A stretch of 64,000 nucleotides of DNA from NCBI RefSeq assembly GCF_000971255.1, contig NZ_BBMC01000003.1, forward strand, positions 186,001 to 250,000, given 5' to 3'. Position numbers and translations under genes: made by a program. The notes beneath the pieces are model-generated. The model searched no databases, was not told the DNA's origin, and saw only the letters and a list, made by a program, of their open reading frames with translations. Origin of the DNA: Demequina rhizosphaerae (GTDB lineage Bacteria > Actinomycetota > Actinomycetes > Actinomycetales > Demequinaceae). Below, piece after piece: positions 1 through 64,000 of this stretch (positions are counted from its first letter, which is position 1; every line of letters begins with the position of its first letter).

Positions 1-2
1 CG

Positions 3-1712
<1,710 letters not shown>

Positions 1713-1786
1713 CAGGTCCCAGGCCCGAACGGCCCCGTCCGGCGCGCGTCGCCGGGCGGGGCCGCGGGCGTTGGGGCGGGCCGGCC

Positions 1787-1814
1787 CCGCGCATCGTCTC
1801 GGCACGATGCGCGG
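1787..1814 (+). terminator. Terminator-like hairpin between acnA and dxs
   Basis: An 11-bp perfect stem (1787-1797 with 1804-1814) closes a 6-nt loop. Each arm contains the recurrent motif core: GCATCGT on the left and ACGATGC on the right. No U-run follows, so it is either a weak intrinsic terminator or a motif pair. It sits 75 bp after the acnA stop. Confidence 0.5.
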
Positions 1815-1896
1815 CACGCCCGCGCGGGACGGCGTCGCCGAGCGTCGGGACCGGAAGGCCGTACAGTGGAACGTCAACGGCAGTGAGGAGCAACGG

Positions 1897-3759
1897 GTGC
1901 TGGAGCGCATCGGGTCGCCGCGGGATCTCCGCGGGCTGACCTACGAGGAGCTGGCGGAGCTCTCCGCTGAGATCCGCGACTTCCTGGTCGACAACGTGTC
2001 GCGCACGGGCGGCCACCTGGGTCCGAACCTGGGCGTCGTCGAGCTCACCATCGGCATCCACCGGGTGTTCCACTCGCCGCACGACTCGATCGTCTTCGAC
2101 ACCGGCCACCAGTCCTACGTGCACAAGCTGCTCACGGGGCGCCAGGACTTCACGTCGCTGCGCCGCCGCGGCGGCCTCGCCGGCTACCCGGCCCGCCAGG
2201 AGAGCGTCCACGACATCGTGGAGAACTCGCACGCGTCGACCGCGCTGTCGTGGGCCGCGGGCATCGCGCGCGGCCACACGCTCAAGGGCGAGGGCGAGCG
2301 CAGCACGATCGCCGTGATCGGCGACGGCGCGCTCACCGGCGGCATGGCGTGGGAGGCCCTCAACTCGCTCGGCGCGTCGCAGGACCGGGTCGTCGTCGTC
2401 ATCAACGACAACGGCCGCTCGTACGCGCCCACGATCGGCGGCCTCGCGCGCCGCCTCGACGGCATCCGCACCGACCGTCGCTACGAGGAGTTCCTCGGCT
2501 GGGGCAAGCGCACGTTCCAGGACCGCGGCCCCGTGCGCGGCTGGACGTATCAGACCGTCATGCACACCAAGCGGGCGCTCAAGGGGCTGCTCACCGACGA
2601 CGGGGTATTCGCCGACCTCGGCCTCAAGTACATCGGCCCCATCGACGGCCACGACCTCCCGCAGGTCGAGCGCGCGCTGCACCAGGCGCACGACTTCGCC
2701 GGCCCCGTCATCGTCCACGTCCTCACCGAGAAGGGGCGCGGCTACACGCCCGCCGAGCAGGATGCCGCGGACCGCTTCCACGCGGTGGGCAAGATCCACC
2801 CCGAGACCGGCCTCCCGATCGAGCCGTCGCGCTTCGGCTGGACCGGCGTGTTCGCCGACGAGATCGTCGCGGTCGCCGAGGAGCGCCCCGACGTGGTCGC
2901 CCTTACCGCCGCGATGCTCGCGCCGGTGGGACTCCAGCCGTTCGCGGACGCGTACCCCGAGCGGGTTATCGACGTCGGCATCGCCGAGCAGCACGCCGTC
3001 ACCAGCGCCGCCGGCCTCGCCTATGCGGGCCTCCACCCGGTCGTCGCGGTGTACGCGACGTTCCTCAACCGCGCCTTCGACCAGGTGCTCATGGACGTCG
3101 CGCTGCACCAGGCGGGCGTGACGTTCATGCTCGACCGCGCCGGGCTCACCGGCGACGACGGGCCCAGCCACAACGGCATGTGGGACATGGCGCTGCTGCG
3201 CCACGTGCCGGGCCTGCAGCTCGCGGCGCCGCGCGACGCGGACACGCTGCGCCAGGCCTTCCGCGACGCGCTCGACGTCGACGACGCGCCCACGGTGGTG
3301 CGGTACCCCAAGGGCGCCGTCGGCGACCCCATCCCGGCGATCCGTGCGGTGGGCGGCCTCGAGGTGCTCGCCGAGCACGGCGACGCCCCGCGCGTCGTGG
3401 TCGTGGGCCTCGGCTCGATGGCCGGCACCGCGATCGAGGCGGCCGACAAGATCGCCGCCGACGGCATCGACACGCTCGCCGCCACGGCGACCTGGGTCCA
3501 CCCGGTGCCCGAGGGGCTGTCCGAGCTGATCGGCGGCGCCGAGCTCGTGGTGACCGTCGAGGACGGCCTCACGGACGCGGGCATCGGCCAGGAGTGGGCG
3601 AACTACGCGCGGCTCCAGGGCCTCAACGCCGAGTGGGCGCACCACGGCATCCCGCGCGAGTTCCTCCAGCACGCCTCGCGCGCGCAGCTCATCGACGATC
3701 TGGGCCTCGACCCGTCGGCGATCGCCGCGGACACGCTCGCGCAGCTCCAGCAGGACTGA
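1897..3759 (+). CDS. dxs: 1-deoxy-D-xylulose-5-phosphate synthase
   Basis: DXS condenses pyruvate with glyceraldehyde 3-phosphate, using thiamine diphosphate. This is the first step of the MEP isoprenoid pathway. The chosen GTG start has a GAGGAG ribosome-binding site 6 nt upstream and gives 620 residues, the normal family length, beginning VLERIGSPRDLR. Upstream in-frame ATG codons would add an atypical basic leader. Visible motifs are GGHLGPNLGVVELT, FDTGHQSYVHKLLTGRQ, the TPP/Mg signature GDGALTGGMAWEALNS with VINDNGRS, then the transketolase pyrimidine domain (GIAEQHAVTSAAGLA, DRAGLTGDDGPSHNG) and the C-terminal transketolase domain. It is monocistronic and converges on the RNase D gene across a repeat-rich interval. 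Confidence 0.95.
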   Translation: MLERIGSPRDLRGLTYEELAELSAEIRDFLVDNVSRTGGHLGPNLGVVELTIGIHRVFHSPHDSIVFDTGHQSYVHKLLTGRQDFTSLRRRGGLAGYPARQESVHDIVENSHASTALSWAAGIARGHTLKGEGERSTIAVIGDGALTGGMAWEALNSLGASQDRVVVVINDNGRSYAPTIGGLARRLDGIRTDRRYEEFLGWGKRTFQDRGPVRGWTYQTVMHTKRALKGLLTDDGVFADLGLKYIGPIDGHDLPQVERALHQAHDFAGPVIVHVLTEKGRGYTPAEQDAADRFHAVGKIHPETGLPIEPSRFGWTGVFADEIVAVAEERPDVVALTAAMLAPVGLQPFADAYPERVIDVGIAEQHAVTSAAGLAYAGLHPVVAVYATFLNRAFDQVLMDVALHQAGVTFMLDRAGLTGDDGPSHNGMWDMALLRHVPGLQLAAPRDADTLRQAFRDALDVDDAPTVVRYPKGAVGDPIPAIRAVGGLEVLAEHGDAPRVVVVGLGSMAGTAIEAADKIAADGIDTLAATATWVHPVPEGLSELIGGAELVVTVEDGLTDAGIGQEWANYARLQGLNAEWAHHGIPREFLQHASRAQLIDDLGLDPSAIAADTLAQLQQD

Positions 3760-3782
3760 CCCGGGGCGCCCGGCCCGGCCAA

Positions 3783-3833
3783 GCGCCCCGCCCCGCGAAG
3801 CGCCCCACCCCGCGAAGCGCCCCACCCCCGAAT
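3783..3833. repeat. Three tandem 17-bp units after dxs
   Basis: Three adjacent 17-bp units start at 3783, 3800 and 3817, each beginning GCGCCCC. Units 1 and 2 differ at one position; unit 3 diverges over its last few bases, where it runs into the larger inverted-repeat element. They begin about 24 bp after the dxs stop. No coding role is apparent. Confidence 0.75.
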
Positions 3834-3970
3834 GGGTAGGTGGTCGTCGGTCTGCCGAGATCCTGGCGCCTCATGGGTACGTGGTTGTCGTTCGCTCCGG
3901 CGGGGCGACCACCATCTACCCGCGACGCTCAGGGAAGCCGCGAAAGCGACCACCATCTACCCATTCGGGG
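3826..3970. repeat. Nested inverted-repeat element between convergent genes
   Basis: The outer arms 3826-3848 and 3948-3970 pair with 21 of 23 bases matching. Inside them, a second inverted pair at about 3875-3890 and 3905-3921 carries the same unit, GGGTAGATGGTGGTCG. The element therefore holds four copies of one unit, two in each orientation. It ends 24 bp before the RNase D stop codon. A related half-element lies at about 57391-57456, also between convergent genes. It contains no convincing open frame. Confidence 0.8.
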
Positions 3971-3994
3971 TTGGCGGCAGAATGATCCGGCGGA

Positions 3995-5251
3995 TCAGCC
4001 CTCCGACGGCACGTGCGCCTCGGCGAAGGCGGCCACGAGCTCGGGAGTGACCAGGTCGATCTGCCACGCGCGGGCGCCGCGGCCCGCGAGGAACGAGCGG
4101 ATCCACTCCTCGCCGCCGTCGGCGTACTCCCAGCAGGTGCGGCGCAGCGCGTCGGGCTGGAGGAGGTTCTCGGCGGGGATCTCGTGGCGCTCGACCAGGG
4201 TCGCGATGCGGTCGCGGGCGGCGGTGAGCCGCGCGAAGGCCTCGGGCCGCTTCTCCTTCCACACCCGCTGCTGCGGCGGTCCGTCGCCCTGGGGCGCGCG
4301 CCGCGACGGCAGCGCCTTGTCGGGCAGGGTCATGGCCTCCTCGACGGCCTTGTACCACTGCGGCGCGCGGCGCTTGGTGCCCTTCGACTGGTACTCGCGG
4401 ACGCCCATGAGCGCGTCGAGCGACGTCGGCTTCGCGATCGCTGCGGCGACGATGGCCTGGTCGCGCAGGACGCGGCCGGGGGAGACGTCGCGGCGGCGCG
4501 CCTCCTTGTCGCGGGCCTCCCACATCGACCGGACGATCGCGAGGCCGCGCTGGTCGCGCACCTGGTGCGATCCGGAGGTGCGGCGCCACGGCTCCTCGCG
4601 GGGCTCGGGCGGGGGAGCGAGGCGCACGGCCTCGAACTCCTGCTCGGCCCACTCGAGCTTGCCGGCGGCCTCGAGGTGCGCGGCCAGGCGGTCGCGCAGG
4701 TCGAGCAGCACCTCGACGTCGAGGGCCGCATAGACGAGCCAGTCGTGGGGGAGCGGACGCGTCGACCAGTCCTGCGCCGAGTGCTCCTTGGCGAGCGCGA
4801 AGCCGAGCTCGCGCTCGACCACCGCGGCGAGGCCCACGCGCGGCCAGCCGAGCAGGCGCGCGCCGAGCTCCGTGTCGAAGACCTTGGCCGGCGTCATGCC
4901 GAGCTCGCGCATGCCGGGCAGGTCCTGGCTCGCGGCGTGGAACACCCACTCCGCGTCGCCGAGGGCCTCGCCGAAGCTCGACAGGTCGGGCAGCGCCGCG
5001 GTGTCGATGAGGGCGATGCCCGCGCCCGCGCGCTTGAACTGCGCGAGGTACGTGCCCTGGCCGTAGCGGAAGCCGGAGGCGCGCTCGGCGTCGGCGGCCA
5101 CGGGGCCCGTGCCGGCGGCGAAGGCCTCGCACGCCTCGGCGAGCGCCTCGGGGGTGTCGATGATCGGCGGGACGCCGTCCTCGGGCTCGGTCAGCGGGAT
5201 GGCGGCGGGCGCATCGTCCTCCGGGGACGACGCGGCGGTCGGCTCGGTCAC
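3995..5251 (-). CDS. RNase D-like 3'-5' exonuclease with HRDC domain
   Basis: This is a DEDD-family exoribonuclease of the RNase D type, expected to trim structured RNA 3' ends. The 418-residue protein shows Exo I (VAADAERASGFRYG), Exo II (HAASQDLPGMRELG) and Exo III (YAALDVEVLLDLR, the DEDDy tyrosine form). A helical HRDC region follows, with further C-terminal helices. The GTG start overlaps the TGA stop of the upstream DUF3000 gene as GTGA and has a GGAAGGA site about 6 nt away, so the two genes should be translationally coupled. An acidic, Pro/Ala-rich segment of about 25 residues precedes the nuclease domain. The RNase D/DUF3000 pairing is common in actinobacteria. Confidence 0.9.
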   Translation of the reverse strand: MTEPTAASSPEDDAPAAIPLTEPEDGVPPIIDTPEALAEACEAFAAGTGPVAADAERASGFRYGQGTYLAQFKRAGAGIALIDTAALPDLSSFGEALGDAEWVFHAASQDLPGMRELGMTPAKVFDTELGARLLGWPRVGLAAVVERELGFALAKEHSAQDWSTRPLPHDWLVYAALDVEVLLDLRDRLAAHLEAAGKLEWAEQEFEAVRLAPPPEPREEPWRRTSGSHQVRDQRGLAIVRSMWEARDKEARRRDVSPGRVLRDQAIVAAAIAKPTSLDALMGVREYQSKGTKRRAPQWYKAVEEAMTLPDKALPSRRAPQGDGPPQQRVWKEKRPEAFARLTAARDRIATLVERHEIPAENLLQPDALRRTCWEYADGGEEWIRSFLAGRGARAWQIDLVTPELVAAFAEAHVPSEG

Positions 5252-5802
5252 AGGGTCCTTCCCGGCAGCGTGCGCACTCCCTCCGGCGTCGGTGGGACGC
5301 CGGCGCACGCGGCCATGAGATCCGTCCACGCCGCGATGTGCGGGGCCAGATCGGTCGTGGTGGGCGTCCACGACGCCCGTAGCTCGATGCTGACCTCGTC
5401 CGGTCGGTCGGCCATCTCACCGAACGACGTCGAGGTCACCTTGGTCACGGTACCGCCGCGCGCGCGGTGGGGCGCGCCCCCGAGGGAGTCCGACAGCCAG
5501 GACCACGCGACGTCGCCCCACAGCTCGTCCCTGCCGACCTCCGGGTCGGCCGACGCCTTCACGAGGGCGACGATGCGCATCGTCCCCTCCCAGGCGGCCT
5601 GACCCTCGGGGTCGTGGAGGATGACGAACCGGCCCGACGCGTCCTGGCCCTCGACCTCGCCGCTGATCGCCGCCGCGTAGGGCGCGATGCGGTGGGGGGC
5701 GGGCACCTCGGTGAGGTGGACGGACGGGTGCGTGGGGGCGTCGCGCAGCGACAGGAGCGCCTCGCGGAAGTCCGCGGGCGCCTCGCTGAGGTCGCTGGCC
5801 AT
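5248..5802 (-). CDS. DUF3000 family protein
   Basis: This 184-residue protein of unknown function belongs to the actinobacterial DUF3000 family. I recognised it from its N-terminal FREALLSLRDAPTHP segment, the central WGDVAWSWLSDSL stretch and its position immediately upstream of an RNase D gene. It has no signal peptide, membrane segment or catalytic motif that I can identify. Its stop codon overlaps the RNase D start (GTGA), pointing to a two-gene operon and perhaps a joint role in RNA metabolism; that role is inferred from position only. The coding strand contains a perfect 16-bp palindrome made of two head-to-head copies of the recurrent motif core (5569-5584). Confidence 0.8.
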   Translation of the reverse strand: MASDLSEAPADFREALLSLRDAPTHPSVHLTEVPAPHRIAPYAAAISGEVEGQDASGRFVILHDPEGQAAWEGTMRIVALVKASADPEVGRDELWGDVAWSWLSDSLGGAPHRARGGTVTKVTSTSFGEMADRPDEVSIELRASWTPTTTDLAPHIAAWTDLMAACAGVPPTPEGVRTLPGRTL

Positions 5803-5863
5803 AAACGGAGCCTATGCCCCGTGCCTGGCAGCGGGCGCGTACGCCACGCTCGGCGCGAGCGTC

Positions 5864-5869
5864 TAGGCT
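5864..5869 (+). promoter_or_regulatory. -10 element (TAGGCT) for gnd
   Basis: This TANNNT hexamer lies 38 bp upstream of the chosen gnd ATG and predicts a leader of about 32 nt that includes the AAGGATGGAG ribosome-binding site. I could not pick a clear -35 element. Confidence 0.55.
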
Positions 5870-5907
5870 GGGCGCGTATCCCCGAACCCTCTCGAAGGAT
5901 GGAGACG

Positions 5908-7344
5908 ATGGCGCTCGCTCAGATCGGTGTGACCGGCCTCGCGGTCATGGGTCGCAACCTGGCTCGCAACTTCGCCCGCAACGGCTTCACGGTGGCGGTG
6001 CACAACCGTTCTCCGCAGAAGATGCACTCGCTGCTGGAGGACCACGGCGACGAGGGCGAGTTCATCGGCTCCGAGTCGCTCGAGGACTTCGTCGCGTCGC
6101 TCCAGGTGCCCCGCACCGTCGTCATCATGGTGCAGGCGGGCGGCCCGACCGACGCCGTCATCGGCCAGCTGACCGAGCTGCTCGAGCCGGGCGACATCAT
6201 CGTCGACGCGGGCAACGCGCTGTACACGGACACGATGCGTCGCGAGAAGGACCTCGCCGCCCAGGGCCTGCACTTCGTCGGCTCGGGCGTCTCCGGCGGC
6301 GAGGAGGGCGCGCTGCTCGGCCCGTCGATCATGCCCGGCGGCCCCGCCGAGTCGTACGTGACGCTCGGCCCGATCCTCGAGAAGATCTCCGCCAAGGCCG
6401 AGGACGGCACCCCGTGCTGCGTGCACGTGGGCCCCGACGGCGCCGGCCACTTCGTCAAGATGGTGCACAACGGCATCGAGTACGCCGACATGCAGCTCAT
6501 CGGCGAGGCGTACGACCTGCTGCGCACCGGCCTCGACCTCGAGCCCGCCGAGATCGCGGACATCTTCGCCGAGTGGAACCAGGGCGACCTCGAGTCCTTC
6601 CTCATCGAGATCACCGCCGAGGTGCTGCGCCAGACCGACGCGCGCACCGGCAAGGCGCTCGTCGACGTCATCAAGGACGAGGCGGGACAGAAGGGCACCG
6701 GCCGCTGGACCGTGAAGTCCGCGCTCGACCTGGGCGTGCCCGTCACCGGCATCGCCGAGGCGACCTTCGCGCGCGCCATCTCGTCGCAGGTCAAGCAGCG
6801 CGCGGCCGCGCGCGACGTGCTCACCGCGTCGACCGGCGACTTCCACATCAACAACCGTGAGGGCTTCATCGAGGACGTGCGCCTCGCGCTGTACGCCTCG
6901 AAGGTGGTCGCGTACGCGCAGGGCTTCGACCAGATCCGCGCCGCCTCGGAGGAGTTCGGCTGGGACATCACGCTCGGCGACATGGCGAAGATCTGGCGCG
7001 CCGGCTGCATCATCCGCGCCCGCTTCCTCGACCGCATCACGGACGCGTTCACGCGCGACGCGGACCTGCCGACGCTGCTCGTCGACCCGTACTTCTCGGA
7101 CGCGATCGCGAACGGCGTGGGCGCGTGGCGCCGCGTGGTCGCGCAGGCCGCGCTCACGGGCGTGCCGGCGCCGGCGTTCTCGTCGTCGCTGTCGTACTAC
7201 GACTCGCTCCGTGCCGAGCGTCTGCCCGCCGCCCTCATCCAGGGCCAGCGCGACTTCTTCGGCGCGCACACCTACAAGCGCGTGGACGCCGAAGGCACGT
7301 TCCACACGCTGTGGTCGGGCGACCGGTCCGAGGTGGAGGCGTAG
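5908..7344 (+). CDS. gnd: 6-phosphogluconate dehydrogenase (decarboxylating)
   Basis: The enzyme oxidatively decarboxylates 6-phosphogluconate to ribulose 5-phosphate, producing NADPH in the pentose phosphate pathway. The 478-residue length matches the classical dimeric form. The N-terminal Rossmann motif reads GVTGLAVMGRNLARNFARNG and includes an HNRS cofactor-specificity segment. Substrate and catalytic motifs are GSGVSGGEEGALLGPSIMPGG and HFVKMVHNGIEYADMQ, with the conserved lysine. KGTGRWTVKSALDLGVP and the C-terminal YYDSLRAERLPAALIQGQRDFFGAHTY-like region are also present. ATG 5908 is preferred because AAGGA lies about 8 nt away; an in-frame ATG at 5899 overlaps the ribosome-binding site. 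The gene stands alone with its own promoter and a downstream hairpin. Confidence 0.96.
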   Translation: MALAQIGVTGLAVMGRNLARNFARNGFTVAVHNRSPQKMHSLLEDHGDEGEFIGSESLEDFVASLQVPRTVVIMVQAGGPTDAVIGQLTELLEPGDIIVDAGNALYTDTMRREKDLAAQGLHFVGSGVSGGEEGALLGPSIMPGGPAESYVTLGPILEKISAKAEDGTPCCVHVGPDGAGHFVKMVHNGIEYADMQLIGEAYDLLRTGLDLEPAEIADIFAEWNQGDLESFLIEITAEVLRQTDARTGKALVDVIKDEAGQKGTGRWTVKSALDLGVPVTGIAEATFARAISSQVKQRAAARDVLTASTGDFHINNREGFIEDVRLALYASKVVAYAQGFDQIRAASEEFGWDITLGDMAKIWRAGCIIRARFLDRITDAFTRDADLPTLLVDPYFSDAIANGVGAWRRVVAQAALTGVPAPAFSSSLSYYDSLRAERLPAALIQGQRDFFGAHTYKRVDAEGTFHTLWSGDRSEVEA

Positions 7345-7369
7345 GCCTTCCTCTGCTTGCTCCCGGGGG

Positions 7370-7395
7370 GGGGCGTCGGCTGCGGCCGGCGCCCC
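7370..7395 (+). terminator. Hairpin after gnd
   Basis: An 11-nt arm (7370-7380) pairs with 7385-7395 around a TGCG loop, with one mismatch. A run of nine G residues (7365-7373) leads into it. There is no strong U-run. Confidence 0.5.
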
Positions 7396-7449
7396 GTTCG
7401 GCGTCTCCGGGAACGATGCACGGGTTTCGTCGCGTGCGGCGCGGGCCTC

Positions 7450-7455
7450 TAGGGT
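7450..7455 (+). promoter_or_regulatory. -10 element (TAGGGT) for a leaderless zapE transcript
   Basis: The hexamer ends 7 nt before the zapE GTG. Transcription would therefore start at or next to the start codon, and no ribosome-binding site is needed. Confidence 0.6.
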
Positions 7456-7462
7456 GGGGCGG

Positions 7463-8461
7463 GTGAGCATCGAGCTGGTCGGGCGCAGGCCCGAGGTCGC
7501 CCCCGAGCAGCTCATCGCCGCGCTCGTCCCGCCGCCGCACTTCGCGTCCGCGTCGTTCGACACGTACGTGCCGGATCCGGCGCACCCGTCGCAGGGCGCC
7601 GCGCTCGCCGAGGTGCGCGGCTTCGCGGCCCCGCACCTGCGGCGCTTCCGGACGCGGCGGGGGAACGGCACCGGGCTCTACCTGGACGGCGGCTTCGGCG
7701 TGGGCAAGACCCACCTGCTCGCGTCGCTCGCGCACGCGCTCGGGCCCTCCCGCGCGGCCTTCGGCACGTTCGTCGAGTACACCAACCTGGTGGGCGCGCT
7801 GGGCTTCGCGAAGGCGCGCGAGGCGCTGTCGGCGTTCGCGGTCGTGTGCATCGACGAGTTCGAGCTCGACGATCCGGGCGACACGCTCATCATGGCGCGC
7901 CTCATGCGCGAGCTCACCGACGCGGGGACCTGCGTCGCGGCGACGTCCAACACGCTGCCCGACGCGCTGGGCGAGGGCCGCTTCGCCGCCGACGACTTCC
8001 AGCGCGAGATCCAGGCCGTCGCCCGGGTGTTCCAGACCGTGCGTATCGACGGCCCCGACTACCGGCACCGCGGATCGCTCGACTTCCCCGCGCCGGCGTC
8101 GCCCGAGCTGCTCGAGGAGCTGGCGGCCGGGCCGGGCGGGGCTGCGGTGGCGTGGGACGCGCTCGTGGCCGACCTGGTGAACGTGCACCCGTCCAGGTAC
8201 GGGGCGTACGTGTCCGGGGTCGAGCGGCTCGCGATCCGCGAGGTCGCGCCGCTCGCCGACCAGAACCAGGCGCTGCGCGTGGTGGCGCTGGTGGACCGGC
8301 TGTACGACCGCGACGCGGTGGTGGCGGCCTCGGGCGTGCCGCTCACCGAGGTCTTCACGCCGGAGATGATGCGCGGCGGCTATCGCAAGAAGTACCTGCG
8401 CGCGTTGTCGAGGCTCGAGTCGATGGCGCACGCGGCGCTCGATCACACGCGTCCGGTGTGA
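7463..8461 (+). CDS. zapE: Cell division ATPase ZapE (AFG1-like)
   Basis: This is a P-loop AAA+-type ATPase of the AFG1/ZapE family, linked in other bacteria to Z-ring function. The 332-residue protein has Walker A GGFGVGKTHLLASLAH at about residues 75-90, Walker B VVCIDEFELDD, a sensor-like AATSNTLPDALGEGRF segment and the family ending MRGGYRKKYLRALSRL. The GTG start lies 7 nt after a TAGGGT -10 hexamer, so the mRNA is probably leaderless. The gene converges on the PPK2 gene with only 9 bp between the two stops. Actinobacterial members are somewhat shorter than E. coli ZapE. Confidence 0.9.
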   Translation: MSIELVGRRPEVAPEQLIAALVPPPHFASASFDTYVPDPAHPSQGAALAEVRGFAAPHLRRFRTRRGNGTGLYLDGGFGVGKTHLLASLAHALGPSRAAFGTFVEYTNLVGALGFAKAREALSAFAVVCIDEFELDDPGDTLIMARLMRELTDAGTCVAATSNTLPDALGEGRFAADDFQREIQAVARVFQTVRIDGPDYRHRGSLDFPAPASPELLEELAAGPGGAAVAWDALVADLVNVHPSRYGAYVSGVERLAIREVAPLADQNQALRVVALVDRLYDRDAVVAASGVPLTEVFTPEMMRGGYRKKYLRALSRLESMAHAALDHTRPV

Positions 8462-8470
8462 GGCGCGGGT

Positions 8471-9493
8471 TCAGCCCTTCCTGCCCTTCTTCTTGCTCTT
8501 GCTCTTGGCTTTTGCCTGGGCCTTGCCCTCGTCCTTGCCGGGCCTCGACTTCTTGCCGCCCTTCGCCTTCTTGGCGGCCTTCTTGTCCTTCTTCGCGGGG
8601 GCGGGCTCCGCGTCGTCCCCGGCCGCCGCATCGTCCACCGGCAGGAGGGCCTCGAGGCGGGCGCGCTCGGCCTGGACGTCGAAGCTGGCCGGCGGCCAGG
8701 CGAGGTTCATGTCCTCGAGGGTGTCGATGAGAAGCTGCGTGACGGCGAGGCGTGCGTACCACTTGCGGTCGGCAGGGACGACGTGCCAGGGCATCGACGG
8801 CGTGGAGGTTGCGTCGAAGACGTCCTGGTAGGCATCCATGTAGGCGTCCCAGCTCTCCCGTGCGTCGAGGTCGCTCGGGTCGTACTTCCAGAACTTCTCG
8901 GGGCGCTCCAGCCTGTTCGCGAGCCGGGCGAGCTGCTCGTCCGGCGAGATCATGAGCGCGCACTTCACCACGGTGATGCCCGCGTCCTCGGTCTGCTGCT
9001 CGAAGCGGTTGATCTCGGCGTAGCGCTTCTGCCACGGGTCGCCCTCGACGAGCCCCGCCACGCGCGCCACCAGGACGTCCTCGTAGTGCGAGCGGTCGAA
9101 CACGCCGATCCGCCCGGGACGGGGGAGCGCGCGCCGGACGCGCCACAGGTAGTGGTGGCGGAGCTCCTCCGCCGTGGGCGCGCCGAACGAGCGGACCGCG
9201 ACGCCCTGAGGGTCGACCTTGCCGAGCACGTGCCGTGAGATGCCTCCCTTCCCCGACGTGTCCATGCCCTGGAGGACCAGCAGGACGGCGCGTTCGCTGC
9301 CCGAGCGGCCCTCCGCGTACAGCATCTCCTGGAGGTCCGACAGCCTCTCGCCGAGCCGCGCCATAGCGGCCGTGCCCTCGGCCTTGCCGCCGGAGAATCC
9401 CGGCGTCGCGCGCGTGTCGAAGGAGCCGAGGTCGAAGCCCTCGCCCACGCGCAGGATGTCCGACGGCCGAACCCGCCACCCCGGTGTCGCCAC
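8471..9493 (-). CDS. Polyphosphate kinase 2 family protein with Lys-rich tail
   Basis: PPK2 enzymes use polyphosphate to phosphorylate nucleotides, or the reverse, in the cytoplasm. The 340-residue protein carries Walker A GMDTSGKGG at about residues 76-84, the lid/base motif FDRSHYEDVLVARV and the family block YLWRVRRALPRPGRIG. It ends in an Ala/Lys-rich basic tail of roughly 45 residues after an acidic linker, resembling actinobacterial histone-like tails. The GTG start has a perfect GGAGG about 6 nt upstream and gives VATPGWRVRPSDILRV. I cannot tell the class (I, II or III), so the preferred nucleotide is open. The tail could bind polyphosphate, nucleic acid or acidic surfaces; that is inference. 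Confidence 0.9.
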   Translation of the reverse strand: MATPGWRVRPSDILRVGEGFDLGSFDTRATPGFSGGKAEGTAAMARLGERLSDLQEMLYAEGRSGSERAVLLVLQGMDTSGKGGISRHVLGKVDPQGVAVRSFGAPTAEELRHHYLWRVRRALPRPGRIGVFDRSHYEDVLVARVAGLVEGDPWQKRYAEINRFEQQTEDAGITVVKCALMISPDEQLARLANRLERPEKFWKYDPSDLDARESWDAYMDAYQDVFDATSTPSMPWHVVPADRKWYARLAVTQLLIDTLEDMNLAWPPASFDVQAERARLEALLPVDDAAAGDDAEPAPAKKDKKAAKKAKGGKKSRPGKDEGKAQAKAKSKSKKKGRKG

Positions 9494-9524
9494 GTGTGCC
9501 TCCCTGAACGGCTCGTTAACTGCC

Positions 9525-9530
9525 ACGATA
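9525..9530 (-). promoter_or_regulatory. -10 element (TATCGT) for the PPK2 gene
   Basis: On the minus strand this hexamer lies 31 bp upstream of the GTG start and predicts a short leader carrying the GGGAGG ribosome-binding site. Confidence 0.45.
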
Positions 9531-9616
9531 ACCGCGTCCCAGCGCTGGCGGCCGGGTGGCGCTCCTGCTAAACCGGGAGAAGGGACGCTTCCGTCGTTCC
9601 CGGGGGGTGAGTCGTC

Positions 9617-9799
9617 ATGAGCAGCAACACGGGTGCGAACGCGGGGTGGGGCGGCACGTACTTCCTCGCGATCGTGGGGTCGGCGGTGTGGTTCTGGCAG
9701 CAGGCGGACGGCTTCTGGGAGCACGTCGGGGCGCTGCTGCAGGCGTTGGTGTGGCCGGCGTTCCTCATCTACGACGTGTTCGAGGCGCTGAACTCGTAG
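9617..9799 (+). CDS. Small membrane protein, 60 residues
   Basis: The predicted protein starts MSSNTGANAGWGGTYF and is dominated by hydrophobic and aromatic residues, with two likely membrane segments, one near residues 15-28 and one near 38-55. It has a GGGGTGAG-type ribosome-binding site 6-8 nt before the ATG. Similar short Trp-rich proteins occur in many actinobacteria without assigned function. It is divergent from the PPK2 gene and is followed by a small hairpin. I do not recognise a family and assign no role. Confidence 0.6.
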   Translation: MSSNTGANAGWGGTYFLAIVGSAVWFWQQADGFWEHVGALLQALVWPAFLIYDVFEALNS

Positions 9800-9814
9800 C
9801 CGCGCGAGTTGGCA

Positions 9815-9834
9815 GCGCACCCCGGGTGGTGCGC
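9815..9834 (+). terminator. Hairpin after the small membrane protein gene
   Basis: A 7-bp GCGCACC/GGTGCGC stem closes a 6-nt loop, 16 nt after the stop. No U-run follows, so this is a weak call. Confidence 0.35.
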
Positions 9835-9975
9835 GGGCTGTGGCGTGCCCAGCGTGAGGGGGCCGGGACTGTCGGGGTGGGGTGATGTCCCCGGTCTTGT
9901 GGGGGCACTCATTTGTCCACATAGCAGGGATGATGCTTCGAGGGCGTTGTCTGACCCTGGTGGTGGACTTGTCCC

Positions 9976-11367
9976 ATGGAGTTCTCGGTGCTGGATGTCG
10001 CGAAGGGCTTGGTGCCGCTCAAGCCCTTCGAGCAGCGCGACCTGCGCACCCTGTCGGAGGACGAGCTCGCGACCGCGCTGGAGGTCGCGGGCAGGCTGGC
10101 CCGGCTGGCGGATGTGCCGGGCGTGATGCTCGCCGCGGAGATCCAGCGCCGCTCGAAGGACAAGCCCGGCGGTGGGATGGCACGCCGGCGGGGGCATCGG
10201 AACGCGACCGGGATGGTCGCCAAGCAGCGCGGCGGGTCGGCCGGTCAGGCGCACGATGCGATCGCCACCGGCGGGCTCTTCGGGTCCGGCGACGACGGCG
10301 ACCGCGGTGGGGACGATGCGGGTTCCGGCGGGCAGGGTGGCGCGGGCTCGGGCTCGGGCTCGGGCGGCGCGGGCGGTCAGGCGCCCCGGTTCCCGCATGT
10401 GGCGGCGGCGGTCAAGGCGGGCGACCTGTCCGCCGCGCAGGCGGCGCTGCTGATCGACACCCTCGAGGCCATGGACGGTGCCGGTGAGGAGGTCGAGCGG
10501 GCGCTGGTGGCCAAGGCGTTGAAGCTGTCGCTGGCGGATCTGCGCAAGGCGTGCCTGGCGCTGCGGGCCCGGTGGGACCAGGACCGGTGGCAGGAGCGCG
10601 AGAAGCGCCAGCGCGGCGAACGCTACCTGGCGCTGACGGAGAACGCCGACGGGATGGTGCGGATCTCGGGGCTGTTGGATCCGGCGTCGGCGGCACCGAT
10701 CAAGACGTGGGTCGACGCGCAGGTCAAGGCCGCCTTCCGTCAGCGACGCGAGGAGGGCCTGGGAGCGGCCCCGGCAGGTGAGGCCGGACGGATCCGCGTC
10801 GACGCGCTCGTGGACCTCGCCCGCCACGGGATGCGCTGCGACCAGCCCGGCTCCGGCGTGTCCACGGAGGTCGTGATCCGTATCGACCACGACGCGTTGC
10901 GCACGGGTGTGGGCATCGGGTCGTGCGACGCCATCGGCACGCCGCTGTCCGCCGGTCAGACGCGACGCCTCGCGGTCGACATGAAGGTGCTGCCCATCGT
11001 CCTCGGTGGCGGCTCCCAGGTGCTCGACGTGGGCTACGCCCGCCGCTTCTTCACCCCCGCCCAACGTCACGCGTTGGCCGAACGCGACGGTGGCTGCGCG
11101 TTCTGCCACGCCCCCGTGGCGTGGTGCGACGCGCACCATATCGCCTGGTGGAAGCTGGACTCCGGCCCCACGGACCTGTCCAACGGGGTGCTCCTTTGCA
11201 CCAGATGCCACCACAGGATCCACGACGACGGCTGGCAGGTCCGCGCCACCGCCACCGAGGTGTGGTTCATCCCGCCCGCATCGGTCGACCCTCAGCGGCG
11301 ACCCCGCCAAGGCGGCAAGGCCGCCCTCCACATCGACCTCACCGGCACCGCCGGACCACCCAGATGA
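9976..11367 (+). CDS. DUF222 / 13E12-family HNH endonuclease-like protein
   Basis: This belongs to the multicopy actinobacterial 13E12 repeat family: an N-terminal DUF222 domain followed by a C-terminal HNH nuclease fold. The 463-residue protein shows the HNH core CAFCHAPVAWCDAHHIAWW, then LLCTRCHHRIHDD, giving the zinc-knuckle cysteines and catalytic histidines. A Gly/Ser/Asp-rich low-complexity insert of about 35 residues lies near residues 100-135, inside DUF222. The start ATG has only a weak GGTGGTGG site about 11 nt upstream. Such genes are numerous in these genomes and are often treated as mobile or selfish, but no repeats or transposase flank this copy. Actual nuclease activity is not shown for most members. 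Confidence 0.85.
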   Translation: MEFSVLDVAKGLVPLKPFEQRDLRTLSEDELATALEVAGRLARLADVPGVMLAAEIQRRSKDKPGGGMARRRGHRNATGMVAKQRGGSAGQAHDAIATGGLFGSGDDGDRGGDDAGSGGQGGAGSGSGSGGAGGQAPRFPHVAAAVKAGDLSAAQAALLIDTLEAMDGAGEEVERALVAKALKLSLADLRKACLALRARWDQDRWQEREKRQRGERYLALTENADGMVRISGLLDPASAAPIKTWVDAQVKAAFRQRREEGLGAAPAGEAGRIRVDALVDLARHGMRCDQPGSGVSTEVVIRIDHDALRTGVGIGSCDAIGTPLSAGQTRRLAVDMKVLPIVLGGGSQVLDVGYARRFFTPAQRHALAERDGGCAFCHAPVAWCDAHHIAWWKLDSGPTDLSNGVLLCTRCHHRIHDDGWQVRATATEVWFIPPASVDPQRRPRQGGKAALHIDLTGTAGPPR

Positions 11368-11484
11368 CCCCGCCCCCACGGCGCCCACCCGGACCCCCGG
11401 AGGCGCCGCACCGGCATCCCCGGACGCGCCGCAACGGCACGCCCCGGTACGCGCACGAGGGAGGCGCCGGACGCCAGCGTTGGC

Positions 11485-13239
11485 CTACGCCGCGCCCTCC
11501 GCCGCCACCAACGCCACCGCATCGGGCGCGAGCACGAGCCCATCCTCGGAGGCCTCGACAGAACCGAAGACCGCCAGCGCCGGCGACGCCGCAGGCACGA
11601 CCATGGGCGCGTCCGACAGGTTCGCGTGCACCATGACCGGGCCGTGCATCGTCAGCTGGCGGGGCGCCTGCTCGGAGGCGCCGGCGGGGTGGGCGGCCCA
11701 GGCATCGTCGTCGAGCGTCGCCGCTCGGGCCGCCATCGCCTCGGCGACCCAGCGCTCGATGCGCTGGTGCCCGGGCGACGCGGCCGAGACACCGGATCCC
11801 AGCTTGGACCGGAGGAACGTCTGCCGGTCCTGCGGGTCCGGCACCTGGATCGAGCCCCCGTAGAGGTCCTCCCAGCCGTGTCCCGCGAACTCGCTCATCC
11901 TGCCCTCCGACACCGCCGAGCCGAGCGGCTCGTCGTGGTCCGTGAAGAACATGAACGGACGGGTCTCCCCGTACTCCTCGCCCATGAACAGCATCGGCGT
12001 GAAGGGGGATAGCAGCACGAGCGCGAGGGACGCCGCCTGAGCACCGGGGGACAGGCGCGAGGCCGGCCGGTCGCCGAGCGCGCGGTTGCCCACCTGGTCG
12101 TGGTTGGAGGCGAACACGACGAAGCGGCGGCGGTCGGTGGACGCGGGCACCGGGGCGCCCCAGTCCTCGCCCCGGAAGGTCGAGAAGCCGCCGTCGTGGA
12201 GGAAGACGTCCCGGTAGACCTTGTCGAGCGCCTCGATCGAGCCGAAGTCGCAGTAGTAGCCGTGCCGCTCGCCCGTGAGGTAGGCATGGAGCGCGTGGTG
12301 GACGTCGTCGGCCCACTGGGCGGTCATGCCGAGGCCGCCCTTGGAGGTCGGCGTCACCATGGCGACGTCGTTGAGGTCGGACTCCGCGGTGAGCGACAGC
12401 GGACGTCCGAGCCGAGAGGCCAGAGAGGCCGTCTCGTCGGCGAGCTCCGCGAGGATGTGGCGGGGCGAGTCGTCGACGAGCGCGTGGACCGCGTCCAGCC
12501 GCAGCGCGTCGAGGTGGAAGTCCTCGAACCACCGCAGCGCGTTGTCGACGATGAAGCGCCGCATGCCCTCGGCCGACGGCTGGTCGAGGTTGACCGCCCA
12601 GCCCCACGGCGTCTCGTGCGCGTCCGTGAAGTACGGCCCGAACTGCGCGAGGTAGTTCCCGTCCGGCCCCAGGTGGTTGTAGACGATGTCGAGGCACACG
12701 CCCAGGCCGTGCTGGTGCGCGCGGTCGACGAACCGCTGCAGCGCCTCCGGCCCGCCGTAGGCCTCGTGCACCGAGTAGAGCGCGACGCCGTCGTAGCCCC
12801 AGCCGCGGTCGCCCGGGAAGGCGGCGACCGGCATGAGCTCGATCATCTCGATCCCGCGCGCGGCCAGGTCGCGCAGCTGGTGCGCATCGATCGCGTCGAG
12901 CGTCCCGCCCGGCGTGAAGGTGCCGATGTGGAGCTCGTAGTGGACCGCGCCGCGCGCGTCCACGCCCGCCCACGAGCCGTCGCCCCACGCGTGGGCGTCC
13001 GCGTCGAACGTACGCGAGGGCCCGTGCACGCCGTGCGGCTGCCACGCGCTGCGCGGGTCCGGGAACGGCCCGTTGCCGTCCACCACGAACGCGTAGTCGG
13101 TGCGCGCGGGCAGTCGCGGGCCCTCCCACCAGCCGTCGTCGGCGGGGCGCATGGCCGCGGTCACGGGGGCGTCGGCCGGGCCGATGCGGCACTCGACCTT
13201 CGTGGCGTCGGGCGCCCACACCCGCACCGGGGCGCTCAC
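11485..13239 (-). CDS. treZ: Malto-oligosyltrehalose trehalohydrolase
   Basis: TreZ releases trehalose from maltooligosyl-trehalose, the second step in making trehalose from glycogen or maltodextrins. The 584-residue GH13 protein has an N-terminal carbohydrate-binding module (VRVWAPDATKVECRIG), then catalytic motifs WGYDGVALYSVHEAYGG, DIVYNHLGPDG, DALRLDAVHALVDD (nucleophile Asp) and SLTAESDLND (acid/base Glu). ASNHDQVGNR and LFMGEEYGE also fit. The GTG start lies inside the end of treY: GTGA shares bases with the treY stop, so the pair is coupled. An open frame continues far upstream antiparallel to nothing and through treY, but the family N-terminus begins here. Confidence 0.95.
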   Translation of the reverse strand: MSAPVRVWAPDATKVECRIGPADAPVTAAMRPADDGWWEGPRLPARTDYAFVVDGNGPFPDPRSAWQPHGVHGPSRTFDADAHAWGDGSWAGVDARGAVHYELHIGTFTPGGTLDAIDAHQLRDLAARGIEMIELMPVAAFPGDRGWGYDGVALYSVHEAYGGPEALQRFVDRAHQHGLGVCLDIVYNHLGPDGNYLAQFGPYFTDAHETPWGWAVNLDQPSAEGMRRFIVDNALRWFEDFHLDALRLDAVHALVDDSPRHILAELADETASLASRLGRPLSLTAESDLNDVAMVTPTSKGGLGMTAQWADDVHHALHAYLTGERHGYYCDFGSIEALDKVYRDVFLHDGGFSTFRGEDWGAPVPASTDRRRFVVFASNHDQVGNRALGDRPASRLSPGAQAASLALVLLSPFTPMLFMGEEYGETRPFMFFTDHDEPLGSAVSEGRMSEFAGHGWEDLYGGSIQVPDPQDRQTFLRSKLGSGVSAASPGHQRIERWVAEAMAARAATLDDDAWAAHPAGASEQAPRQLTMHGPVMVHANLSDAPMVVPAASPALAVFGSVEASEDGLVLAPDAVALVAAEGAA

Positions 13240-15761
13240 ACCCGCTCCAGCAGCGCGACGGGGTGGTTGCGCAGCAACTGCGCGAGCGGGGCGGGGCCAC
13301 CCTCGACCACCTGGCGGCCGATCACGTCGCGCCAGTGCCCCTCGGGCAGCTGCACGGTGTGCTCGGACCAGCCGCCCAGGCGTTCGAGCTCGAGGCCCGC
13401 GCGCGTCGCGACCGTGATGACCGTCGGCTCCTCGGCGACCGTGCGCGCGAAGACCACCGCATGGCCCGAGGACGATGCGAGGGGCACGTAGCCCGAGTCC
13501 GCACCGATGAAGGCCTCGGCGTGGTCGCGGCGCAGCCGCAGGGCCGCGGACGTCACCAGCATCTTCTCCTCGGCCAGGCCGCGGGGCTTCGCCCGACCGG
13601 TGAGCCGCCGCAGCGTCTCCTGCCGCAGGTCGAAGTCGACCGGCCGCCGGTTGTCGGGGTCCACGAGGCTCGGGGCGAGCAGCTCCGTGCCCTGGTAGAC
13701 GTCGGGGACGCCCGGCACGGTCAGCTGGAGCAGCTTCTGGCCGAGGATCGCCGCCCGCACGCCCGTCGCGGTCAGCCGGTTCCAGCCCTCGACGGCCTCG
13801 CGCACCGCGGGGTCGGCATGCGTGGTCTGCGCGAACCACAGCACCTGCGACTCGTAGGTCTCGTTGACCGACGTCCAGGTGGTGTGCGACTTCGCCTCGC
13901 GCATCGCCTTGAGGAGATAGCCCTCGAGACGGTCCCAGGCCATGAGCCCGTCCTCGTCGGACGTGCCCACGAGGGTCTGCCACCAGAGGTTCTCGGTGCG
14001 CCCGTCCAGCTCGGCGGGGCGCAGCTCCTCGGTGATGGTGCGGAGGTGCTGGACGAGCTCGTCCCACTGGTCCGCGGCCTCCGACAGCACCCCGAGCCGG
14101 GCCCGCACGTCCTCCGAGCGCTTGGTGTCGTGCGTCGACAGGCAGGTCATCGCGTGCGGGAAGAGCTGCTGCTGCTCGTGCGCCCACGCGTGGAAGGCCG
14201 CCGGCGGCATCGCGAACCGGCCGGCGGGGGAGCCGACCTCGCACAGCGGCAGGAGGTGGGTCCACCGGTAGTACGCGGTGTCCTCGACGCCCTTGGCCAT
14301 CACCGCGCCGCAGGCCTGCTGGAAGCGCGTGATGAGCTCGCTGCGCTTCGCGTCGACGGTGCGGCCGGCCGAGCCGACCTCCGCGCCCTTGAGCAGGTCC
14401 ACCACGACGTCGAGCGTCTCGTGGCGCTCGGGGTCCAGGACGCGCCGGGCGCGCTCGGCGGCGTGGTCGATGACCTCGGCCGAGGCGGGACGCGCCTTCT
14501 CGCCCGGCACCACGTACGCGCGGTAGCGGTCGAAGGTGACGAGCAGGGTGCGGAGGCAGTCGTAGAGCGCGCGCCACGTGTGGTCGCGCAGGCGCACGTC
14601 GGTGGTGCACACGTGGTGCGCGATCGTGGCGAGGCGGTGGACCTCGCTGGAGAGGGACTCGCGGACGATCTCCCACTTCGCGGCGTCGATCATGTCGGGC
14701 AGCTCGCCCATGGCGTCGCCCGCGACCCGATGCAGGGTGCCGGCGAGCGGCGCCGCTCCGGCGGGGTCGCGCAGCAGCGCGCCCACGCGCCACGACGCGT
14801 CGTAGCCGGTGGTGCCCGCGCACCGCCACGTGGTGGGGAGGCGCTCCTCGTCCTCGAGGATCTTCTCGACGACGATCCACGCGCCGTTCGTCGCCTCGGA
14901 CAGCCGCGCGAGGTAGCCCTCGGGGTCCGCGAGCCCGTCGGGGTGGTCGATGCGGAGCCCGTCGAGCGTGCCGTCGTTGATGAGGGCGACGATGCGCTCG
15001 TGGGTCGCGTCGAACACGTCCTCGTCCTCGACGCGCACGGCGACGAGCGAGCCGACGTCGAAGAACCGCCGGTAGTTGAGCTCCTCGTTGGCCACGCGCC
15101 AGTAGGCGAGGCGGTAGTGCTGCTCCTCCACGAGCGAGGCCAGGGGAAGGTGCTCGGTGCCCGCACGGACGGGGAACACGTGGTCCCAGTACCGCAGGAC
15201 CGGCACCCCGCCGCGGTCCTCGTGGCCGGGCACCACCATGTGGTCGACCGACAGCTCGCCGGCGGACAGCACCGTGCCGATGCGCTGGCCGAGCACCGGC
15301 ATGAGGACCGGCTCGCCGGACTCCCAGTCGACGTCGAACCAGTGGGCGAACGGGGACTCGAGGCCGTGCTCGAGCACGGACCACAGCGCCTTGTTGTGGA
15401 AGGCGGGAGTCGGCACCGCCATGTGGTTGGGCACGACGTCCGCGACGAGACCGATGCCGCGCTCGCCCGCCTGCCACGACAGGTTGCGCAGGCCCTGCTC
15501 GCCGCCGAGCACCTCGGCGATGCGCGAGTGGTCGACCACGTCGTAGAAGTGGGTCGAGCCGGGGGCGGCCGTGAGGATGGGGGAGAGGTACAGGTGAGAC
15601 ACGCCCAGCGAGGCGAAGTAGTCGAGGCGGTCCGCGGCGTCGGCGAAGGTGAAGTCCTCGCTCAGCTGCAGCCTGTAGGTCGAGACGGGAACCTGCGCGC
15701 CCGCGCGGTGCCCCTGCCTCTTCGTGCTCCTCGATCGTTCCGGCGTGACGTCTGTCGTCAT
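13236..15761 (-). CDS. treY: Malto-oligosyltrehalose synthase
   Basis: TreY isomerises the reducing-end alpha-1,4 bond of maltodextrins to an alpha,alpha-1,1 bond, feeding TreZ. The 841-residue length is normal for the family. It begins with a short basic leader, then STYRLQLSEDFTFADAADRLDYFASLGVSHLYLSPI split over the first barrel strands. Further motifs are VADVVPNHMAVPTP, GLRIDHPDGLADPEGYL (catalytic Asp) and VVEKILEDEERLP (Glu). CLSTHDTKRSEDVRARLG is another family hallmark. ATG 15761 has GAGGAGG 12 nt upstream, a long spacing; that site lies in the 3' arm of a hairpin. No treX/glgX or treS is visible nearby. Confidence 0.95.
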   Translation of the reverse strand: MTTDVTPERSRSTKRQGHRAGAQVPVSTYRLQLSEDFTFADAADRLDYFASLGVSHLYLSPILTAAPGSTHFYDVVDHSRIAEVLGGEQGLRNLSWQAGERGIGLVADVVPNHMAVPTPAFHNKALWSVLEHGLESPFAHWFDVDWESGEPVLMPVLGQRIGTVLSAGELSVDHMVVPGHEDRGGVPVLRYWDHVFPVRAGTEHLPLASLVEEQHYRLAYWRVANEELNYRRFFDVGSLVAVRVEDEDVFDATHERIVALINDGTLDGLRIDHPDGLADPEGYLARLSEATNGAWIVVEKILEDEERLPTTWRCAGTTGYDASWRVGALLRDPAGAAPLAGTLHRVAGDAMGELPDMIDAAKWEIVRESLSSEVHRLATIAHHVCTTDVRLRDHTWRALYDCLRTLLVTFDRYRAYVVPGEKARPASAEVIDHAAERARRVLDPERHETLDVVVDLLKGAEVGSAGRTVDAKRSELITRFQQACGAVMAKGVEDTAYYRWTHLLPLCEVGSPAGRFAMPPAAFHAWAHEQQQLFPHAMTCLSTHDTKRSEDVRARLGVLSEAADQWDELVQHLRTITEELRPAELDGRTENLWWQTLVGTSDEDGLMAWDRLEGYLLKAMREAKSHTTWTSVNETYESQVLWFAQTTHADPAVREAVEGWNRLTATGVRAAILGQKLLQLTVPGVPDVYQGTELLAPSLVDPDNRRPVDFDLRQETLRRLTGRAKPRGLAEEKMLVTSAALRLRRDHAEAFIGADSGYVPLASSSGHAVVFARTVAEEPTVITVATRAGLELERLGGWSEHTVQLPEGHWRDVIGRQVVEGGPAPLAQLLRNHPVALLERV

Positions 15762-15765
15762 AGAG

Positions 15766-15822
15766 AGAACCAGCCTCCTCAGGGTGTGACCATCATGACA
15801 GACGCACCCCGGGGAGGCTGGT
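15766..15822 (-). terminator. Hairpin between ohr and treY, overlapping the treY ribosome-binding site
   Basis: A 10-bp stem (15769-15778 with 15813-15822) encloses an inner GGGTG/CACCC pairing. On the minus strand the 3' arm is followed by TCTCTCT and contains the GAGGAGG upstream of treY. It could terminate ohr transcription, mask the treY ribosome-binding site, or both. Confidence 0.45.
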
Positions 15823-15840
15823 ATTCCCTTGGGAGGGCTT

Positions 15841-16350
15841 TTACTTGACCCTGACCTCGATCTCGACCGGGATGTTGCCGCGCGTGGCGTTCGAGTAGGG
15901 GCACATCTGCTCGGCCTTCTCGGCGACGCGCTCGGCGGTCTCCTGGTCGATCCCGGTCGCCGTGACGGCGAGCCGCACTCCGAGCCCGAAGCGGTTGAGC
16001 GCGACCGGCCCGATGCCGACCCGCGCCGTCACCTCCGACTCGATGAGCTTCACCTTGAGCAGCTTCGCCGCGCCCTGGAAGGCCGAGTTGAAGCACGCCG
16101 CGAAGCCCGACGCGAAGAGCTGCTCGGGGTTCGTCTTCTTGGGCTTGGTGATCGGGTTGGGGATGACGAGGTCGAGGTCGAGCAGGCCGTCGCTCGTGGC
16201 GACGCGACCGTTGCGACCGTCGCCGGTGGCCGTGGCCTGCGCGGTGTAGAAGGCCTTGGGGTGCTTGGGTGCGCGGTCGTGCTCGGCGCCCTCGCCCGGG
16301 GTGATGTCGACGTCGGTCTCTGCGGCCACGGTGTCGGTGTGCTCGGTCAT
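15841..16350 (-). CDS. ohr: Organic hydroperoxide resistance protein (Ohr/OsmC family)
   Basis: Ohr is a thiol-dependent peroxidase for organic hydroperoxides, normally recycled by lipoylated proteins. The 169-residue protein has both catalytic cysteines in the expected contexts, FAACFNSAF and EQMCPYSNATRGN, plus GDGRNGRVATSDGLLDLDL and PNPITKPKKTNPEQLFASG. An acidic N-terminal extension of about 25 residues precedes the core. The ATG has an AGGAGGAG site at good spacing. It is divergently oriented from a TetR-type regulator, with a palindrome between them. Most characterised ohr genes are controlled by MarR-type OhrR, so the TetR partner is a departure from the textbook case. Confidence 0.92.
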   Translation of the reverse strand: MTEHTDTVAAETDVDITPGEGAEHDRAPKHPKAFYTAQATATGDGRNGRVATSDGLLDLDLVIPNPITKPKKTNPEQLFASGFAACFNSAFQGAAKLLKVKLIESEVTARVGIGPVALNRFGLGVRLAVTATGIDQETAERVAEKAEQMCPYSNATRGNIPVEIEVRVK

Positions 16351-16378
16351 GCGCTCCTCCTGGGTTCCGGATCGGGTT

Positions 16379-16400
16379 GTAGAGTTACTAGTACGTCTAC
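16379..16400. promoter_or_regulatory. Palindromic operator candidate between ohr and tetR
   Basis: A 22-bp imperfect palindrome has outer arms GTAGA/TCTAC and a perfect TACTAGTA centre. It lies 29 bp upstream of the ohr ATG in an AT-richer pocket of the divergent region. Its size and symmetry suit a TetR dimer, presumably the neighbouring regulator. Confidence 0.6.
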
Positions 16401-16521
16401 ATGAAGCCGAACGCAAGTCGGGGCAGGATGGATTCCCGAGGGCGCGGAGCTTCCGGAGGAACGTGGGAGAAGCCGGAGAGGCCGGAGCGCCCGAGCGATC
16501 CGCAGGAGAGGAGCCGTGCAC

Positions 16522-17100
16522 ATGACCGTGACCGCCGATCGTCGTCCCGCCCGCGGGCCGGGCGTCCGCGAGGCGATCCTCGACGTCGCCGCGGCCCAGT
16601 TCGCCGAGCACGGCATCCGTGCCGTCAGCGCCGACCGCATCCTCGCCGAGGCAGGTTTCTCCAAGGTCACCTTCTACCGGCACTTCCCGACGAAGGACGA
16701 TGCGGTGGTCGCCTACCTCGAGCGCGAGCTGGCCCGCGTCCGGGCCGTGATCGAGGAGTCCGGGTCGGACGATCTCGACCGCGACGCGCTCGCCGCCGCG
16801 CTCACCGAGGAGATGTGCCGCCCGCACTTCCGGGGGTGCCCCTTCATCAACGCCGCGGCCGAGTACCCCGAGCCCGACCACCCCGTACGGAGGGTCGTCG
16901 CGGAGTTCCGCGCGCTCATGGTCGCCGCGATCGACGCGTGGCTCGCGCGCCGAGGCGTCGCGGACCGGACCGGGCTCGCCGAGCAGATCATGATGCTGCG
17001 CGACGGAGCGCTCGTCGCCGGGTACCTCGACCACGACCCCGACGGCGTGGCCCGGGCGCTCGCGGACGCCATCGGGGCGCTCGTGCGGGAGTCGTCGTGA
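16522..17100 (+). CDS. TetR-family transcriptional regulator
   Basis: The 192-residue protein has an N-terminal TetR helix-turn-helix: REAILDVAAAQFAEHGIRAV, then ILAEAGFSKVTFYRHFPTKD, at about residues 15-60. The C-terminal half is helical and includes EEMCRPHFRGCPFINAAAEYP. That cysteine-containing block, shared with a subset of TetR proteins, might sense oxidants. ATG 16522 is chosen because GGAGAGGAG lies 8 nt upstream; a GTG two codons earlier would crowd the site. It is divergent from ohr and overlaps the next gene by GTGA. Control of ohr and of itself through the 16379-16400 palindrome is inferred from layout. Confidence 0.88.
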   Translation: MTVTADRRPARGPGVREAILDVAAAQFAEHGIRAVSADRILAEAGFSKVTFYRHFPTKDDAVVAYLERELARVRAVIEESGSDDLDRDALAAALTEEMCRPHFRGCPFINAAAEYPEPDHPVRRVVAEFRALMVAAIDAWLARRGVADRTGLAEQIMMLRDGALVAGYLDHDPDGVARALADAIGALVRESS

Positions 17101-17696
17101 CGGACGCGTGGGACGTGCGCGACTGGCGCATCCACGTCGCGGACCTCTACGCCGAGGTGCGCGCGGAGCCCGACCCCGAGGTCGCGCACCGCATGTGGGC
17201 CCACGGCCGCGCCGCGCTGCTGCGCGACCACCCGGCGACCCCCGTGCCCGCCGGCGCCCGCGCATCGTTCACGCCCGACGTGGCGCCCTACGACCCGGCG
17301 CTGCGCTTCGTCGTGCGCGTCGAGCCGGCAGCGCCGGAGCGGCGCGAGGTGCCGACGCCCACCGACGGCGTCGTGCCCTTCGAGCGGGTCGGCCGCGTCG
17401 ACCTGCCCGGTCTCGGCGGGCTCGACGTGTGGTGGCTCGACAGCTACGGCGGCGGGATCTTCGTGCCGCTCAAGGACGCCTCGCCGCGCACGTACGGGGG
17501 CGGCCGCTACGTGCTCGACACGGTCAAGGGCGCGGACCTGGGCGGCACGCGCGAGGCGCTCGTCGTCGACCTCAACTTCGCGTACCAGCCCTCGTGCGCG
17601 TACTCGTCGGACTGGGTGTGCCCGCTGCCCGGGCCCGGCAACACGCTCGCGCTGCCCGTCGACGCGGGCGAGCTGCACGTGCCGATCGCCGGCTAG
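17097..17696 (+). CDS. DUF1684 domain-containing protein
   Basis: This 199-residue protein belongs to the DUF1684 family of unknown function. Recognisable features are RFVVRVEPA near the middle, GLDVWWLDSYGGGIFVPLKD, the GGRYVLDTVKGADL block and the conserved C-terminal DLNFAYQPSCAYSSDWVCPLP. No signal peptide or membrane segment is seen. The GTG start overlaps the tetR stop (GTGA), so the two are probably co-transcribed. Its stop shares the palindromic CTAG with the stop of the convergent gene at 17693-18226, a 4-bp tail-to-tail overlap. The role is unknown; placement suggests it is regulated with the TetR gene. Confidence 0.85.
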   Translation: MTDAWDVRDWRIHVADLYAEVRAEPDPEVAHRMWAHGRAALLRDHPATPVPAGARASFTPDVAPYDPALRFVVRVEPAAPERREVPTPTDGVVPFERVGRVDLPGLGGLDVWWLDSYGGGIFVPLKDASPRTYGGGRYVLDTVKGADLGGTREALVVDLNFAYQPSCAYSSDWVCPLPGPGNTLALPVDAGELHVPIAG

Positions 17697-18226
17697 CTCT
17701 GAGGCTGGTCCGCCGCCGGATCGTCGAGCGAGTCGTGGTGGCGCGCCGACATCCGCAGCAGCTCGATCACGGTCTTGGGGTGGTACGCCGAGAGGCGGTC
17801 GGCGACGAGGCTCATCACCGCGCCCGAGGTCGTGTCGGTCAGCCGCACCACGATGTCGGTGAGCCGGCCCGTGACCTCGACCTCGAGCTCGTGGCGGGGG
17901 AACGAGCCCATGAGGTACGCGCGCTCCGGGTGCGCCGCGAAGAAGCCGTGGGGGAGGCCGAGCACGTGGACCTGCGTGGGCGTGACCGCGAGGCAGACGT
18001 GGGGCGGCAGCTCGGCGTGGTGGGACGCGAGGTCCTCGCCCAGGTGCGCGCCGGCCGCGACGGTCTCGGGCGCGCCCGTGTCGTCGTGCGCGACGTGGCT
18101 GTCGGCGCGCGTGTTCCAGATCGGGTCGTCGAGCGCGGTCTCCGGCATGAACTCGGCGACGTCGAGGACCGAGTCGTCGCCCGTGGCCGCGCGGGCCGCC
18201 TCCTTGAGCCTGTCCTCGCGTGACAT
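17693..18226 (-). CDS. Conserved hypothetical protein, 177 residues
   Basis: I do not recognise this family. The protein begins MSREDRLKEAARAATGDD and is soluble-looking. It contains HVCLAVTPTQVHVLGLPHGFF, which resembles PH- or GRAM-like beta-strand proteins that process a default value, and a C-terminal helical segment YHPKTVIELLRMSARHHD. A GGAGGAGG site stands upstream of the ATG. Its tail overlaps the DUF1684 gene by 4 bp. Coding character is supported by codon bias, the strong ribosome-binding site and the natural amino-acid mix. Confidence 0.7.
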   Translation of the reverse strand: MSREDRLKEAARAATGDDSVLDVAEFMPETALDDPIWNTRADSHVAHDDTGAPETVAAGAHLGEDLASHHAELPPHVCLAVTPTQVHVLGLPHGFFAAHPERAYLMGSFPRHELEVEVTGRLTDIVVRLTDTTSGAVMSLVADRLSAYHPKTVIELLRMSARHHDSLDDPAADQPQS

Positions 18227-18350
18227 GCTGCGCCTCCTCCCGGCGCCGAGGCGACGACGCCCTTCCTGCCACCGTACGCGCACGCGCAGGGGTTCTGCGA
18301 GGGATGCCGCCCGCCCCGGGACCTCCGGCCCTCCCCGGGGTGCGCCAGTG

Positions 18351-18364
18351 GTGAAACGATTCAC
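18351..18364. promoter_or_regulatory. LacI-type operator candidate upstream of fucO
   Basis: The 14-mer GTGAAACGATTCAC is an imperfect palindrome with GTGAA/TTCAC arms and a central CG step, like many LacI-family operators. It lies 63 bp upstream of the fucO GTG. No LacI-type regulator gene is present in the window. Confidence 0.5.
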
Positions 18365-18426
18365 GGCATCGGGTCCGCGTCTCCTGCGGTGACGGCCGCG
18401 CGCGGGCTCAGGAATGGAGGTGCGAC

Positions 18427-19593
18427 GTGGCACATCGGATGATCTGGAACCAGACGGCCTACTTCGGCGCGGGCGCGATCGAGGTGATCCCGGGCGAGCT
18501 CGAGTCGCGCGGCTTCACCAAGGCCTTCGTGGTCTCGGACAAGGTGCTCATCGACTCCGGCGTGACCGCCAAGGTGACGGCACTGCTCGACGCGGCGGGC
18601 ATCCCGTACGAGGTGTACTCCGACGTGCTGCCCAACCCGCCCATCGAGAACGTGCAGGCGGGCGTCGAGGCCTTCAAGTCGGCCGGCGCGGACGTGCTCA
18701 TCGCGGTCGGCGGCGGCTCGCCGCAGGACACGTGCAAGGCGATCGGCATCATCATCGCCAACCCCGAGTTCGCGGACGTGCGCTCGCTCGAGGGCGTCGC
18801 GCCCACGAAGAACCCGTCGGTTCCGATCATCGCGGTCCCCACGACCGCGGGCACCGCCTCGGAGACCACCATCAACTACGTCATCACGGACGTCGAGCGG
18901 AACCGCAAGTTCGTCTGCGTGGACCCCCACGACATCCCGATCCTCGCCGTCGTCGACGCGGACATGATGGCCACGGCGCCGCGCGCGCTCAAGGTCGCGA
19001 CCGGCCTCGACGCGCTCACGCACGCCATCGAGGGCTACACCACCAAGGGCGCGTGGGAGCTGTCGGACCTGTTCCACCTCAAGGCGATCCAGGTGATCGC
19101 GGCGTCCCTCCGCGCCGCGGCCGACGGCGACGCCGAGGCGATGGAGCGAATGGCGCTCGCGCAGTACATCGCGGGCATGGGCTACTCCAACGTGGGCCTC
19201 GGCATCGTGCACGCGATGGCGCACCCGCTGGGCGCCTTCTACGCGGCGCCGCACGGCGTCGCCAACGGCATCCTGCTCGCCCCGGTGATGGCGTTCAACG
19301 CGCCGGAGACGGGGGAGAAGTACCGCGACATCGCCGCGGCCTTCGGCGTCGAGAACGCGTACGGTATGCCCCTCGAGGACGCCCGTGAGGCCGCCGTCGA
19401 CGCGGTCGCGCAGCTCACGCGCGACCTGGGCAACCCGCTCACGATCGACGAGATCGGCGCGAAGTCGGACGACGTCCCGGCGCTCGCGCAGGCCGCGTTC
19501 GACGACGTGTGCGCGGGCGGCAACCCGCGCGCCACGACCGTCGCGCAGTTCGAGACGCTGTACCGCTCGCTGCTCGGCGCCACCGTCGGCTGA
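18427..19593 (+). CDS. fucO: Iron-containing alcohol dehydrogenase, lactaldehyde reductase-like
   Basis: This group III iron-dependent alcohol dehydrogenase closely resembles E. coli FucO, which interconverts L-lactaldehyde and 1,2-propanediol with NAD(H). The 388-residue protein has GGGSPQDTCKAIGI (cofactor site), VPTTAGTASETTINYVITD, the metal-ligand region ATGLDALTHAIEGY (Asp and His) and the downstream HAMAHPLGAFYAAPHG histidines. The similarity, as I remember the E. coli protein, runs the full length. The GTG start has GGAGG about 8 nt upstream. No fucose or rhamnose genes adjoin it, so the substrate here is uncertain. A LacI-like operator upstream suggests sugar-responsive control. Confidence 0.88.
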   Translation: MAHRMIWNQTAYFGAGAIEVIPGELESRGFTKAFVVSDKVLIDSGVTAKVTALLDAAGIPYEVYSDVLPNPPIENVQAGVEAFKSAGADVLIAVGGGSPQDTCKAIGIIIANPEFADVRSLEGVAPTKNPSVPIIAVPTTAGTASETTINYVITDVERNRKFVCVDPHDIPILAVVDADMMATAPRALKVATGLDALTHAIEGYTTKGAWELSDLFHLKAIQVIAASLRAAADGDAEAMERMALAQYIAGMGYSNVGLGIVHAMAHPLGAFYAAPHGVANGILLAPVMAFNAPETGEKYRDIAAAFGVENAYGMPLEDAREAAVDAVAQLTRDLGNPLTIDEIGAKSDDVPALAQAAFDDVCAGGNPRATTVAQFETLYRSLLGATVG

Positions 19594-19609
19594 CACGGGA
19601 CGATGCGGG

Positions 19610-19639
19610 GAGGGCCGTCGGCGCGAGCCGGCGGCCCTC
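19610..19639 (+). terminator. Hairpin between fucO and the K+ channel gene
   Basis: A 13-nt arm (19610-19622) pairs with 19627-19639 around a GCGA loop with one mismatch. It lies between convergent stops and could serve both strands. Confidence 0.55.
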
Positions 19640-19654
19640 GTCGCGTGCGGGTCG

Positions 19655-19987
19655 TCAGCCGTCGCGGTTGCCTCCGTCGTCGTGCGGGTGGAAGGGTCGA
19701 CGCCGCACCATCCGGGCGTTGAGGAACGCGAGCAGGATGCTCACGCCCACGAAGAGGTAGACGACGGTGAAGAGCTTGGCCCCGTCGGACGTGGGCGTGA
19801 GGTCGCCGAAGCCCACGGTGGTGAGGGCGACGGTGCTGAAGTAGAGCGAGTCCACCCAGCTCCAGCCCTCGAGCTGGTGGTAGACGACGGTGCCGACGGC
19901 TAGGAGGCTCACCGCGGCGATCCCCAGGCGGCGGTAGGTGGCGGAGTCCTTGTACCGGATCTCGGGCTGATCGAGCGGGTCTGACAC
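19655..19987 (-). CDS. Two-TM potassium channel family protein
   Basis: A small ion channel of the two-transmembrane Ion_trans_2 type. The 110-residue protein has a first membrane helix (LGIAAVSLLAVGTVVYHQ), a pore helix with selectivity filter TTVGFGDLTP, and a second helix (LFTVVYLFVGVSILLAFL), ending in a basic then His/Asp-rich tail. The GTG start has a GAGGAGGAACC ribosome-binding site. TVGFGD rather than TVGYGD is a common functional variant of the K+ filter. No RCK/TrkA domain is attached, so gating is not evident. Confidence 0.88.
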   Translation of the reverse strand: MSDPLDQPEIRYKDSATYRRLGIAAVSLLAVGTVVYHQLEGWSWVDSLYFSTVALTTVGFGDLTPTSDGAKLFTVVYLFVGVSILLAFLNARMVRRRPFHPHDDGGNRDG

Positions 19988-20083
19988 GGTTCCTCCTCGT
20001 GCGCGCGGGCGGAGCGGGCGCGGCGATGCGTCCTGCCGCCATCGTAGGAAGGGAGCGCCCCGCGCAGGGCTCTACACGCCCTG

Positions 20084-21481
20084 CTACACGCCCTCCTCGG
20101 CGTCGAGACGGCCCGACCTGACCGCGGCGACGAGCGCCGCGTGGTCCCGCTCGGCGACATCCGCGTAGCGGCGGGACCAGGCGGCGATCGCCTCGTCGAA
20201 CGTCGTGCCGTCGGCGAGGTAGCCCCGGATGGTCCCGGCGCCGGGGCTCTGCGCATGCGCGCGCGCCAGCAGGGCGCCGCAGACGGCCGCGTAGTCCGTG
20301 AGGCTCGCGGCGGTGAGCGACTCGAGGTCGATCGCGCCCTTCATGTCCCGGAACTGCCGGATGTAGTAGTCGCGGCCCTCGTGCGCGAACCAGCCGAGGA
20401 AGCGGTCGGAGACCGCCTGCATGATCCGCTGCCCGGTCACGACCCGCCAGCCCTCGCGCCCCAGGCCGGCCGGGGGCTGGGGCTCACGTTCCGGACGCCC
20501 GAGGGGCATGCCGCCCTGGCTCACGAGCACCGACGGGCGTGCCTCCTTCGCCTGCAGGAAGAGGGGCTCGCCGGACGGTCCGACGAGCAGGGCGATGTGC
20601 GCGCGCAGCCCCACCGATCCCACGCCGACCGCGCGGAACGCGCCGTCCACCACCGTGAACTGCTCGAGCAGCGTGACCACGTCGGGCGCGGCCGTGTCGC
20701 GGTACACCTTCATGAGCCGCAGCGTCGACTCGGGGGTGATGAGCCCGAGGTGCCGCAGGATGGGCGGATCGTCGACGATGCGCAGGTCGCCACCCGAGCC
20801 CTCCGTCGTGATCGACCGCAGCACCCGGGTCGAGGTGCGCTTGCGCGCCTTCTTCTCCGCCGTCCGCATGAGGCGGCGCGCGGCGGAGCCCCGGGTCGAC
20901 TCCTCGACCCGGTCCGCCTCCACCCGGTAGTAGAAGCGCTCGAGGGCGGTCATCGCGAACAGCTTCTCGAGCCCGCCGCGGTACGCGCACACCGCCTCGG
21001 ACACCGCCGCGGCGCAGGCCTTCTCGGAGGCGCCGATGTCGCGGCCCGCCAGCACGATGCTCGCGCCGAGCCGCTTGACGTCCCACTCCCACGGGGCGAC
21101 GTCCACCTCGTCGAAGTCGTTGAGGTCGAACATCAGCCGGCGCTCGGGCGACGCGTACAGCCCGAAGTTCGCGAGGTGCGCGTCGCCGCACGCCACGACG
21201 CGGACGTCCGTGCGCGGTGCGTCGCGCAGGTCGTGGGCCATCTGGGCGGCGGTGCCCCGATAGAACGCGAACGGCGACTGCATCATGCGCCCGACGCGGA
21301 TCGGCACCATCTCCGGCATGCGGGTGGCGTTCTGCTCCTCGAGCAGGCCGATCACGTCCCGGTCCGGCAGTTCGAGCGCGGCGTGGTCGCGCCGCTTCAG
21401 CGTGCGGCGCAACGCGCGGCCGCGCGCGAGCTGCTCCTCGAGCCGTGGGCGGGGCGCGCGCGGATCCAGCGCATCGGTCAT
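20084..21481 (-). CDS. DUF2252 domain-containing protein (kinase-like fold)
   Basis: A 465-residue member of DUF2252, a widespread uncharacterised family with protein-kinase-like catalytic motifs. GDAHLANFG (about residue 120) looks like the catalytic loop, and MFDLNDFDEVD the metal-binding segment. The N-terminal MPEMVPIRVGRMMQSPFAFYRG block is the family hallmark, and FHEGRDYYIRQ-like HEGRDYYIRQFRDMKG is in the C-terminal half. ATG 21481 begins MTDALDPRAPRPRLEEQLARG; open frame continues upstream through tRNA genes but cannot be coding. The gene stands alone. The substrate is unknown. Confidence 0.85.
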   Translation of the reverse strand: MTDALDPRAPRPRLEEQLARGRALRRTLKRRDHAALELPDRDVIGLLEEQNATRMPEMVPIRVGRMMQSPFAFYRGTAAQMAHDLRDAPRTDVRVVACGDAHLANFGLYASPERRLMFDLNDFDEVDVAPWEWDVKRLGASIVLAGRDIGASEKACAAAVSEAVCAYRGGLEKLFAMTALERFYYRVEADRVEESTRGSAARRLMRTAEKKARKRTSTRVLRSITTEGSGGDLRIVDDPPILRHLGLITPESTLRLMKVYRDTAAPDVVTLLEQFTVVDGAFRAVGVGSVGLRAHIALLVGPSGEPLFLQAKEARPSVLVSQGGMPLGRPEREPQPPAGLGREGWRVVTGQRIMQAVSDRFLGWFAHEGRDYYIRQFRDMKGAIDLESLTAASLTDYAAVCGALLARAHAQSPGAGTIRGYLADGTTFDEAIAAWSRRYADVAERDHAALVAAVRSGRLDAEEGV

Positions 21482-21530
21482 GCCTCCATCATCGAGCGGC
21501 GTGCCGCGGGGCGCGCGGGCTGGAGACGAC

Positions 21531-21563
21531 AGAAGGCCCCCGGGGCGAACCCGGGGGCCTTCG
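21531..21563 (-). terminator. Terminator of the tRNA operon
   Basis: A 12-13 bp GC-rich stem (about 21533-21544 with 21550-21561) lies directly after the last tRNA. On the minus strand it is followed by TTCTGTCGTCTCC. Confidence 0.7.
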
Positions 21564-21567
21564 TGCG

Positions 21568-21642
21568 TGGTGGGCGATACTGGGATCGAACCAGTGACCT
21601 CTTCCGTGTCAGGGAAGCGCGCTACCGCTGCGCCAATCGCCC
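21568..21642 (-). tRNA. tRNA-Val(GAC), copy 1
   Basis: A 72-nt cloverleaf plus encoded CCA. The acceptor stem is GGGCGAT/ATCGCCC, the anticodon arm CTTCC-CTGACAC-GGAAG gives GAC, and the T arm has GGTTCGATCCC. It is identical by eye to the copy at 21822-21896. It is the last gene of a five-tRNA minus-strand operon. Confidence 0.95.
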
Positions 21643-21696
21643 GTCTTCTCCAGACGGAGCGACCGCCGGCTTCCCCTGGGGGAGACCGGCGGTCCT

Positions 21697-21772
21697 TGGA
21701 GCGGACGACGGGACTCGAACCCGCGACCCTCACCTTGGCAAGGTGATGCTCTACCAACTGAGCCACGTCCGC
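21697..21772 (-). tRNA. tRNA-Gly(GCC), copy 1
   Basis: A 73-nt cloverleaf plus encoded CCA. The acceptor stem is GCGGACG/CGTCCGC, and the anticodon loop TTGCCAA gives GCC. The T loop GGTTCGAGTCC is standard. The body is identical to the copy at 22001-22073, but only this copy encodes CCA. Confidence 0.95.
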
Positions 21773-21821
21773 GTTGCCGGGGCAGAAGCCACGGACTTCA
21801 GAGGAACCCGAAGGAACCTCG

Positions 21822-21896
21822 TGGTGGGCGATACTGGGATCGAACCAGTGACCTCTTCCGTGTCAGGGAAGCGCGCTACCGCTGCGCCAATCGCCC
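21822..21896 (-). tRNA. tRNA-Val(GAC), copy 2
   Basis: Same sequence by eye as the copy at 21568-21642, including encoded CCA. It directly abuts tRNA-Cys, one nucleotide from its 3' end. Confidence 0.95.
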
Positions 21897-21897
21897 G

Positions 21898-21968
21898 AGG
21901 TGGAGATGGGATTCGAACCCACGTATACGGCTTTGCAGGCCGCTGCCTCGCCTCTCGGCCACTCCACC
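21898..21968 (-). tRNA. tRNA-Cys(GCA)
   Basis: A 71-nt cloverleaf with the acceptor stem GGTGGAG/CTCCACC, anticodon loop CTGCAAA giving GCA, and discriminator U, as expected for cysteine. CCA is not encoded. Confidence 0.95.
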
Positions 21969-22000
21969 GTAGTGCCGTAGCCTAGGGCTACGACGCTCCG

Positions 22001-22073
22001 AGCGGACGACGGGACTCGAACCCGCGACCCTCACCTTGGCAAGGTGATGCTCTACCAACTGAGCCACGTCCGC
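22001..22073 (-). tRNA. tRNA-Gly(GCC), copy 2
   Basis: Promoter-proximal gene of the tRNA operon. Anticodon loop TTGCCAA. The sequence matches copy 1, but the three bases after the discriminator are not CCA. Confidence 0.95.
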
Positions 22074-22104
22074 ATGTCTGGGCTGTTGCCCTGACGAGAG
22101 ATAG

Positions 22105-22134
22105 ACCTTAGCGGATATCGGCGCGCGAAACCAA
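22105..22134 (-). promoter_or_regulatory. Promoter of the Gly-Cys-Val-Gly-Val tRNA operon
   Basis: On the minus strand, TTGGTT (22134-22129) and TAAGGT (22110-22105) are separated by 18 bp, about 30 bp upstream of the first tRNA. It is the best -35/-10 pair in the window and is divergent from the pabB promoter. Confidence 0.65.
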
Positions 22135-22199
22135 ATCGGCGCCCTGCTGAGCGTGTCGTCCCGTTCGGCCCTCGTTCGGCCCCCGTTTACAGCCGCCGC

Positions 22200-22205
22200 T
22201 AGCGT
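22200..22205 (+). promoter_or_regulatory. -10 element (TAGCGT) for leaderless pabB
   Basis: The hexamer ends 7 nt before the pabB ATG, and there is no room for a ribosome-binding site. A weak TTCGGC lies at 22175-22180. Confidence 0.6.
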
Positions 22206-22212
22206 GGGCGGC

Positions 22213-23310
22213 ATGCAGTGGGAGGACGATCCGCGACGCGCGGGCAGCGCCGCGTTCCGGGGCGTTCGCGCATCCCGGCCGGTCGAGCATGTGGACCTGG
22301 CCCGGGACGGCGCGCGCGTCGCCGAGGGCGGCTTCTGGGTGGTTGTCGCGACCTTCGAGGGCCGCCTCGACGCGTGGCGGATGGCCTCCGTCGAGCGGGA
22401 CGATGCGGTGCCCGAGCCCGCGCCCGGGCGGGGGTGGGAGGGGCCCGCCCCGGAGGCGTGGAGCACCTCCCTCGACCGCGAGGCCTACGTCGCGGGCGTG
22501 GAGGCGATCCGCGACGACATCCGCGAGGGCGAGGTCTACCAGGTCAACCTCTGCCGCATGCTCGAGGCGCCCCTGCCCGCCACGGGGCCCGGCCCCGACG
22601 CGGTGGCCCTCGCGCATCGTCTCGCCACGGGCAACCCCGCCCGCTTCGCCTCCCGCATCGTCATCCCGGAGACCGCGGCCTGGCCTGGCGCGTGGGTGGT
22701 GTCCGCCTCGCCCGAGCTCTACCTGCGCGTCGACGGCAAGCGCGTCTCGTCGAGCCCCATCAAGGGCACGTGCGCACCGGGGGAGTCGATGCTCCCCAAG
22801 GACGAAGCCGAGAACGTCATGATCACCGACCTCATCCGCAACGACGTCTCGCACGTCGCGGTGCCCGGCTCGGTGACCGTGCCGGAGTTCCTCGGGCTCC
22901 ACGAGCACCCCGGCCTCGTGCACCTCCAGTCGACGGTCGAGGCCGCGCTCGCGACCGCCTACGACTGGACGCCCGACCTGTGGCCCGCGCTGCTCGACGG
23001 GACCTTCCCGCCCGGCTCGGTGTCCGGGGCGCCCAAGTCCTCGGCGCTGCGCATCATCGCGCGCGAGGAGCCCACCGCCCGCGGTGCCTACTGCGGCGGC
23101 ATCGGATGGATCGACGCGGACGCCCGGACCGCCGAGCTCGCGGTCGGGATCCGCACCTTCGCATGGTCCCCTGACCAGGGCGGACGGCTGCGCTTCGGCA
23201 CCGGCGCGGGCATTACGTGGGGATCTGACCCCTATGGGGAGTGGGAGGAGACGGAGCTCAAGGCGCGTCGGTTGATAGGGCTCGCTTCGACCACCACAAT
23301 GACGCCATGA
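22213..23310 (+). CDS. pabB: Aminodeoxychorismate synthase component I
   Basis: PabB adds ammonia to chorismate to make 4-amino-4-deoxychorismate for folate. The 365-residue protein is a chorismate-binding domain with the family motifs IREGEVYQVNLCRML, SSSPIKGTCAPGES, AENVMITDLIRNDVS (metal-binding), FPPGSVSGAPKSSALRII and YCGGIGWIDADARTAELAVGIRT. It is shorter than E. coli PabB because the N-terminal region is reduced, which is common in actinobacteria. ATG 22213 sits 7 nt after a -10 element, suggesting a leaderless mRNA. Its stop overlaps pabC as ATGA. No glutaminase subunit (pabA) is visible here. Confidence 0.92.
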   Translation: MQWEDDPRRAGSAAFRGVRASRPVEHVDLARDGARVAEGGFWVVVATFEGRLDAWRMASVERDDAVPEPAPGRGWEGPAPEAWSTSLDREAYVAGVEAIRDDIREGEVYQVNLCRMLEAPLPATGPGPDAVALAHRLATGNPARFASRIVIPETAAWPGAWVVSASPELYLRVDGKRVSSSPIKGTCAPGESMLPKDEAENVMITDLIRNDVSHVAVPGSVTVPEFLGLHEHPGLVHLQSTVEAALATAYDWTPDLWPALLDGTFPPGSVSGAPKSSALRIIAREEPTARGAYCGGIGWIDADARTAELAVGIRTFAWSPDQGGRLRFGTGAGITWGSDPYGEWEETELKARRLIGLASTTTMTP

Positions 23311-24176
23311 CAACGCTGGTGTGGGCTGGGGGGCTCCTGCGCGCCGAGGACGAGCCGATCGTCCGGGCGGGGGACCACGGGTGGACCGTCGGTGACGGCG
23401 TCTTCGAGACGATGGAGGTGGTGAGCGGTCGCGCCTTCGCGCTGCGCCGCCACCTCAAGAGGCTGGCCTACTCGGCCGCGCGCATGGGCATGCCGCCCGT
23501 GGACGAGGACGCCGTGCGCGAGGCGATCGGCGAGGTGCTGGCCGCCGGGGACGGCCTCACGCGGCTGCGGGTGACCGTGTCGTCGGGCCCGGGGCCCATG
23601 TCGTCGGCGCGCGGCGAGGGGCCGCACACGATCGTCGTGACCGCGAACGACGGCCCGGCGCTGACCGAGTGCCGCGCGGTGCGCGTGCCGTGGCGGCGCA
23701 ACGAGCGCTCGCCGATCGCGGGGGTGAAGAGCACCTCGTACGCCGAGAACGTCGTGATGATGGAGTTCGCGCGCTCGCGTGGCGCCGACGAGGCGCTCAT
23801 GGCCAACACCCACGGTCACCTGTGCGAGGGCACCGCGAGCAACATCCTCATCGAGCGCGGCGACGAGATCGTCACGCCGCCGCTCGCGTCCGGCTGCCTG
23901 CCCGGCATCGTGCGCGGCCTCGCCCTCGAGTGGGGCTCCGACGCCGGCATCCCGATCCGCGCGGCCGCGCCCGGCGAGCTCGACATGAGCGCGCTCGACG
24001 AGGTGGTGCGGGGCGAGGCCTTCGCCGCCGTCACGTCCTCGACGCGCCGGGTCCAGCCGCTCACCGCGCTCGACGGCACCCTCGTCGAGCGGGGTCCGCT
24101 GCTCGAGCGCCTGGCCGTCGTCTTCGACGAGCGCGCCGCGCGCGACGCGGACCCTGCACCGAGGCGCTCCAAATAG
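23307..24176 (+). CDS. pabC: Aminodeoxychorismate lyase (class IV PLP enzyme)
   Basis: PabC cleaves aminodeoxychorismate into 4-aminobenzoate and pyruvate. The 289-residue protein is a fold-type IV aminotransferase-like enzyme, with GDGVFETMEV near the N-terminus, the PLP lysine in AGVKSTSYAENVVMM, EGTASNILIE and the phosphate-binding SGCLPGIVRG. Fold-type IV also includes branched-chain and D-amino-acid transaminases; assignment to PabC rests on the overlap (ATGA) with pabB. A tRNA-Val gene follows 27 bp downstream under its own promoter. Confidence 0.88.
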   Translation: MTTLVWAGGLLRAEDEPIVRAGDHGWTVGDGVFETMEVVSGRAFALRRHLKRLAYSAARMGMPPVDEDAVREAIGEVLAAGDGLTRLRVTVSSGPGPMSSARGEGPHTIVVTANDGPALTECRAVRVPWRRNERSPIAGVKSTSYAENVVMMEFARSRGADEALMANTHGHLCEGTASNILIERGDEIVTPPLASGCLPGIVRGLALEWGSDAGIPIRAAAPGELDMSALDEVVRGEAFAAVTSSTRRVQPLTALDGTLVERGPLLERLAVVFDERAARDADPAPRRSK

Positions 24177-24180
24177 CCGC

Positions 24181-24186
24181 TATAGT
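24181..24186 (+). promoter_or_regulatory. -10 element (TATAGT) for tRNA-Val(CAC)
   Basis: This near-consensus hexamer lies 17 nt upstream of the mature tRNA 5' end, directly after the pabC stop. Confidence 0.6.
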
Positions 24187-24203
24187 TGTCTCCGCACCGC
24201 AAG

Positions 24204-24278
24204 GGGCGATTGGCGCAGGGGTAGCGCGCTTCCTTCACACGGAAGAGGTCACTGGTTCGATCCCAGTATCGCCCACCA
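24204..24278 (+). tRNA. tRNA-Val(CAC)
   Basis: A 72-nt cloverleaf plus encoded CCA. The acceptor and T arms match the Val(GAC) genes; the anticodon loop TTCACAC gives CAC. A strong terminator follows at once. Confidence 0.95.
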
Positions 24279-24281
24279 CGA

Positions 24282-24322
24282 CGAGAGGCCGTCCGGATCA
24301 TCCGGACGGCCTCTCGGCTTTT
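24282..24322 (+). terminator. Rho-independent terminator after tRNA-Val(CAC)
   Basis: A 17-bp perfect stem (24282-24298 with 24300-24316) is followed by GCTTTT. This is one of the two strongest intrinsic terminators in the window. Confidence 0.85.
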
Positions 24323-24368
24323 CCAGGCACGATGCGCGCTCGTCACGCCGGAGTCGACGCCTTGGTCC

Positions 24369-24374
24369 TACGCT
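24369..24374 (+). promoter_or_regulatory. -10 element (TACGCT) for leaderless thpR
   Basis: The hexamer ends 5 nt before the GTG start; no ribosome-binding site can fit on a transcript starting there. Confidence 0.5.
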
Positions 24375-24379
24375 GAGGT

Positions 24380-24934
24380 GTGCGGCTCTTCGTGGGGATC
24401 ATGACGCCCGACGCCGTGGACGACGCTCTCGACGCCGTCCTCGACGCCGCGGTGGTCTTCCGCGCCCGGGAGGCGGGAGTCGACCGCTGGACGCCGCGCG
24501 CCGAGCGCCACGTCACGTTGCGCTTCGTCGGCGAGACCGATGCGCGGGCCGACATCGAGGCCGCCGCGGCGCTCGCGGCCGCCGCCTCGGGACCGCCGCG
24601 GCTGCTCATCGGGCCGCTCGCGGTGGCGCTCACAGCGCGCGTGGTCGCGCTGCCCGTCGAGGGCGCCGACGGTGCCGCCGCCAGCCTCGACGAGGCGCTC
24701 GAGGAGGCCGGCGTCCCGGGCCGCGACCGTCCGTTCACGGGCCACCTCACCGTCGGGCGGTCCCGCCACCGGATCCGCGGCGCCGCCGCCCACGACGCCC
24801 TCCGCCACGCGCCGCTCGCCGTCCCGTGGCAGCCGGCCGCGCTCCACGTCGTCGCGAGCGAGCCCGGACCGGGCGCCCGCTACCGCGTGCTCTCGACCCA
24901 TCCGTTCGCCGGACCGGGGGCGGCCGCCGCGTGA
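24380..24934 (+). CDS. thpR: RNA 2',3'-cyclic phosphodiesterase (2H family)
   Basis: A 2H phosphoesterase of the 2'-5' RNA ligase / ThpR group, which opens 2',3'-cyclic phosphates on RNA. The 184-residue protein has the two catalytic motifs in order: HVTLRF at about residues 39-44 and HLTVGR at about 121-126. It starts MRLFVGIMTPDAV, the usual N-terminal strand. The GTG start is inferred to be leaderless. In this family ligase activity is seen in vitro while the physiological reaction is unsettled. It is adjacent to tRNA-Val, but nothing shows a functional link. Confidence 0.87.
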   Translation: MRLFVGIMTPDAVDDALDAVLDAAVVFRAREAGVDRWTPRAERHVTLRFVGETDARADIEAAAALAAAASGPPRLLIGPLAVALTARVVALPVEGADGAAASLDEALEEAGVPGRDRPFTGHLTVGRSRHRIRGAAAHDALRHAPLAVPWQPAALHVVASEPGPGARYRVLSTHPFAGPGAAAA

Positions 24935-24960
24935 CCCTTGCCCGCATCGTCCCGTCTCGC

Positions 24961-24966
24961 TAGCGT
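24961..24966 (+). promoter_or_regulatory. -10 element (TAGCGT) for dgt
   Basis: TANNNT hexamer 26 bp upstream of the dgt ATG, giving a leader of about 20 nt that contains GGAGG and a short GTCCC/GGGAC hairpin. A copy of the recurrent decamer lies just upstream at 24943-24952. Confidence 0.5.
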
Positions 24967-24992
24967 CCCCGTAGGGACGGACGGAGGCACGC

Positions 24993-26567
24993 ATGACAGG
25001 CACCCCGGCGCGCGACCACACCGCCGACGCGCCCGCGGCCACCGACCCCCGCGTCGCGCGCTCCGTGCCCGAGGGCCTCGACGAGTTCCAGCTGGTCGAG
25101 TACCGGCCCGAGTACCGCGTCGACCTCGAGCGGATCCGCTTCTCGCCGTACTTCTCGCGGCTGTCCGCCGTCACCCAGGTGATCTCGCAGTCGGGAGCGG
25201 GCCTCGCGGTCCACAACCGCCTCACGCACTCCGTCAAGGTGACCGCGGTCGCGCGCGCCATCGCCGTGTCCCTCGCGGGCGACTGGGGCGAGCGGGGCGC
25301 GCTCGTGCGCGACCTCGGCGGCTGCGACGCGGTCGTCGTGCAGGCGGCCGCGAGCGCGCACGACCTGGGCCACCCGCCGTTCGGGCACCTGGGGGAGCAG
25401 ACCCTCGACCGCCTCGCGCGCGAGCGCTTCGGGCTCGAGGAGGGATTCGAGGGCAACGCGCAGACCTTCCGCATCCTCACCCGGCTCGACGAGTACGACC
25501 GCGCCGGCGCGGGCCTCAACCTCACGTCCGCGGTCCGCGCGGCCGTGCTCAAGTACCCGTGGCTGCGCGAGGAGGGCGACGGCTGGTCGCCGGGCCCATA
25601 CACGCCGCGCGGCCTCGCGCCCCGGCGGCCGGGGGAGGGGGCGCGCAAGTTCTCCGCGTACACCCTCGACCTCGACGACATGGACGCCTCGCGGGCCGCG
25701 TTCCCCGTGATCGAGCCTCTCCAGCAGACCGTCGAGTGCTCCGTCATGGACATCGCCGACGACATCGCGTACTCGCTGCACGACCTCGACGACTTCTACC
25801 GCGCGGACCTGCTCAACCAGGCCGCCGTCTCCGCGGAGTTCCGCACGTGGATCCGCGACCGCGCCGCGCTCGCGCGGATCCCGCGCGAGGATCTGGTGCG
25901 CGCGCGCCGCACGCCCGGTCACGGGCTCGAGCTGCTGAGGCGCCGCCTGGTGAGCCACGACCCGTGGATCGCGGGGGACGATGCGTTCGGCGAGTCGGTC
26001 GCGCGCGTCGCCGACGAGGTGGTCGACGGGCTGCTGTCCGTGCCGTACGACGGCTCGCTCGCCGCCGACCGCACGCTCGCGGTCTTCATGGCCGGGTGGA
26101 TCGCGCGCCTCCAGCACTCGATCCAGGTGACGCGCGACCCCGACGTGCGGTCGGGCCACGTGAGCCTCGACGCGGCCGCCTTCCACGACGTCGCGGTGCT
26201 GAAGTTCCTCCAGGAGCGCTTCGTGCTGCACCGCCCCGACCTCGCGGTGTACCAGCGCGGCCAGGCGAGCGTGATCGAGCGGCTCGTCACCAGCTTCGCG
26301 GCGTGGCTCGACGACGACGACGAGGTGCGCCGCGCGCCGCGCCGCCTGCTCGACCTGGTCGAGCTCGCCGCGGAGGACTACCTCAAGGTGCGCGACACCC
26401 GCCCCGAGCTCCTGCCCACCACGGACGCGCACGCGCTGCGCCGCTACGCGACCGGCCGCGGCATCATCGACTACGTCGCGTCCCTCACGGATGCGCAGGC
26501 CATGTCGGTCGCCAACCTCGTCTCGGGGGCGTCCGAGCGGCTGTGGGACGGGGGACAGGGGCTGTAG
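24993..26567 (+). CDS. dgt: Deoxyguanosinetriphosphate triphosphohydrolase-like HD protein
   Basis: Dgt-type enzymes remove triphosphate from dNTPs, tuning nucleotide pools. The 524-residue protein has the HD-domain residues in NRLTHSVKVTAVARAIA and AHDLGHPPFGHLGE, followed by EGNAQTFRIL and MDIADDIAYSLHDLDDFYR, the conserved downstream metal and substrate blocks. Actinobacterial homologues are usually about 420 residues, so this one is long; extra sequence follows the MDIADD block. ATG 24993 has GGAGG 6-8 nt upstream. In many actinobacteria dgt lies near dnaG; here it stands alone before thrS. Confidence 0.9.
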   Translation: MTGTPARDHTADAPAATDPRVARSVPEGLDEFQLVEYRPEYRVDLERIRFSPYFSRLSAVTQVISQSGAGLAVHNRLTHSVKVTAVARAIAVSLAGDWGERGALVRDLGGCDAVVVQAAASAHDLGHPPFGHLGEQTLDRLARERFGLEEGFEGNAQTFRILTRLDEYDRAGAGLNLTSAVRAAVLKYPWLREEGDGWSPGPYTPRGLAPRRPGEGARKFSAYTLDLDDMDASRAAFPVIEPLQQTVECSVMDIADDIAYSLHDLDDFYRADLLNQAAVSAEFRTWIRDRAALARIPREDLVRARRTPGHGLELLRRRLVSHDPWIAGDDAFGESVARVADEVVDGLLSVPYDGSLAADRTLAVFMAGWIARLQHSIQVTRDPDVRSGHVSLDAAAFHDVAVLKFLQERFVLHRPDLAVYQRGQASVIERLVTSFAAWLDDDDEVRRAPRRLLDLVELAAEDYLKVRDTRPELLPTTDAHALRRYATGRGIIDYVASLTDAQAMSVANLVSGASERLWDGGQGL

Positions 26568-26607
26568 ACGACGCCCGGCCGCGGTGACCCGAGGCCCGCC
26601 GGATCGG

Positions 26608-26613
26608 TAGCAT
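26608..26613 (+). promoter_or_regulatory. -10 element (TAGCAT) for the thrS operon
   Basis: TANNNT hexamer 34 bp upstream of the thrS GTG; it is embedded in a copy of the recurrent motif (AGCATCGTCC). The predicted leader is about 28 nt, too short for a T-box. Confidence 0.5.
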
Positions 26614-26647
26614 CGTCCCGTACAACCGAACGTCCAAGGAGTGACCT

Positions 26648-28639
<1,992 letters not shown>

Positions 28640-28643
28640 CGAC

Positions 28644-29186
28644 GTGACGGAGGCCTTCGACGCGGAGACGATGGGAGGGGTCCCGGACGGCTTCGAGCGT
28701 CTGTGGACGCCGCATCGTCTCGCGTACGTCGAGGGCGAGAAGCCCGCGGACCGTCCCGCGGGCTGCCCGCTGTGCAAGAAGGCCGAGTCGGACGACCGCG
28801 AGCACCTCGTGGTGCACCGGGGCGAGCACTGCTACGTCGTGCTCAACCTCTACCCGTACAACCCGGGCCACCTCATGATCTGCCCGTACCGCCACTTCTC
28901 CTGGTACACCGAGTGCACCGACGCGGAGCGCGACGAGATGAGCGCCCTCACGCAGCGGGCCATGCGGGTGCTGAGCAAGGTCAGCGGACCGCAGGGCTAC
29001 AACATCGGCATCAACCAGGGGGGTGCGGGCGGCGCCGGCATCTCGGGCCACCTGCACCAGCACGTGGTGCCGCGCTGGGAGGGGGACACCAACTTCCTCC
29101 CCATCGTGGCGCAGACCAAGGCCATCCCCCAGCTGCTCGACGACACGTGGCGCCGCATCGGCGACGGCTGGAGAGAGGACGACTGA
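28644..29186 (+). CDS. HIT-family nucleotide hydrolase/phosphorylase
   Basis: A histidine-triad protein of 180 residues with the active-site HLHQHVVPRW and the upstream strand block YVVLNLYPYNPGHLMICPYRH. The short CPLC pair near residue 35 may bind zinc. Its counterpart in mycobacteria, encoded between thrS and pgsA, acts as an Ap4A phosphorylase. That activity is the best guess here and rests on gene order plus family. The start is a GTG 4 bp after thrS, with weak ribosome-binding potential, suggesting coupling. Ap4A is a side-product of aminoacyl-tRNA synthetases, a plausible reason for the linkage. Confidence 0.9.
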   Translation: MTEAFDAETMGGVPDGFERLWTPHRLAYVEGEKPADRPAGCPLCKKAESDDREHLVVHRGEHCYVVLNLYPYNPGHLMICPYRHFSWYTECTDAERDEMSALTQRAMRVLSKVSGPQGYNIGINQGGAGGAGISGHLHQHVVPRWEGDTNFLPIVAQTKAIPQLLDDTWRRIGDGWREDD

Positions 29187-29846
29187 ATGCTCGGCAGGCT
29201 CCGGCCCTACATGGCCGCCCTGTGGCAGGCGCCCGCGCGCTTCCTGCTCGCCCGGGGGATCCACCCCAACGTCATGACGGTCATCGGCACGGTCGGTGTC
29301 GTGCTGGGCGCCGTGCTGTTCTTCCCGCACGGCGGCATCTGGCTGTTCTGGGGCACGCTGTTCATCACGTTCTTCGTGGTGACGGACATGCTCGACGGCA
29401 CGATGGCGCGGCTGGGCGGCAAGAGCTCGCGGCTCGGCGCGTTCCTCGACTCGACCCTCGACCGCGTGGCGGACGCCGCGATCTTCGGCACGCTCACCTG
29501 GGTGTTCATCGACATCGACCGTCCCACCGCGCTGGGCGCGCTGCTGTGCCTCGCGATCGGCTCGCTCGTGCCGTACGCGCGCGCCAAGGCCGAGGGCATG
29601 GGCGTCGCCGCGAACTTCGGGCTCGCTGAGCGCTCCGACCGCCTGGTGATCTCGCTCGTCGCGACCGGCTTCTACGGGCTCGGGCTGTTCCCGCTGTGGG
29701 TCCTCACCGCGGCGCTGTGGATCCTCACGGTCCTCGCGGCGATCACGGTCGGCCAGCGCATCTGGGCCGTGGTGCGCCAGGCGCGCCGGCACCCCGAGTG
29801 GAACGCGCGCCTCGACGGCCAGCCCCAGCCGTACCCGCACGAATGA
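29187..29846 (+). CDS. pgsA: CDP-alcohol phosphatidyltransferase (phosphatidylinositol phosphate synthase type)
   Basis: An integral membrane enzyme joining CDP-diacylglycerol to an alcohol; in this operon the expected product is phosphatidylinositol phosphate. The 219-residue protein has the CDP-OH-P signature within DMLDGTMARLGGKSSRLG followed by AFLDSTLDRVAD, matching DxxDGxxARxxxxxxxxGxxxDxxxD. About five to six hydrophobic helices are visible. The ATG starts immediately after the HIT stop with no gap, and its own stop overlaps the next gene (ATGA). Specificity for inositol 3-phosphate is inferred from the adjacent acyltransferase and pimA. Confidence 0.92.
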   Translation: MLGRLRPYMAALWQAPARFLLARGIHPNVMTVIGTVGVVLGAVLFFPHGGIWLFWGTLFITFFVVTDMLDGTMARLGGKSSRLGAFLDSTLDRVADAAIFGTLTWVFIDIDRPTALGALLCLAIGSLVPYARAKAEGMGVAANFGLAERSDRLVISLVATGFYGLGLFPLWVLTAALWILTVLAAITVGQRIWAVVRQARRHPEWNARLDGQPQPYPHE

Positions 29847-30739
29847 ACGGATTCCTGCTCGCGTTCCGCGCCTCGCGCTACGCGCCCCGCTCGCTCACCC
29901 GCGCCCTCATCTGGACCGGCACCATGGTCCAGTGGGCGCGCCACGCCAAGCCCGCGCGCCGGCTCGAGGACAACCTCCACCGGGTGACCGGGCTGCAGGG
30001 GGCCGAGCTGCGCGCGCTGTCGCGCCGGGGCATGGCCTCGACCGCGCGCTACTACGCCGAGACGTTCGAGCTCGGGCGCATGTCGCCGCGGTCCGTCGAC
30101 GCGCGCGTCCGCGTCGAGGACCCGCACGGCGCGCTGGCGAGGATCGCCGAGGACGGCCGCGCCGTCCTCGCGCTGTCGCACTCCGGCAACTGGGACCTCG
30201 TGGGCGCGTACGCGTGCCGCCACATCCTGCCCGTGGTGTCGGTCGCGGAGGTCCTCAAGCCCCGCGAGGTCTTCGACGAGTTCGTCGCGCTCCGCGAGAA
30301 GGTCGGCATGCGCATCCTCGGCCACGAGGGCGGATCGACGTTCCGCGAGCTCATCCGGATCGGCCGCAACGACCGCGCGATCGTCTGCCTGCTGGCCGAC
30401 CGCGACCTGTCCGGCTCGGGCATCGAGGTCGAGATGTGGGGCCACGGCGTCAAGGTCGCGCCCGGACCGGCCGCGCTGTCCGCGGCCGTCGGCTCGCCGC
30501 TCATCCCGGTGCACGTCCACTACGAGCGGCTGCACGGCCGGCAGCGCCTGCGGGCCCGCTCGCGCTGGGGGACCGTGCTCCGCTTCGGACCCGTCACCGA
30601 CCCCGCCGACGCGCCCGCCGACGACCGCGTCGGCCACCTCACGCGCGCGTGGGTACAGTTCATGAGCGAGTCCATCCGGGAGCATCCCGAGGACTGGCAC
30701 ATGCTGCAGCGGTTCGGATGGACGGAGACCCACGGGTGA
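29843..30739 (+). CDS. Phosphatidylinositol mannoside acyltransferase (LpxL-like family)
   Basis: A membrane-associated acyltransferase of the lipid A biosynthesis family. Its mycobacterial counterpart PatA acylates the mannose of PIM. The 298-residue protein has the catalytic HX4D motif in LSHSGNWDLVGAY at about residues 110-122 and a downstream GGSTFRELIRIGRND and LADRDLSGSG region, typical of the family. The ATG overlaps the pgsA stop and the stop overlaps pimA as GTGA. The order pgsA-acyltransferase-pimA matches the PIM locus of mycobacteria and other actinobacteria. Confidence 0.9.
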   Translation: MNGFLLAFRASRYAPRSLTRALIWTGTMVQWARHAKPARRLEDNLHRVTGLQGAELRALSRRGMASTARYYAETFELGRMSPRSVDARVRVEDPHGALARIAEDGRAVLALSHSGNWDLVGAYACRHILPVVSVAEVLKPREVFDEFVALREKVGMRILGHEGGSTFRELIRIGRNDRAIVCLLADRDLSGSGIEVEMWGHGVKVAPGPAALSAAVGSPLIPVHVHYERLHGRQRLRARSRWGTVLRFGPVTDPADAPADDRVGHLTRAWVQFMSESIREHPEDWHMLQRFGWTETHG

Positions 30740-31890
30740 GGATCGGCATCGTCTGCCCGTACTCGCTCGACCGGCCCGGCGGCGTCCAGCTCCACGTGCT
30801 CGACCTCGCCAAGGCGCTGATGGACCGGGGGCACGAGGTCTCCGTGCTCGCGCCTGCGGCCAAGGACACGCCCGTGCCCGCCTACGTGTCGAGCGCCGGC
30901 CGGTCCGTGCCCATCCGCTACAACGGCTCGACCGCGCGCCTCACGTTCGGCCTCATGGCCGCGAGCCGCGTGCGCGAGTGGCTCAAGCTGGGCCACTTCG
31001 ACGTGGTGCACCTGCACGAGCCCGGCGCCCCCTCGCTCAGCGTCATCGCGATGTGGGCGCGCGTGGGCCCGACCGTCGCGACCTTCCACTCGTCCCAGTC
31101 CGAGTCCGTCGCGATGCGGCTCGGCAAGCCGTGGATCAAGCCCGGCTACGAGGAGCTCGACGCGCGCATCGCGGTGTCGCCCTCCGCGGCCGCCACCATC
31201 CGCGATCACCTGCGCGTCCAGGCGACCCACATCATCCCCAACGGCGTCGACACGTCCCGCTACGTGCGGGCGCGCTCCGACAAGCGCTGGGAGGGCACGC
31301 GCGAGGCGCCGACGATCGGCATCCTCGGACGCCTCGACGAGCCCCGCAAGGGCCTCGAGGACCTGCTCGCCGCGATCCCCGCCGTGCGCGCGCGCCACCC
31401 GCACGCCCGGTTCCTCGTGGCCGGCCGCTTCTCTGACCGCATCGCCGCGAAGGCCGCCCGCGCCGGCGCCGAGGTGGTGGGGGAGCTCGACGAGGACCAG
31501 AAGGCGCGCTTCATGGCCTCGGTCGACATCTACTGCGCCCCCAACACGGGAGGCGAGAGCTTCGGCATCGTCCTGGTCGAGGCGATGGCGGCGGGCGCCG
31601 CCGTCGTCGCCTCCGACCTCACGGCCTTCATGGACGTGTCGACGATCGCCGACGGCGGCCACGCGGCCGCGCACCACGCGGTGGGCGACCCGGCGTCGCT
31701 CGCCGCGCGCATCAACGAGCTGCTCGACGACCCCGCGGGTCGCGAGGAGCTGGCCGAGCGCGGACGCGAATGCGCGGCCGCCTTCGACTGGTCCAATGTC
31801 GCACCACGCGTCGAGGAGACGTACCGCGACGCCATTAGGATGGACGCCGAGTTCCATCCCCATCCGACGAAGGACGTCAGCACCCCATGA
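30736..31890 (+). CDS. pimA: Phosphatidylinositol alpha-mannosyltransferase
   Basis: PimA is a GT4 glycosyltransferase that transfers mannose from GDP-mannose to phosphatidylinositol on the inner leaflet, the first PIM step. The 384-residue GT-B protein starts [21 protein letters not shown], with the glycine loop near residues 14-17. It has [13 protein letters not shown], the conserved HSSQSE and [10 protein letters not shown] segments, and the nucleotide-sugar motif [18 protein letters not shown], an EX7E variant. The GTG start overlaps the acyltransferase stop, and the gene's own stop overlaps pdxS (ATGA). Confidence 0.93.
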
Positions 31891-32795
31891 CCACCACCGA
31901 TGAGACCACGAAGCCCCAGGTAGGCACCGACCTTGTGAAGCGCGGCATGGCCGAGATGCTCAAGGGCGGCGTCATCATGGACGTGGTCACCCCCGAGCAG
32001 GCGAAGATCGCGGAGGACGCCGGCGCCGTCGCCGTCATGGCGCTCGAGCGCGTCCCCGCCGACATCCGCGCGCAGGGCGGCGTCTCCCGCATGAGCGACC
32101 CGGACATGATCCAGGGCATCATCGACGCCGTCTCGATCCCCGTCATGGCGAAGGCGCGCATCGGCCACTTCGTCGAGGCGCAGGTCCTCGAGAGCCTCGG
32201 CGTCGACTACATCGACGAGTCCGAGGTGCTCACCCCGGCCGACTACACGCACCACATCGACAAGTGGAACTACACCGTGCCGTTCGTGTGCGGCGCCACC
32301 AACCTGGGCGAGGCGCTGCGCCGCATCTCCGAGGGCGCGGCCATGATCCGCTCGAAGGGCGAGGCCGGCACCGGCGACGTGTCGAACGCCACCACCCACA
32401 TGCGCAAGATCCGCGCCGAGATCAAGGCCCTCACGGCCCTGCCCGAGGACGAGCTGTACGTCGCGGCCAAGGAGCTCCAGGCGCCGCTGCCGCTCGTGCA
32501 GGAGATCGCCAAGACCGGCAAGCTGCCCGTCGTGCTCTTCACCGCGGGCGGCATCGCCACCCCGGCGGACGCCGCGATGATGATGCAGCTCGGCGCCGAG
32601 GGCGTCTTCGTGGGTTCCGGCATCTTCAAGTCGGGCGACCCCGCGACCCGCGCGAAGGCGATCGTCAAGGCGACCACCTTCTTCGACGACCCGGCGGTCA
32701 TCGCGGACGTGTCGCGCGGCCTGGGCGAGGCGATGGTCGGCATCAACGTGGACGAGATCCCGGAGCCGCACCGCCTCGCCGAGCGCGGCTGGTAA
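31887..32795 (+). CDS. pdxS: Pyridoxal 5'-phosphate synthase subunit PdxS
   Basis: PdxS makes PLP from ribose 5-phosphate, glyceraldehyde 3-phosphate and ammonia supplied by PdxT. The 302-residue protein is highly conserved: [17 protein letters not shown] with the first catalytic lysine region, [25 protein letters not shown] with the imine-forming lysine, [11 protein letters not shown] phosphate loop and [16 protein letters not shown]. The start overlaps the pimA stop (ATGA), with AAGGA 11 nt upstream. It is separated from pdxT by a Nudix gene. Confidence 0.97.
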
Positions 32796-32817
32796 GCACG
32801 GGCTGAGCCACGCACGT

Positions 32818-33339
32818 ATGGGCGCCGCGTCGGGGGATCGCATCCACCGCCGCGGCGCCCGCGTGCTGCTCGTCTCCCACGCCGCCGGGGAGCCCCGGCT
32901 CCTGATGGTGCGCGGCCACGACCCGCACGATCCCGACCGCTTCTTCTGGTTCACCCCGGGCGGCGGGCTCGAGGAGGGGGAGACGATGCGCGCCGCCGCG
33001 GTCCGCGAGCTCGCCGAGGAGACGGGGCACGTCCTCGAGACCCACGAGCTGGTGGGGCCGGTGTGGCGCCGCACCGCGGTCTTCGACTTCGCGTCGCGGC
33101 CGTACACGCAGTTCGAGGAGATCTACGTCGGGCTGCACGTGCACGCCGAGCGGCGCGACCGCACGGCCGAGGAGTGGACCGAGATCGAGCTGGAGACCAT
33201 CGACGAGGTGGCCTGGCTGACCGAGAGCGAGCTGCGGGAGTCGCCCATCGAGGTGTTCCCCGCGCAGCTCCGCGAGACCTGGGCGTGGTTCCTCGAATGG
33301 GACGGCGTCACGAGAGACCTGGGAGAGGTGGACGAATGA
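32818..33339 (+). CDS. Nudix hydrolase
   Basis: A 173-residue Nudix protein with a full Nudix box: [20 protein letters not shown] followed by ETG, at about residues 43-65. These enzymes hydrolyse nucleoside diphosphates linked to another moiety; the substrate cannot be read from the sequence. It begins 22 bp after pdxS with a poor ribosome-binding site, and its stop overlaps pdxT as ATGA, so it belongs to the operon. A Nudix gene after pimA is also found in mycobacteria. Confidence 0.9.
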
Positions 33340-33935
33340 GCACCGTGGGCGTGCTGGCCCTGCAGGGCGACGTGCGGGAGCACCTGGCCGCGGCGACGCG
33401 CGTGGGGGCGACCGCGATCGGCGTGCGCCGCCTCGCGGAGCTCGAGTCCGTGGACGCGCTCATCATCCCCGGCGGCGAGTCGACGACGATCGACAAGCTG
33501 CTGCGGGCCTTCGACCTCTTCGCGCCGCTGAAGGAGCGCATCCACGCCGGGATGCCGGTGATGGGCTCGTGCGCCGGCATGATCATGCTCGCCACGGAGC
33601 TCGTCGGCGGGATCGAGGGCCAGCAGTCGCTCGCCGCGATCCCCATGACCGTGCGCCGCAACGCGTTCGGCCGCCAGGTCGACTCGGCCGAGACCGAGCT
33701 CGTGTGGGAGCCCGACGGCTCGCGCATGCATGCGACCTTCATCCGCGCGCCGTGGGTCGAGGCGTGCTCGCCGGAGGTGGAGGTGCTCGCGACCGCCGCC
33801 GGCCCCGACGGCACCCGCCATCCGGTGGCCGTACGCCACGGCTCCGCGATCGCGACGAGCTTCCACCCCGAGATCGCCGCGCCGGGCGCCGTGCCCGACG
33901 ACCGCGTGCATAGGCTGCTGCTCGACCTGATCTAG
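33336..33935 (+). CDS. pdxT: Pyridoxal 5'-phosphate synthase glutaminase subunit PdxT
   Basis: PdxT is the class I glutaminase that delivers ammonia to PdxS. The 199-residue protein shows [24 protein letters not shown], the nucleophile GSCAGMIML and the His-Glu dyad SFHPEIA, so the catalytic triad is complete. The ATG overlaps the Nudix stop. It ends the thrS-initiated run of overlapping genes; yebC follows after 105 bp with its own promoter. Confidence 0.96.
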
Positions 33936-33996
33936 GAACGGCGCGAGCCGCGCCTCAGCGCGGCCCGGCCGCCGCATCGTCCCTCTCCGCGGGCAC

Positions 33997-34002
33997 TACA
34001 CT
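33997..34002 (+). promoter_or_regulatory. -10 element (TACACT) for yebC
   Basis: TANNNT hexamer 39 bp upstream of the yebC GTG, giving a leader of about 32 nt with GAGGAG. A copy of the recurrent decamer lies just upstream at 33974-33983. Confidence 0.55.
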
Positions 34003-34040
34003 GGATGGGATTCCAGACCGACTTTCGACGAGGAGCACAC

Positions 34041-34796
34041 GTGTCCGGGCATTCCAAGTGGGCGACGACCAAGCACAAGAAGGCCGCGATCGACGCCAAG
34101 CGCGGCAAGCTGTTCGCCAAGCTCATCAAGAACATCGAGGTCGCGGCGCGCGTGGGCGGCGGCGACCCGGCCGGCAACCCGACGCTGTTCGACGCGATCC
34201 AGAAGGCCAAGAAGTCGTCCGTCCCGAACGACAACATCGACCGCGCCGTCAAGCGCGGCTCCGGTGAGGACGCGGACGGCGTCGACTACGAGACCATCAT
34301 GTACGAGGGCTACGGCCCCGGAGGCGTCGCGGTCCTCATCGAGTGCCTCACCGACAACCGCAACCGTGCGGCCACCGAGGTCCGCGTGGGCCTCACCCGC
34401 AACAACGGCACGCTCGCGGACCCGGGCTCGGTGTCCTACCTGTTCTCGCGCAAGGGCCAGGTGATCGTCTCCAAGGAGGGCGACGTCTCCGAGGACGACC
34501 TCATGGAGGCGACCCTCGAGGCCGGCGCGGAGGAGATCAACGACCTCGGCGACGTCTTCGAGATCATCTCCGAGGCCACCGACTTCGTCGCGGTGCGCTC
34601 CGCCCTCCAGGAGGCGGGCATCGACTACGAGAGCGCGGAGGCCACCTTCATGCCCTCGATGAAGATCGAGCTCGACGTGGAGGGCGCCAAGAAGATGCTG
34701 CGCCTCATCGACGCCCTCGAGGACTCGGACGACGTCCAGAACGTGTGGGCGAACTTCGACGCGTCCGACGAGGTGCTCGAGGCCGCCCAGGCGTAA
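34041..34796 (+). CDS. YebC/PmpR family protein
   Basis: A 251-residue YebC-family protein, once labelled a transcription regulator and in some bacteria linked to translation through proline stretches. It shows [23 protein letters not shown] at the N-terminus in pieces [15 protein letters not shown] and [34 protein letters not shown], and [19 protein letters not shown]. The GTG start has GAGGAG 5 nt upstream. It lies directly before ruvC, the usual bacterial arrangement, with 24 bp between them. Confidence 0.95.
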
Positions 34797-34820
34797 CCCG
34801 GCGAACACGGCGGGGGGACG

Positions 34821-35375
34821 ATGCGCATCCTGGGGATCGACCCGGGCCTGACCCGGTGCGGCCTCGGCATGGTCGAGTCCGGCGCGGCGCGCCGCGTCAC
34901 GATGCTCGACGTCCGCGTCGCGACCTCCCCGTCCACGCTCGAGACGCCCGCGCGTCTCGCCCAGATCGCGACGGTCCTCGAGGCGATGCTCGACGAGCAT
35001 GAGCCCGAGGCCGTCGCGATGGAGCGCATCTTCGCGCGCTCCGACGTGTCCACGATCATGGGCACCGCGCAGGTCTCCGGCGTGATCATGCTCGCCGCCG
35101 AGCGGCGCGGCCTGCCGCTCACCCTCTACACGCCGTCCGAGGTCAAGGCCGCCGTCACCGGCAACGGCCGCGCCGACAAGGCGCAGGTCACCACCATGGT
35201 GACGCGCCTGCTCGGGCTGGACGAGGCCCCGCGGCCGGCCGATGCGGCGGACGCCCTCGCGATCGCGATCGCCCACGCGTGGCGCGGCGCGGCGGCCCCC
35301 GTGGGCTCCGCGGCCACCACCCCCGCGCAGCGGCGGTGGGCCGAGGCGGAGAAGGCGGCGCGCCGCAGGGGATAG
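34821..35375 (+). CDS. ruvC: Holliday junction endodeoxyribonuclease RuvC
   Basis: RuvC resolves Holliday junctions in recombination and repair. The 184-residue protein begins RILGIDPGLTRCGLG (first catalytic Asp), has AMERIFARSDV (Glu) and the terminal acidic pair in RPADAADALAIAIAHAW. The ATG lies inside a copy of the recurrent decamer (34815-34824), so the motif overlaps the start codon. RuvA follows 121 bp later behind its own promoter and LexA-like box. Confidence 0.95.
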   Translation: MRILGIDPGLTRCGLGMVESGAARRVTMLDVRVATSPSTLETPARLAQIATVLEAMLDEHEPEAVAMERIFARSDVSTIMGTAQVSGVIMLAAERRGLPLTLYTPSEVKAAVTGNGRADKAQVTTMVTRLLGLDEAPRPADAADALAIAIAHAWRGAAAPVGSAATTPAQRRWAEAEKAARRRG

Positions 35376-35460
35376 CGCGGCGCCGTGCCCGGTGGCCGGC
35401 CGCACGCGTCCCGCACGAGACACGCCCGCCCGGGCGCAGGGAGATGTCCCACCCATCCGC

Positions 35461-35484
35461 TAGCCTGTTCGCACAGGTGTTCGA
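35461..35484 (+). promoter_or_regulatory. ruvAB promoter with LexA-type SOS box
   Basis: TAGCCT (35461-35466) is a TANNNT -10 element. TCGCACAGGTGTTCGA (35469-35484) follows it, matching the actinobacterial LexA consensus TCGAACNNNNGTTCGA at all but one defined base. The box covers the predicted transcription start, 13 bp before the ruvA GTG, so LexA would block initiation. Confidence 0.8.
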
Positions 35485-35496
35485 AAGGGGAGCCGG

Positions 35497-36087
35497 GTGA
35501 TCGCGCAGCTGTCGGGAACCGTCGCGCACGCGGGGGCCGCCTCGCTCGTGCTGGACGTCCAGGGCGTGGGGTACCGCGTCCTGTCGACGCCGGCCACGCT
35601 GGCGGAGCTCCGCACCGGTCTCGACGCCACGCTCCACACGCAGCTCGTGGTGCGCGAGGACTCGATGACGTTGTTCGGCTTCCTCACGTCGGGGGAGCGC
35701 GACATGTTCGAGCAGCTCCAGGGCGTCTCCGGCGTCGGCGCGAAGCTCGCCCTCGCGATGCTCGCCGTGCACTCGCCCGAGGCCCTCGCCGGCGCCGTCG
35801 CCGCCGGCGACCAGAAGGCGCTCACCAAGGTCCCCGGCATCGGCCCCAAGGTGGCCGCGCGGCTCCTGCTCGAGCTCGGCGGCAAGCTGGTGCTGCCGGA
35901 CGATGCGCCGGGCGCCCCGGCGGCGGACGCGCGCGGCGAGGTCGTCGAGGCGCTCGTGGGCCTGGGCTACCCGGCCAAGCAGGCCCAGGCCGCGGTCGAC
36001 GCCGTGGCCGAGGAGCCGCTCGCGCCGGGGGAGACCGCCGGTGCCCTGAGGGCCGCGCTCAAGCACCTGGGAGGCACGCGTGGATGA
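35497..36087 (+). CDS. ruvA: Holliday junction branch migration protein RuvA
   Basis: RuvA binds Holliday junctions and loads RuvB. The 196-residue protein has the N-terminal OB domain ([21 protein letters not shown]), the acidic-pin region, tandem helix-hairpin-helix motifs [16 protein letters not shown] and [19 protein letters not shown], and the C-terminal RuvB-binding domain ([20 protein letters not shown]). The GTG start has AAGGGGAG upstream and overlaps an SOS box region. It overlaps ruvB by 8 bp. Confidence 0.96.
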
Positions 36088-37123
36088 CGAGCCCCGGGTG
36101 GTGAGCCCCGACGCGGACGCGATCGAGCGCTCCAACGAGGCCGCGCTGCGGCCCGTCAACCTCGACGAGTTCGTGGGCCAGCGCGTCGTGCGCGAGCAGC
36201 TCGGCCTCGTGCTGAGCGCCGCCACCGGCCGCGGGGCCCCGCCGGACCACGTGCTGCTGTCCGGCCCTCCGGGGCTCGGCAAGACCACGCTCGCGATGAT
36301 CATCGCCGCGGAGCTCGGCTCGACGCTGCGCGTCACCTCGGGCCCCGCGATCCAGCACGCGGGCGACCTCGCGGCGATCCTGTCGTCGCTCGACGAGGGC
36401 GACGTGCTCTTCCTCGACGAGATCCACCGCCTCGCCCGCCCGGCCGAGGAGATGCTCTACCTCGCGATGGAGGACTTCCGCGTCGACGTCGTCGTCGGCA
36501 AGGGCGCGGGCGCGACGTCGATCCCGCTGAGCCTGCCGCCGTTCACCGTGGTGGGCGCCACCACGCGCGCAGGCCTCCTGCCGGCGCCCCTGCGCGATCG
36601 CTTCGGCTTCACGGGCCACCTCGACTTCTACGAGGACGACGAGCTCAAGGCGATCGTCGTCCGGTCCGCGGGCCGCCTGGGCCTGTCGATCACGCACGAT
36701 GCGGCCCACGAGATCGCGTCCCGCTCGCGCGGCACCCCGCGCATCGCCAACCGCCTGCTCCGCCGCGTCCGCGACTGGGCCGAGGTGCACGGCGACGGCC
36801 GGGGCAACCTCGATGCGGCGCGCGAGGCGCTCACGGTCTACGAGGTCGACGAGCGCGGCCTCGACCGGCTCGACCGCGCGGTGCTCAAGGCGCTGTGCAC
36901 GCGCTTCTCGGGCGGGCCCGTGGGCCTGTCGACGCTCGCCGTCACGGTGGGCGAGGAGATGGAGACCGTCGAGACCGTCGCGGAGCCGTTCCTCGTGCGC
37001 GAGGGCCTCATGAGCCGGACCCCGCGCGGCCGCATCGCGACCGCCGACGCCTGGCATCACCTGGGACTCACGCCCCCCGCGGACGCAGTCGGGGGCGAAT
37101 CCGGCGGCCGTCTCTTCGACTGA
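36080..37123 (+). CDS. ruvB: Holliday junction branch migration ATPase RuvB
   Basis: RuvB is the AAA+ motor that drives branch migration. The 347-residue protein has Walker [16 protein letters not shown], Walker [17 protein letters not shown], sensor 1 [11 protein letters not shown], the arginine finger in PLRDRFGF and the C-terminal winged helix ([17 protein letters not shown]). The GTG start lies within the end of ruvA. YajC normally follows in this neighbourhood, but only 82 bp separate it from secD and no yajC is seen. Confidence 0.97.
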
Positions 37124-37160
37124 TTCGGCACGGGCGGACCTCGGGTGCCGCAAGCCTCGC

Positions 37161-37166
37161 TAGAAT
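37161..37166 (+). promoter_or_regulatory. -10 element (TAGAAT) for secD
   Basis: TANNNT hexamer 45 bp upstream of the chosen secD start, giving secDF its own promoter independent of ruvAB. Confidence 0.5.
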
Positions 37167-37205
37167 CGCTCGGGGCTCAAGCGAGCCGAGACCGTGAGGA
37201 TTCCT

Positions 37206-38936
37206 GTGGCACGAGTGAAGAACGAGGCGCGACGAGCGCTCACCTGGCTGGGCGCGATCGTCGTCGGCCTCTACGCAGCATTGGCGATCGGAGTGGTGAC
37301 CGGGGGCGCGTCGTGGACGCCGGCCCTCGCGCTCGACCTCGCCGGCGGACGCGAGATCGTGCTCGCGCCCACGCTCGCCGAGGGCAGCGACCAGCAGATC
37401 GACCAGGCCGACCTCGAGCAGGCCGTCGACATCATCCGTCGCCGCATCGACGCGTCCGGCGTCGCCGAGGCCGAGATCAGCACGCAGGGGCAGAACATCG
37501 TCGTCGCCCTGCCGGGCAACCCGTCCGAGGAGACGGTCGACCTCGTGCGCCAGAGCGCGCAGCTGCAGTTCCGGCCCGTGCTCGTGTCCGGCGCGCCCGG
37601 CGCCACCACGACCGACGAGTCCAGCGCGGACGCGTCCGCATCGGCCGAGCCCAGCGCCTCCGCCTCCGCCGAGGCCGATGCCACCGCCTCCGCGGACGCC
37701 TCGACCGAGCCCGCCGAGGGCACCGACGCCTCGTCCCTCGACTGGGTGACCGACGAGGTCCAGGCGAAGTACGACGCGCTCGACTGCACCGACCCCGAGA
37801 ACCTCTCGGGCGTCACGCCGGGCGACCCGACCAAGGCCGACGTCGCGTGCGACCAGGACGGCTTCGCCAAGTACATCCTCGGCCCGGTCGAGATGGACGG
37901 CACCGACGTCGACACCGCGACCTCCGGCCCCGAGTACAACTCGACCGGCACGCTCACCGGCCGCTACGAGGTGCGCCTCGAGCTCACCAACGACGGCGGC
38001 AAGAAGTTCGCCGACATCACCGGCCGCATCAAGGACCTCGAGTCGCCGCGCGACCAGTTCGCGATGGTGCTCGACGGCGTCGTGATCTCCGCGCCCAGCG
38101 TCTCGACCTCCATCACCGGCGGCCAGGCGTCGATCACCGGCTCGTTCACCCAGGAGAGCGCGCAGCAGCTGGCCAACCAGCTGAAGTTCGGCGCCCTGCC
38201 CCTCACGCTCGAGGTGCAGTCCGAGCAGCAGATCTCCGCGACGCTCGGCGCCGACCAGCTCCAGAAGGGCCTCATCGCCGGCGCGATCGGCCTCCTCCTG
38301 GTGGTCGTCTACTCGCTGATCCAGTACCGCGCGCTCGGCCTCGTCACGGTCGGCTCGCTCGCGATCGCCGGCGCGATCACGTACGTGCTCATCGCGCTGC
38401 TGTCGTGGACGATCGGCTACCGCCTGTCGCTCGCCGGTGTCGCGGGTCTGATCGTCGCGATCGGTGTGACGGCGGACTCGTTCATCGTCTACTTCGAGCG
38501 CGTGAGGGACGAGCTGCGCGAGGGCCGCTCGCTCCAGGCCGCGATCGACCACGGCTGGCGCCGCGCGCGCCGAACGATCCTGGCCTCGGACGCGATCAAC
38601 ATCCTCGCCGCGGTCGTGCTCTACATGCTCGCGGTGGGCGGCGTGCGCGGCTTCGCGTTCACGCTGGGTCTGACCACGCTGGTCGACATCCTCGTGGTGT
38701 TCCTCTTCACCCACCCGATCCTCATGCTCCTGAGCAAGCGCCCGTTCTTCGCGCGCGGCCACAAGTGGTCGGGCCTCGACCCGCGCCAGCTCGGACGCGA
38801 CACGATGTACAAGGGCCGCGGCCGCATCGTCACCGGCCAGCCCACCCTCGCCGAGCGCAAGGCGGCCGCCGCCGGCATCGGCGCCGCCTCGGCTCCGGCC
38901 GCGGACGAGACCCGCCCCGAGGGGGAGGAGAACTGA
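37206..38936 (+). CDS. secD: Protein translocase subunit SecD
   Basis: SecD, with SecF, uses the proton motive force to aid Sec-dependent export. The 576-residue protein has a first membrane helix (LTWLGAIVVGLYAALAIGVV), a large extracytoplasmic P1 region starting ALALDLAGGREIVLAP, and a five-helix C-terminal block with AGVAGLIVAIGVTADSFIVYFERVRDE split at the hallmark D. An Ala/Ser/Asp-rich low-complexity insert of about 45 residues lies near residues 135-180. GTG 37206 is chosen because GAGGA lies 5 nt upstream; a GTG four codons earlier is the alternative. Its stop shares one base with the secF ATG. Confidence 0.94.
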   Translation: MARVKNEARRALTWLGAIVVGLYAALAIGVVTGGASWTPALALDLAGGREIVLAPTLAEGSDQQIDQADLEQAVDIIRRRIDASGVAEAEISTQGQNIVVALPGNPSEETVDLVRQSAQLQFRPVLVSGAPGATTTDESSADASASAEPSASASAEADATASADASTEPAEGTDASSLDWVTDEVQAKYDALDCTDPENLSGVTPGDPTKADVACDQDGFAKYILGPVEMDGTDVDTATSGPEYNSTGTLTGRYEVRLELTNDGGKKFADITGRIKDLESPRDQFAMVLDGVVISAPSVSTSITGGQASITGSFTQESAQQLANQLKFGALPLTLEVQSEQQISATLGADQLQKGLIAGAIGLLLVVVYSLIQYRALGLVTVGSLAIAGAITYVLIALLSWTIGYRLSLAGVAGLIVAIGVTADSFIVYFERVRDELREGRSLQAAIDHGWRRARRTILASDAINILAAVVLYMLAVGGVRGFAFTLGLTTLVDILVVFLFTHPILMLLSKRPFFARGHKWSGLDPRQLGRDTMYKGRGRIVTGQPTLAERKAAAAGIGAASAPAADETRPEGEEN

Positions 38937-40024
38937 TGAAGCTCAACCTGGCCCAGTGGGGCAACAAGCTGCACTCGGGGGAGAAGACCTACCCGATCGT
39001 CCAGCAGCGCAAGCGCTGGTTCATCGTCTCGGGCGTGCTCGTCGCGCTGTCGCTGCTGCTGCTCTTCACCAAGGGGCTCAACCCGGGCATCGACTTCGTC
39101 GGCGGCACCGAGTTCCGCGTCACCGACACGGCCGTCACGGAGCCCGCCGAGGCGCAGGACGTGGTCGCGGAGCTGGCGCCCGAGGCCACGGCCCGCGTCA
39201 CGATCCTCGGCGACAGCGATGTCCGCATCCAGATCGGCGTGGTCGACACGCAGACCGCGCGCGACATCACCACGGCCCTCGCGGACGCGTACGACGTCCC
39301 CGAGGAGCAGGTGAGCTTCACGCAGATCGGCCCCACGTGGGGCGCGTCCGTGGGCAAGGCCGCCGTCACCAGCCTCATCGTGTTCCTCGTCCTCGTGACG
39401 ATCGTGATGTCGCTGTACTTCCGCGCCTGGCGCATGGCCGTCGCGGCGCTCGTCGCGCTGGCGCACGACCTCATCATCACGGCGGGCGTGTACGCGCTGG
39501 TCGGCTTCGAGGTGACTCCCGCGTCGGTGATCGGCTTCCTCACGATCCTCGGCTACTCGCTCTACGACACGGTCGTGGTCTTCGACAAGATCCGCGAGAA
39601 CACCGCGAACCTCACCGCGCAGCACCGCTACACGTACGACGAGCTCGCGAACCTGGGCCTCAACCAGACCCTCGTGCGCTCGATCAACACGTCCGTGGTC
39701 GCCCTGCTGCCCGTGAGCGCGATCCTCTTCATCGGCTCGTTCCTCCTCGGCGCGGGCACGCTCAAGGACATCTCGCTCGCGCTGTTCGTCGGCATGGCGG
39801 TCGGCACGTACTCGTCGATCTTCGTGGCCACGCCGGTCGAGGTGCAGCTGCGCGACAACGAGCAGCGCATCAAGGACCACACCGCGAAGGTGCTCGAGCT
39901 GCGGGCCGCCGGCGACACCGACGTGGCGATCTCCGCGACCGGCGACGTGCGCGTCGGCGCGGTCGACAAGGGCCGCCACCAGGGCGCCGCGGCGCAGCCC
40001 AAGCGCAAGAACCGCAAGGCCTGA
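38936..40024 (+). CDS. secF: Protein translocase subunit SecF
   Basis: SecF pairs with SecD. The 362-residue protein has a first membrane helix (WFIVSGVLVALSLLLLF), the signature GLNPGIDFVGGTEFRV, then five more helices with ALVALAHDLIITAGVYAL and SVIGFLTILGYSLYDTVVVFDKIREN in overlapping pieces. ATG 38936 overlaps the secD stop as TGATG and has GGGGGAGGAG upstream. The C-terminal tail is basic (PKRKNRK). An apt gene often sits between secF and rel; it is absent here. Confidence 0.95.
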   Translation: MKLNLAQWGNKLHSGEKTYPIVQQRKRWFIVSGVLVALSLLLLFTKGLNPGIDFVGGTEFRVTDTAVTEPAEAQDVVAELAPEATARVTILGDSDVRIQIGVVDTQTARDITTALADAYDVPEEQVSFTQIGPTWGASVGKAAVTSLIVFLVLVTIVMSLYFRAWRMAVAALVALAHDLIITAGVYALVGFEVTPASVIGFLTILGYSLYDTVVVFDKIRENTANLTAQHRYTYDELANLGLNQTLVRSINTSVVALLPVSAILFIGSFLLGAGTLKDISLALFVGMAVGTYSSIFVATPVEVQLRDNEQRIKDHTAKVLELRAAGDTDVAISATGDVRVGAVDKGRHQGAAAQPKRKNRKA

Positions 40025-40042
40025 TCAGGGGCCTCCGGCGAG

Positions 40043-40084
40043 GGGGACGATGCGGTGACCGCCGCATCGTCCCCTTCGTCGTCT
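40043..40084 (+). terminator. Terminator after secF built from two decamer copies
   Basis: A 13-bp perfect stem (40043-40055 with 40062-40074) and 6-nt loop, followed by TTCGTCGTCTTT. Each arm is one copy of the recurrent decamer with flanking G/C bases, arranged head-to-head. Confidence 0.75.
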
Positions 40085-40117
40085 TTGGGGGCGTGTCGGT
40101 GGGCGGGGCCGCCCGGA

Positions 40118-40123
40118 TAGACT
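40118..40123 (+). promoter_or_regulatory. -10 element (TAGACT) for rel
   Basis: TANNNT hexamer 33 bp upstream of the chosen rel GTG, giving a leader of about 20 nt. Confidence 0.55.
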
Positions 40124-40150
40124 GTCCGTCTACCAGCCTCGGAGGTGCGC

Positions 40151-42397
40151 GTGACTGAGACCCGTCCCTCGACCGGGACGCTCGGGCTCGGGTTCCTCCG
40201 CCGGGGGAGCCGGGAGTCGAGCGCGATCGACGGCGTGCTCGACACGTACCGGCGCATGTACCCGCGCGGACGGACCGGCCTCATCGAGCGCGCCTACCGC
40301 GTGGCCGAGGAGGCCCACCGCGGCCAGCAGCGCAAGAGCGGCGAGCCCTACATCACGCACCCCATCGCGGTCGCGCAGATCATCGCGGACCTCGGCATGC
40401 CCGACTCGGTCATCGCCGCGGCGCTGCTGCACGACGTGGTCGAGGACACCGAGTACCCGCTCGAGCGGATGGAGCAGGAGTTCGGCGACGAGGTCGCGAT
40501 GATCGTCGACGGCGTCACCAAGCTCGACAAGGTCAAGTACGGCGACGCCGCGCAGGCCGAGACGGTCCGCAAGATGGTCGTCGCGATGGCCAAGGACATC
40601 CGCGTTCTCCTGCTCAAGCTGTGCGACCGCCTCCACAACGCCCGCACGTGGAAGTACGTGGCGCCGGAGTCCGCGCGCCGGAAGGCGCAGGAGACGCTCG
40701 AGATCTACGCGCCGCTCGCGCACCGCATGGGACTCAACGCGATCAAGTGGGAGCTCGAGGACCTCAGCTTCCAGACGCTGTACCCGAAGATCTACCAGGA
40801 GATCGTCGACGTCGTCACGGAGCGGGCGCCCGAGCGCGAGAAGTACCTCGCGCAGGTCCGCGCGGAGATCGAGAAGGACCTCCGCCAGATGAAGATCAAG
40901 GCGGAGATCACCGGCCGCCCCAAGCACTACTACTCGGTGTACCAGAAGATGATCGTCCGGGGCCGCGACCTCAACGACATCTACGACCTCGTCGGCATCC
41001 GCATCCTCGTCGAGACGGTGCGCGACTGCTACGCGGTCCTGGGCGCGATGCACGCCCGCTACCAGCCCGTCCCGGGCCGGTTCAAGGACTACATCGCGAT
41101 GCCCAAGTTCAACCTCTACCAGTCGCTGCACACGACGGTGATCGGGCCGACGGGCAAGCCGGTCGAGCTGCAGATCCGCACGTACGACATGCACCGCCGC
41201 GCCGAGTACGGCCTCGCGGCGCACTGGCGCTACAAGGAGACGGCGAAGACCGGGCAGCCGTCCAAGGGCGGCGAGATGGGCTGGCTGCGTCAGATCGCCG
41301 ACTGGCAGCAGGAGACCGCCGACCCGACCGAGTTCCTCGACAGCCTGCGCGGCGAGATCTCCAAAGCCGAGGTGTACGTCTTCACGCCGCGCGGCAAGCT
41401 GCTGTCGCTGCCGCAGGGCGCCACGCCCGTGGACTTCGCGTACGCGGTCCACACCGAGGTGGGCCACAAGACCATCGGCGCCAAGGTCAACGGGCGCCTC
41501 GTGCCGCTCGACTCCACGCTCGAGAACGGCGACACCGTCGAGGTGCTCACCACGTCGGACGAGAACGCGCATCCCAAGCGCGACTGGCTCGAGTTCGTGC
41601 AGTCCACCCGCGCGCGCAACAAGATCCGGCAGTGGTTCACGCGCGAGCGCCGCGAGGAGTCGATCGAGACCGGCCGCGACATGCTCGCTCGCGCGATCCG
41701 CCGCCAGCAGCTGCCGATGCAGCGCCTCATGAGCCGTCCCACGCTCCTCGCCCTCGCGAAGGAGATGCACTACGACGACGTCGACGCGCTCTACGCGGCC
41801 ATCGGCGAGCACAAGGAGCAGGCGGCCGACGTCGTCGCGCGCATGACCGAGGCCGTCGGCGGCCAGGAGGGCGCGGACGAGGACCTCACCGAGATCACCC
41901 GCCCCGGGCTGCCCGCCGCGCGTCCGGCCCGCCGCGGCGACCCGGGCGTGTCCGTGCACGGCCTCACCGACGTCGTCGTCAAGCTCGCGCGCTGCTGCAC
42001 CCCGGTGCCGGGCGACCCGATCCAGGGCTTCATCACCCGCGGCTCGGGCGTCTCCGTCCACCGCGCCGACTGCGACAACCTCGCGCAGCTGCACAACCAG
42101 AGCGAGCGCCTCATCGACGTCGAGTGGACCGGCCACAGCGCGGGCACGTTCCTCGTCCAGATCGAGGTCGAGGCGCTCGACCGCAACCGGCTGCTGTCCG
42201 ACGTCACCCAGGTGCTGTCCGACCACCACGTCAACATCCTGTCCGCCAACGTGTCGACCACCCGCGAGCGGGTCGCGATGTCGAGCTTCCAGTTCGAGAT
42301 GGCCGACCCCTCGCACCTCGGCGCGATCCTGTCCGCCGTGCGCCGCATCGACGGCGTCTACGACGCGCGCCGCGTCACCGGGGCGAAGCGGCCGTAG
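40151..42397 (+). CDS. rel: Bifunctional (p)ppGpp synthetase/hydrolase
   Basis: Rel makes and degrades the stringent-response alarmones. The 748-residue protein has an intact hydrolase HD motif (ALLHDVVEDTEYP, and LCDRLHNARTW), a synthetase domain with KHYYSVYQKM, VGIRILVETVRDCY and RFKDYIAMPKFNLYQSLHTT, a TGS domain (VYVFTPRGKLLSLPQGATPV), a zinc-finger/helical region with LARCCTPVPGD, and a C-terminal ACT domain. GTG 40151 is preferred because GGAGG lies 5 nt upstream; a GTG at 40145 overlaps that site. Both active sites look complete. It ends 23 bp inside the tail of the convergent gene. Confidence 0.96.
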   Translation: MTETRPSTGTLGLGFLRRGSRESSAIDGVLDTYRRMYPRGRTGLIERAYRVAEEAHRGQQRKSGEPYITHPIAVAQIIADLGMPDSVIAAALLHDVVEDTEYPLERMEQEFGDEVAMIVDGVTKLDKVKYGDAAQAETVRKMVVAMAKDIRVLLLKLCDRLHNARTWKYVAPESARRKAQETLEIYAPLAHRMGLNAIKWELEDLSFQTLYPKIYQEIVDVVTERAPEREKYLAQVRAEIEKDLRQMKIKAEITGRPKHYYSVYQKMIVRGRDLNDIYDLVGIRILVETVRDCYAVLGAMHARYQPVPGRFKDYIAMPKFNLYQSLHTTVIGPTGKPVELQIRTYDMHRRAEYGLAAHWRYKETAKTGQPSKGGEMGWLRQIADWQQETADPTEFLDSLRGEISKAEVYVFTPRGKLLSLPQGATPVDFAYAVHTEVGHKTIGAKVNGRLVPLDSTLENGDTVEVLTTSDENAHPKRDWLEFVQSTRARNKIRQWFTRERREESIETGRDMLARAIRRQQLPMQRLMSRPTLLALAKEMHYDDVDALYAAIGEHKEQAADVVARMTEAVGGQEGADEDLTEITRPGLPAARPARRGDPGVSVHGLTDVVVKLARCCTPVPGDPIQGFITRGSGVSVHRADCDNLAQLHNQSERLIDVEWTGHSAGTFLVQIEVEALDRNRLLSDVTQVLSDHHVNILSANVSTTRERVAMSSFQFEMADPSHLGAILSAVRRIDGVYDARRVTGAKRP

Positions 42398-42941
42398 CCG
42401 GGGCGGGCGCCGCCACCTCGACGACCGCCGCCACCAGGGACGCCAGCCGCGCGTAGCCGCCGCCCGTGGCCGAGTCGTGCGCGAGCGCGTCCGCGAGCCC
42501 GCCCGGGCCGATGCGTCCCGCGGCGACCGCGCCGCAAACCGCCGCGAGCGCCTCGGCGGGCGGCTCCCACCGGAGCGCGTCGAGGCAGGCCCGCGCCGGG
42601 GGAGCGAGCGCGAGCCCGCCCTCGACCCGCACGCCCAGCCGCGCCGTGGCGCCCGAGTGCAGTGCGACCTCCGTGCCCGGGGGCCGGTAGAGACCCCGCA
42701 GCCCGACCGCGTGCCACTCGACCGGTGCATCGTCCACCCACCCGTGCACCCACAGCGCCGCGATCCCCGTGAGGACCACGTGGGACGGGACCCGGGGCGC
42801 CGCCGCGAGGGCGCGCAGGCCGGGGGAGTCGGGCACGTCCCGTGGCCGCGCCGCCCCGGGCCCGTGCGGCGCGACGATGCGCTGGCGGGAGAGGCGCGCG
42901 AAGGCGGGCCGGCCCACGTCCTCGGCGCGCAGCAGGATCAC
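42375..42941 (-). CDS. Hypothetical protein, 188 residues
   Basis: I do not recognise this gene with confidence. The protein begins VILLRAEDVGRPAFARLSRQRIV and has PSHVVLTGIAALWVHGWVDDAPVEWHAVGLRGLYRPPG, quoted here in part: VLTGIAALWVHG and EWHAVGLRGLYRPPG. This faintly recalls the AbiEi-type or DUF559-associated proteins of actinobacteria that carry an LTGxAALxxxG motif. It is rich in Ala and Arg, and the ribosome-binding site is weak (GGAG at short spacing), so the start is uncertain. It overlaps the rel stop by 23 bp in convergent orientation. The coding call is moderate. Confidence 0.55.
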   Translation of the reverse strand: MILLRAEDVGRPAFARLSRQRIVAPHGPGAARPRDVPDSPGLRALAAAPRVPSHVVLTGIAALWVHGWVDDAPVEWHAVGLRGLYRPPGTEVALHSGATARLGVRVEGGLALAPPARACLDALRWEPPAEALAAVCGAVAAGRIGPGGLADALAHDSATGGGYARLASLVAAVVEVAAPAPATAASPR

Positions 42942-43132
42942 GGCTCCAGCGTCGCGCGCGGGCGCGTGCCCGGCCAGCCCCTGTGGACGGCGCCCCACCC
43001 GGCCGCGTGTACCTCTCCACGCCGGGCCACGCGCCGGGCGGCGGATCCGGGCATGGGGGCGTTCACTTCCGCCGTCCCGTGTGGAGCAGCGACCGGCGCG
43101 CGTGGAGAGGTCACCGCGACGAACGAAGCGAA

Positions 43133-43165
43133 GGGCCCCGCCACCTCGCGGTGACGGGGCCCCTC
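43133..43165 (-). terminator. Terminator after the DUF349 gene
   Basis: An 8-bp GGGCCCCG/CGGGGCCC stem with a partly paired loop lies 16 nt downstream of the minus-strand stop. On the minus strand it is followed by TTCGCTTCGTTCG. A decamer copy lies between the stop and the hairpin (43167-43176). Confidence 0.55.
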
Positions 43166-43180
43166 GGGACGATGCGGCGG

Positions 43181-44866
43181 CTAGGCCAGTCCCTCGATCT
43201 GCTTCAGCCACGCGTTGCGGGCGGCCAGCGACTCCTCGAGCTTCTTGGTGTTCTTGCCGGCGGCCTTCGCCTCGTCGATCTCGTCCTCGAGGGCGGAGAT
43301 CGCCGAGTGCAGCTGCGCGGCGGCGCCCGAGGCGCGCGCCTCGAGCTCCGGGTTGCGCGAGTTCCACGCGGCGTCCTCGGCGTCGCGGACGGCCTTCTCG
43401 ACCGCCGCCATGCGCTTGGACAGGCGCGCGATGTCGGCGCGCGGCACGCGGCCGGCGGCCTCGAAGCGGTCCTGGATCGGACGCAGCGCCTGCTTGGTCG
43501 CGGCGAGGTCCTTGATCGGCAGGAGCGCCTCGGCCTCGACGACCGCGGCCTCCTTCGCCTCGACGTTGCCCGACAGGGCCTCGTCCTCGGCGTCGGCGGC
43601 ACCGCGGCGCGCCTCGAAGAACGAGTCCTGCGCGGCCTGGAACCTCTTCCACAGCGCGTCGTCGACCGAGCGGCGTCCGCGGCCGGCGTTGCGCCACTCG
43701 TTCATGAGGTCGCGGAAGCCGCGGGCACCGTGGTCCCAGTCGGTGGTCTGCGCGAGCGCCTCGGCGCGGGCCACCAGGTCCTCCTTGCGCGTCGCGACGT
43801 CCGCGTTGGAGCGGTCGAGCTCGGCGAAGTGGTGCTTGCGGGCCTTCTCGAAGGCCGAGCGGGCGTGCGTGAAGCGCGTCCACAGGGCACGCTCGACGTC
43901 CTTGGGGATGCGGGCGCCGGAGCGCTGCGCCTCCTTCCACTGGTCGAGCAGGCCGCGCAGCGTCGCGGTGTCGTTCTTCCAGTGGACCTTGTCCTCGGGC
44001 TTGGCCGCGAGGGCCTCGGCGGTCGAGACGATCTCCTCGCGGGTCGCGATGGCGGCCTCGCGGGCGACGCGACGCTCCTCGTGGATGCGGGTGCGGGTCT
44101 CCTCGGCCTCGGCCTTGACCGCGGCGTAGCGCTCGCCCAGCGTGTCGAGGTCGCCCACGACGCTCGGGGGAGCGAGCACGGCCTCGATGGTCGCGATCGA
44201 CTCGTCGATGTCCTTGGGGGACAGCTCGGCGGAGGCGAGGCGCGCGTGGAAGCGCTCGACGGCGGCCTCCAGCTCGAAGAACGCGTGCGCGTAGGCCTTG
44301 AGCGCCTCGTCGTCGTCGGCCGGGCCGACCTCGACGCGCTCCTCCGCCACGATGACGAACGCCTTCCCGTCCTCGACGAGCCCGTGCGCGAGCGCCTCCT
44401 CGAAGCGCTCCTCGGGCACCTCGGCGGCGACCGGCACGGCGACCACGGTGTGCGTGGTCTGCTTCGCGACGGCGGCGGGCGAGGGGGCCTTGAACGCGCC
44501 GGGCTTCGGGGCCTTCGGCTTCGGCGCCTTGGGCGCCTTAGGCTTCTCGGCCTTCGGCTCGGCGGGCGCCTCCGCGGCGGGAGCCTCGACGGGCTCCTCG
44601 GCAGCAGCAGGCTCCTCGGCAGCAGCCTCGGCGGGGGCGTCCTCGGCGACGGGCTCCTCGGCGGGGGCGTCCTCGGCGACGGGCTCCTCGGCGGGAGCCT
44701 CCTCGGCTGCCGGCGCCTCCTCAGCTACGGGCGCCTCCTCGGCCGGGGACTCCGCGGCGGGCGCGGACTCCTCGGTCACGGCCTCGGCCGCGGGCTCGGG
44801 GGTGGACTGGGACGGGGCCTCGGCGGCCTCGGTCTTCGACGACTGGGCGTCGGGCGACTCGGTCAT
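43181..44866 (-). CDS. DUF349 domain protein with acidic repeat N-terminus
   Basis: The 561-residue protein has a long disordered N-terminus (about residues 1-130) made of Glu/Ala/Pro repeats, then a Lys/Pro-rich PKAPKAPKPKAPKPG patch. Several DUF349 three-helix repeats follow, each with an LxxxWxxAxR-type core: LLDQWKEAQRSG, LWTRFTHARSAF, LMNEWRNAGRGRR and LWKRFQAAQDSFFEAR. The C-terminus is coiled-coil-like. DUF349 proteins are of unknown function; in actinobacteria they sit beside rel and a cyclophilin. The ATG overlaps the cyclophilin stop (ATGA). Confidence 0.88.
   Translation of the reverse strand: MTESPDAQSSKTEAAEAPSQSTPEPAAEAVTEESAPAAESPAEEAPVAEEAPAAEEAPAEEPVAEDAPAEEPVAEDAPAEAAAEEPAAAEEPVEAPAAEAPAEPKAEKPKAPKAPKPKAPKPGAFKAPSPAAVAKQTTHTVVAVPVAAEVPEERFEEALAHGLVEDGKAFVIVAEERVEVGPADDDEALKAYAHAFFELEAAVERFHARLASAELSPKDIDESIATIEAVLAPPSVVGDLDTLGERYAAVKAEAEETRTRIHEERRVAREAAIATREEIVSTAEALAAKPEDKVHWKNDTATLRGLLDQWKEAQRSGARIPKDVERALWTRFTHARSAFEKARKHHFAELDRSNADVATRKEDLVARAEALAQTTDWDHGARGFRDLMNEWRNAGRGRRSVDDALWKRFQAAQDSFFEARRGAADAEDEALSGNVEAKEAAVVEAEALLPIKDLAATKQALRPIQDRFEAAGRVPRADIARLSKRMAAVEKAVRDAEDAAWNSRNPELEARASGAAAQLHSAISALEDEIDEAKAAGKNTKKLEESLAARNAWLKQIEGLA
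44632..44697. repeat. Coding tandem repeat of 30 bp (10-residue unit)
   Basis: Two near-identical 30-bp units plus part of a third encode AEEPVAEDAP within the disordered N-terminus of the DUF349 protein. Copy-number variation between strains would be expected. Confidence 0.8.
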
Positions 44867-45663
44867 GAGACGGATACCTCGTTCACGATGAGAGAGATGG
44901 CCGGCGAACCGTCGGGGTCCCCGGTGATGGTGCCTCCTTCGGCAACACGGTCCACACTAGCGTTCCCGGACACCACCTGGCCGAGCACGGTGTATCCGCC
45001 GGCGGCGTCCGACGGGATGGTGGAGTCCTGGTACACGATGAAGAACTGGCTGCCCATCGACTCCCCGTCGCCGCCCACGCGCGCCATCGCGACGGTGCCC
45101 GCGGGGTAGAAGTCGTCCTCGGGAGCGTTCTCCACCGGACCGAAGCGGTAGCCGGGACCGCCGGATCCCGTGCCGGTCGGGTCGCCGCACTGGAGCACGA
45201 AGATGCCCGCGGTGGTGAGGCGGTGGCAGCCGGTGCCGTCGAAGTAGCCGTCCCCGGCCAGCGCGAGGAAGCTGGCGACGGCCTGCGGCGCGGCCTCGCC
45301 GTCGAGCTCGATCTCGATGTCGCCCTGGTTGGTGGCGAGGGTCGCGGTCCACGTGCGGTCCTCGGCGTAGGACGGGTCCGGCGGCTCGGGGGAGACGGCC
45401 CAGCCCGACTCGAGCGTCACCTCGTCGTCCGCGCTGGACGATGCGGTGGCGTCGGTGGTCGACGCGGCCGCCTTGGCCTGGCTGTTGTCGTGCATCGCGA
45501 TGAGCAGCACCGCGAGCCCGCCGCCGAGCAGCAGCGCCCCGGCCGTGATGAGCGCGGTGATGCGGATGATGCGCTCCCGGTGCCGGCGCTTGGCCGCCGC
45601 GCGCGCCTCGTACGCCTGCTGCTTCTTGCGGGCCTGCGCCCGCGCCTGCTTGCTTGTACTCAT
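44863..45663 (-). CDS. Membrane-anchored cyclophilin-type peptidyl-prolyl isomerase
   Basis: This protein probably assists folding of exported proteins outside the membrane. It has 266 residues: a basic N-terminal cytoplasmic segment (ARKKQQAYEARAAAKRRHRE), one membrane helix (ITALITAGALLLGGGLAVLLIAM), a Ser/Thr/Ala linker and a cyclophilin domain with TNQGDIEIELDGEAAPQAV, GCHRLTTAGIFVLQCGDPTG and GSQFFIVYQDS. The Arg of the typical FHR motif is present as CHR. It is upstream of and coupled to DUF349, and divergent from hisS. A metallo-beta-lactamase gene commonly between it and hisS is missing. Confidence 0.92.
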   Translation of the reverse strand: MSTSKQARAQARKKQQAYEARAAAKRRHRERIIRITALITAGALLLGGGLAVLLIAMHDNSQAKAAASTTDATASSSADDEVTLESGWAVSPEPPDPSYAEDRTWTATLATNQGDIEIELDGEAAPQAVASFLALAGDGYFDGTGCHRLTTAGIFVLQCGDPTGTGSGGPGYRFGPVENAPEDDFYPAGTVAMARVGGDGESMGSQFFIVYQDSTIPSDAAGGYTVLGQVVSGNASVDRVAEGGTITGDPDGSPAISLIVNEVSVS

Positions 45664-45695
45664 CGAGCCTTCCCGTGCCGCGGATGTGCCAGGTC

Positions 45696-45701
45696 AGTCT
45701 A
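45696..45701 (-). promoter_or_regulatory. -10 element (TAGACT) for the cyclophilin-DUF349 operon
   Basis: On the minus strand this TANNNT hexamer lies 33 bp upstream of the cyclophilin start, within the divergent region shared with hisS. Confidence 0.5.
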
Positions 45702-45730
45702 GGTGGGGACGATGCGGAACAATGGCGGGC

Positions 45731-47092
45731 ATGGCACGCGTGCAACCCCTCTCCGGATTCCCCGAATGGTCCCCGCAGGAGCGCCTCGTCGAGGCGCACG
45801 TCCTCGGCACCCTGCGCGAGGTCTTCGCCCTCCATGGCTTCGGCGAGATCGAGACGCGCGCGGTCGAACCGGTCGAGCGGCTCGCGGGCGACTCGGAGGC
45901 CTCGAAGGAGATCTACGCGATCGGCCGCCTCAACGCGGACGAGCAGGCGGGACGCGAGGCCAAGCTCGGCCTCCACTTCGACCTCACGGTGCCGTTCGCG
46001 CGCTACGTCGAGGAGAACCAGGGCCGCCTGCAGTTCCCGTTCCGTCGCTTCCAGATCCAGAAGGTGTGGCGCGGCGAGCGTCCGCAGGAGGGCCGCTTCC
46101 GCGAGTTCTACCAGGCGGACATCGACGTCGTGGGCCGGGACACCCTGCCCGAGCACCTCGAGGCCGAGGTCGCGATCGTCATGGCCCGCGCGCTGCGCGC
46201 GCTGCCGCTGCCGGCCGCCCGCATGCACCTCAACAACCGCGGGCTGGTCGAGGGCTTCTACCGCGGCGTCGGCATCGTCGACGTCGCGGGGGCGCTGCGC
46301 AGCGTCGACAAGCTCGACAAGATCGGCCCCGACGGCGTCGCCGACGAGCTCCACGCCAAGGGCGTGAGCCCCGAGGCCGTCCACGCGATCCTCGAGCTCG
46401 CCGCGATCCAGACGCCCGACGGCTCGTTCGTCGACCTCGTCGAGGCGCTGTGGGACCACTCGCCGATCGTCGACGGTGCGGACGACGCCCGCGAGCAGTT
46501 CGACCGCGGCGCGCGCTCGCTCGCGACGCTCGTCGACGCGGTCAACGCGGCCGTCCCGGAGACCGCGATCGCGGACCTGCGCATCGCGCGCGGCCTCGAC
46601 TACTACACGGGCGCCGTCTACGAGACGGTGCTCGACGGCCACGAGGACCTCGGGTCGATCTGTTCGGGTGGCCGCTACGACTCGCTCGTCGCCGGCGGCG
46701 GCTTCCCGGGCGTGGGCATGTCGATCGGCGTGAGCCGCCTCGTCAGCCGCATGCTCGGCGCGGGCCTCGCGACCGCGAGCCGCGCCGTGCCCCAGGCCGT
46801 CCTCGTCGCCGTCACGGACGAGGAGCACCGCGGCGCCTCGTCCGCCATCGCCGACCGCCTGCGCGCCCGCGGCATCGCGTGCGAGGTGTCGCCCAACGCC
46901 GCCAAGTTCGGCAAGCAGATCCAGTACGCCGACCGCCGCGGCATCCCGTTCGTGTGGTTCCCTGCGGCCGGCGACGGCACGTCGCCCGACGGCGAGGTCA
47001 AGGACATCCGCTCGGGCGAGCAGGTGCCCGCGGACGCCGACGCCTGGGCACCCCCGACCGAGGACCTGAAGCCGCGCATCGTCCGCGGCTAG
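45731..47092 (+). CDS. hisS: Histidyl-tRNA synthetase
   Basis: HisRS charges tRNA-His. The 453-residue class II enzyme begins MARVQPLSGFPEWSPQERLVE, quoted in part, and has motif 1-2 features (LHFDLTVPFARYV, FRRFQIQKVWRGERPQEGR), the HisRS signature LRIARGLDYYTGAVYE and GGRYDSLV, and a C-terminal anticodon-binding domain. ATG 45731 is used; an in-frame ATG three codons earlier (45722) is possible, and neither has a clear ribosome-binding site. The decamer GGACGATGCG lies just upstream (45707-45716). aspS follows. Confidence 0.94.
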   Translation: MARVQPLSGFPEWSPQERLVEAHVLGTLREVFALHGFGEIETRAVEPVERLAGDSEASKEIYAIGRLNADEQAGREAKLGLHFDLTVPFARYVEENQGRLQFPFRRFQIQKVWRGERPQEGRFREFYQADIDVVGRDTLPEHLEAEVAIVMARALRALPLPAARMHLNNRGLVEGFYRGVGIVDVAGALRSVDKLDKIGPDGVADELHAKGVSPEAVHAILELAAIQTPDGSFVDLVEALWDHSPIVDGADDAREQFDRGARSLATLVDAVNAAVPETAIADLRIARGLDYYTGAVYETVLDGHEDLGSICSGGRYDSLVAGGGFPGVGMSIGVSRLVSRMLGAGLATASRAVPQAVLVAVTDEEHRGASSAIADRLRARGIACEVSPNAAKFGKQIQYADRRGIPFVWFPAAGDGTSPDGEVKDIRSGEQVPADADAWAPPTEDLKPRIVRG

Positions 47093-47095
47093 ACT
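47090..47095 (+). promoter_or_regulatory. -10 element (TAGACT) for aspS overlapping the hisS stop
   Basis: The TANNNT hexamer begins at the hisS TAG stop codon, 54 bp before aspS, and predicts a leader of about 47 nt. Confidence 0.5.
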
Positions 47096-47148
47096 GAGAC
47101 CCGCTCTTCACAACCCCGCGCGCATCCGCGCGATAGAAAGGCCTTGAC

Positions 47149-48915
47149 TTGCTCCGCACGCATCTCGCTGGAAACCTGCGCGCCGCCGACGCCGGCGCCA
47201 CCGTCACCCTCGCCGGCTGGGTGGGACGCCGCCGCGATCACGGCGGCGTCGCGTTCATCGACCTGCGGGACGCCTCGGGCCTCGCGCAGGTGGTGCTCCG
47301 CGAGGAGATCGCGCACGCGCTGCGCACCGAGTACGTCATCCAGGTGACGGGCGAGGTGCGCCTGCGCCCCGAGGGCTCGGCCAACCCCAACATGCCGTCG
47401 GGCGAGATCGAGGTCGCCGTCACCGACGTCGTGATCCTCAACGAGTCCGCGCCGACGCCGTTCCCCATCGACGAGCACGTCACCGTGGGCGAGGAGGCGC
47501 GCCTCAAGCACCGCTACCTCGACCTGCGCCGCCCGCAGCCGCGCGCGAACATCGTGCTGCGCTCCGAGGTGAACAAGGCCGCCCGCCGCGTGCTCGAGCG
47601 CAACGACTTCCTCGAGATCGAGACGCCGACCCTCACGCGCTCGACCCCCGAGGGCGCCCGCGACTTCCTGGTCCCCGCGCGCCTGTCGCCCGGCTCCTGG
47701 TACGCCCTCCCGCAGTCGCCGCAGCTGTTCAAGCAGCTGCTCATGGTGTCGGGCATGGAGCGCTACTACCAGATCGCACGCTGCTACCGCGACGAGGACT
47801 TCCGCGCGGATCGCCAGCCCGAGTTCACGCAGCTCGACATCGAGATGAGCTTCGTCGACCAGGACGACGTCATCGCGCTGGGCGAGGAGCTCGTCCGCGA
47901 GCTGTGGTCGCTCATCGGCTACGAGGTCCCGCTGCCGATCCCGCGCATCACCTACAACGACGCGATGGCCCGCTTCGGCACGGACAAGCCCGACCTGCGC
48001 TTCGGCCTCGAGCTCACCGAGCTGACCGAGTACTTCACGGAGACGCCGTTCCGTGTGTTCCAGGCGGAGTACGTCGGCGCGGTCGTGATGCCCGGCGGCG
48101 CCTCGCAGCCCCGCAAGGTGCTCGACGCGTGGCAGGAGTGGGCCAAGCAGCGCGGCGCCAAGGGCCTCGCGTACGTGCTCGTCCAGGAGGACGGCACGCT
48201 CACCGGCCCCGTCGCCAAGAACCTCTCCGAGACCGAGCTCGCGGGCCTCGCCGAGGCCACCGGCGCGAACCCGGGCGACTGCGTCTTCTTCGCCGCCGGC
48301 AAGGCGGGCGCCTCGCGCGCGCTCCTCGGCGCTGCCCGCAACGAGATCGCGCGCCGCGTCGGCCTCATCGACGAGGACCGCTTCGAGTTCTGCTGGGTCG
48401 TCGACGCGCCGCTGTTCAAGCCGGTCGACGTGGACGACGACGACGTGGCCCTCGGCTCGTCGGCCTGGACCGCCGTGCACCACGCGTTCACGAGCCCCAA
48501 GCCGGAGTTCATGGACACGTTCGACACCGACCCGGGCCCGGCGCTCGCCTACGCGTACGACATCGTGTGCAACGGCAACGAGATCGGCGGCGGCTCGATC
48601 CGTATCCACCGCCAGGACGTGCAGGAGCGCGTGTTCGCGGTCATGGGCATCGGCCACGAGGAGGCGCAGGAGAAGTTCGGCTTCCTCCTCGACGCGTTCC
48701 AGTACGGCGCCCCGCCGCACGGCGGCATCGCGCTCGGCTGGGACCGCGTCACCGCGCTCCTCGCCAAGGCCGACTCGATCCGCGACGTCATCGCCTTCCC
48801 GAAGTCGGGCGGCGGCTACGACCCGCTGACCCAGGCGCCCGCGCCGATCACCCCGGAGCAGCGCGCCGAGGCCGGCGTGGACTTCGTGGCCGAGGACGAG
48901 GCCGCCGAGGCGTAG
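47149..48915 (+). CDS. aspS: Aspartyl-tRNA synthetase
   Basis: AspRS charges tRNA-Asp (and possibly tRNA-Asn if non-discriminating). The 588-residue bacterial-type enzyme has an N-terminal OB fold ([20 protein letters not shown]), class II motif 1, [21 protein letters not shown], a GAD insertion domain and motif 3 [10 protein letters not shown]. The start is a TTG codon: an AGAAAGG site lies 7 nt upstream and the protein begins LLRTHLAG-like [14 protein letters not shown], the family N-terminus, with no ATG or GTG nearby. A terminator hairpin follows. Confidence 0.95.
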
Positions 48916-48933
48916 CCCTCACCTGACGTCGAC

Positions 48934-48966
48934 AAGGGCGGGATCCCCATGCGGGGGTCCCGCCCT
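48934..48966 (+). terminator. Terminator after aspS
   Basis: A 14-bp GC-rich stem (arms beginning AGGGCGGGATCCCC and its near-perfect complement) with a short loop, 19 nt after the aspS stop. No long U-run. Confidence 0.65.
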
Positions 48967-49014
48967 CGGCGTGTGTCCTGGGCGTGTCGCGCCGCGTTCG
49001 CCATTGACCCTCTC

Positions 49015-49115
49015 GCGTGTGTCAGCGTGAGCTGAAATGGGGGGCCGGGGCCTCGCGTGCCCAGCGGGAACAGCGTGCCGCCGGGGGTGGTATTTCAGCC
49101 AGGGCTGACACACGC
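49015..49115. repeat. Intergenic inverted-repeat element between aspS and an EamA gene
   Basis: Two 24-nt arms (49015-49038 and 49092-49115) pair at 20 of 24 positions around a 53-nt GC-rich loop. Each arm is itself a small palindrome, TCAGC-N4-GCTGA, preceded on its outer side by TGTGTG/CACACA-like bases. The four unpaired bases are the central N4 of each small palindrome. The element ends 8 bp before the EamA stop. It has no coding potential and looks like a REP/BIME-type repeat. Confidence 0.75.
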
Positions 49116-49123
49116 ATCCGAGG

Positions 49124-50068
49124 TCATCGCCTGAGCGCGGGTGCGGGCTCCGGTGCGGGTGGTGGCTCGGCGGCAGGCGCCGGGTCCGCCGGGACGATGC
49201 GCGCCCGCGCCGGCCTCGACGCCCACAGCACCCCGCCGATCACCAGCGCGCCTCCCGCGAGCTCGAGCGTGCCCGGCCGCTCGCCGAGCGCCGCCCACGC
49301 GGTCGCGATGCCCACCACCGGCACCAGCATCGAGAACGGCGCAACCGCGCTCGCCGGATGGCGGGCCATGAGCCACACCCAGATCCCGGAGCCCACGAGC
49401 GTGCCGAGCAGCACGGTGTACGCGAGCCCCAGCCACGCCGGGACGGCGGCGGCCGTCAGCGAGGTGGCCAGCGCGTCCCCGATGGTCGACGGCCCCTCGA
49501 TCGCGAGGGACAGCGCGAGCATCGGTAGCGGCGGCACCACGCTCATCCAGAGCACGAGGTGCAGCGGCCGCTCCGCGCGCGCTTGACGGCTCGCGAGGTT
49601 TCCCAGCGACCACCCGAGCGCGCCGAGCAGGACCAGCAGGAACGGCACGAGCGGGGCCGCGGCGCCGTAGCCGAGCCCGACGACGACGAGCCCGGCCGTC
49701 GCGACGACGACGCCCGCGATCGCGCGGGCCCCGAGCCGCTCGCGCAGCAGCACCGCGCCGAGCACCACCGTGAACGGCGCCGAGGCCTGGAGCACGAGCG
49801 ACGCGAGGCCGGTGGGGAAGCCGGCGTGCATGCCGAGGTAGAGGAAGAGGAACTGGAGCGTCCCGAAGCCGAGCCCGTATCCGAGCAGCCAGCGCACGGG
49901 CACCCGGGGCCGCGGCACGAGCACGAGCGTCGGGATCGCGATGAGCGCGAAGCGCAGCGCCACGAGGAACAGGGGCGGGAAGTGCGTGAGCGACGCGTGG
50001 ATCGCGAGGAAGTTGAGGCCCCACAGCACCGCGACGAGGACGGCGAGGGCGGAGTGGCGAGCGGGCAT
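49124..50068 (-). CDS. EamA/DMT-family transporter
   Basis: A 314-residue membrane protein with about ten hydrophobic helices in two EamA repeats: LAVLVAVLWGLNFLAIHASL at the start and FLLVLLGALGWSLGNLASRQA opening the second half. The C-terminus is a Pro/Ala/Glu-rich tail. DMT transporters export amino acids, metabolites or drugs; no substrate can be read. It is divergent from a LysR regulator, 71 bp apart, a common exporter-regulator arrangement. Confidence 0.9.
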   Translation of the reverse strand: MPARHSALAVLVAVLWGLNFLAIHASLTHFPPLFLVALRFALIAIPTLVLVPRPRVPVRWLLGYGLGFGTLQFLFLYLGMHAGFPTGLASLVLQASAPFTVVLGAVLLRERLGARAIAGVVVATAGLVVVGLGYGAAAPLVPFLLVLLGALGWSLGNLASRQARAERPLHLVLWMSVVPPLPMLALSLAIEGPSTIGDALATSLTAAAVPAWLGLAYTVLLGTLVGSGIWVWLMARHPASAVAPFSMLVPVVGIATAWAALGERPGTLELAGGALVIGGVLWASRPARARIVPADPAPAAEPPPAPEPAPALRR

Positions 50069-50127
50069 GGCGCCAGTCTCGGTCCGCGCCTCATGTAGGA
50101 CAAGCGCATCGTCTTGGACTCCATGTT

Positions 50128-50133
50128 TAGGAT
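50128..50133 (+). promoter_or_regulatory. -10 element (TAGGAT) for leaderless lysR
   Basis: The hexamer ends 6 nt before the lysR ATG, leaving no room for a ribosome-binding site. Confidence 0.55.
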
Positions 50134-50139
50134 GCCTTC

Positions 50140-51033
50140 ATGGAGGTCCGTCATCTCGAGCTGCTCCGCGACCTGCGGGAGCGCGGCACGCTCGGCGCCG
50201 TCGCCGCCGCGACCTACCGCACCCCGTCCGCGCTGTCCCAGCAGCTGAGGACCGCGGAGCGGGAGCTCGGCGTCGCGCTCGTCGAGCCCGCCTCGCGCGG
50301 GCTGCGGCTCACGTGGGCGGGGGAGATCCTCGCCACCGGAGCCGACGACGTGCTGGCCGCCCTCGCGCGGGTCCAGGCCGCGCTCGACGAGGGTCGCGGC
50401 GAGCCCAGCGGGACCGTGCGCATCGGCACCCTGCCGAGCGCGGGCGCGGCGCTCATGCCCGGCCTGCTGGCGGGTCTCGAGGGCACGCGCCTGCGCGTCG
50501 AGCTCGAGGACTTCGACCTCGCGGAGGCCGACTACGCGGGCCGCACCCTCGACCACGACCTCGTCATCGCGCACAGCCTCAGCGCCGACGTGCCTGCGGG
50601 CGCCGAGGGCCTGTTCTCGCGCGTGGTCGCCCGTGAGCCGATCGACGTCGCTGTGCCCGCCGGTCATCCGCTCGCGAACCGCGCCGCGCTGGCGCCGGCG
50701 GACGCGGTCGGCCAGCCCTGGATCGCGGTGCCGCGCGGCTTCCCGTTCGCGACCGTGCTCGAGGGCATCGAGGCGGCGACCGGCGCGACGCTCGACAGGA
50801 TCGTCGAGATCCGCGACAACCGGCTGGTCGAGTCGCTCGTGGGTCGAGGTCTCGGGCTGGCGCTGCTGCCGCGGTTCTCGACCCCGCCGTCCCAGGACTA
50901 CCGGCTCGTTCCGCTCGAGGGCGTGCGGGCGGACCGGGCGATCGTCGCGATCGGGCGGCCCGACCGCGTGGAGCGGCGCGCGGTGCGGGCGGTGCTCGAC
51001 CGCCTCGCCGAGGTGGGAGCGGGCCTCAGCTGA
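50140..51033 (+). CDS. LysR-family transcriptional regulator
   Basis: The 297-residue protein has an N-terminal winged helix-turn-helix: MEVRHLELLRDLRERGTLGAVAAATYRTPSALSQQLRTAERELG, quoted in part as EVRHLELLRDLRERGTL and TPSALSQQLRTAERELG, then a periplasmic-binding-like effector domain (SGTVRIGTLPSAGAALMPGLL). It probably controls the divergent EamA gene and itself. Its stop and the stop of the convergent MFS gene are 11 bp apart. Confidence 0.9.
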   Translation: MEVRHLELLRDLRERGTLGAVAAATYRTPSALSQQLRTAERELGVALVEPASRGLRLTWAGEILATGADDVLAALARVQAALDEGRGEPSGTVRIGTLPSAGAALMPGLLAGLEGTRLRVELEDFDLAEADYAGRTLDHDLVIAHSLSADVPAGAEGLFSRVVAREPIDVAVPAGHPLANRAALAPADAVGQPWIAVPRGFPFATVLEGIEAATGATLDRIVEIRDNRLVESLVGRGLGLALLPRFSTPPSQDYRLVPLEGVRADRAIVAIGRPDRVERRAVRAVLDRLAEVGAGLS

Positions 51034-51044
51034 GGGGCAGGGCC

Positions 51045-52301
51045 TCAGCTCGCCGGTCGCGGCCAGCGGACGAGCGCGAGCGCGCCGATCGCGAGCACCG
51101 CGGCCGGGACCCACAGCGCAGCCGCGCTCGAGGTGACCCCGGCGAGGACGCCCAGCCCGGCCGTCGTGACGATCGCCGTGCCCTGCAGCGCCATCGAGTT
51201 GAGCGAGAGCACCGTCGCGCGCTGTCCGGACGATGCGGCGGCATGGGTGAGCTCGTCGAGGAGCGGCCCCGCGATGCCGAGCAGCACGTAGAAGCCGACG
51301 AAGGCGACGGCCGCCGCGACCGGGGCCGGCAGGGACACCGCGGCCAGCGCGATCGCCGCACCGAGGATCCCGGCGAGCGCGGCGCGTGACGGAGCGCGGG
51401 TGAGGCGGGCGACCAGCGGCGCGAGCGCGGATCCCGAGGCCGAGCCGAGGAAGCCCGCCGTGACGAGCACCGCGTACGCGCCGGCGGCCGCGGACTCGCC
51501 TCCGAGCAGCGCCGCGAAGCGGGGCGGCGCGAGCAGCTCGAGACCGGACAGGGCCGCGCCCACCGCGGCGGTGACCAGCAGGATGCGGCGGAGCGCCGGA
51601 TGCGAGCGTGCGAGGCGCAGGCCCGACCCGACGGTCGCGCCCAGCGCGCGCATCGTCCCTGGCTGCTCGGGCGCGGCGACACGGGCGGGGTCGCGCACCC
51701 AGACCAGCACGAGCGCGGCGTGCACGACCGACAGGGCCGCCGCGACGAGGAACGGCGTGGACAGCGCGATCAGCCCGTCGCCCTGGTCGGGCAGGGGGGA
51801 GAGCGCGACGAGCCCGCCGCCGACGAGGGCGCCGAGCGCGAGCGCGACGGACTCGGCGACCCCGGCGCGCGACAGGCCGGTGCGCAGGGACGCGTCGGGG
51901 TCGACCTCGTGGGTGCGGTCGACGAACCACGCCTGGAGGGGACCCGAGTCGAGCGCGCGGGCGATGCCGCCGAGCAGGTAGCCGAGCGCGAGCACGAGGG
52001 CGCCGCGTCCGAAGGCGAGGGTGAGGCTCGATGCCGCGGCGACGAGCGCGGCGGTCGCGAGGACCGGGCGGCGGCCCACGACGTCGGCGAGCCCGCCGGT
52101 GGGCAGCTCGAGCACGAGCGTCGCGGCGCTGTAGACGGCGACGATGAGGCCGATGGTCGGCAGGTCGAGGCCGCGCTCCCGCATGAGCAGCACCGTCACG
52201 GGGATGACGACGCCCGTGGGAAGCCAGCGGAGCGCGGTGAGCGCGACGAAGCGGCGTCGGACGGACCGGAGCGAGGCGGCAGGGGCGGGGGCGGCGGGCA
52301 T
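51045..52301 (-). CDS. Major facilitator superfamily transporter
   Basis: A 418-residue protein with about twelve hydrophobic segments. The MFS loop signature GGLADVVGRRPVL lies between helices 2 and 3, and WFVDRTHEVDPDAS follows helix 4, as in sugar- or drug-efflux MFS of actinobacteria. It is encoded 6 bp downstream of the MMPL gene on the same strand, so the two are likely co-transcribed. Substrate is unknown. Confidence 0.88.
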   Translation of the reverse strand: MPAAPAPAASLRSVRRRFVALTALRWLPTGVVIPVTVLLMRERGLDLPTIGLIVAVYSAATLVLELPTGGLADVVGRRPVLATAALVAAASSLTLAFGRGALVLALGYLLGGIARALDSGPLQAWFVDRTHEVDPDASLRTGLSRAGVAESVALALGALVGGGLVALSPLPDQGDGLIALSTPFLVAAALSVVHAALVLVWVRDPARVAAPEQPGTMRALGATVGSGLRLARSHPALRRILLVTAAVGAALSGLELLAPPRFAALLGGESAAAGAYAVLVTAGFLGSASGSALAPLVARLTRAPSRAALAGILGAAIALAAVSLPAPVAAAVAFVGFYVLLGIAGPLLDELTHAAASSGQRATVLSLNSMALQGTAIVTTAGLGVLAGVTSSAAALWVPAAVLAIGALALVRWPRPAS

Positions 52302-52307
52302 CGCCGC

Positions 52308-54563
52308 CTAGTGTTGCAGGCTCATGCGCGCGTGGAGGCGACGCAGCGGTCCGGGCGCCCACCAGTTCCAGTCGCCGAGCAGGGTCATCGTCGCGGGCAC
52401 GAGGAAGAGGCGGACCACCGTGGCGTCGAGCAGCACCGCGAAGGCGAGCCCCACGCCCACCTCCTTGATCATGAGCAGGTCCCCGAGCGCGAAGCCGAGG
52501 AAGACCAGCACGATCACGGCGGCTGCGGACGTGATGATGCGGCCCGAGCGCTGCAGGCCCTTGCGGACCGCGGCGTCGTTGTCCTCGCCGGCGTCGACGT
52601 ACTCCTTGACGCGCGACAGCAGGAAGACCTCGTAGTCCATCGCGAGGCCGAAGCCGAAGGCGGCGATGATGACGGCGACGTACGTCTCGATGCCTCCCGT
52701 CGAGGTGAAGCCCAGCGTTCCCTCGAGGTGGCCCTCGCCGAAGATCCACGTGACCACGCCGAGCGTCGCCGCGAGCGACAGCGAGTTGATGACGAGGGTC
52801 TTGATCGGCACGAGCAGGGAGCCGGTCATGAGGAAGAGCAGCACGAGCGTCGCGACGACCACGAGGGCGCCCGCGAGCAGCGCGCCCTCGATGATCGCGT
52901 CGAGGAAGTCGATCTGGGTGGCCGCGACGCCGCCGACGTGCACCGCGACCGGCGCCTCGATCGCGCGGATGTCCTCGACGGCGTCGACCGCCTGGGTGCC
53001 GGACGGGTCCGTGGACTCGATGCGGATGCCGATGAAGGTCTCGCCCTCGCGCACCACGGCGTCGTCGACGGCGCGGACGCCGTCGACCTGGGCGACCTCG
53101 TCGAGCCACGCGTCGAGCTCCGACGCCGGCTCGAGCGTGTGGACCCAGATCGCGGGCTCGCCGAGGTCGGGGAAGCCCTCGCGGAACGAGGTGACGAACT
53201 CGCGGCGCTCGTTGCCGGGCGGCAGCGCCTCGATGTCGGAGTTGCGGAGAGTGAGGTGGAGGATCGGGCTGGCGAGCACGAGGAGCAGCGCGACCGAGCC
53301 GAGCGCGACGAGCCACGGGCGGCGCTGGCCCCACGCGGCCAGGCGCGAGAATGCGCCCTCCTCGCGGTCCACGTTCGACGTGGTCGCGAGGATGCGGCGC
53401 AGCCCCGGTACCCGCGACAGGACGCCCGGCCTCGCGATGCGGGGCGCCAGCAGGAAGAGCACCGCCGGCACGATGGTGAGCGCCGCGACCATCGCGGTGG
53501 TGACCACGCCGACGGCCGCGCCACCGATGCCCTCCATGATGACGGGGTCGAACAGCAGCATGCCGCCGACCGCGATCGCGACCACGATCCCCGAGAACGT
53601 CACCGTGCGGCCGGCGGTGGCCATCGTCGTCTCGATGGCCTCGGCGCGCGCGTCGCGCGGGTCGCCGCCGATCCGATGGAGCTCCTCGCGGAACCGGGAC
53701 ACGATGAGCAGCCCGTAGTCGATCGACAGGCCGATGCCCAGGACGGTGACGACGTTGACCGCGCTCTGGTCGAGGTCGAGCAGGAACGAGAACCCGTAGA
53801 GCACCGCGAGCCCGCCCGCGATGGACGCGATCGCGCCGGTGAGCGGGGTCGCGGCGGCGAGGAAGCCGCCGAACACGAAGACCATCACGACGAGCGCCGC
53901 CGGCAGCGCGATGATCTCGCCGGTGACGAGGTCCTGCTCGAGCTGCGCGGTGAAGTCGTCGAAGACCAGCGGGTTCGAGGAGGTGGCGACGGTCGCGCCG
54001 GGATTGGACGCCCGCATGTCGTCGACCGCCGCCGCGACGATGTCCGCGACCTCCTCGTGCACGGGCAGCGGGTCCTCGTCGCCGAAGTCGGCGAACGAGA
54101 CGTCGATGAGGAAGCCCGTGCCGTCCTCGTCGACGAGGCCCGCGGCCTGCTCCGCGGCGGCCGCCGGGTCGGCGGACGAGGCGGTGGCCGGGTCGAACGC
54201 GGGGCCGGTCGCCGCACCGAAGGGCGACACGACGGTGGTGACCAGGTCGATCTCGGCGATCTGCGCGGCCGCGGCGTCCGTGGCCTCCCGGACCGCCGCA
54301 TCGTCCAGCGCGACGTCCATGACGTACGAGGTGACGCCGGGGCCGATCGTGTCGTCCGCGGTGCGCTCGAAGGCCTCGTAGACCTCCCACGAGTCCGAGC
54401 CGTCGACGAGCGGCGGGCCGGTGGTGACGCGTTGGAAGAGGCCCTCGCCGTTCACCCCGACGGTGGCGAGCGCATAGAGCCCGAGCGTGCCGATCACCGC
54501 GAGCAGCACGACGAGGCGCGGCGCGCGGGCGATGAGCCGCCCGACACGGGCGAAACCCCCCAT
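52308..54563 (-). CDS. MMPL-family (RND superfamily) transporter
   Basis: A 751-residue membrane protein with the RND duplicated layout: one N-terminal helix, a large extracytoplasmic loop, then five helices, and the same again. The first sterol-sensing-like block has VVTVLGIGLSIDYGLLIVSRFREE and the second FGFGLAMDYEVFLLSRVKEY; each carries the membrane Asp-Tyr pair used for proton relay. MMPL proteins of actinobacteria export lipids or act in efflux. No lipid-synthesis genes adjoin it. It is divergent from the SH3-CHAP gene. Confidence 0.92.
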   Translation of the reverse strand: MGGFARVGRLIARAPRLVVLLAVIGTLGLYALATVGVNGEGLFQRVTTGPPLVDGSDSWEVYEAFERTADDTIGPGVTSYVMDVALDDAAVREATDAAAAQIAEIDLVTTVVSPFGAATGPAFDPATASSADPAAAAEQAAGLVDEDGTGFLIDVSFADFGDEDPLPVHEEVADIVAAAVDDMRASNPGATVATSSNPLVFDDFTAQLEQDLVTGEIIALPAALVVMVFVFGGFLAAATPLTGAIASIAGGLAVLYGFSFLLDLDQSAVNVVTVLGIGLSIDYGLLIVSRFREELHRIGGDPRDARAEAIETTMATAGRTVTFSGIVVAIAVGGMLLFDPVIMEGIGGAAVGVVTTAMVAALTIVPAVLFLLAPRIARPGVLSRVPGLRRILATTSNVDREEGAFSRLAAWGQRRPWLVALGSVALLLVLASPILHLTLRNSDIEALPPGNERREFVTSFREGFPDLGEPAIWVHTLEPASELDAWLDEVAQVDGVRAVDDAVVREGETFIGIRIESTDPSGTQAVDAVEDIRAIEAPVAVHVGGVAATQIDFLDAIIEGALLAGALVVVATLVLLFLMTGSLLVPIKTLVINSLSLAATLGVVTWIFGEGHLEGTLGFTSTGGIETYVAVIIAAFGFGLAMDYEVFLLSRVKEYVDAGEDNDAAVRKGLQRSGRIITSAAAVIVLVFLGFALGDLLMIKEVGVGLAFAVLLDATVVRLFLVPATMTLLGDWNWWAPGPLRRLHARMSLQH

Positions 54564-54645
54564 GTGCTCAGGCTAGGCCGCCGCACCGACAGCGGGAAGA
54601 GCGTGAGATACCGCACGGCGGCTGGACTCGCCCCATTTGTCTGGC

Positions 54646-54651
54646 TAGGGT
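54646..54651 (+). promoter_or_regulatory. -10 element (TAGGGT) for the SH3-CHAP gene
   Basis: TANNNT hexamer placing the transcription start near 54658 and giving a leader of about 107 nt, the longest in the window. Confidence 0.55.
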
Positions 54652-54657
54652 CTCGGG

Positions 54658-54764
54658 CGCAAGGGCTGGTTGAGGACAGCCGTACGCAAGGCCGCGGGGG
54701 AGGGACCCGGGTCGAGACCACGGACGCGCTGCGATCCACGCCGTCCAGGATGAGGAGACCGACC
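54658..54764 (+). promoter_or_regulatory. Structured 5' leader, possible c-di-AMP (ydaO-type) riboswitch remnant
   Basis: The leader contains a GGCTG...CAGCC hairpin, a purine-rich CGGGGGAGGGACCCGGGTCG segment and a GGACG...CGTCC hairpin before the ribosome-binding site. GGGGGA and CCCGGGT followed by a GAG recalls conserved parts of ydaO-yuaA riboswitches, which in actinobacteria precede cell-wall hydrolase genes like this one. It is shorter than a full ydaO element, so this is a weak hypothesis. Confidence 0.25.
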
Positions 54765-55823
54765 TTGACCATCACGAGCACCCGGACGGGGGCGCGCGCG
54801 ACCGGCATCGTCGCCGCGATCGTCGCCGCCGCCGTCATCAGCGCGACGCCGGCGACCGCCGCAACGTCCGCGACCACCGCGACCACCGCATCGTCCGTCG
54901 AGACGTCCGTCTCCTCGCTGGTGCCCATCCGCACGGAGATCACCCAGGGCCAGGCCCTGTGGGTGACGGGCAAGGCGCTCAAGCTGCGCAACGGCCCGTC
55001 GAACAGCAACCGCGTCAAGATCGTCGCGTACAAGGGCGCCAAGGTGAAGTTCACCGGCAAGCGCAAGGACCGCTGGGTCCAGGTCAAGGTCGCCGGTACC
55101 ACCGCGTGGGCGCCGCGCAAGTACTTCACGACGGACAAGCCGAAGTGGGACGCCGTGCCCGTCGGCACCCTCGGCGCGAACCTCAAGCTGCGCTCGGGCC
55201 CGAGCAACGACTACGCGGTCAAGACCACCGCGTCGTTCGGCACGATGGGCCGCTTCACGCGCATCGAGCGCGACGGCTGGTGGCAGGTCAAGATCAACGG
55301 CACGTACGCGTGGACGCCCGAGCGCTTCCTCAGCGTCGGCGGCGTGTTCAACACCGACCGGATCCTCGACGTCGCGCACAGCCAGGTGGGCTACCGCGAG
55401 CCGTCGTGGCGCAACAACCCGTACAACGACTGGATCGACGGCAACTACGCGTGGTGCCACGTCTTCGTCGAGTGGGTCTTCGACCGCGCCGACTACGCCA
55501 ACGGCGTGCCCTACAAGAAGCACTTCGACGCGTACGTGTCGACGCTGCGCAAGTCGGGCGTGCTCGACACGACCCCGACCGCGGGCGAGATCAAGAAGGG
55601 CGACGTCGTCCTCGTCGACTGGTACCCGTACAACGGGCCCACCCACACGGGCATCGTCGACCACGTCTCGGGCGACTCGATCTACCTGGTCGAGGGCAAC
55701 ACCACGTCCGGCACGGGCGACAACACGCGCGGCGTGTTCTACCGCAAGCGCGCGATGGTCGACATCTACGCGTCGTACCGCCCGTCCGACTTCGCGAAGT
55801 GGCGCGAGCTCCGCGTGAGCTGA
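54765..55823 (+). CDS. Secreted SH3b-CHAP domain protein, probable cell-wall hydrolase
   Basis: A likely exported peptidoglycan amidase/peptidase. After a signal peptide (TGARATGIVAAIVAAAVISA then TPATAA) come two SH3b repeats, KALKLRNGPSNSNRVKIVAY and GANLKLRSGPSNDYAVKTTA, and a C-terminal CHAP domain with the nucleophile in YAWCHVFVEWVFD and the histidine in HTGIVDHVSGDSIYLVEGN. The usual WCA at the nucleophile is WCH here. The start is taken as TTG 54765, with GAGGAG 7 nt upstream; ATG 54750, five codons earlier, is the alternative. It has 352 residues. Confidence 0.85.
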   Translation: MTITSTRTGARATGIVAAIVAAAVISATPATAATSATTATTASSVETSVSSLVPIRTEITQGQALWVTGKALKLRNGPSNSNRVKIVAYKGAKVKFTGKRKDRWVQVKVAGTTAWAPRKYFTTDKPKWDAVPVGTLGANLKLRSGPSNDYAVKTTASFGTMGRFTRIERDGWWQVKINGTYAWTPERFLSVGGVFNTDRILDVAHSQVGYREPSWRNNPYNDWIDGNYAWCHVFVEWVFDRADYANGVPYKKHFDAYVSTLRKSGVLDTTPTAGEIKKGDVVLVDWYPYNGPTHTGIVDHVSGDSIYLVEGNTTSGTGDNTRGVFYRKRAMVDIYASYRPSDFAKWRELRVS

Positions 55824-55860
55824 GCCTCCTTCTCTCCCGGGCGAGTCCCGGACCGACCCC

Positions 55861-55901
55861 GAGCGCCGGGGCGGGGTGCGCGATGCCCCGCCCCGGCGCT
55901 C
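55861..55901 (+). terminator. Terminator after the SH3-CHAP gene
   Basis: A 16-bp GC-rich stem with a short loop (arms GAGCGCCGGGGCGGGG and its complement), 38 nt after the stop. Confidence 0.75.
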
Positions 55902-55958
55902 GTGCGTTGTCGGAGCGGGCGCGCCCGGCAGCCGGTCCGGGCTGTCGGAGGGACGGCC

Positions 55959-55964
55959 TACGCT
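55959..55964 (+). promoter_or_regulatory. -10 element (TACGCT) for leaderless rarA
   Basis: The hexamer ends 6 nt before the rarA ATG; only GGCCCC lies between, so no ribosome-binding site exists. Confidence 0.6.
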
Positions 55965-55970
55965 GGCCCC

Positions 55971-57293
55971 ATGGATCTGTTCGACGCGGCGCGCACCGAC
56001 GCGTCGGGCGTGCCGGAGACGCTCGGCAACGCGCCCCTCGCGGTGCGGATGCGTCCCCGCGGCCTCGACGAGGTCGTGGGCCAGGCGCACCTCCTCACCG
56101 AGGGGTCGCCGCTGCGCCGCCTCATCGGCGACGACGCGCCCGCGACCTCCGTGGTGCTGTGGGGCCCGCCCGGCACCGGCAAGACCACGCTCGCGTACCT
56201 CGTGGCGGGCAACCGGCGCTTCGTCGAGCTGTCCGCGGTGACGGCGGGCGTCAAGGACGTGCGTGCGGTCGTCGACGACTCGAAGCGCCGCATCGCCACC
56301 GGCGAGCGCGAGACCGTCCTCTTCATCGACGAGATCCACCGCTTCACGCGGTCGCAGCAGGACGCGCTGCTGCCGGCCGTCGAGAACCGCTGGGTCACGC
56401 TCATCGGCGCGACCACGGAGAACCCGTCGTTCTCGGTCGTCGGGCCGCTGCTGTCGCGGTCGCTGCTGCTGGTGCTCCAGCCGCTCGCGTCCGCCGACAT
56501 CGCGGCGCTGCTCGAGCGCGCCGTCTCCGACGCCCGGGGTCTCGGCGGCGCGGTCACGCTGGACGATGCGGCGGCCGCGCACATCCTGCGCGTCGCCGGG
56601 GCGGACGCGCGCAAGGCGCTCACGCTGCTCGAGTCGATCGCGCAGGCCGCCGGGCGGGACGGGGTCATCACTGCGGAGCTCGCCGAGGCGACGATGGACG
56701 CCGCGCTGGTGGCGTACGACAAGTCGGGCGACCAGCACTACGACGTCATCAGCGCGTTCATCAAGTCCGTGCGCGGCTCGGACGTCGACGCGGCGCTGCA
56801 CTACCTCGCGCGCATGGTCGTCGCGGGGGAGGACCCGCGCTTCATCGCGCGCCGGCTCGTCATCCTCGCGGCCGAGGACATCGGCATGGCGGACCCGCAG
56901 GGCCTCGTGATCGCCCAGGCCGCCGCGGACGCGGTGAGCTTCATCGGCATGCCCGAGGGACGCATCGTGCTCGCCGAGGCGACCACGTACCTCGCGAGCG
57001 CGCCCAAGTCGAACCGCTCGTACCGCGCCATTGACGCCGCGATCGCGGACGTGCGCTCCGGCCGTGCCGGCGTGGTGCCCGAGCACCTGCGCGACGCGCA
57101 CTACGCGGGCGCCGAGCGCATCGGGCACGGCAAGGACTACCAGTACGCGCACGATGCGCCCCACGGCGTGGCCGCACAGGAGCACCTGCCGGAGACGCTG
57201 CGCGGCGCGCGGTACTACGAGCCCACCGAGCACGGCTACGAGCGGGCGCTGGGGGAGCGGCTCGGGACCATCCGGCGGCTGCTCGGGAGGTAA
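55971..57293 (+). CDS. rarA: Replication-associated recombination ATPase RarA (MgsA)
   Basis: RarA is an AAA+ clamp-loader-like ATPase acting at stalled replication forks. The 440-residue protein has the N-terminal RPRGLDEVVGQAHLL, Walker A WGPPGTGKTTLAYLVA, Walker B VLFIDEIHRFTRSQQDALLP, sensor 1 IGATTENPSFSV, and the C-terminal tetramerisation domain (DQHYDVISAFIKSVRGSD, ARRLVILAAEDIGMADPQ). The ATG is preceded at 6 nt by a -10 hexamer, so the mRNA is probably leaderless. In many actinobacteria rarA lies just upstream of rpsD-alaS, as here. Confidence 0.95.
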   Translation: MDLFDAARTDASGVPETLGNAPLAVRMRPRGLDEVVGQAHLLTEGSPLRRLIGDDAPATSVVLWGPPGTGKTTLAYLVAGNRRFVELSAVTAGVKDVRAVVDDSKRRIATGERETVLFIDEIHRFTRSQQDALLPAVENRWVTLIGATTENPSFSVVGPLLSRSLLLVLQPLASADIAALLERAVSDARGLGGAVTLDDAAAAHILRVAGADARKALTLLESIAQAAGRDGVITAELAEATMDAALVAYDKSGDQHYDVISAFIKSVRGSDVDAALHYLARMVVAGEDPRFIARRLVILAAEDIGMADPQGLVIAQAAADAVSFIGMPEGRIVLAEATTYLASAPKSNRSYRAIDAAIADVRSGRAGVVPEHLRDAHYAGAERIGHGKDYQYAHDAPHGVAAQEHLPETLRGARYYEPTEHGYERALGERLGTIRRLLGR

Positions 57294-57390
57294 GGCCCGG
57301 GGCGCCGAGGCGCTCTCACACGGGCAGGTCAGCGTCGGATCTACGAGGCGCCGGCAACGCATCGATAGGCGGCCGTCGCTCGTCCGCCGA

Positions 57391-57456
57391 GAACGACACT
57401 GGTCTACCCATGGCGCGCGACGATCTCTCGAGACCGACCACCATCTACCCATTCCG
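57391..57456. repeat. Half-element related to the 3.8-kb repeat
   Basis: About 75 bp aligns with the reverse complement of the left half of the 3826-3970 element at roughly three bases in four, without gaps. Shared blocks include GAACGACA, TACCCATG, ATCTC, AGACCGAC and CTACCCATTC. Two copies of the GGTNTACCCAT-type unit are present in one orientation only. Like its relative, it sits between convergent genes (rarA and DUF4287). Confidence 0.7.
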
Positions 57457-57471
57457 CAGGGGGAGAAGCCC

Positions 57472-57765
57472 TCACCAGTCCGCGGGGCGCGAGTCCTTCC
57501 CGTCGAGCCACAGCCGGTCGGAGGCGTCCGCGTGGGTGCCGCCCGAGCCGACGTGCTGGGGGTCGATCCGGTCGCCCTTGGTGATGACGTGGACCATCGC
57601 CATCGCGTGACCGCGGCCGAGGCCGTAGTCGTCCTTGAGCCACTCCACGATGGGCGTGGCCTTGGTGCCGGGGCCGAAGCCGCGCTCGGCGGCGAGCTCG
57701 ACCAGCCGGCGGGGCGTGAGCCCGGTCTTCGTCTCGACCGCGTCGAGGTACGCCTGGAAGGACAT
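57472..57765 (-). CDS. DUF4287 domain protein
   Basis: A 97-residue protein of the DUF4287 family, starting MSFQAYLDAVETKTGLTPRR and containing FGPGTKATPIVEWLKDDYGLGRGHAMA, quoted in part as GTKATPIVEWLKDDYGLGRG. This Gly-rich helical domain is often found alone or fused to DUF5655. The function is unknown. ATG 57765 lies 7 nt after a TACGAT -10 hexamer and has no ribosome-binding site, so a leaderless transcript is likely. It converges on rarA across a repeat. Confidence 0.85.
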   Translation of the reverse strand: MSFQAYLDAVETKTGLTPRRLVELAAERGFGPGTKATPIVEWLKDDYGLGRGHAMAMVHVITKGDRIDPQHVGSGGTHADASDRLWLDGKDSRPADW

Positions 57766-57772
57766 AGCTACG

Positions 57773-57778
57773 ATCGTA
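57773..57778 (-). promoter_or_regulatory. -10 element (TACGAT) for leaderless DUF4287 gene
   Basis: On the minus strand the hexamer ends 7 nt before the ATG. It is part of a CTACGATCGTAG palindrome. Confidence 0.5.
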
Positions 57779-57863
57779 GGACCGTCGGCAGGCTCCCCGC
57801 AGAGGTCGAAATCACCCCGAAAACGTCGGTGCGTCCCCCATAGCAGGAGCGTGGCGGGCCTGC

Positions 57864-57869
57864 TATCCT
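57864..57869 (+). promoter_or_regulatory. -10 element (TATCCT) for rpsD
   Basis: TANNNT hexamer giving a leader of about 96 nt that is AT-richer than its surroundings. Such a leader could hold an S4 autoregulatory site; no fold was identified with confidence. Confidence 0.6.
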
Positions 57870-57971
57870 TGATGAGCCCTCGCGGACGGTTGGCTGCTGT
57901 CGCCGCGAACTCAGCAAATACGATCATTTCTCCGGACGCATCCGCGCGCCCGGGGAGCTGTGAAGGAAATC

Positions 57972-58598
57972 ATGACCTCTGTTCAGAAGGCACGTCGCCA
58001 GGTCCGCCTGTCGCGCAGCCTCGGGATCGCCCTGACCCCGAAGGCCGTCAAGCACTTCGAGAAGCGCCCGTACCCCCCGGGCGAGCACGGCCGCACCGCC
58101 CGCCGCAAGGAGAGCGACTACGCCGTCCGTCTGCGCGAGAAGCAGCGTCTTCGCGCGCAGTACGGCCTTCGTGAGAAGCAGATGACCTCGACCTACGCCG
58201 AGGCCAAGAAGGAGTCCGGTCTGACCGGTGAGGCCTTCGTCGAGCTTCTCGAGATGCGCCTTGACGCCCTCGTGCTCCGTGCGGGCTTCGCTCGCACGAT
58301 CCTTCAGGCGCGTCAGTCGGTCCTGCACCGCCACATCCTCGTGGACGGCAAGATCGTCGACCGCCCGTCGTTCCGCGTGAAGCCGGGCCAGACCATCCAG
58401 GTCAAGCCCAAGGCCGTCACGCTCGAGCCGTACATGGCCGCCGCCGCCGGCGCGCACCGTGACGTGCTCCCGCAGGTGCCCGAGTACCTCAACGTCACGC
58501 TTGAGAAGCTCAGCGCGACGCTGGTCCGCCGCCCGAAGCGCGCCGAGGTCCCCGTGACCTGCGACGTGCAGCTGGTCGTCGAGTACTACGCTCGCTAA
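57972..58598 (+). CDS. rpsD: 30S ribosomal protein S4, stand-alone actinobacterial form
   Basis: S4 is a primary 16S rRNA-binding protein that nucleates assembly of the 30S body. The 208-residue protein starts MTSVQKARRQVRLSRSLGIA and lacks the zinc-binding cysteines of the classic N-terminus, as in the rpsD paralogue found alone in many actinobacteria. The S4 RNA-binding domain is clear: LEMRLDALVLRAGFARTILQARQ in part, then HRHILVDGKIVDRPSFRVKPG. ATG 57972 has GAAGGA at good spacing; a GTG four codons upstream is less likely. More CTT and CGT codons than neighbouring genes fits high expression. Confidence 0.96.
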   Translation: MTSVQKARRQVRLSRSLGIALTPKAVKHFEKRPYPPGEHGRTARRKESDYAVRLREKQRLRAQYGLREKQMTSTYAEAKKESGLTGEAFVELLEMRLDALVLRAGFARTILQARQSVLHRHILVDGKIVDRPSFRVKPGQTIQVKPKAVTLEPYMAAAAGAHRDVLPQVPEYLNVTLEKLSATLVRRPKRAEVPVTCDVQLVVEYYAR

Positions 58599-58637
58599 GG
58601 CGCACCCGTGAGGCTCTGAGGAGCCTCGCAAGAAGTG

Positions 58638-58681
58638 GCCGCGGTGCGCCGCCCTCCGGGGTGGTGCACCGCGGCTTTTTC
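58638..58681 (+). terminator. Rho-independent terminator after rpsD
   Basis: A 10-bp stem, GCCGCGGTGC with GCACCGCGGC, extended by partial pairing in the loop, is followed by TTTTTCT. It is the clearest U-run terminator in the window. Confidence 0.88.
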
Positions 58682-58752
58682 TGCACGATGGCAGGGTGGG
58701 CCTGCGCGCCACGCGCATAGGCCCCGGACACGAGAAGGACCGAAGAACAGGC

Positions 58753-61425
58753 ATGCAGACCTCTGAGATCGCCAAGCGGTGGGTCGACTACTTCGCGAAG
58801 CAGGACCACCACATCGCGCCGAGCGCCTCGCTCGTCTCGCCCGACCCGTCGCTGCTGTTCACGGTCGCCGGCATGGTGCCCTTCATCCCGTACATCATCG
58901 GCACCGACACGTCGCCGTACCCGCGCATCGCGTCCGTCCAGAAGTGCATCCGCACCAAGGACATCGAGGAGGTCGGCAAGACCACCCGCCACGGCACGTT
59001 CTTCCAGATGCTGGGCAACTTCTCGTTCGGCGACTACTTCAAGGAAGGCGCCATCAACTACGCCTACGAGTTCCTCACGGGACCCGAGGCGGAGGGCAAC
59101 CTGGGCTTCGACCCCGAGCGGTTCTGGGTCACCGTGTGGAACGAGGACGAGGAGGCGATCTCCCACCTCAAGAACGTCGGCGTCGACGAGTCCCGCATCG
59201 TCAAGCTCACGCGCGAGGAGAACTTCTGGGACACCGGCCAGCCCGGCCCCGCCGGCCCGTGCGCCGAGTGGCACTACGACCGCGGCCCCGAGTTCGGTCC
59301 CGAGGCGGTCGGCGGCACGGTCGACCCGGGCGGCGACCGCTACCTCGAGATCTGGAACCTCGTCTTCGACCAGTTCCTGCGCGGCGAGGGCGCCGGCAAG
59401 GACTACCCGCTCATCCGCGAGCTCGACCAGAAGGCCATCGACACCGGCGCCGGCCTCGAGCGCATCGCGTACCTCAAGCAGGGCGTCGCGAACATGTACG
59501 AGACCGACGAGGTCTTCCCGGTCATCGCGAAGGCCCAGGAGCTGTCGGGCAAGACCTACGGCGCGGGCGGCGACGACGACGTCCGCATGCGCGTGGTCGG
59601 CGACCACGTGCGCTCCGCGCTCATGCTCATCGGCGACGGCGTGACCCCCGGCAACGAGGGCCGTGGCTTCGTCCTGCGCCGCCTGCTGCGCCGCTCGGTG
59701 CGCGCGATGAAGCTGCTCGGCGTCGACGAGCGCACGATGCCCGAGCTGCTGCCCGCGTCCATCGACGCGATGAGCGCCACCTACCCGGCGCTTGCCGCGA
59801 ACCGCGCGAAGATCGAGGCGATCGCCTACAACGAGGAGGACGCGTTCCGTCGCACCCTCGTGGCCGGCACCGCGATCTTCGACACCGCCGTCGCGCAGGT
59901 GAAGAAGGCCGGCGACAAGGCGCTGTCCGGCTCCGACGCGTTCACCCTGCACGACACCTACGGCTTCCCGATCGACATCACGCTCGAGATGGCGGCCGAG
60001 CAGGGTATCCAGGTGGACGAGGCGAAGTTCCGCGAGCTCATGAAGGAGCAGAAGGAGCGCGCCCGCGCCGATGCGAAGGCCAAGAAGGGCGGCCACGCGG
60101 ACGTGGGCGTCTACAACGGCATCAAGGAGGCCCAGGGCCTTACCGAGTTCCGTGCGTACCAGGAGCTCAACACCGCCACCGAGATCACCGCGCTCATCAA
60201 GGACGGCGTCTCCGTCCCGGTCGCGCAGCAGGGCGAGACCGTGGAGGTCGTCCTCCCGCAGACCCCGTTCTACGCGGAGTCCGGCGGCCAGGAGGCGGAC
60301 TCGGGCGTCATCCGCTCGGCGCACGGCACGCTCGAGGTCATCGACGTGCAGCGCCCGGTCAAGGGCCTCATCGTCCACACGTGCAACGTGATCGAGGGCG
60401 AGGTCGCGCAGGGCGACGCCGTCTCCGCCGAGGTCGACCCCGAGTGGCGCATCGGCGCCCGCCAGGCGCACTCCGGCACGCACCTGCTGCACGCCGCGCT
60501 GCGCGAGGTGCTCGGCCCCGACGCGCTGCAGTCCGGCTCGTACAACAAGCCCGGCTACCTGCGCCTCGACTTCTCGTGGCCCTCGGCGCTGTCGTCGGAG
60601 ACCCGCTCGGAGATCGAGGAGGTCACCAACCGCGCGATCCGTGCCGACCTCGGCGTGAGCGCGCAGTTCATGACGCTGCCCGAGGCGAAGGACTGGGGCG
60701 CGGTCGCGCTGTTCGGCGAGACGTACGACGAGACGGTCCGCGTCATCGAGATCGGCGGCCCCTGGTCGCGCGAGCTCTGCGGCGGCACGCACGTCGAGCA
60801 CTCGAGCCAGGTGGGCATGGTCGCGCTGTCGACCGAGTCCTCGGTCGGCTCCGGCTCGCGCCGCATCGAGGCCTTCGTCGGCATCGAGGCTTTCCAGAAG
60901 CTCGCCGCCGAGCGCGCGCTCGTGTCCGAGCTCACCACCACGCTCAAGGTGCAGCCGGGCGAGCTCAGGGGCCGCGTCGAGAAGCTCCTCGAGCGCCTCG
61001 CCGATGCGGAGAAGCAGCTGTCGGGCTACCGCCAGCAGGCGATGCAGCAGGTCGCGGGCGAGCTCGTCGGCAGGGCCGTCGACGTCGCGGGCATCCGCGT
61101 CGTCACGCACGAGTCCACCAACGCCGCCGACGGCGACGACCTCCGCACGCTCGTGACGGACGTGCGCGGCCGCCTCGGCGACGCCGCGCCGGCCGTGGTC
61201 GCGATCGCGGGAGCCTTCAACGGCCGCCCCCAGATCGTGATCGCCACGAACCAGGGCGCGCGCGACGCGGGCCTGCGCGCCGGCGATCTCGTCAAGGCCG
61301 CATCGTCCGTCCTGGGCGGTGGCGGCGGCGGGAAGCCGGACCTCGCGCAGGGCGGCGGCCAGGACCCGGCGCAGATCGGCGCGGCCCTCGAGGCCGTGCG
61401 CGCCACCGTGGCGGCGCGTGCCTAG
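58753..61425 (+). CDS. alaS: Alanyl-tRNA synthetase
   Basis: AlaRS charges tRNA-Ala and edits Ser/Gly mischarges. The 890-residue protein has the aminoacylation core (TSEIAKRWVDYFAKQDH, FTVAGMVPFIPY, RHGTFFQMLGNFSFGDYF), the editing domain zinc ligands in QAHSGTHLLHAAL and ELCGGTHVEH, and a C-Ala tail with a Gly-rich GGGGGGKPDLAQGGGQD. ATG 58753 gives the family N-terminus MQTSEIAKRW. The gene overlaps ruvX by 8 bp. Confidence 0.96.
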   Translation: MQTSEIAKRWVDYFAKQDHHIAPSASLVSPDPSLLFTVAGMVPFIPYIIGTDTSPYPRIASVQKCIRTKDIEEVGKTTRHGTFFQMLGNFSFGDYFKEGAINYAYEFLTGPEAEGNLGFDPERFWVTVWNEDEEAISHLKNVGVDESRIVKLTREENFWDTGQPGPAGPCAEWHYDRGPEFGPEAVGGTVDPGGDRYLEIWNLVFDQFLRGEGAGKDYPLIRELDQKAIDTGAGLERIAYLKQGVANMYETDEVFPVIAKAQELSGKTYGAGGDDDVRMRVVGDHVRSALMLIGDGVTPGNEGRGFVLRRLLRRSVRAMKLLGVDERTMPELLPASIDAMSATYPALAANRAKIEAIAYNEEDAFRRTLVAGTAIFDTAVAQVKKAGDKALSGSDAFTLHDTYGFPIDITLEMAAEQGIQVDEAKFRELMKEQKERARADAKAKKGGHADVGVYNGIKEAQGLTEFRAYQELNTATEITALIKDGVSVPVAQQGETVEVVLPQTPFYAESGGQEADSGVIRSAHGTLEVIDVQRPVKGLIVHTCNVIEGEVAQGDAVSAEVDPEWRIGARQAHSGTHLLHAALREVLGPDALQSGSYNKPGYLRLDFSWPSALSSETRSEIEEVTNRAIRADLGVSAQFMTLPEAKDWGAVALFGETYDETVRVIEIGGPWSRELCGGTHVEHSSQVGMVALSTESSVGSGSRRIEAFVGIEAFQKLAAERALVSELTTTLKVQPGELRGRVEKLLERLADAEKQLSGYRQQAMQQVAGELVGRAVDVAGIRVVTHESTNAADGDDLRTLVTDVRGRLGDAAPAVVAIAGAFNGRPQIVIATNQGARDAGLRAGDLVKAASSVLGGGGGGKPDLAQGGGQDPAQIGAALEAVRATVAARA

Positions 61426-61885
61426 GGGCGCGCGTCTGGGGGTCGACGTCGGCACCGTCCGCATCGGCGTGGCGGCGTCCGACCCCGACGGCCTCATGGC
61501 GTTCCCCGTCGACACCGTGCAGCGGGGCGACGGGGACGCGCAGGCCGTGGCGGCGATGGCCGAGCAGCGCGGTGCGATCACCGTGTTCGTCGGGCTGCCG
61601 CGCAAGCTGTCAGGGCAGGAGGGGACGAGCGCCGAGGATGCGCGCGCCTTCGCCGCCCGCCTCGCGGAACTGTGCTCCGGCACAGTTCGTTTGATCGACG
61701 AACGCTTCTCGACCGCCACCGCGTCCCAGGCGATGCGCTCCGCGGGACGCAACGCCAAGAAGCAGCGGCAGGTCATCGACCAGGCCGCCGCCGTGGTGAT
61801 CCTCGAGAATGCTTTGGATGTAGACAGGAACGGTAACCTCGAGGCTGTGACCATCGAGGTTCCGCGCAAGGGGAATGATGACTGA
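61418..61885 (+). CDS. ruvX: Putative pre-16S rRNA nuclease / Holliday junction resolvase-like RuvX (YqgF)
   Basis: A YqgF-family RNase H-fold nuclease linked to 16S rRNA 5' maturation. The 155-residue protein has LGVDVGTVRIGVAASDPDG (first Asp), FVGLPRKLSGQEG, LIDERFSTATASQAM and the final acidic site in RQVIDQAAAVVILENAL. The GTG start lies 8 bp inside alaS. Its own end overlaps mltG by 8 bp. The order alaS-ruvX-mltG-aroE is strongly conserved in actinobacteria. Confidence 0.94.
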   Translation: MPRGARLGVDVGTVRIGVAASDPDGLMAFPVDTVQRGDGDAQAVAAMAEQRGAITVFVGLPRKLSGQEGTSAEDARAFAARLAELCSGTVRLIDERFSTATASQAMRSAGRNAKKQRQVIDQAAAVVILENALDVDRNGNLEAVTIEVPRKGNDD

Positions 61886-63011
61886 CCTTTTCGAGGCCGA
61901 AGCGACCACCACGACGTCGCTTGACCTGCGACGGCTGCAGCGCCAGAAGCGGCGCGCCGCGCGCCGCCGGCTCACGCTCGTCGTGACCGCGGTCGCGCTC
62001 GTCGTGTTCGCGCTCGGCGCGTCCGTGACCTGGAACTTCCTCCAGGGCTTCGAGACGTCGACCAACGAGGTCGCCGACTACGAGGGCCCCGGCCAGGGCA
62101 ACGTGCAGGTGGTCATCGAGAGCGGCGCGACCGGCACGGACATCGCCGCAACCCTGTACGACGCGGGCGTCATCGCGTCGACGCAGTCGTTCATCATCGC
62201 GGCGAACGACAACCCCGACTCGGCGTCGATCACGCCGGGCTACTACTTCATGCACAAGGAGATGAAGGCGGAGTACGCCCTCGCCGCGCTGCTCGACCCG
62301 TCGAACCGCGACGTGCGCTCCATCACCATCCCCGAGGGCAAGTCGCTCGACTACTACTACCAGTCGATCGCGAACCTCACCGGCACCACCAAGGACGAGG
62401 TGATCGAGGCCGCGGAGAACACCGACGCTCTCGGCCTGCCGGAGGAGGCGAACGGCAACCTCGAGGGCTGGCTGTTCCCGTCGACGTACGAGTTCAACCC
62501 CGGCGTCACCCCGCAGGAGGTGATGTCGAAGATGATCCAGCAGACCATCACCGTGCTCGACAAGTACGACGTCGCCGTCGAGGACCGCGAGCGCGTGCTC
62601 ACCGTCGCGTCGCTGGTCGAGCGCGAGGCGAAGCTCGACGAGGACCGCGCGCAGATTGCGTCGGTGATCTACAACCGCCTCGACATCGACATGAAGCTCG
62701 AGCTCGACTCGACGGTCAAGTACCTCACGCAGACCGAGGGCGTGTGGACGTCCGACGACGAGCGCGCGACGGACTCCCCGTACAACACGTACATGTACGC
62801 GGGCCTCCCGCCTGGCCCGATCTCGGGACCGGGCGAGGCATCGATCAAGGCCGCGGTCAAGCCTGCCGACACGAACTACCTGTTCTTCGTGACGGTCAAC
62901 CTCGACACGGGCGAGACCAAGTACGCGTCGGAGTACGCGGACCACCTGGCGAACGTCCAGGAGCTGCAGGAGTGGGTCGCCGCCAACCAGAGCGACGACT
63001 CCGACTCCTGA
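61878..63011 (+). CDS. mltG: Endolytic murein transglycosylase MltG
   Basis: MltG cleaves nascent glycan strands at the membrane and so sets their length. The 377-residue protein has a cytoplasmic basic segment (RRLQRQKRRAARRRLTL), one membrane helix (VVTAVALVVFALGASVTWNF), a LysM-like subdomain (VVIESGATGTDIAATLYDAG) and the YceG catalytic domain with ASLVEREAKLDEDRAQIASV, including the catalytic Glu, and LELDSTVKYL. ATG 61878 is used; ATG 61875 adds one Met. It precedes aroE with 1 bp between. Confidence 0.94.
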   Translation: MTDLFEAEATTTTSLDLRRLQRQKRRAARRRLTLVVTAVALVVFALGASVTWNFLQGFETSTNEVADYEGPGQGNVQVVIESGATGTDIAATLYDAGVIASTQSFIIAANDNPDSASITPGYYFMHKEMKAEYALAALLDPSNRDVRSITIPEGKSLDYYYQSIANLTGTTKDEVIEAAENTDALGLPEEANGNLEGWLFPSTYEFNPGVTPQEVMSKMIQQTITVLDKYDVAVEDRERVLTVASLVEREAKLDEDRAQIASVIYNRLDIDMKLELDSTVKYLTQTEGVWTSDDERATDSPYNTYMYAGLPPGPISGPGEASIKAAVKPADTNYLFFVTVNLDTGETKYASEYADHLANVQELQEWVAANQSDDSDS

Positions 63012-63012
63012 C

Positions 63013-63855
63013 GTGACGGCGACCTCCGGCCCGCGTCGCGCGGGCGTGCTCGGGCACCCGATCGCGCACTCGCTGTCCCCGGTGCTGCACCGGTCGGCGT
63101 ACCGCGCGCTCGGGCTGGACTGGGAGTACGACGCGTACGACGTCGAGGCCGGGGGGCTGTCCGGCTTCCTCGACGGGATGGACGATGCGTGGGCCGGGCT
63201 GTCGCTGACGATGCCTCTCAAGGTGGAGGCGGTCCCGCTCATGGACTTCGTCGAGTCGATGGCGAAGCTGGTCGGCGCGGTCAACACCGTGCTCGTGCAG
63301 GACATCGGCGGCTCACGGCAGCTCGTGGGCGCCAACACCGACGTGTGGGGCATCCAGGCCGCGTTCCGCGAGGCCGGCGTGACCGACGCATCGTCCGGGC
63401 TCATCATCGGCGGGGGAGCGACCGCGACCTCCGCGATGGCGGCGCTCGGCGCGCTCGGCGTCACCACGCCCTACGTGGCCGTGCGGTCCCGCGGACGGGC
63501 CGGCGGGCTGCTCCGCGCGGCCACCAAGATGGGCGTTCACCCGAAATTCATCTCCCTCGAGGAGATCCCTTCCGTCATGCCCTTCGTGGAGGCCGTCGTG
63601 TCCACGGTGCCGGCCGAGGCGGGGGAGCGGATCGCATCGTCACTTTCCGGAATTCGCGAGGGTTCCGTGCTTCTCGATGTCGTTTATGAACCCCTTGTCA
63701 CACCATTGAGTATCCGATTTGTAGCATTTGACGGAATTGCGATCGGCGGCGAGCGAATGCTGCTCCATCAGGCCGCTGAGCAGGTACGACTCATGACCGG
63801 GCGCACTGCGCCTATTACGGAAATGGGAAATTCCCTGCGCGACGTGTTGAATTAG
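63013..63855 (+). CDS. aroE: Shikimate dehydrogenase
   Basis: AroE reduces 3-dehydroshikimate to shikimate with NADPH. The 280-residue protein has GVLGHPIAHSLSPVLHRSAY, LSLTMPLKVEAVPLMD (catalytic Lys), VGANTDVWGIQAAF (catalytic Asp) and a dinucleotide-binding IIGGGATATSAMAALG. The GTG start follows the mltG stop by one base. From about 63636 to the stop, codon choice changes: GAA, ATT, TTT, GTA, ACA, CCA and TAT appear in a gene otherwise dominated by G/C-ending codons. By count, 63661-63840 is 55% G+C. The reading frame stays intact. Confidence 0.93.
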   Translation: MTATSGPRRAGVLGHPIAHSLSPVLHRSAYRALGLDWEYDAYDVEAGGLSGFLDGMDDAWAGLSLTMPLKVEAVPLMDFVESMAKLVGAVNTVLVQDIGGSRQLVGANTDVWGIQAAFREAGVTDASSGLIIGGGATATSAMAALGALGVTTPYVAVRSRGRAGGLLRAATKMGVHPKFISLEEIPSVMPFVEAVVSTVPAEAGERIASSLSGIREGSVLLDVVYEPLVTPLSIRFVAFDGIAIGGERMLLHQAAEQVRLMTGRTAPITEMGNSLRDVLN

Positions 63856-63889
63856 TAACACTTCAGCCCCGAGCCATCAATGCCGATGG

Positions 63890-63895
63890 TAGGTT
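63890..63895 (+). promoter_or_regulatory. -10 element (TAGGTT) for the pilB-like gene
   Basis: TANNNT hexamer 37 bp upstream of the ATG, in the AT-richer stretch after aroE. The predicted leader is about 30 nt and includes GAGGGGG. Confidence 0.45.
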
Positions 63896-63931
63896 CACGA
63901 TCGTTCATCGAGCGCGTGAGGGGGCGCCTAC

Positions 63932-64000
63932 ATGAAGCAGCTGGGGACCATCCTGTTGGAGGATGGTGCGCTCACCGAGGAGATGCTCGCCGAGGGCATC
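63932..64000 (+). CDS. PilB/GspE-like secretion ATPase, 3'-truncated by the window edge
   Basis: Only 23 codons are inside the window. They read MKQLGTILLEDGALTEEMLA, then EGI, which matches the N-terminal MshEN-type domain of type IV pilus/type II secretion ATPases (typically MxxLGxLLLExGxLTxxxLxxAL). GAGGGGG lies 7 nt before the ATG. In many actinobacteria a type IV pilus operon (pilB, pilT, pilC, prepilins) follows aroE, which supports the call. Catalytic motifs lie beyond the window. Confidence 0.75.
   Translation, partial: MKQLGTILLEDGALTEEMLAEGI

Follow-up and report, generated by a model that had tools for sequence, protein, structure and literature searches.

An old composition dip at the 3′ end of aroE and an apparent, separate replacement of the adjoining type IV pilus cassette in Demequina rhizosphaerae

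Results

Organization and composition of the aroE-pilB junction

At the right end of the window, the 64,000-nucleotide stretch of Demequina rhizosphaerae DNA analyzed here, the forward strand carries aroE, encoding shikimate dehydrogenase, followed by the first bases of pilB. The 5′ part of aroE (63013-63633; GC3 of 0.95) encodes the Pfam domain Shikimate_dh_N (12-93), and the gene ends in a low-G+C tail (63634-63855; GC3 of 0.53) in which SDH_C is still encoded; the AroE protein is intact through this C-terminal Pfam domain (residues 246-271). A spacer of 76 bases (63856-63931; ∼59% G+C) separates aroE from pilB, in agreement with the sequence-only reading, which had placed a pilB-like gene close behind aroE. 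pilB, whose product has T2SSE and MshEN domains, occupies 63932-64000 and ends at 65590, past the window. Beyond the window end (L004, L128), pilB is followed by genes for a pilT-like ATPase, a pilC-like T2SSF protein, pilin-like proteins with N-methylation motifs, a prepilin peptidase, PilM, and two more proteins, and then by the presumed aroC and aroB. These genes were named from Pfam, except for aroC, aroB, and the last gene of the cluster, presumably pilO, which we named from position. The pilT-like ATPase gene (L004, 3626-5380) has a long Pro/Ala-rich N-terminal region with a G+C content of up to ∼83% that is strongly variable between species, and one pilin-like gene (68718-69167; L004, 6718-7167) shows 53% identity between D. 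rhizosphaerae and the sister genome G006, compared to 100% for PilM.

We quantified the composition of this region. As reported by the sequence-only reading, G+C content is low at 63661-63840, where it is 55.0% by count, compared to 72.4% in aroE (63013-63855) before the last 70 codons. The next 90 bases are also low, at ∼55 to 56% rather than the ∼54% claimed, and the 270 bases from 63661 have 55.2% G+C. The window averages 72.2% G+C, and 0.12% of its 180-base segments have a value equal to or below that of 63661-63840. The last 70 codons of aroE have a G+C content of 54.3% and a GC3 of 0.543, compared to 0.943 before them, and the best GC3 change point falls after codon 207, at 63634 (LLR of 31.3; GC3 from 0.95 to 0.53). 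Among 245 automatically picked genes (444 kb, ∼15% of the 3.03-Mb genome; mean 3′ difference of +0.018, standard deviation [SD] of 0.070), the drop in aroE (−0.40) was the largest, the runner-up being −0.23. Stretches of 70 codons with a GC3 of 0.56 or less also occur in 16 other picked genes of the 245; in 12 of the 16, the stretch begins in the first 50 codons, where the picked start may be too early. Farther along, G+C content climbs inside pilB and is lower again at 65.5 kb (∼55%) and 68.6 kb (53.5%).

Distribution of the dip and of the aroE-pilB adjacency

aroE was matched in 44 of 44 Demequina genomes, with AroE identities to D. rhizosphaerae of 90 to 91% in G006 and 85% in D. maris. In 43 of the 44, pilB starts 19 to 254 bases after the aroE stop codon, which argues that the pilus genes were not recently inserted. 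The exception, G036, has no pilB in the 1.5 kb after aroE, and a spacer-like CTCAAG-N5-GCCGATG lies ∼1.7 kb on; by eye, the interval from aroE to this motif (L030) resembles an opposite-strand gene of the HNH-endonuclease type. pilM was likewise matched in 43 of 44 genomes, the sole miss being G005, an 85% complete assembly. The adjacency is also present in L161, from another genus of Demequinaceae (aroE GC3 of 0.86, and 0.74 in the last 70 codons), and in genomes of other families (L073, L075, and L080, that is, 3 of 18). A further genome, L078, was scored as having an adjacent pilB in the GC3-tail comparison on the basis of a partial 50% match that is doubtful, so that true adjacency in other families stays at these three. 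This distribution indicates that the adjacency is old.

A strong dip (last 70 codons minus rest, −0.40 to −0.43) was found only in D. rhizosphaerae, G006, and D. maris, with change points at codons 205 to 207. Weaker or shorter dips (−0.24 to −0.15) occur in D. phytophila, where the change point is at codon 204, and in G033, G027, G001, and D. sediminis. GC3 of the last 70 codons was below that of the rest in 34 of 42 Demequina aroE sequences (mean, −0.081; the set of 42, here and in the conservation analysis, leaves out the partial L069, the odd-tailed L063, and the duplicate L011), compared to 4 of 14 outside genomes without an adjacent pilB (mean, +0.003; Mann-Whitney U test, P = 0.0015, uncorrected for kinship). 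For the last 30 codons the counts were 31 of 42 and 8 of 14 (P = 0.022, again without correction for kinship). The four outside genomes scored with an adjacent pilB, one of them on the doubtful match, had a mean last-70-codon difference of −0.007, an almost absent drop that counts against the composition-shoulder reading given in the Discussion.

Evolution of the aroE tail

An AT-rich tail could overlap a selected regulatory element such as a binding site, an RNA, or an antisense gene, and the tail is located directly upstream of a conserved promoter-like site and contains an unusually conserved codon, Leu 260, which is CTC in 32 of 42 sequences. However, synonymous conservation across the 42 aroE sequences is lowest of the gene at codons 201 to 280, and fourfold sites identical between D. 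rhizosphaerae and G006 number 23 of 38 in the tail versus 107 of 140 in the upstream part. No Rfam match was obtained in 63000-64000 at E values up to 5, by which we ruled out a known RNA in the tail, and no sigma-70 promoter was found; one terminator-like match lies at 63657, inside aroE, with 0.3 (SD, 0.7) expected. A conserved element overlapping the tail was rejected, since synonymous conservation is not raised there, and we consider selected regulatory overlap quite improbable as the source of the dip. The suggestion of overlapping regulatory DNA in the sequence-only reading thus finds no support in the coding tail, whose synonymous sites are less conserved than those of the rest of aroE, but it does find support in the 76-base spacer with its conserved promoter-like site.

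Separate trees of codons 1 to 205 and of the remaining codons, an approach that the same reading had put forward, agree in part: both group D. rhizosphaerae with G006 and D. maris, and they conflict in the placement of D. phytophila. Support for the three-genome group was weak in the 5′ part (82/86 with 22 rows and 55/76 with 13 rows) and strong in the tail, and adding AroC and AroB raised it to 99/99. The stem branch of the clade is 0.36 in the tail versus 0.031 in the 5′ part, a difference of approximately tenfold. The tail tree joins D. phytophila to the D. rhizosphaerae clade (97/98), which is rejected by the 5′ data (AU test, P = 0.007), and a grouping of D. phytophila with D. silvatica was not clearly rejected by the tail (P = 0.077). 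Because the tree program flagged the composition of the D. rhizosphaerae clade, the conflict over D. phytophila hints at an exchange of aroE tails rather than proving it, with composition bias as the alternative source.

A single import of the tail into the ancestor of D. rhizosphaerae, G006, and D. maris would account for several of these features. In this scenario, the segment from codon ∼205 to the stop codon, perhaps with the spacer, was acquired by a homologous exchange of ∼0.3 kb from an unsampled Demequina donor of lower G+C content. The sharp change point common to the three genomes, the approximately tenfold stem acceleration confined to the tail, and the 5′ versus 3′ conflict over D. 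phytophila all fit such an event, as does the mean 3′/5′ ratio of amino acid distances, which is 2.13 for pairs with one clade member and 1.58 for pairs without any. However, no donor is seen: outside the clade, no Demequina aroE has a last-70-codon GC3 below 0.65, and the clade still sits beside D. phytophila and D. silvatica in the tail tree. The best relatives of the tail are all Demequina (G006, 91%; D. phytophila, 69%; D. silvatica, 60%; D. maris was outside that sample), and outside this genus no closer relative was found among 297 genomes of the order. Neither plasmid nor phage sequences matched the tail at E values up to 0.01, and together with the search of the 297 genomes this led us to reject a mobile donor. 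The milder dips elsewhere in Demequina also speak against a one-time import, as does tail GC3, which shows no return to high values. Of the polarized third-position changes between A/T and G/C, those in the tail comprised 6 gains of GC and 5 gains of AT, and all 9 in the 5′ part were gains of AT; an excess of tail changes toward AT was not significant (Fisher test, P = 0.074). The balance in the tail, based on 11 changes, suggests that the tail is near an equilibrium of its own (∼0.59) and is not drifting back to 0.95. Overall, we regard a one-time tail import as somewhat unlikely.

Apparent replacement of the pilus cassette

We compared the pilus clusters of D. rhizosphaerae and 12 other genomes, 13 of the 44, in which aroE is followed by pilB and aroC lies 12.5 to 14.1 kb after the aroE start (pilC was missed by the gene picker). 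In 400-base steps, nucleotide identity to D. maris is 0.83 to 0.91 at 63.0 to 64.2 kb, 0.63 to 0.86 at 64.2 to 67.4 kb, and generally lower beyond, and identity to D. sediminis rises across ∼64.2 kb from a range of 0.65 to 0.80 to one of 0.74 to 0.93. Over 64.2 to 67.4 kb, D. maris is 0.85 to 0.91 identical to D. phytophila and D. silvatica, with one variable step at 0.68 to 0.70, so that D. rhizosphaerae and G006 look like the changed genomes. The left edge lies inside pilB: sites that separate D. maris from D. sediminis switch best at 64162 (D. sediminis-like at 18% before and 70% after), and stricter clade-diagnostic sites place the edge at ∼64.13 to 64.36 kb. The right edge is sharp and falls in the spacer before aroC at ∼76.9 kb, where identity to D. 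maris is 0.44 (76.8 kb), 0.89 (76.9 kb), and 0.98 (77.0 kb). Both edges border on conserved sequence that the two cassette types have in common. Attachment-site repeats, another idea of the sequence-only reading and an expected mark of an integrative element or genomic island, found no support, as 63.60 to 64.45 kb and 76.60 to 77.30 kb share no 12-mer, direct or inverted.

At the protein level, identities to D. maris are 85% for AroE, 98% for AroC, and 95% for AroB in the flanks; PilM has 44% identity to D. maris and 87% to D. sediminis, and the product of the gene after pilM has 27% identity to D. maris. Ten cassette ORFs were compared: D. maris matches six (27 to 80%) and has no match for four, D. 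sediminis matches all ten (45 to 93%), and D. sediminis is the closer of the two in nine. The exception is a pilin-like ORF, with 66% identity to D. maris over half its length and 57% to D. sediminis over all of it. Across the 43 genomes with a match, the genome itself included, PilM identity to D. rhizosphaerae ranges from 39 to 100%.

For the 13 genomes, the trees of flanks and cassette are in strong conflict. D. rhizosphaerae, G006, D. sediminis, D. mangrovi, G011, and G020 are here termed type A. The flank tree (AroE 5′ part, AroC, and AroB) rejects a type-A clade (AU test, P = 7e-35), and the cassette tree (late part of PilB, peptidase, and PilM) rejects the grouping of D. rhizosphaerae, G006, and D. 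maris (AU test, P = 5e-5), with support of 87/89 for the six-genome type-A clade. The placement of D. sediminis conflicts among the flank genes, so the flanks may recombine too. D. iriomotensis has a PilM identity of 45%, yet the cassette tree puts it on the side of type A, on a long branch; its aroE-aroC distance of ∼14.1 kb resembles those in type A (13.7 to 14.0 kb) more than those in the others (12.5 to 12.9 kb).

Taken together, these data indicate that a pilus cassette of ∼12.7 kb (∼64162-76900, past the window end) has evidently been replaced in D. rhizosphaerae and G006 through homologous recombination with a D. sediminis/D. mangrovi-type allele; we infer the direction and timing of the swap. 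The imported pilus cluster of the sequence-only reading therefore exists, and aroE is its left neighbor, but its left edge at ∼64.16 kb in pilB is ∼0.5 kb downstream of the composition change that had been proposed as the edge. Between 63613 and a point ∼200 bases into pilB, the dip included, every diagnostic site except the one at 63840 is of the recipient type, and type-A D. mangrovi, G011, and G020 lack the dip. D. maris has the dip together with a different pilus cluster, which led us to reject an import edge at the dip and means that import of the cluster did not cause it; the original proposal is left with very little probability.

Promoter-like sites and a WhiG-family sigma factor

The aroE-pilB spacer contains a flagellar/WhiG-type promoter-like site, P1 (63862-63889, forward strand), which reads TTCA-N16-GCCGATGG. 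GCCGAT is present in 32 of 43 Demequina aroE-pilB spacers, compared to an expectation of 1.3 by mononucleotide shuffling. The D. rhizosphaerae cluster has seven forward-strand copies of GCCGAT(A/G) in 15.5 kb, three of them outside long ORFs, namely, before pilB (P1), pilT (P2; 65618), and pilM (P3; 74120). Because the assigned ORF starts follow the pilT and pilM sites by 8 and 11 bases, respectively, these two genes may in fact begin further downstream. P2 reads TTAA-N15-GCCGATAG, a good fit to a TAAA-like −35 and a GCCGATAA-like −10 box ∼15 to 16 bases apart, and is the sole TWAA-N14-16-GCCGATR in the genome (0 in the backwards control); the −35 boxes of P1 and P3 are weaker. All three fit the pattern T[TA][CGA]A-N15/16-GCCGAT[AG], which has six matches in 888,000 strand-bases.

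We devised a strict and a loose pattern with the sites already in view; shuffled sequences matched in no more than 2 of 13 genomes. A −35/−10-like pair was found before pilB in 10 of 13 (strict) or 11 of 13 (loose) genomes, and before pilT in 7 of 13 (strict) or 4 of 13 (loose), related words being visible in others. Before pilM, the loose pattern TTGA-N16-NYCGAT was found in 13 of 13 genomes, with both cassette types represented, and the strict pattern in 10 of 13. CTCAAG-N5/6-GCCGATR, a motif seen in other Demequina that might mark a regulon, had 132 matches across the 44 genomes, compared to 56 for the backwards control. By eye, CTCAAGTGCGTGCCGATA (L090, 1501-1518, reverse strand), identical in 15 of the 44, lies upstream of an apparent divIVA in D. 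rhizosphaerae, and words similar to it precede pilB in other species.

A sigma factor of the WhiG/FliA family (TIGR02479) scored above the curated cutoff in 44 of 44 Demequina genomes. The D. rhizosphaerae gene (L127, 10247-10990, reverse strand) has neighbors read as xerC, dprA, rpsB, and tsf, and the best solved relative of its product is the sigma factor of 6pfj/6pfv (202 bits), compared to 145 bits for FliA; we take 6pfj to be the S. venezuelae WhiG-RsiG complex. Flagellin was matched in 13 of 44 genomes, leaving 31 without a match, and no match was found in the D. rhizosphaerae genome. Weaker FliA-type matches (∼155 to 174 bits) occur in a number of genomes, in several of them close to a flagellin match. 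Together, these putative sites and the presence of the sigma gene in all 44 genomes suggest swappable pilus cassettes that would be read by one sigma factor.

Discussion

The dip at the end of aroE is unusual but old, and the cassette swap and the adjoining promoter-like code are the more interesting finds. We think it probable that the dip is a long-lived, vertically inherited composition shoulder and that a separate, later cassette swap affected the pilB-to-aroC stretch. The dip would have been present in the common ancestor of D. rhizosphaerae, G006, and D. maris, with milder forms elsewhere in Demequina; the tail looks functional, and its synonymous sites appear to evolve freely. As its cause, we infer that the strong genomic preference for G+C-rich codons was lost locally at the point where aroE gives way to the pilus promoter region, a process to which minor interspecies exchanges of aroE tails may have contributed. 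The resident pilus cluster from ∼64.16 to ∼76.90 kb would later have given way, in the common ancestor of D. rhizosphaerae and G006, to an allele of the D. sediminis/D. mangrovi type. The spacer upstream of pilB, which carries the WhiG-type promoter-like site, was apparently retained from the resident and would now drive the incoming genes, if the predicted sites act as promoters and the WhiG-family protein is the sigma factor that reads them.

A broader reading, which we offer tentatively as possible rather than probable, is that type IV pilus machines are exchanged almost entire in Demequina, as plug-in cassettes flanked by aroE and aroC. The same WhiG-type promoter code would be kept in every cassette, with the first promoter in the retained flank, so that one housekeeping-linked sigma factor could run any incoming pilus; the AT-rich aroE tail would then be an exchange-prone shoulder.

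Surface-structure loci such as those for O antigen, capsule, and pilin change by allelic replacement between conserved flanks. The Demequina locus resembles them in having a divergent cassette between conserved housekeeping genes and in the apparent use of homologous recombination. Unlike in pilin-gene replacement, nearly the whole pilus cluster, from the interior of pilB to the last gene before aroC, seems to have been exchanged. With regard to its control, the locus is like Actinoplanes in that a WhiG-like sigma class would read pilus genes, a proposal that for Demequina is sequence based; unlike Actinoplanes, which has flagellated zoospores, D. rhizosphaerae has no flagellin match. In Rubrobacter radiotolerans (PMC8325347), the pilus cluster of this unicellular actinobacterium has several flagellar-type sites (−35 TAAA, −10 GCCGATAA) that coincide with mapped start sites, together with a WhiG-family sigma factor and a known anti-sigma factor, RsiG. 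Demequina is similar in having flagellar-type sites within the pilus cluster along with a WhiG-family sigma factor. It differs from Rubrobacter in that its sites, known from sequence alone where Rubrobacter has mapped starts, are located before pilB, pilT, and pilM and are found again in divergent cassettes. Among the matches listed for searches on pilus genes with aroE/aroC, Demequina type IV pili, pilus cluster exchange, and actinobacterial pilus clusters, no title concerned an aroE-aroC pilus locus. The main text of PMC3244431 contains neither aroE, shikimate, nor chorismate, and the listed papers mentioning both WhiG and type IV pili include none on Demequina by title.

At this locus a composition anomaly and a true recombination edge are only half a kilobase apart, a warning against taking G+C steps as import edges. 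It is also a locus where nearly complete pilus gene clusters appear to pass between species while promoter-like sites recur. If the sites function as proposed, Demequina, where flagellin went unmatched in 31 of 44 genomes, would join Rubrobacter and Actinoplanes, for which WhiG-type control of type IV pili has been proposed.
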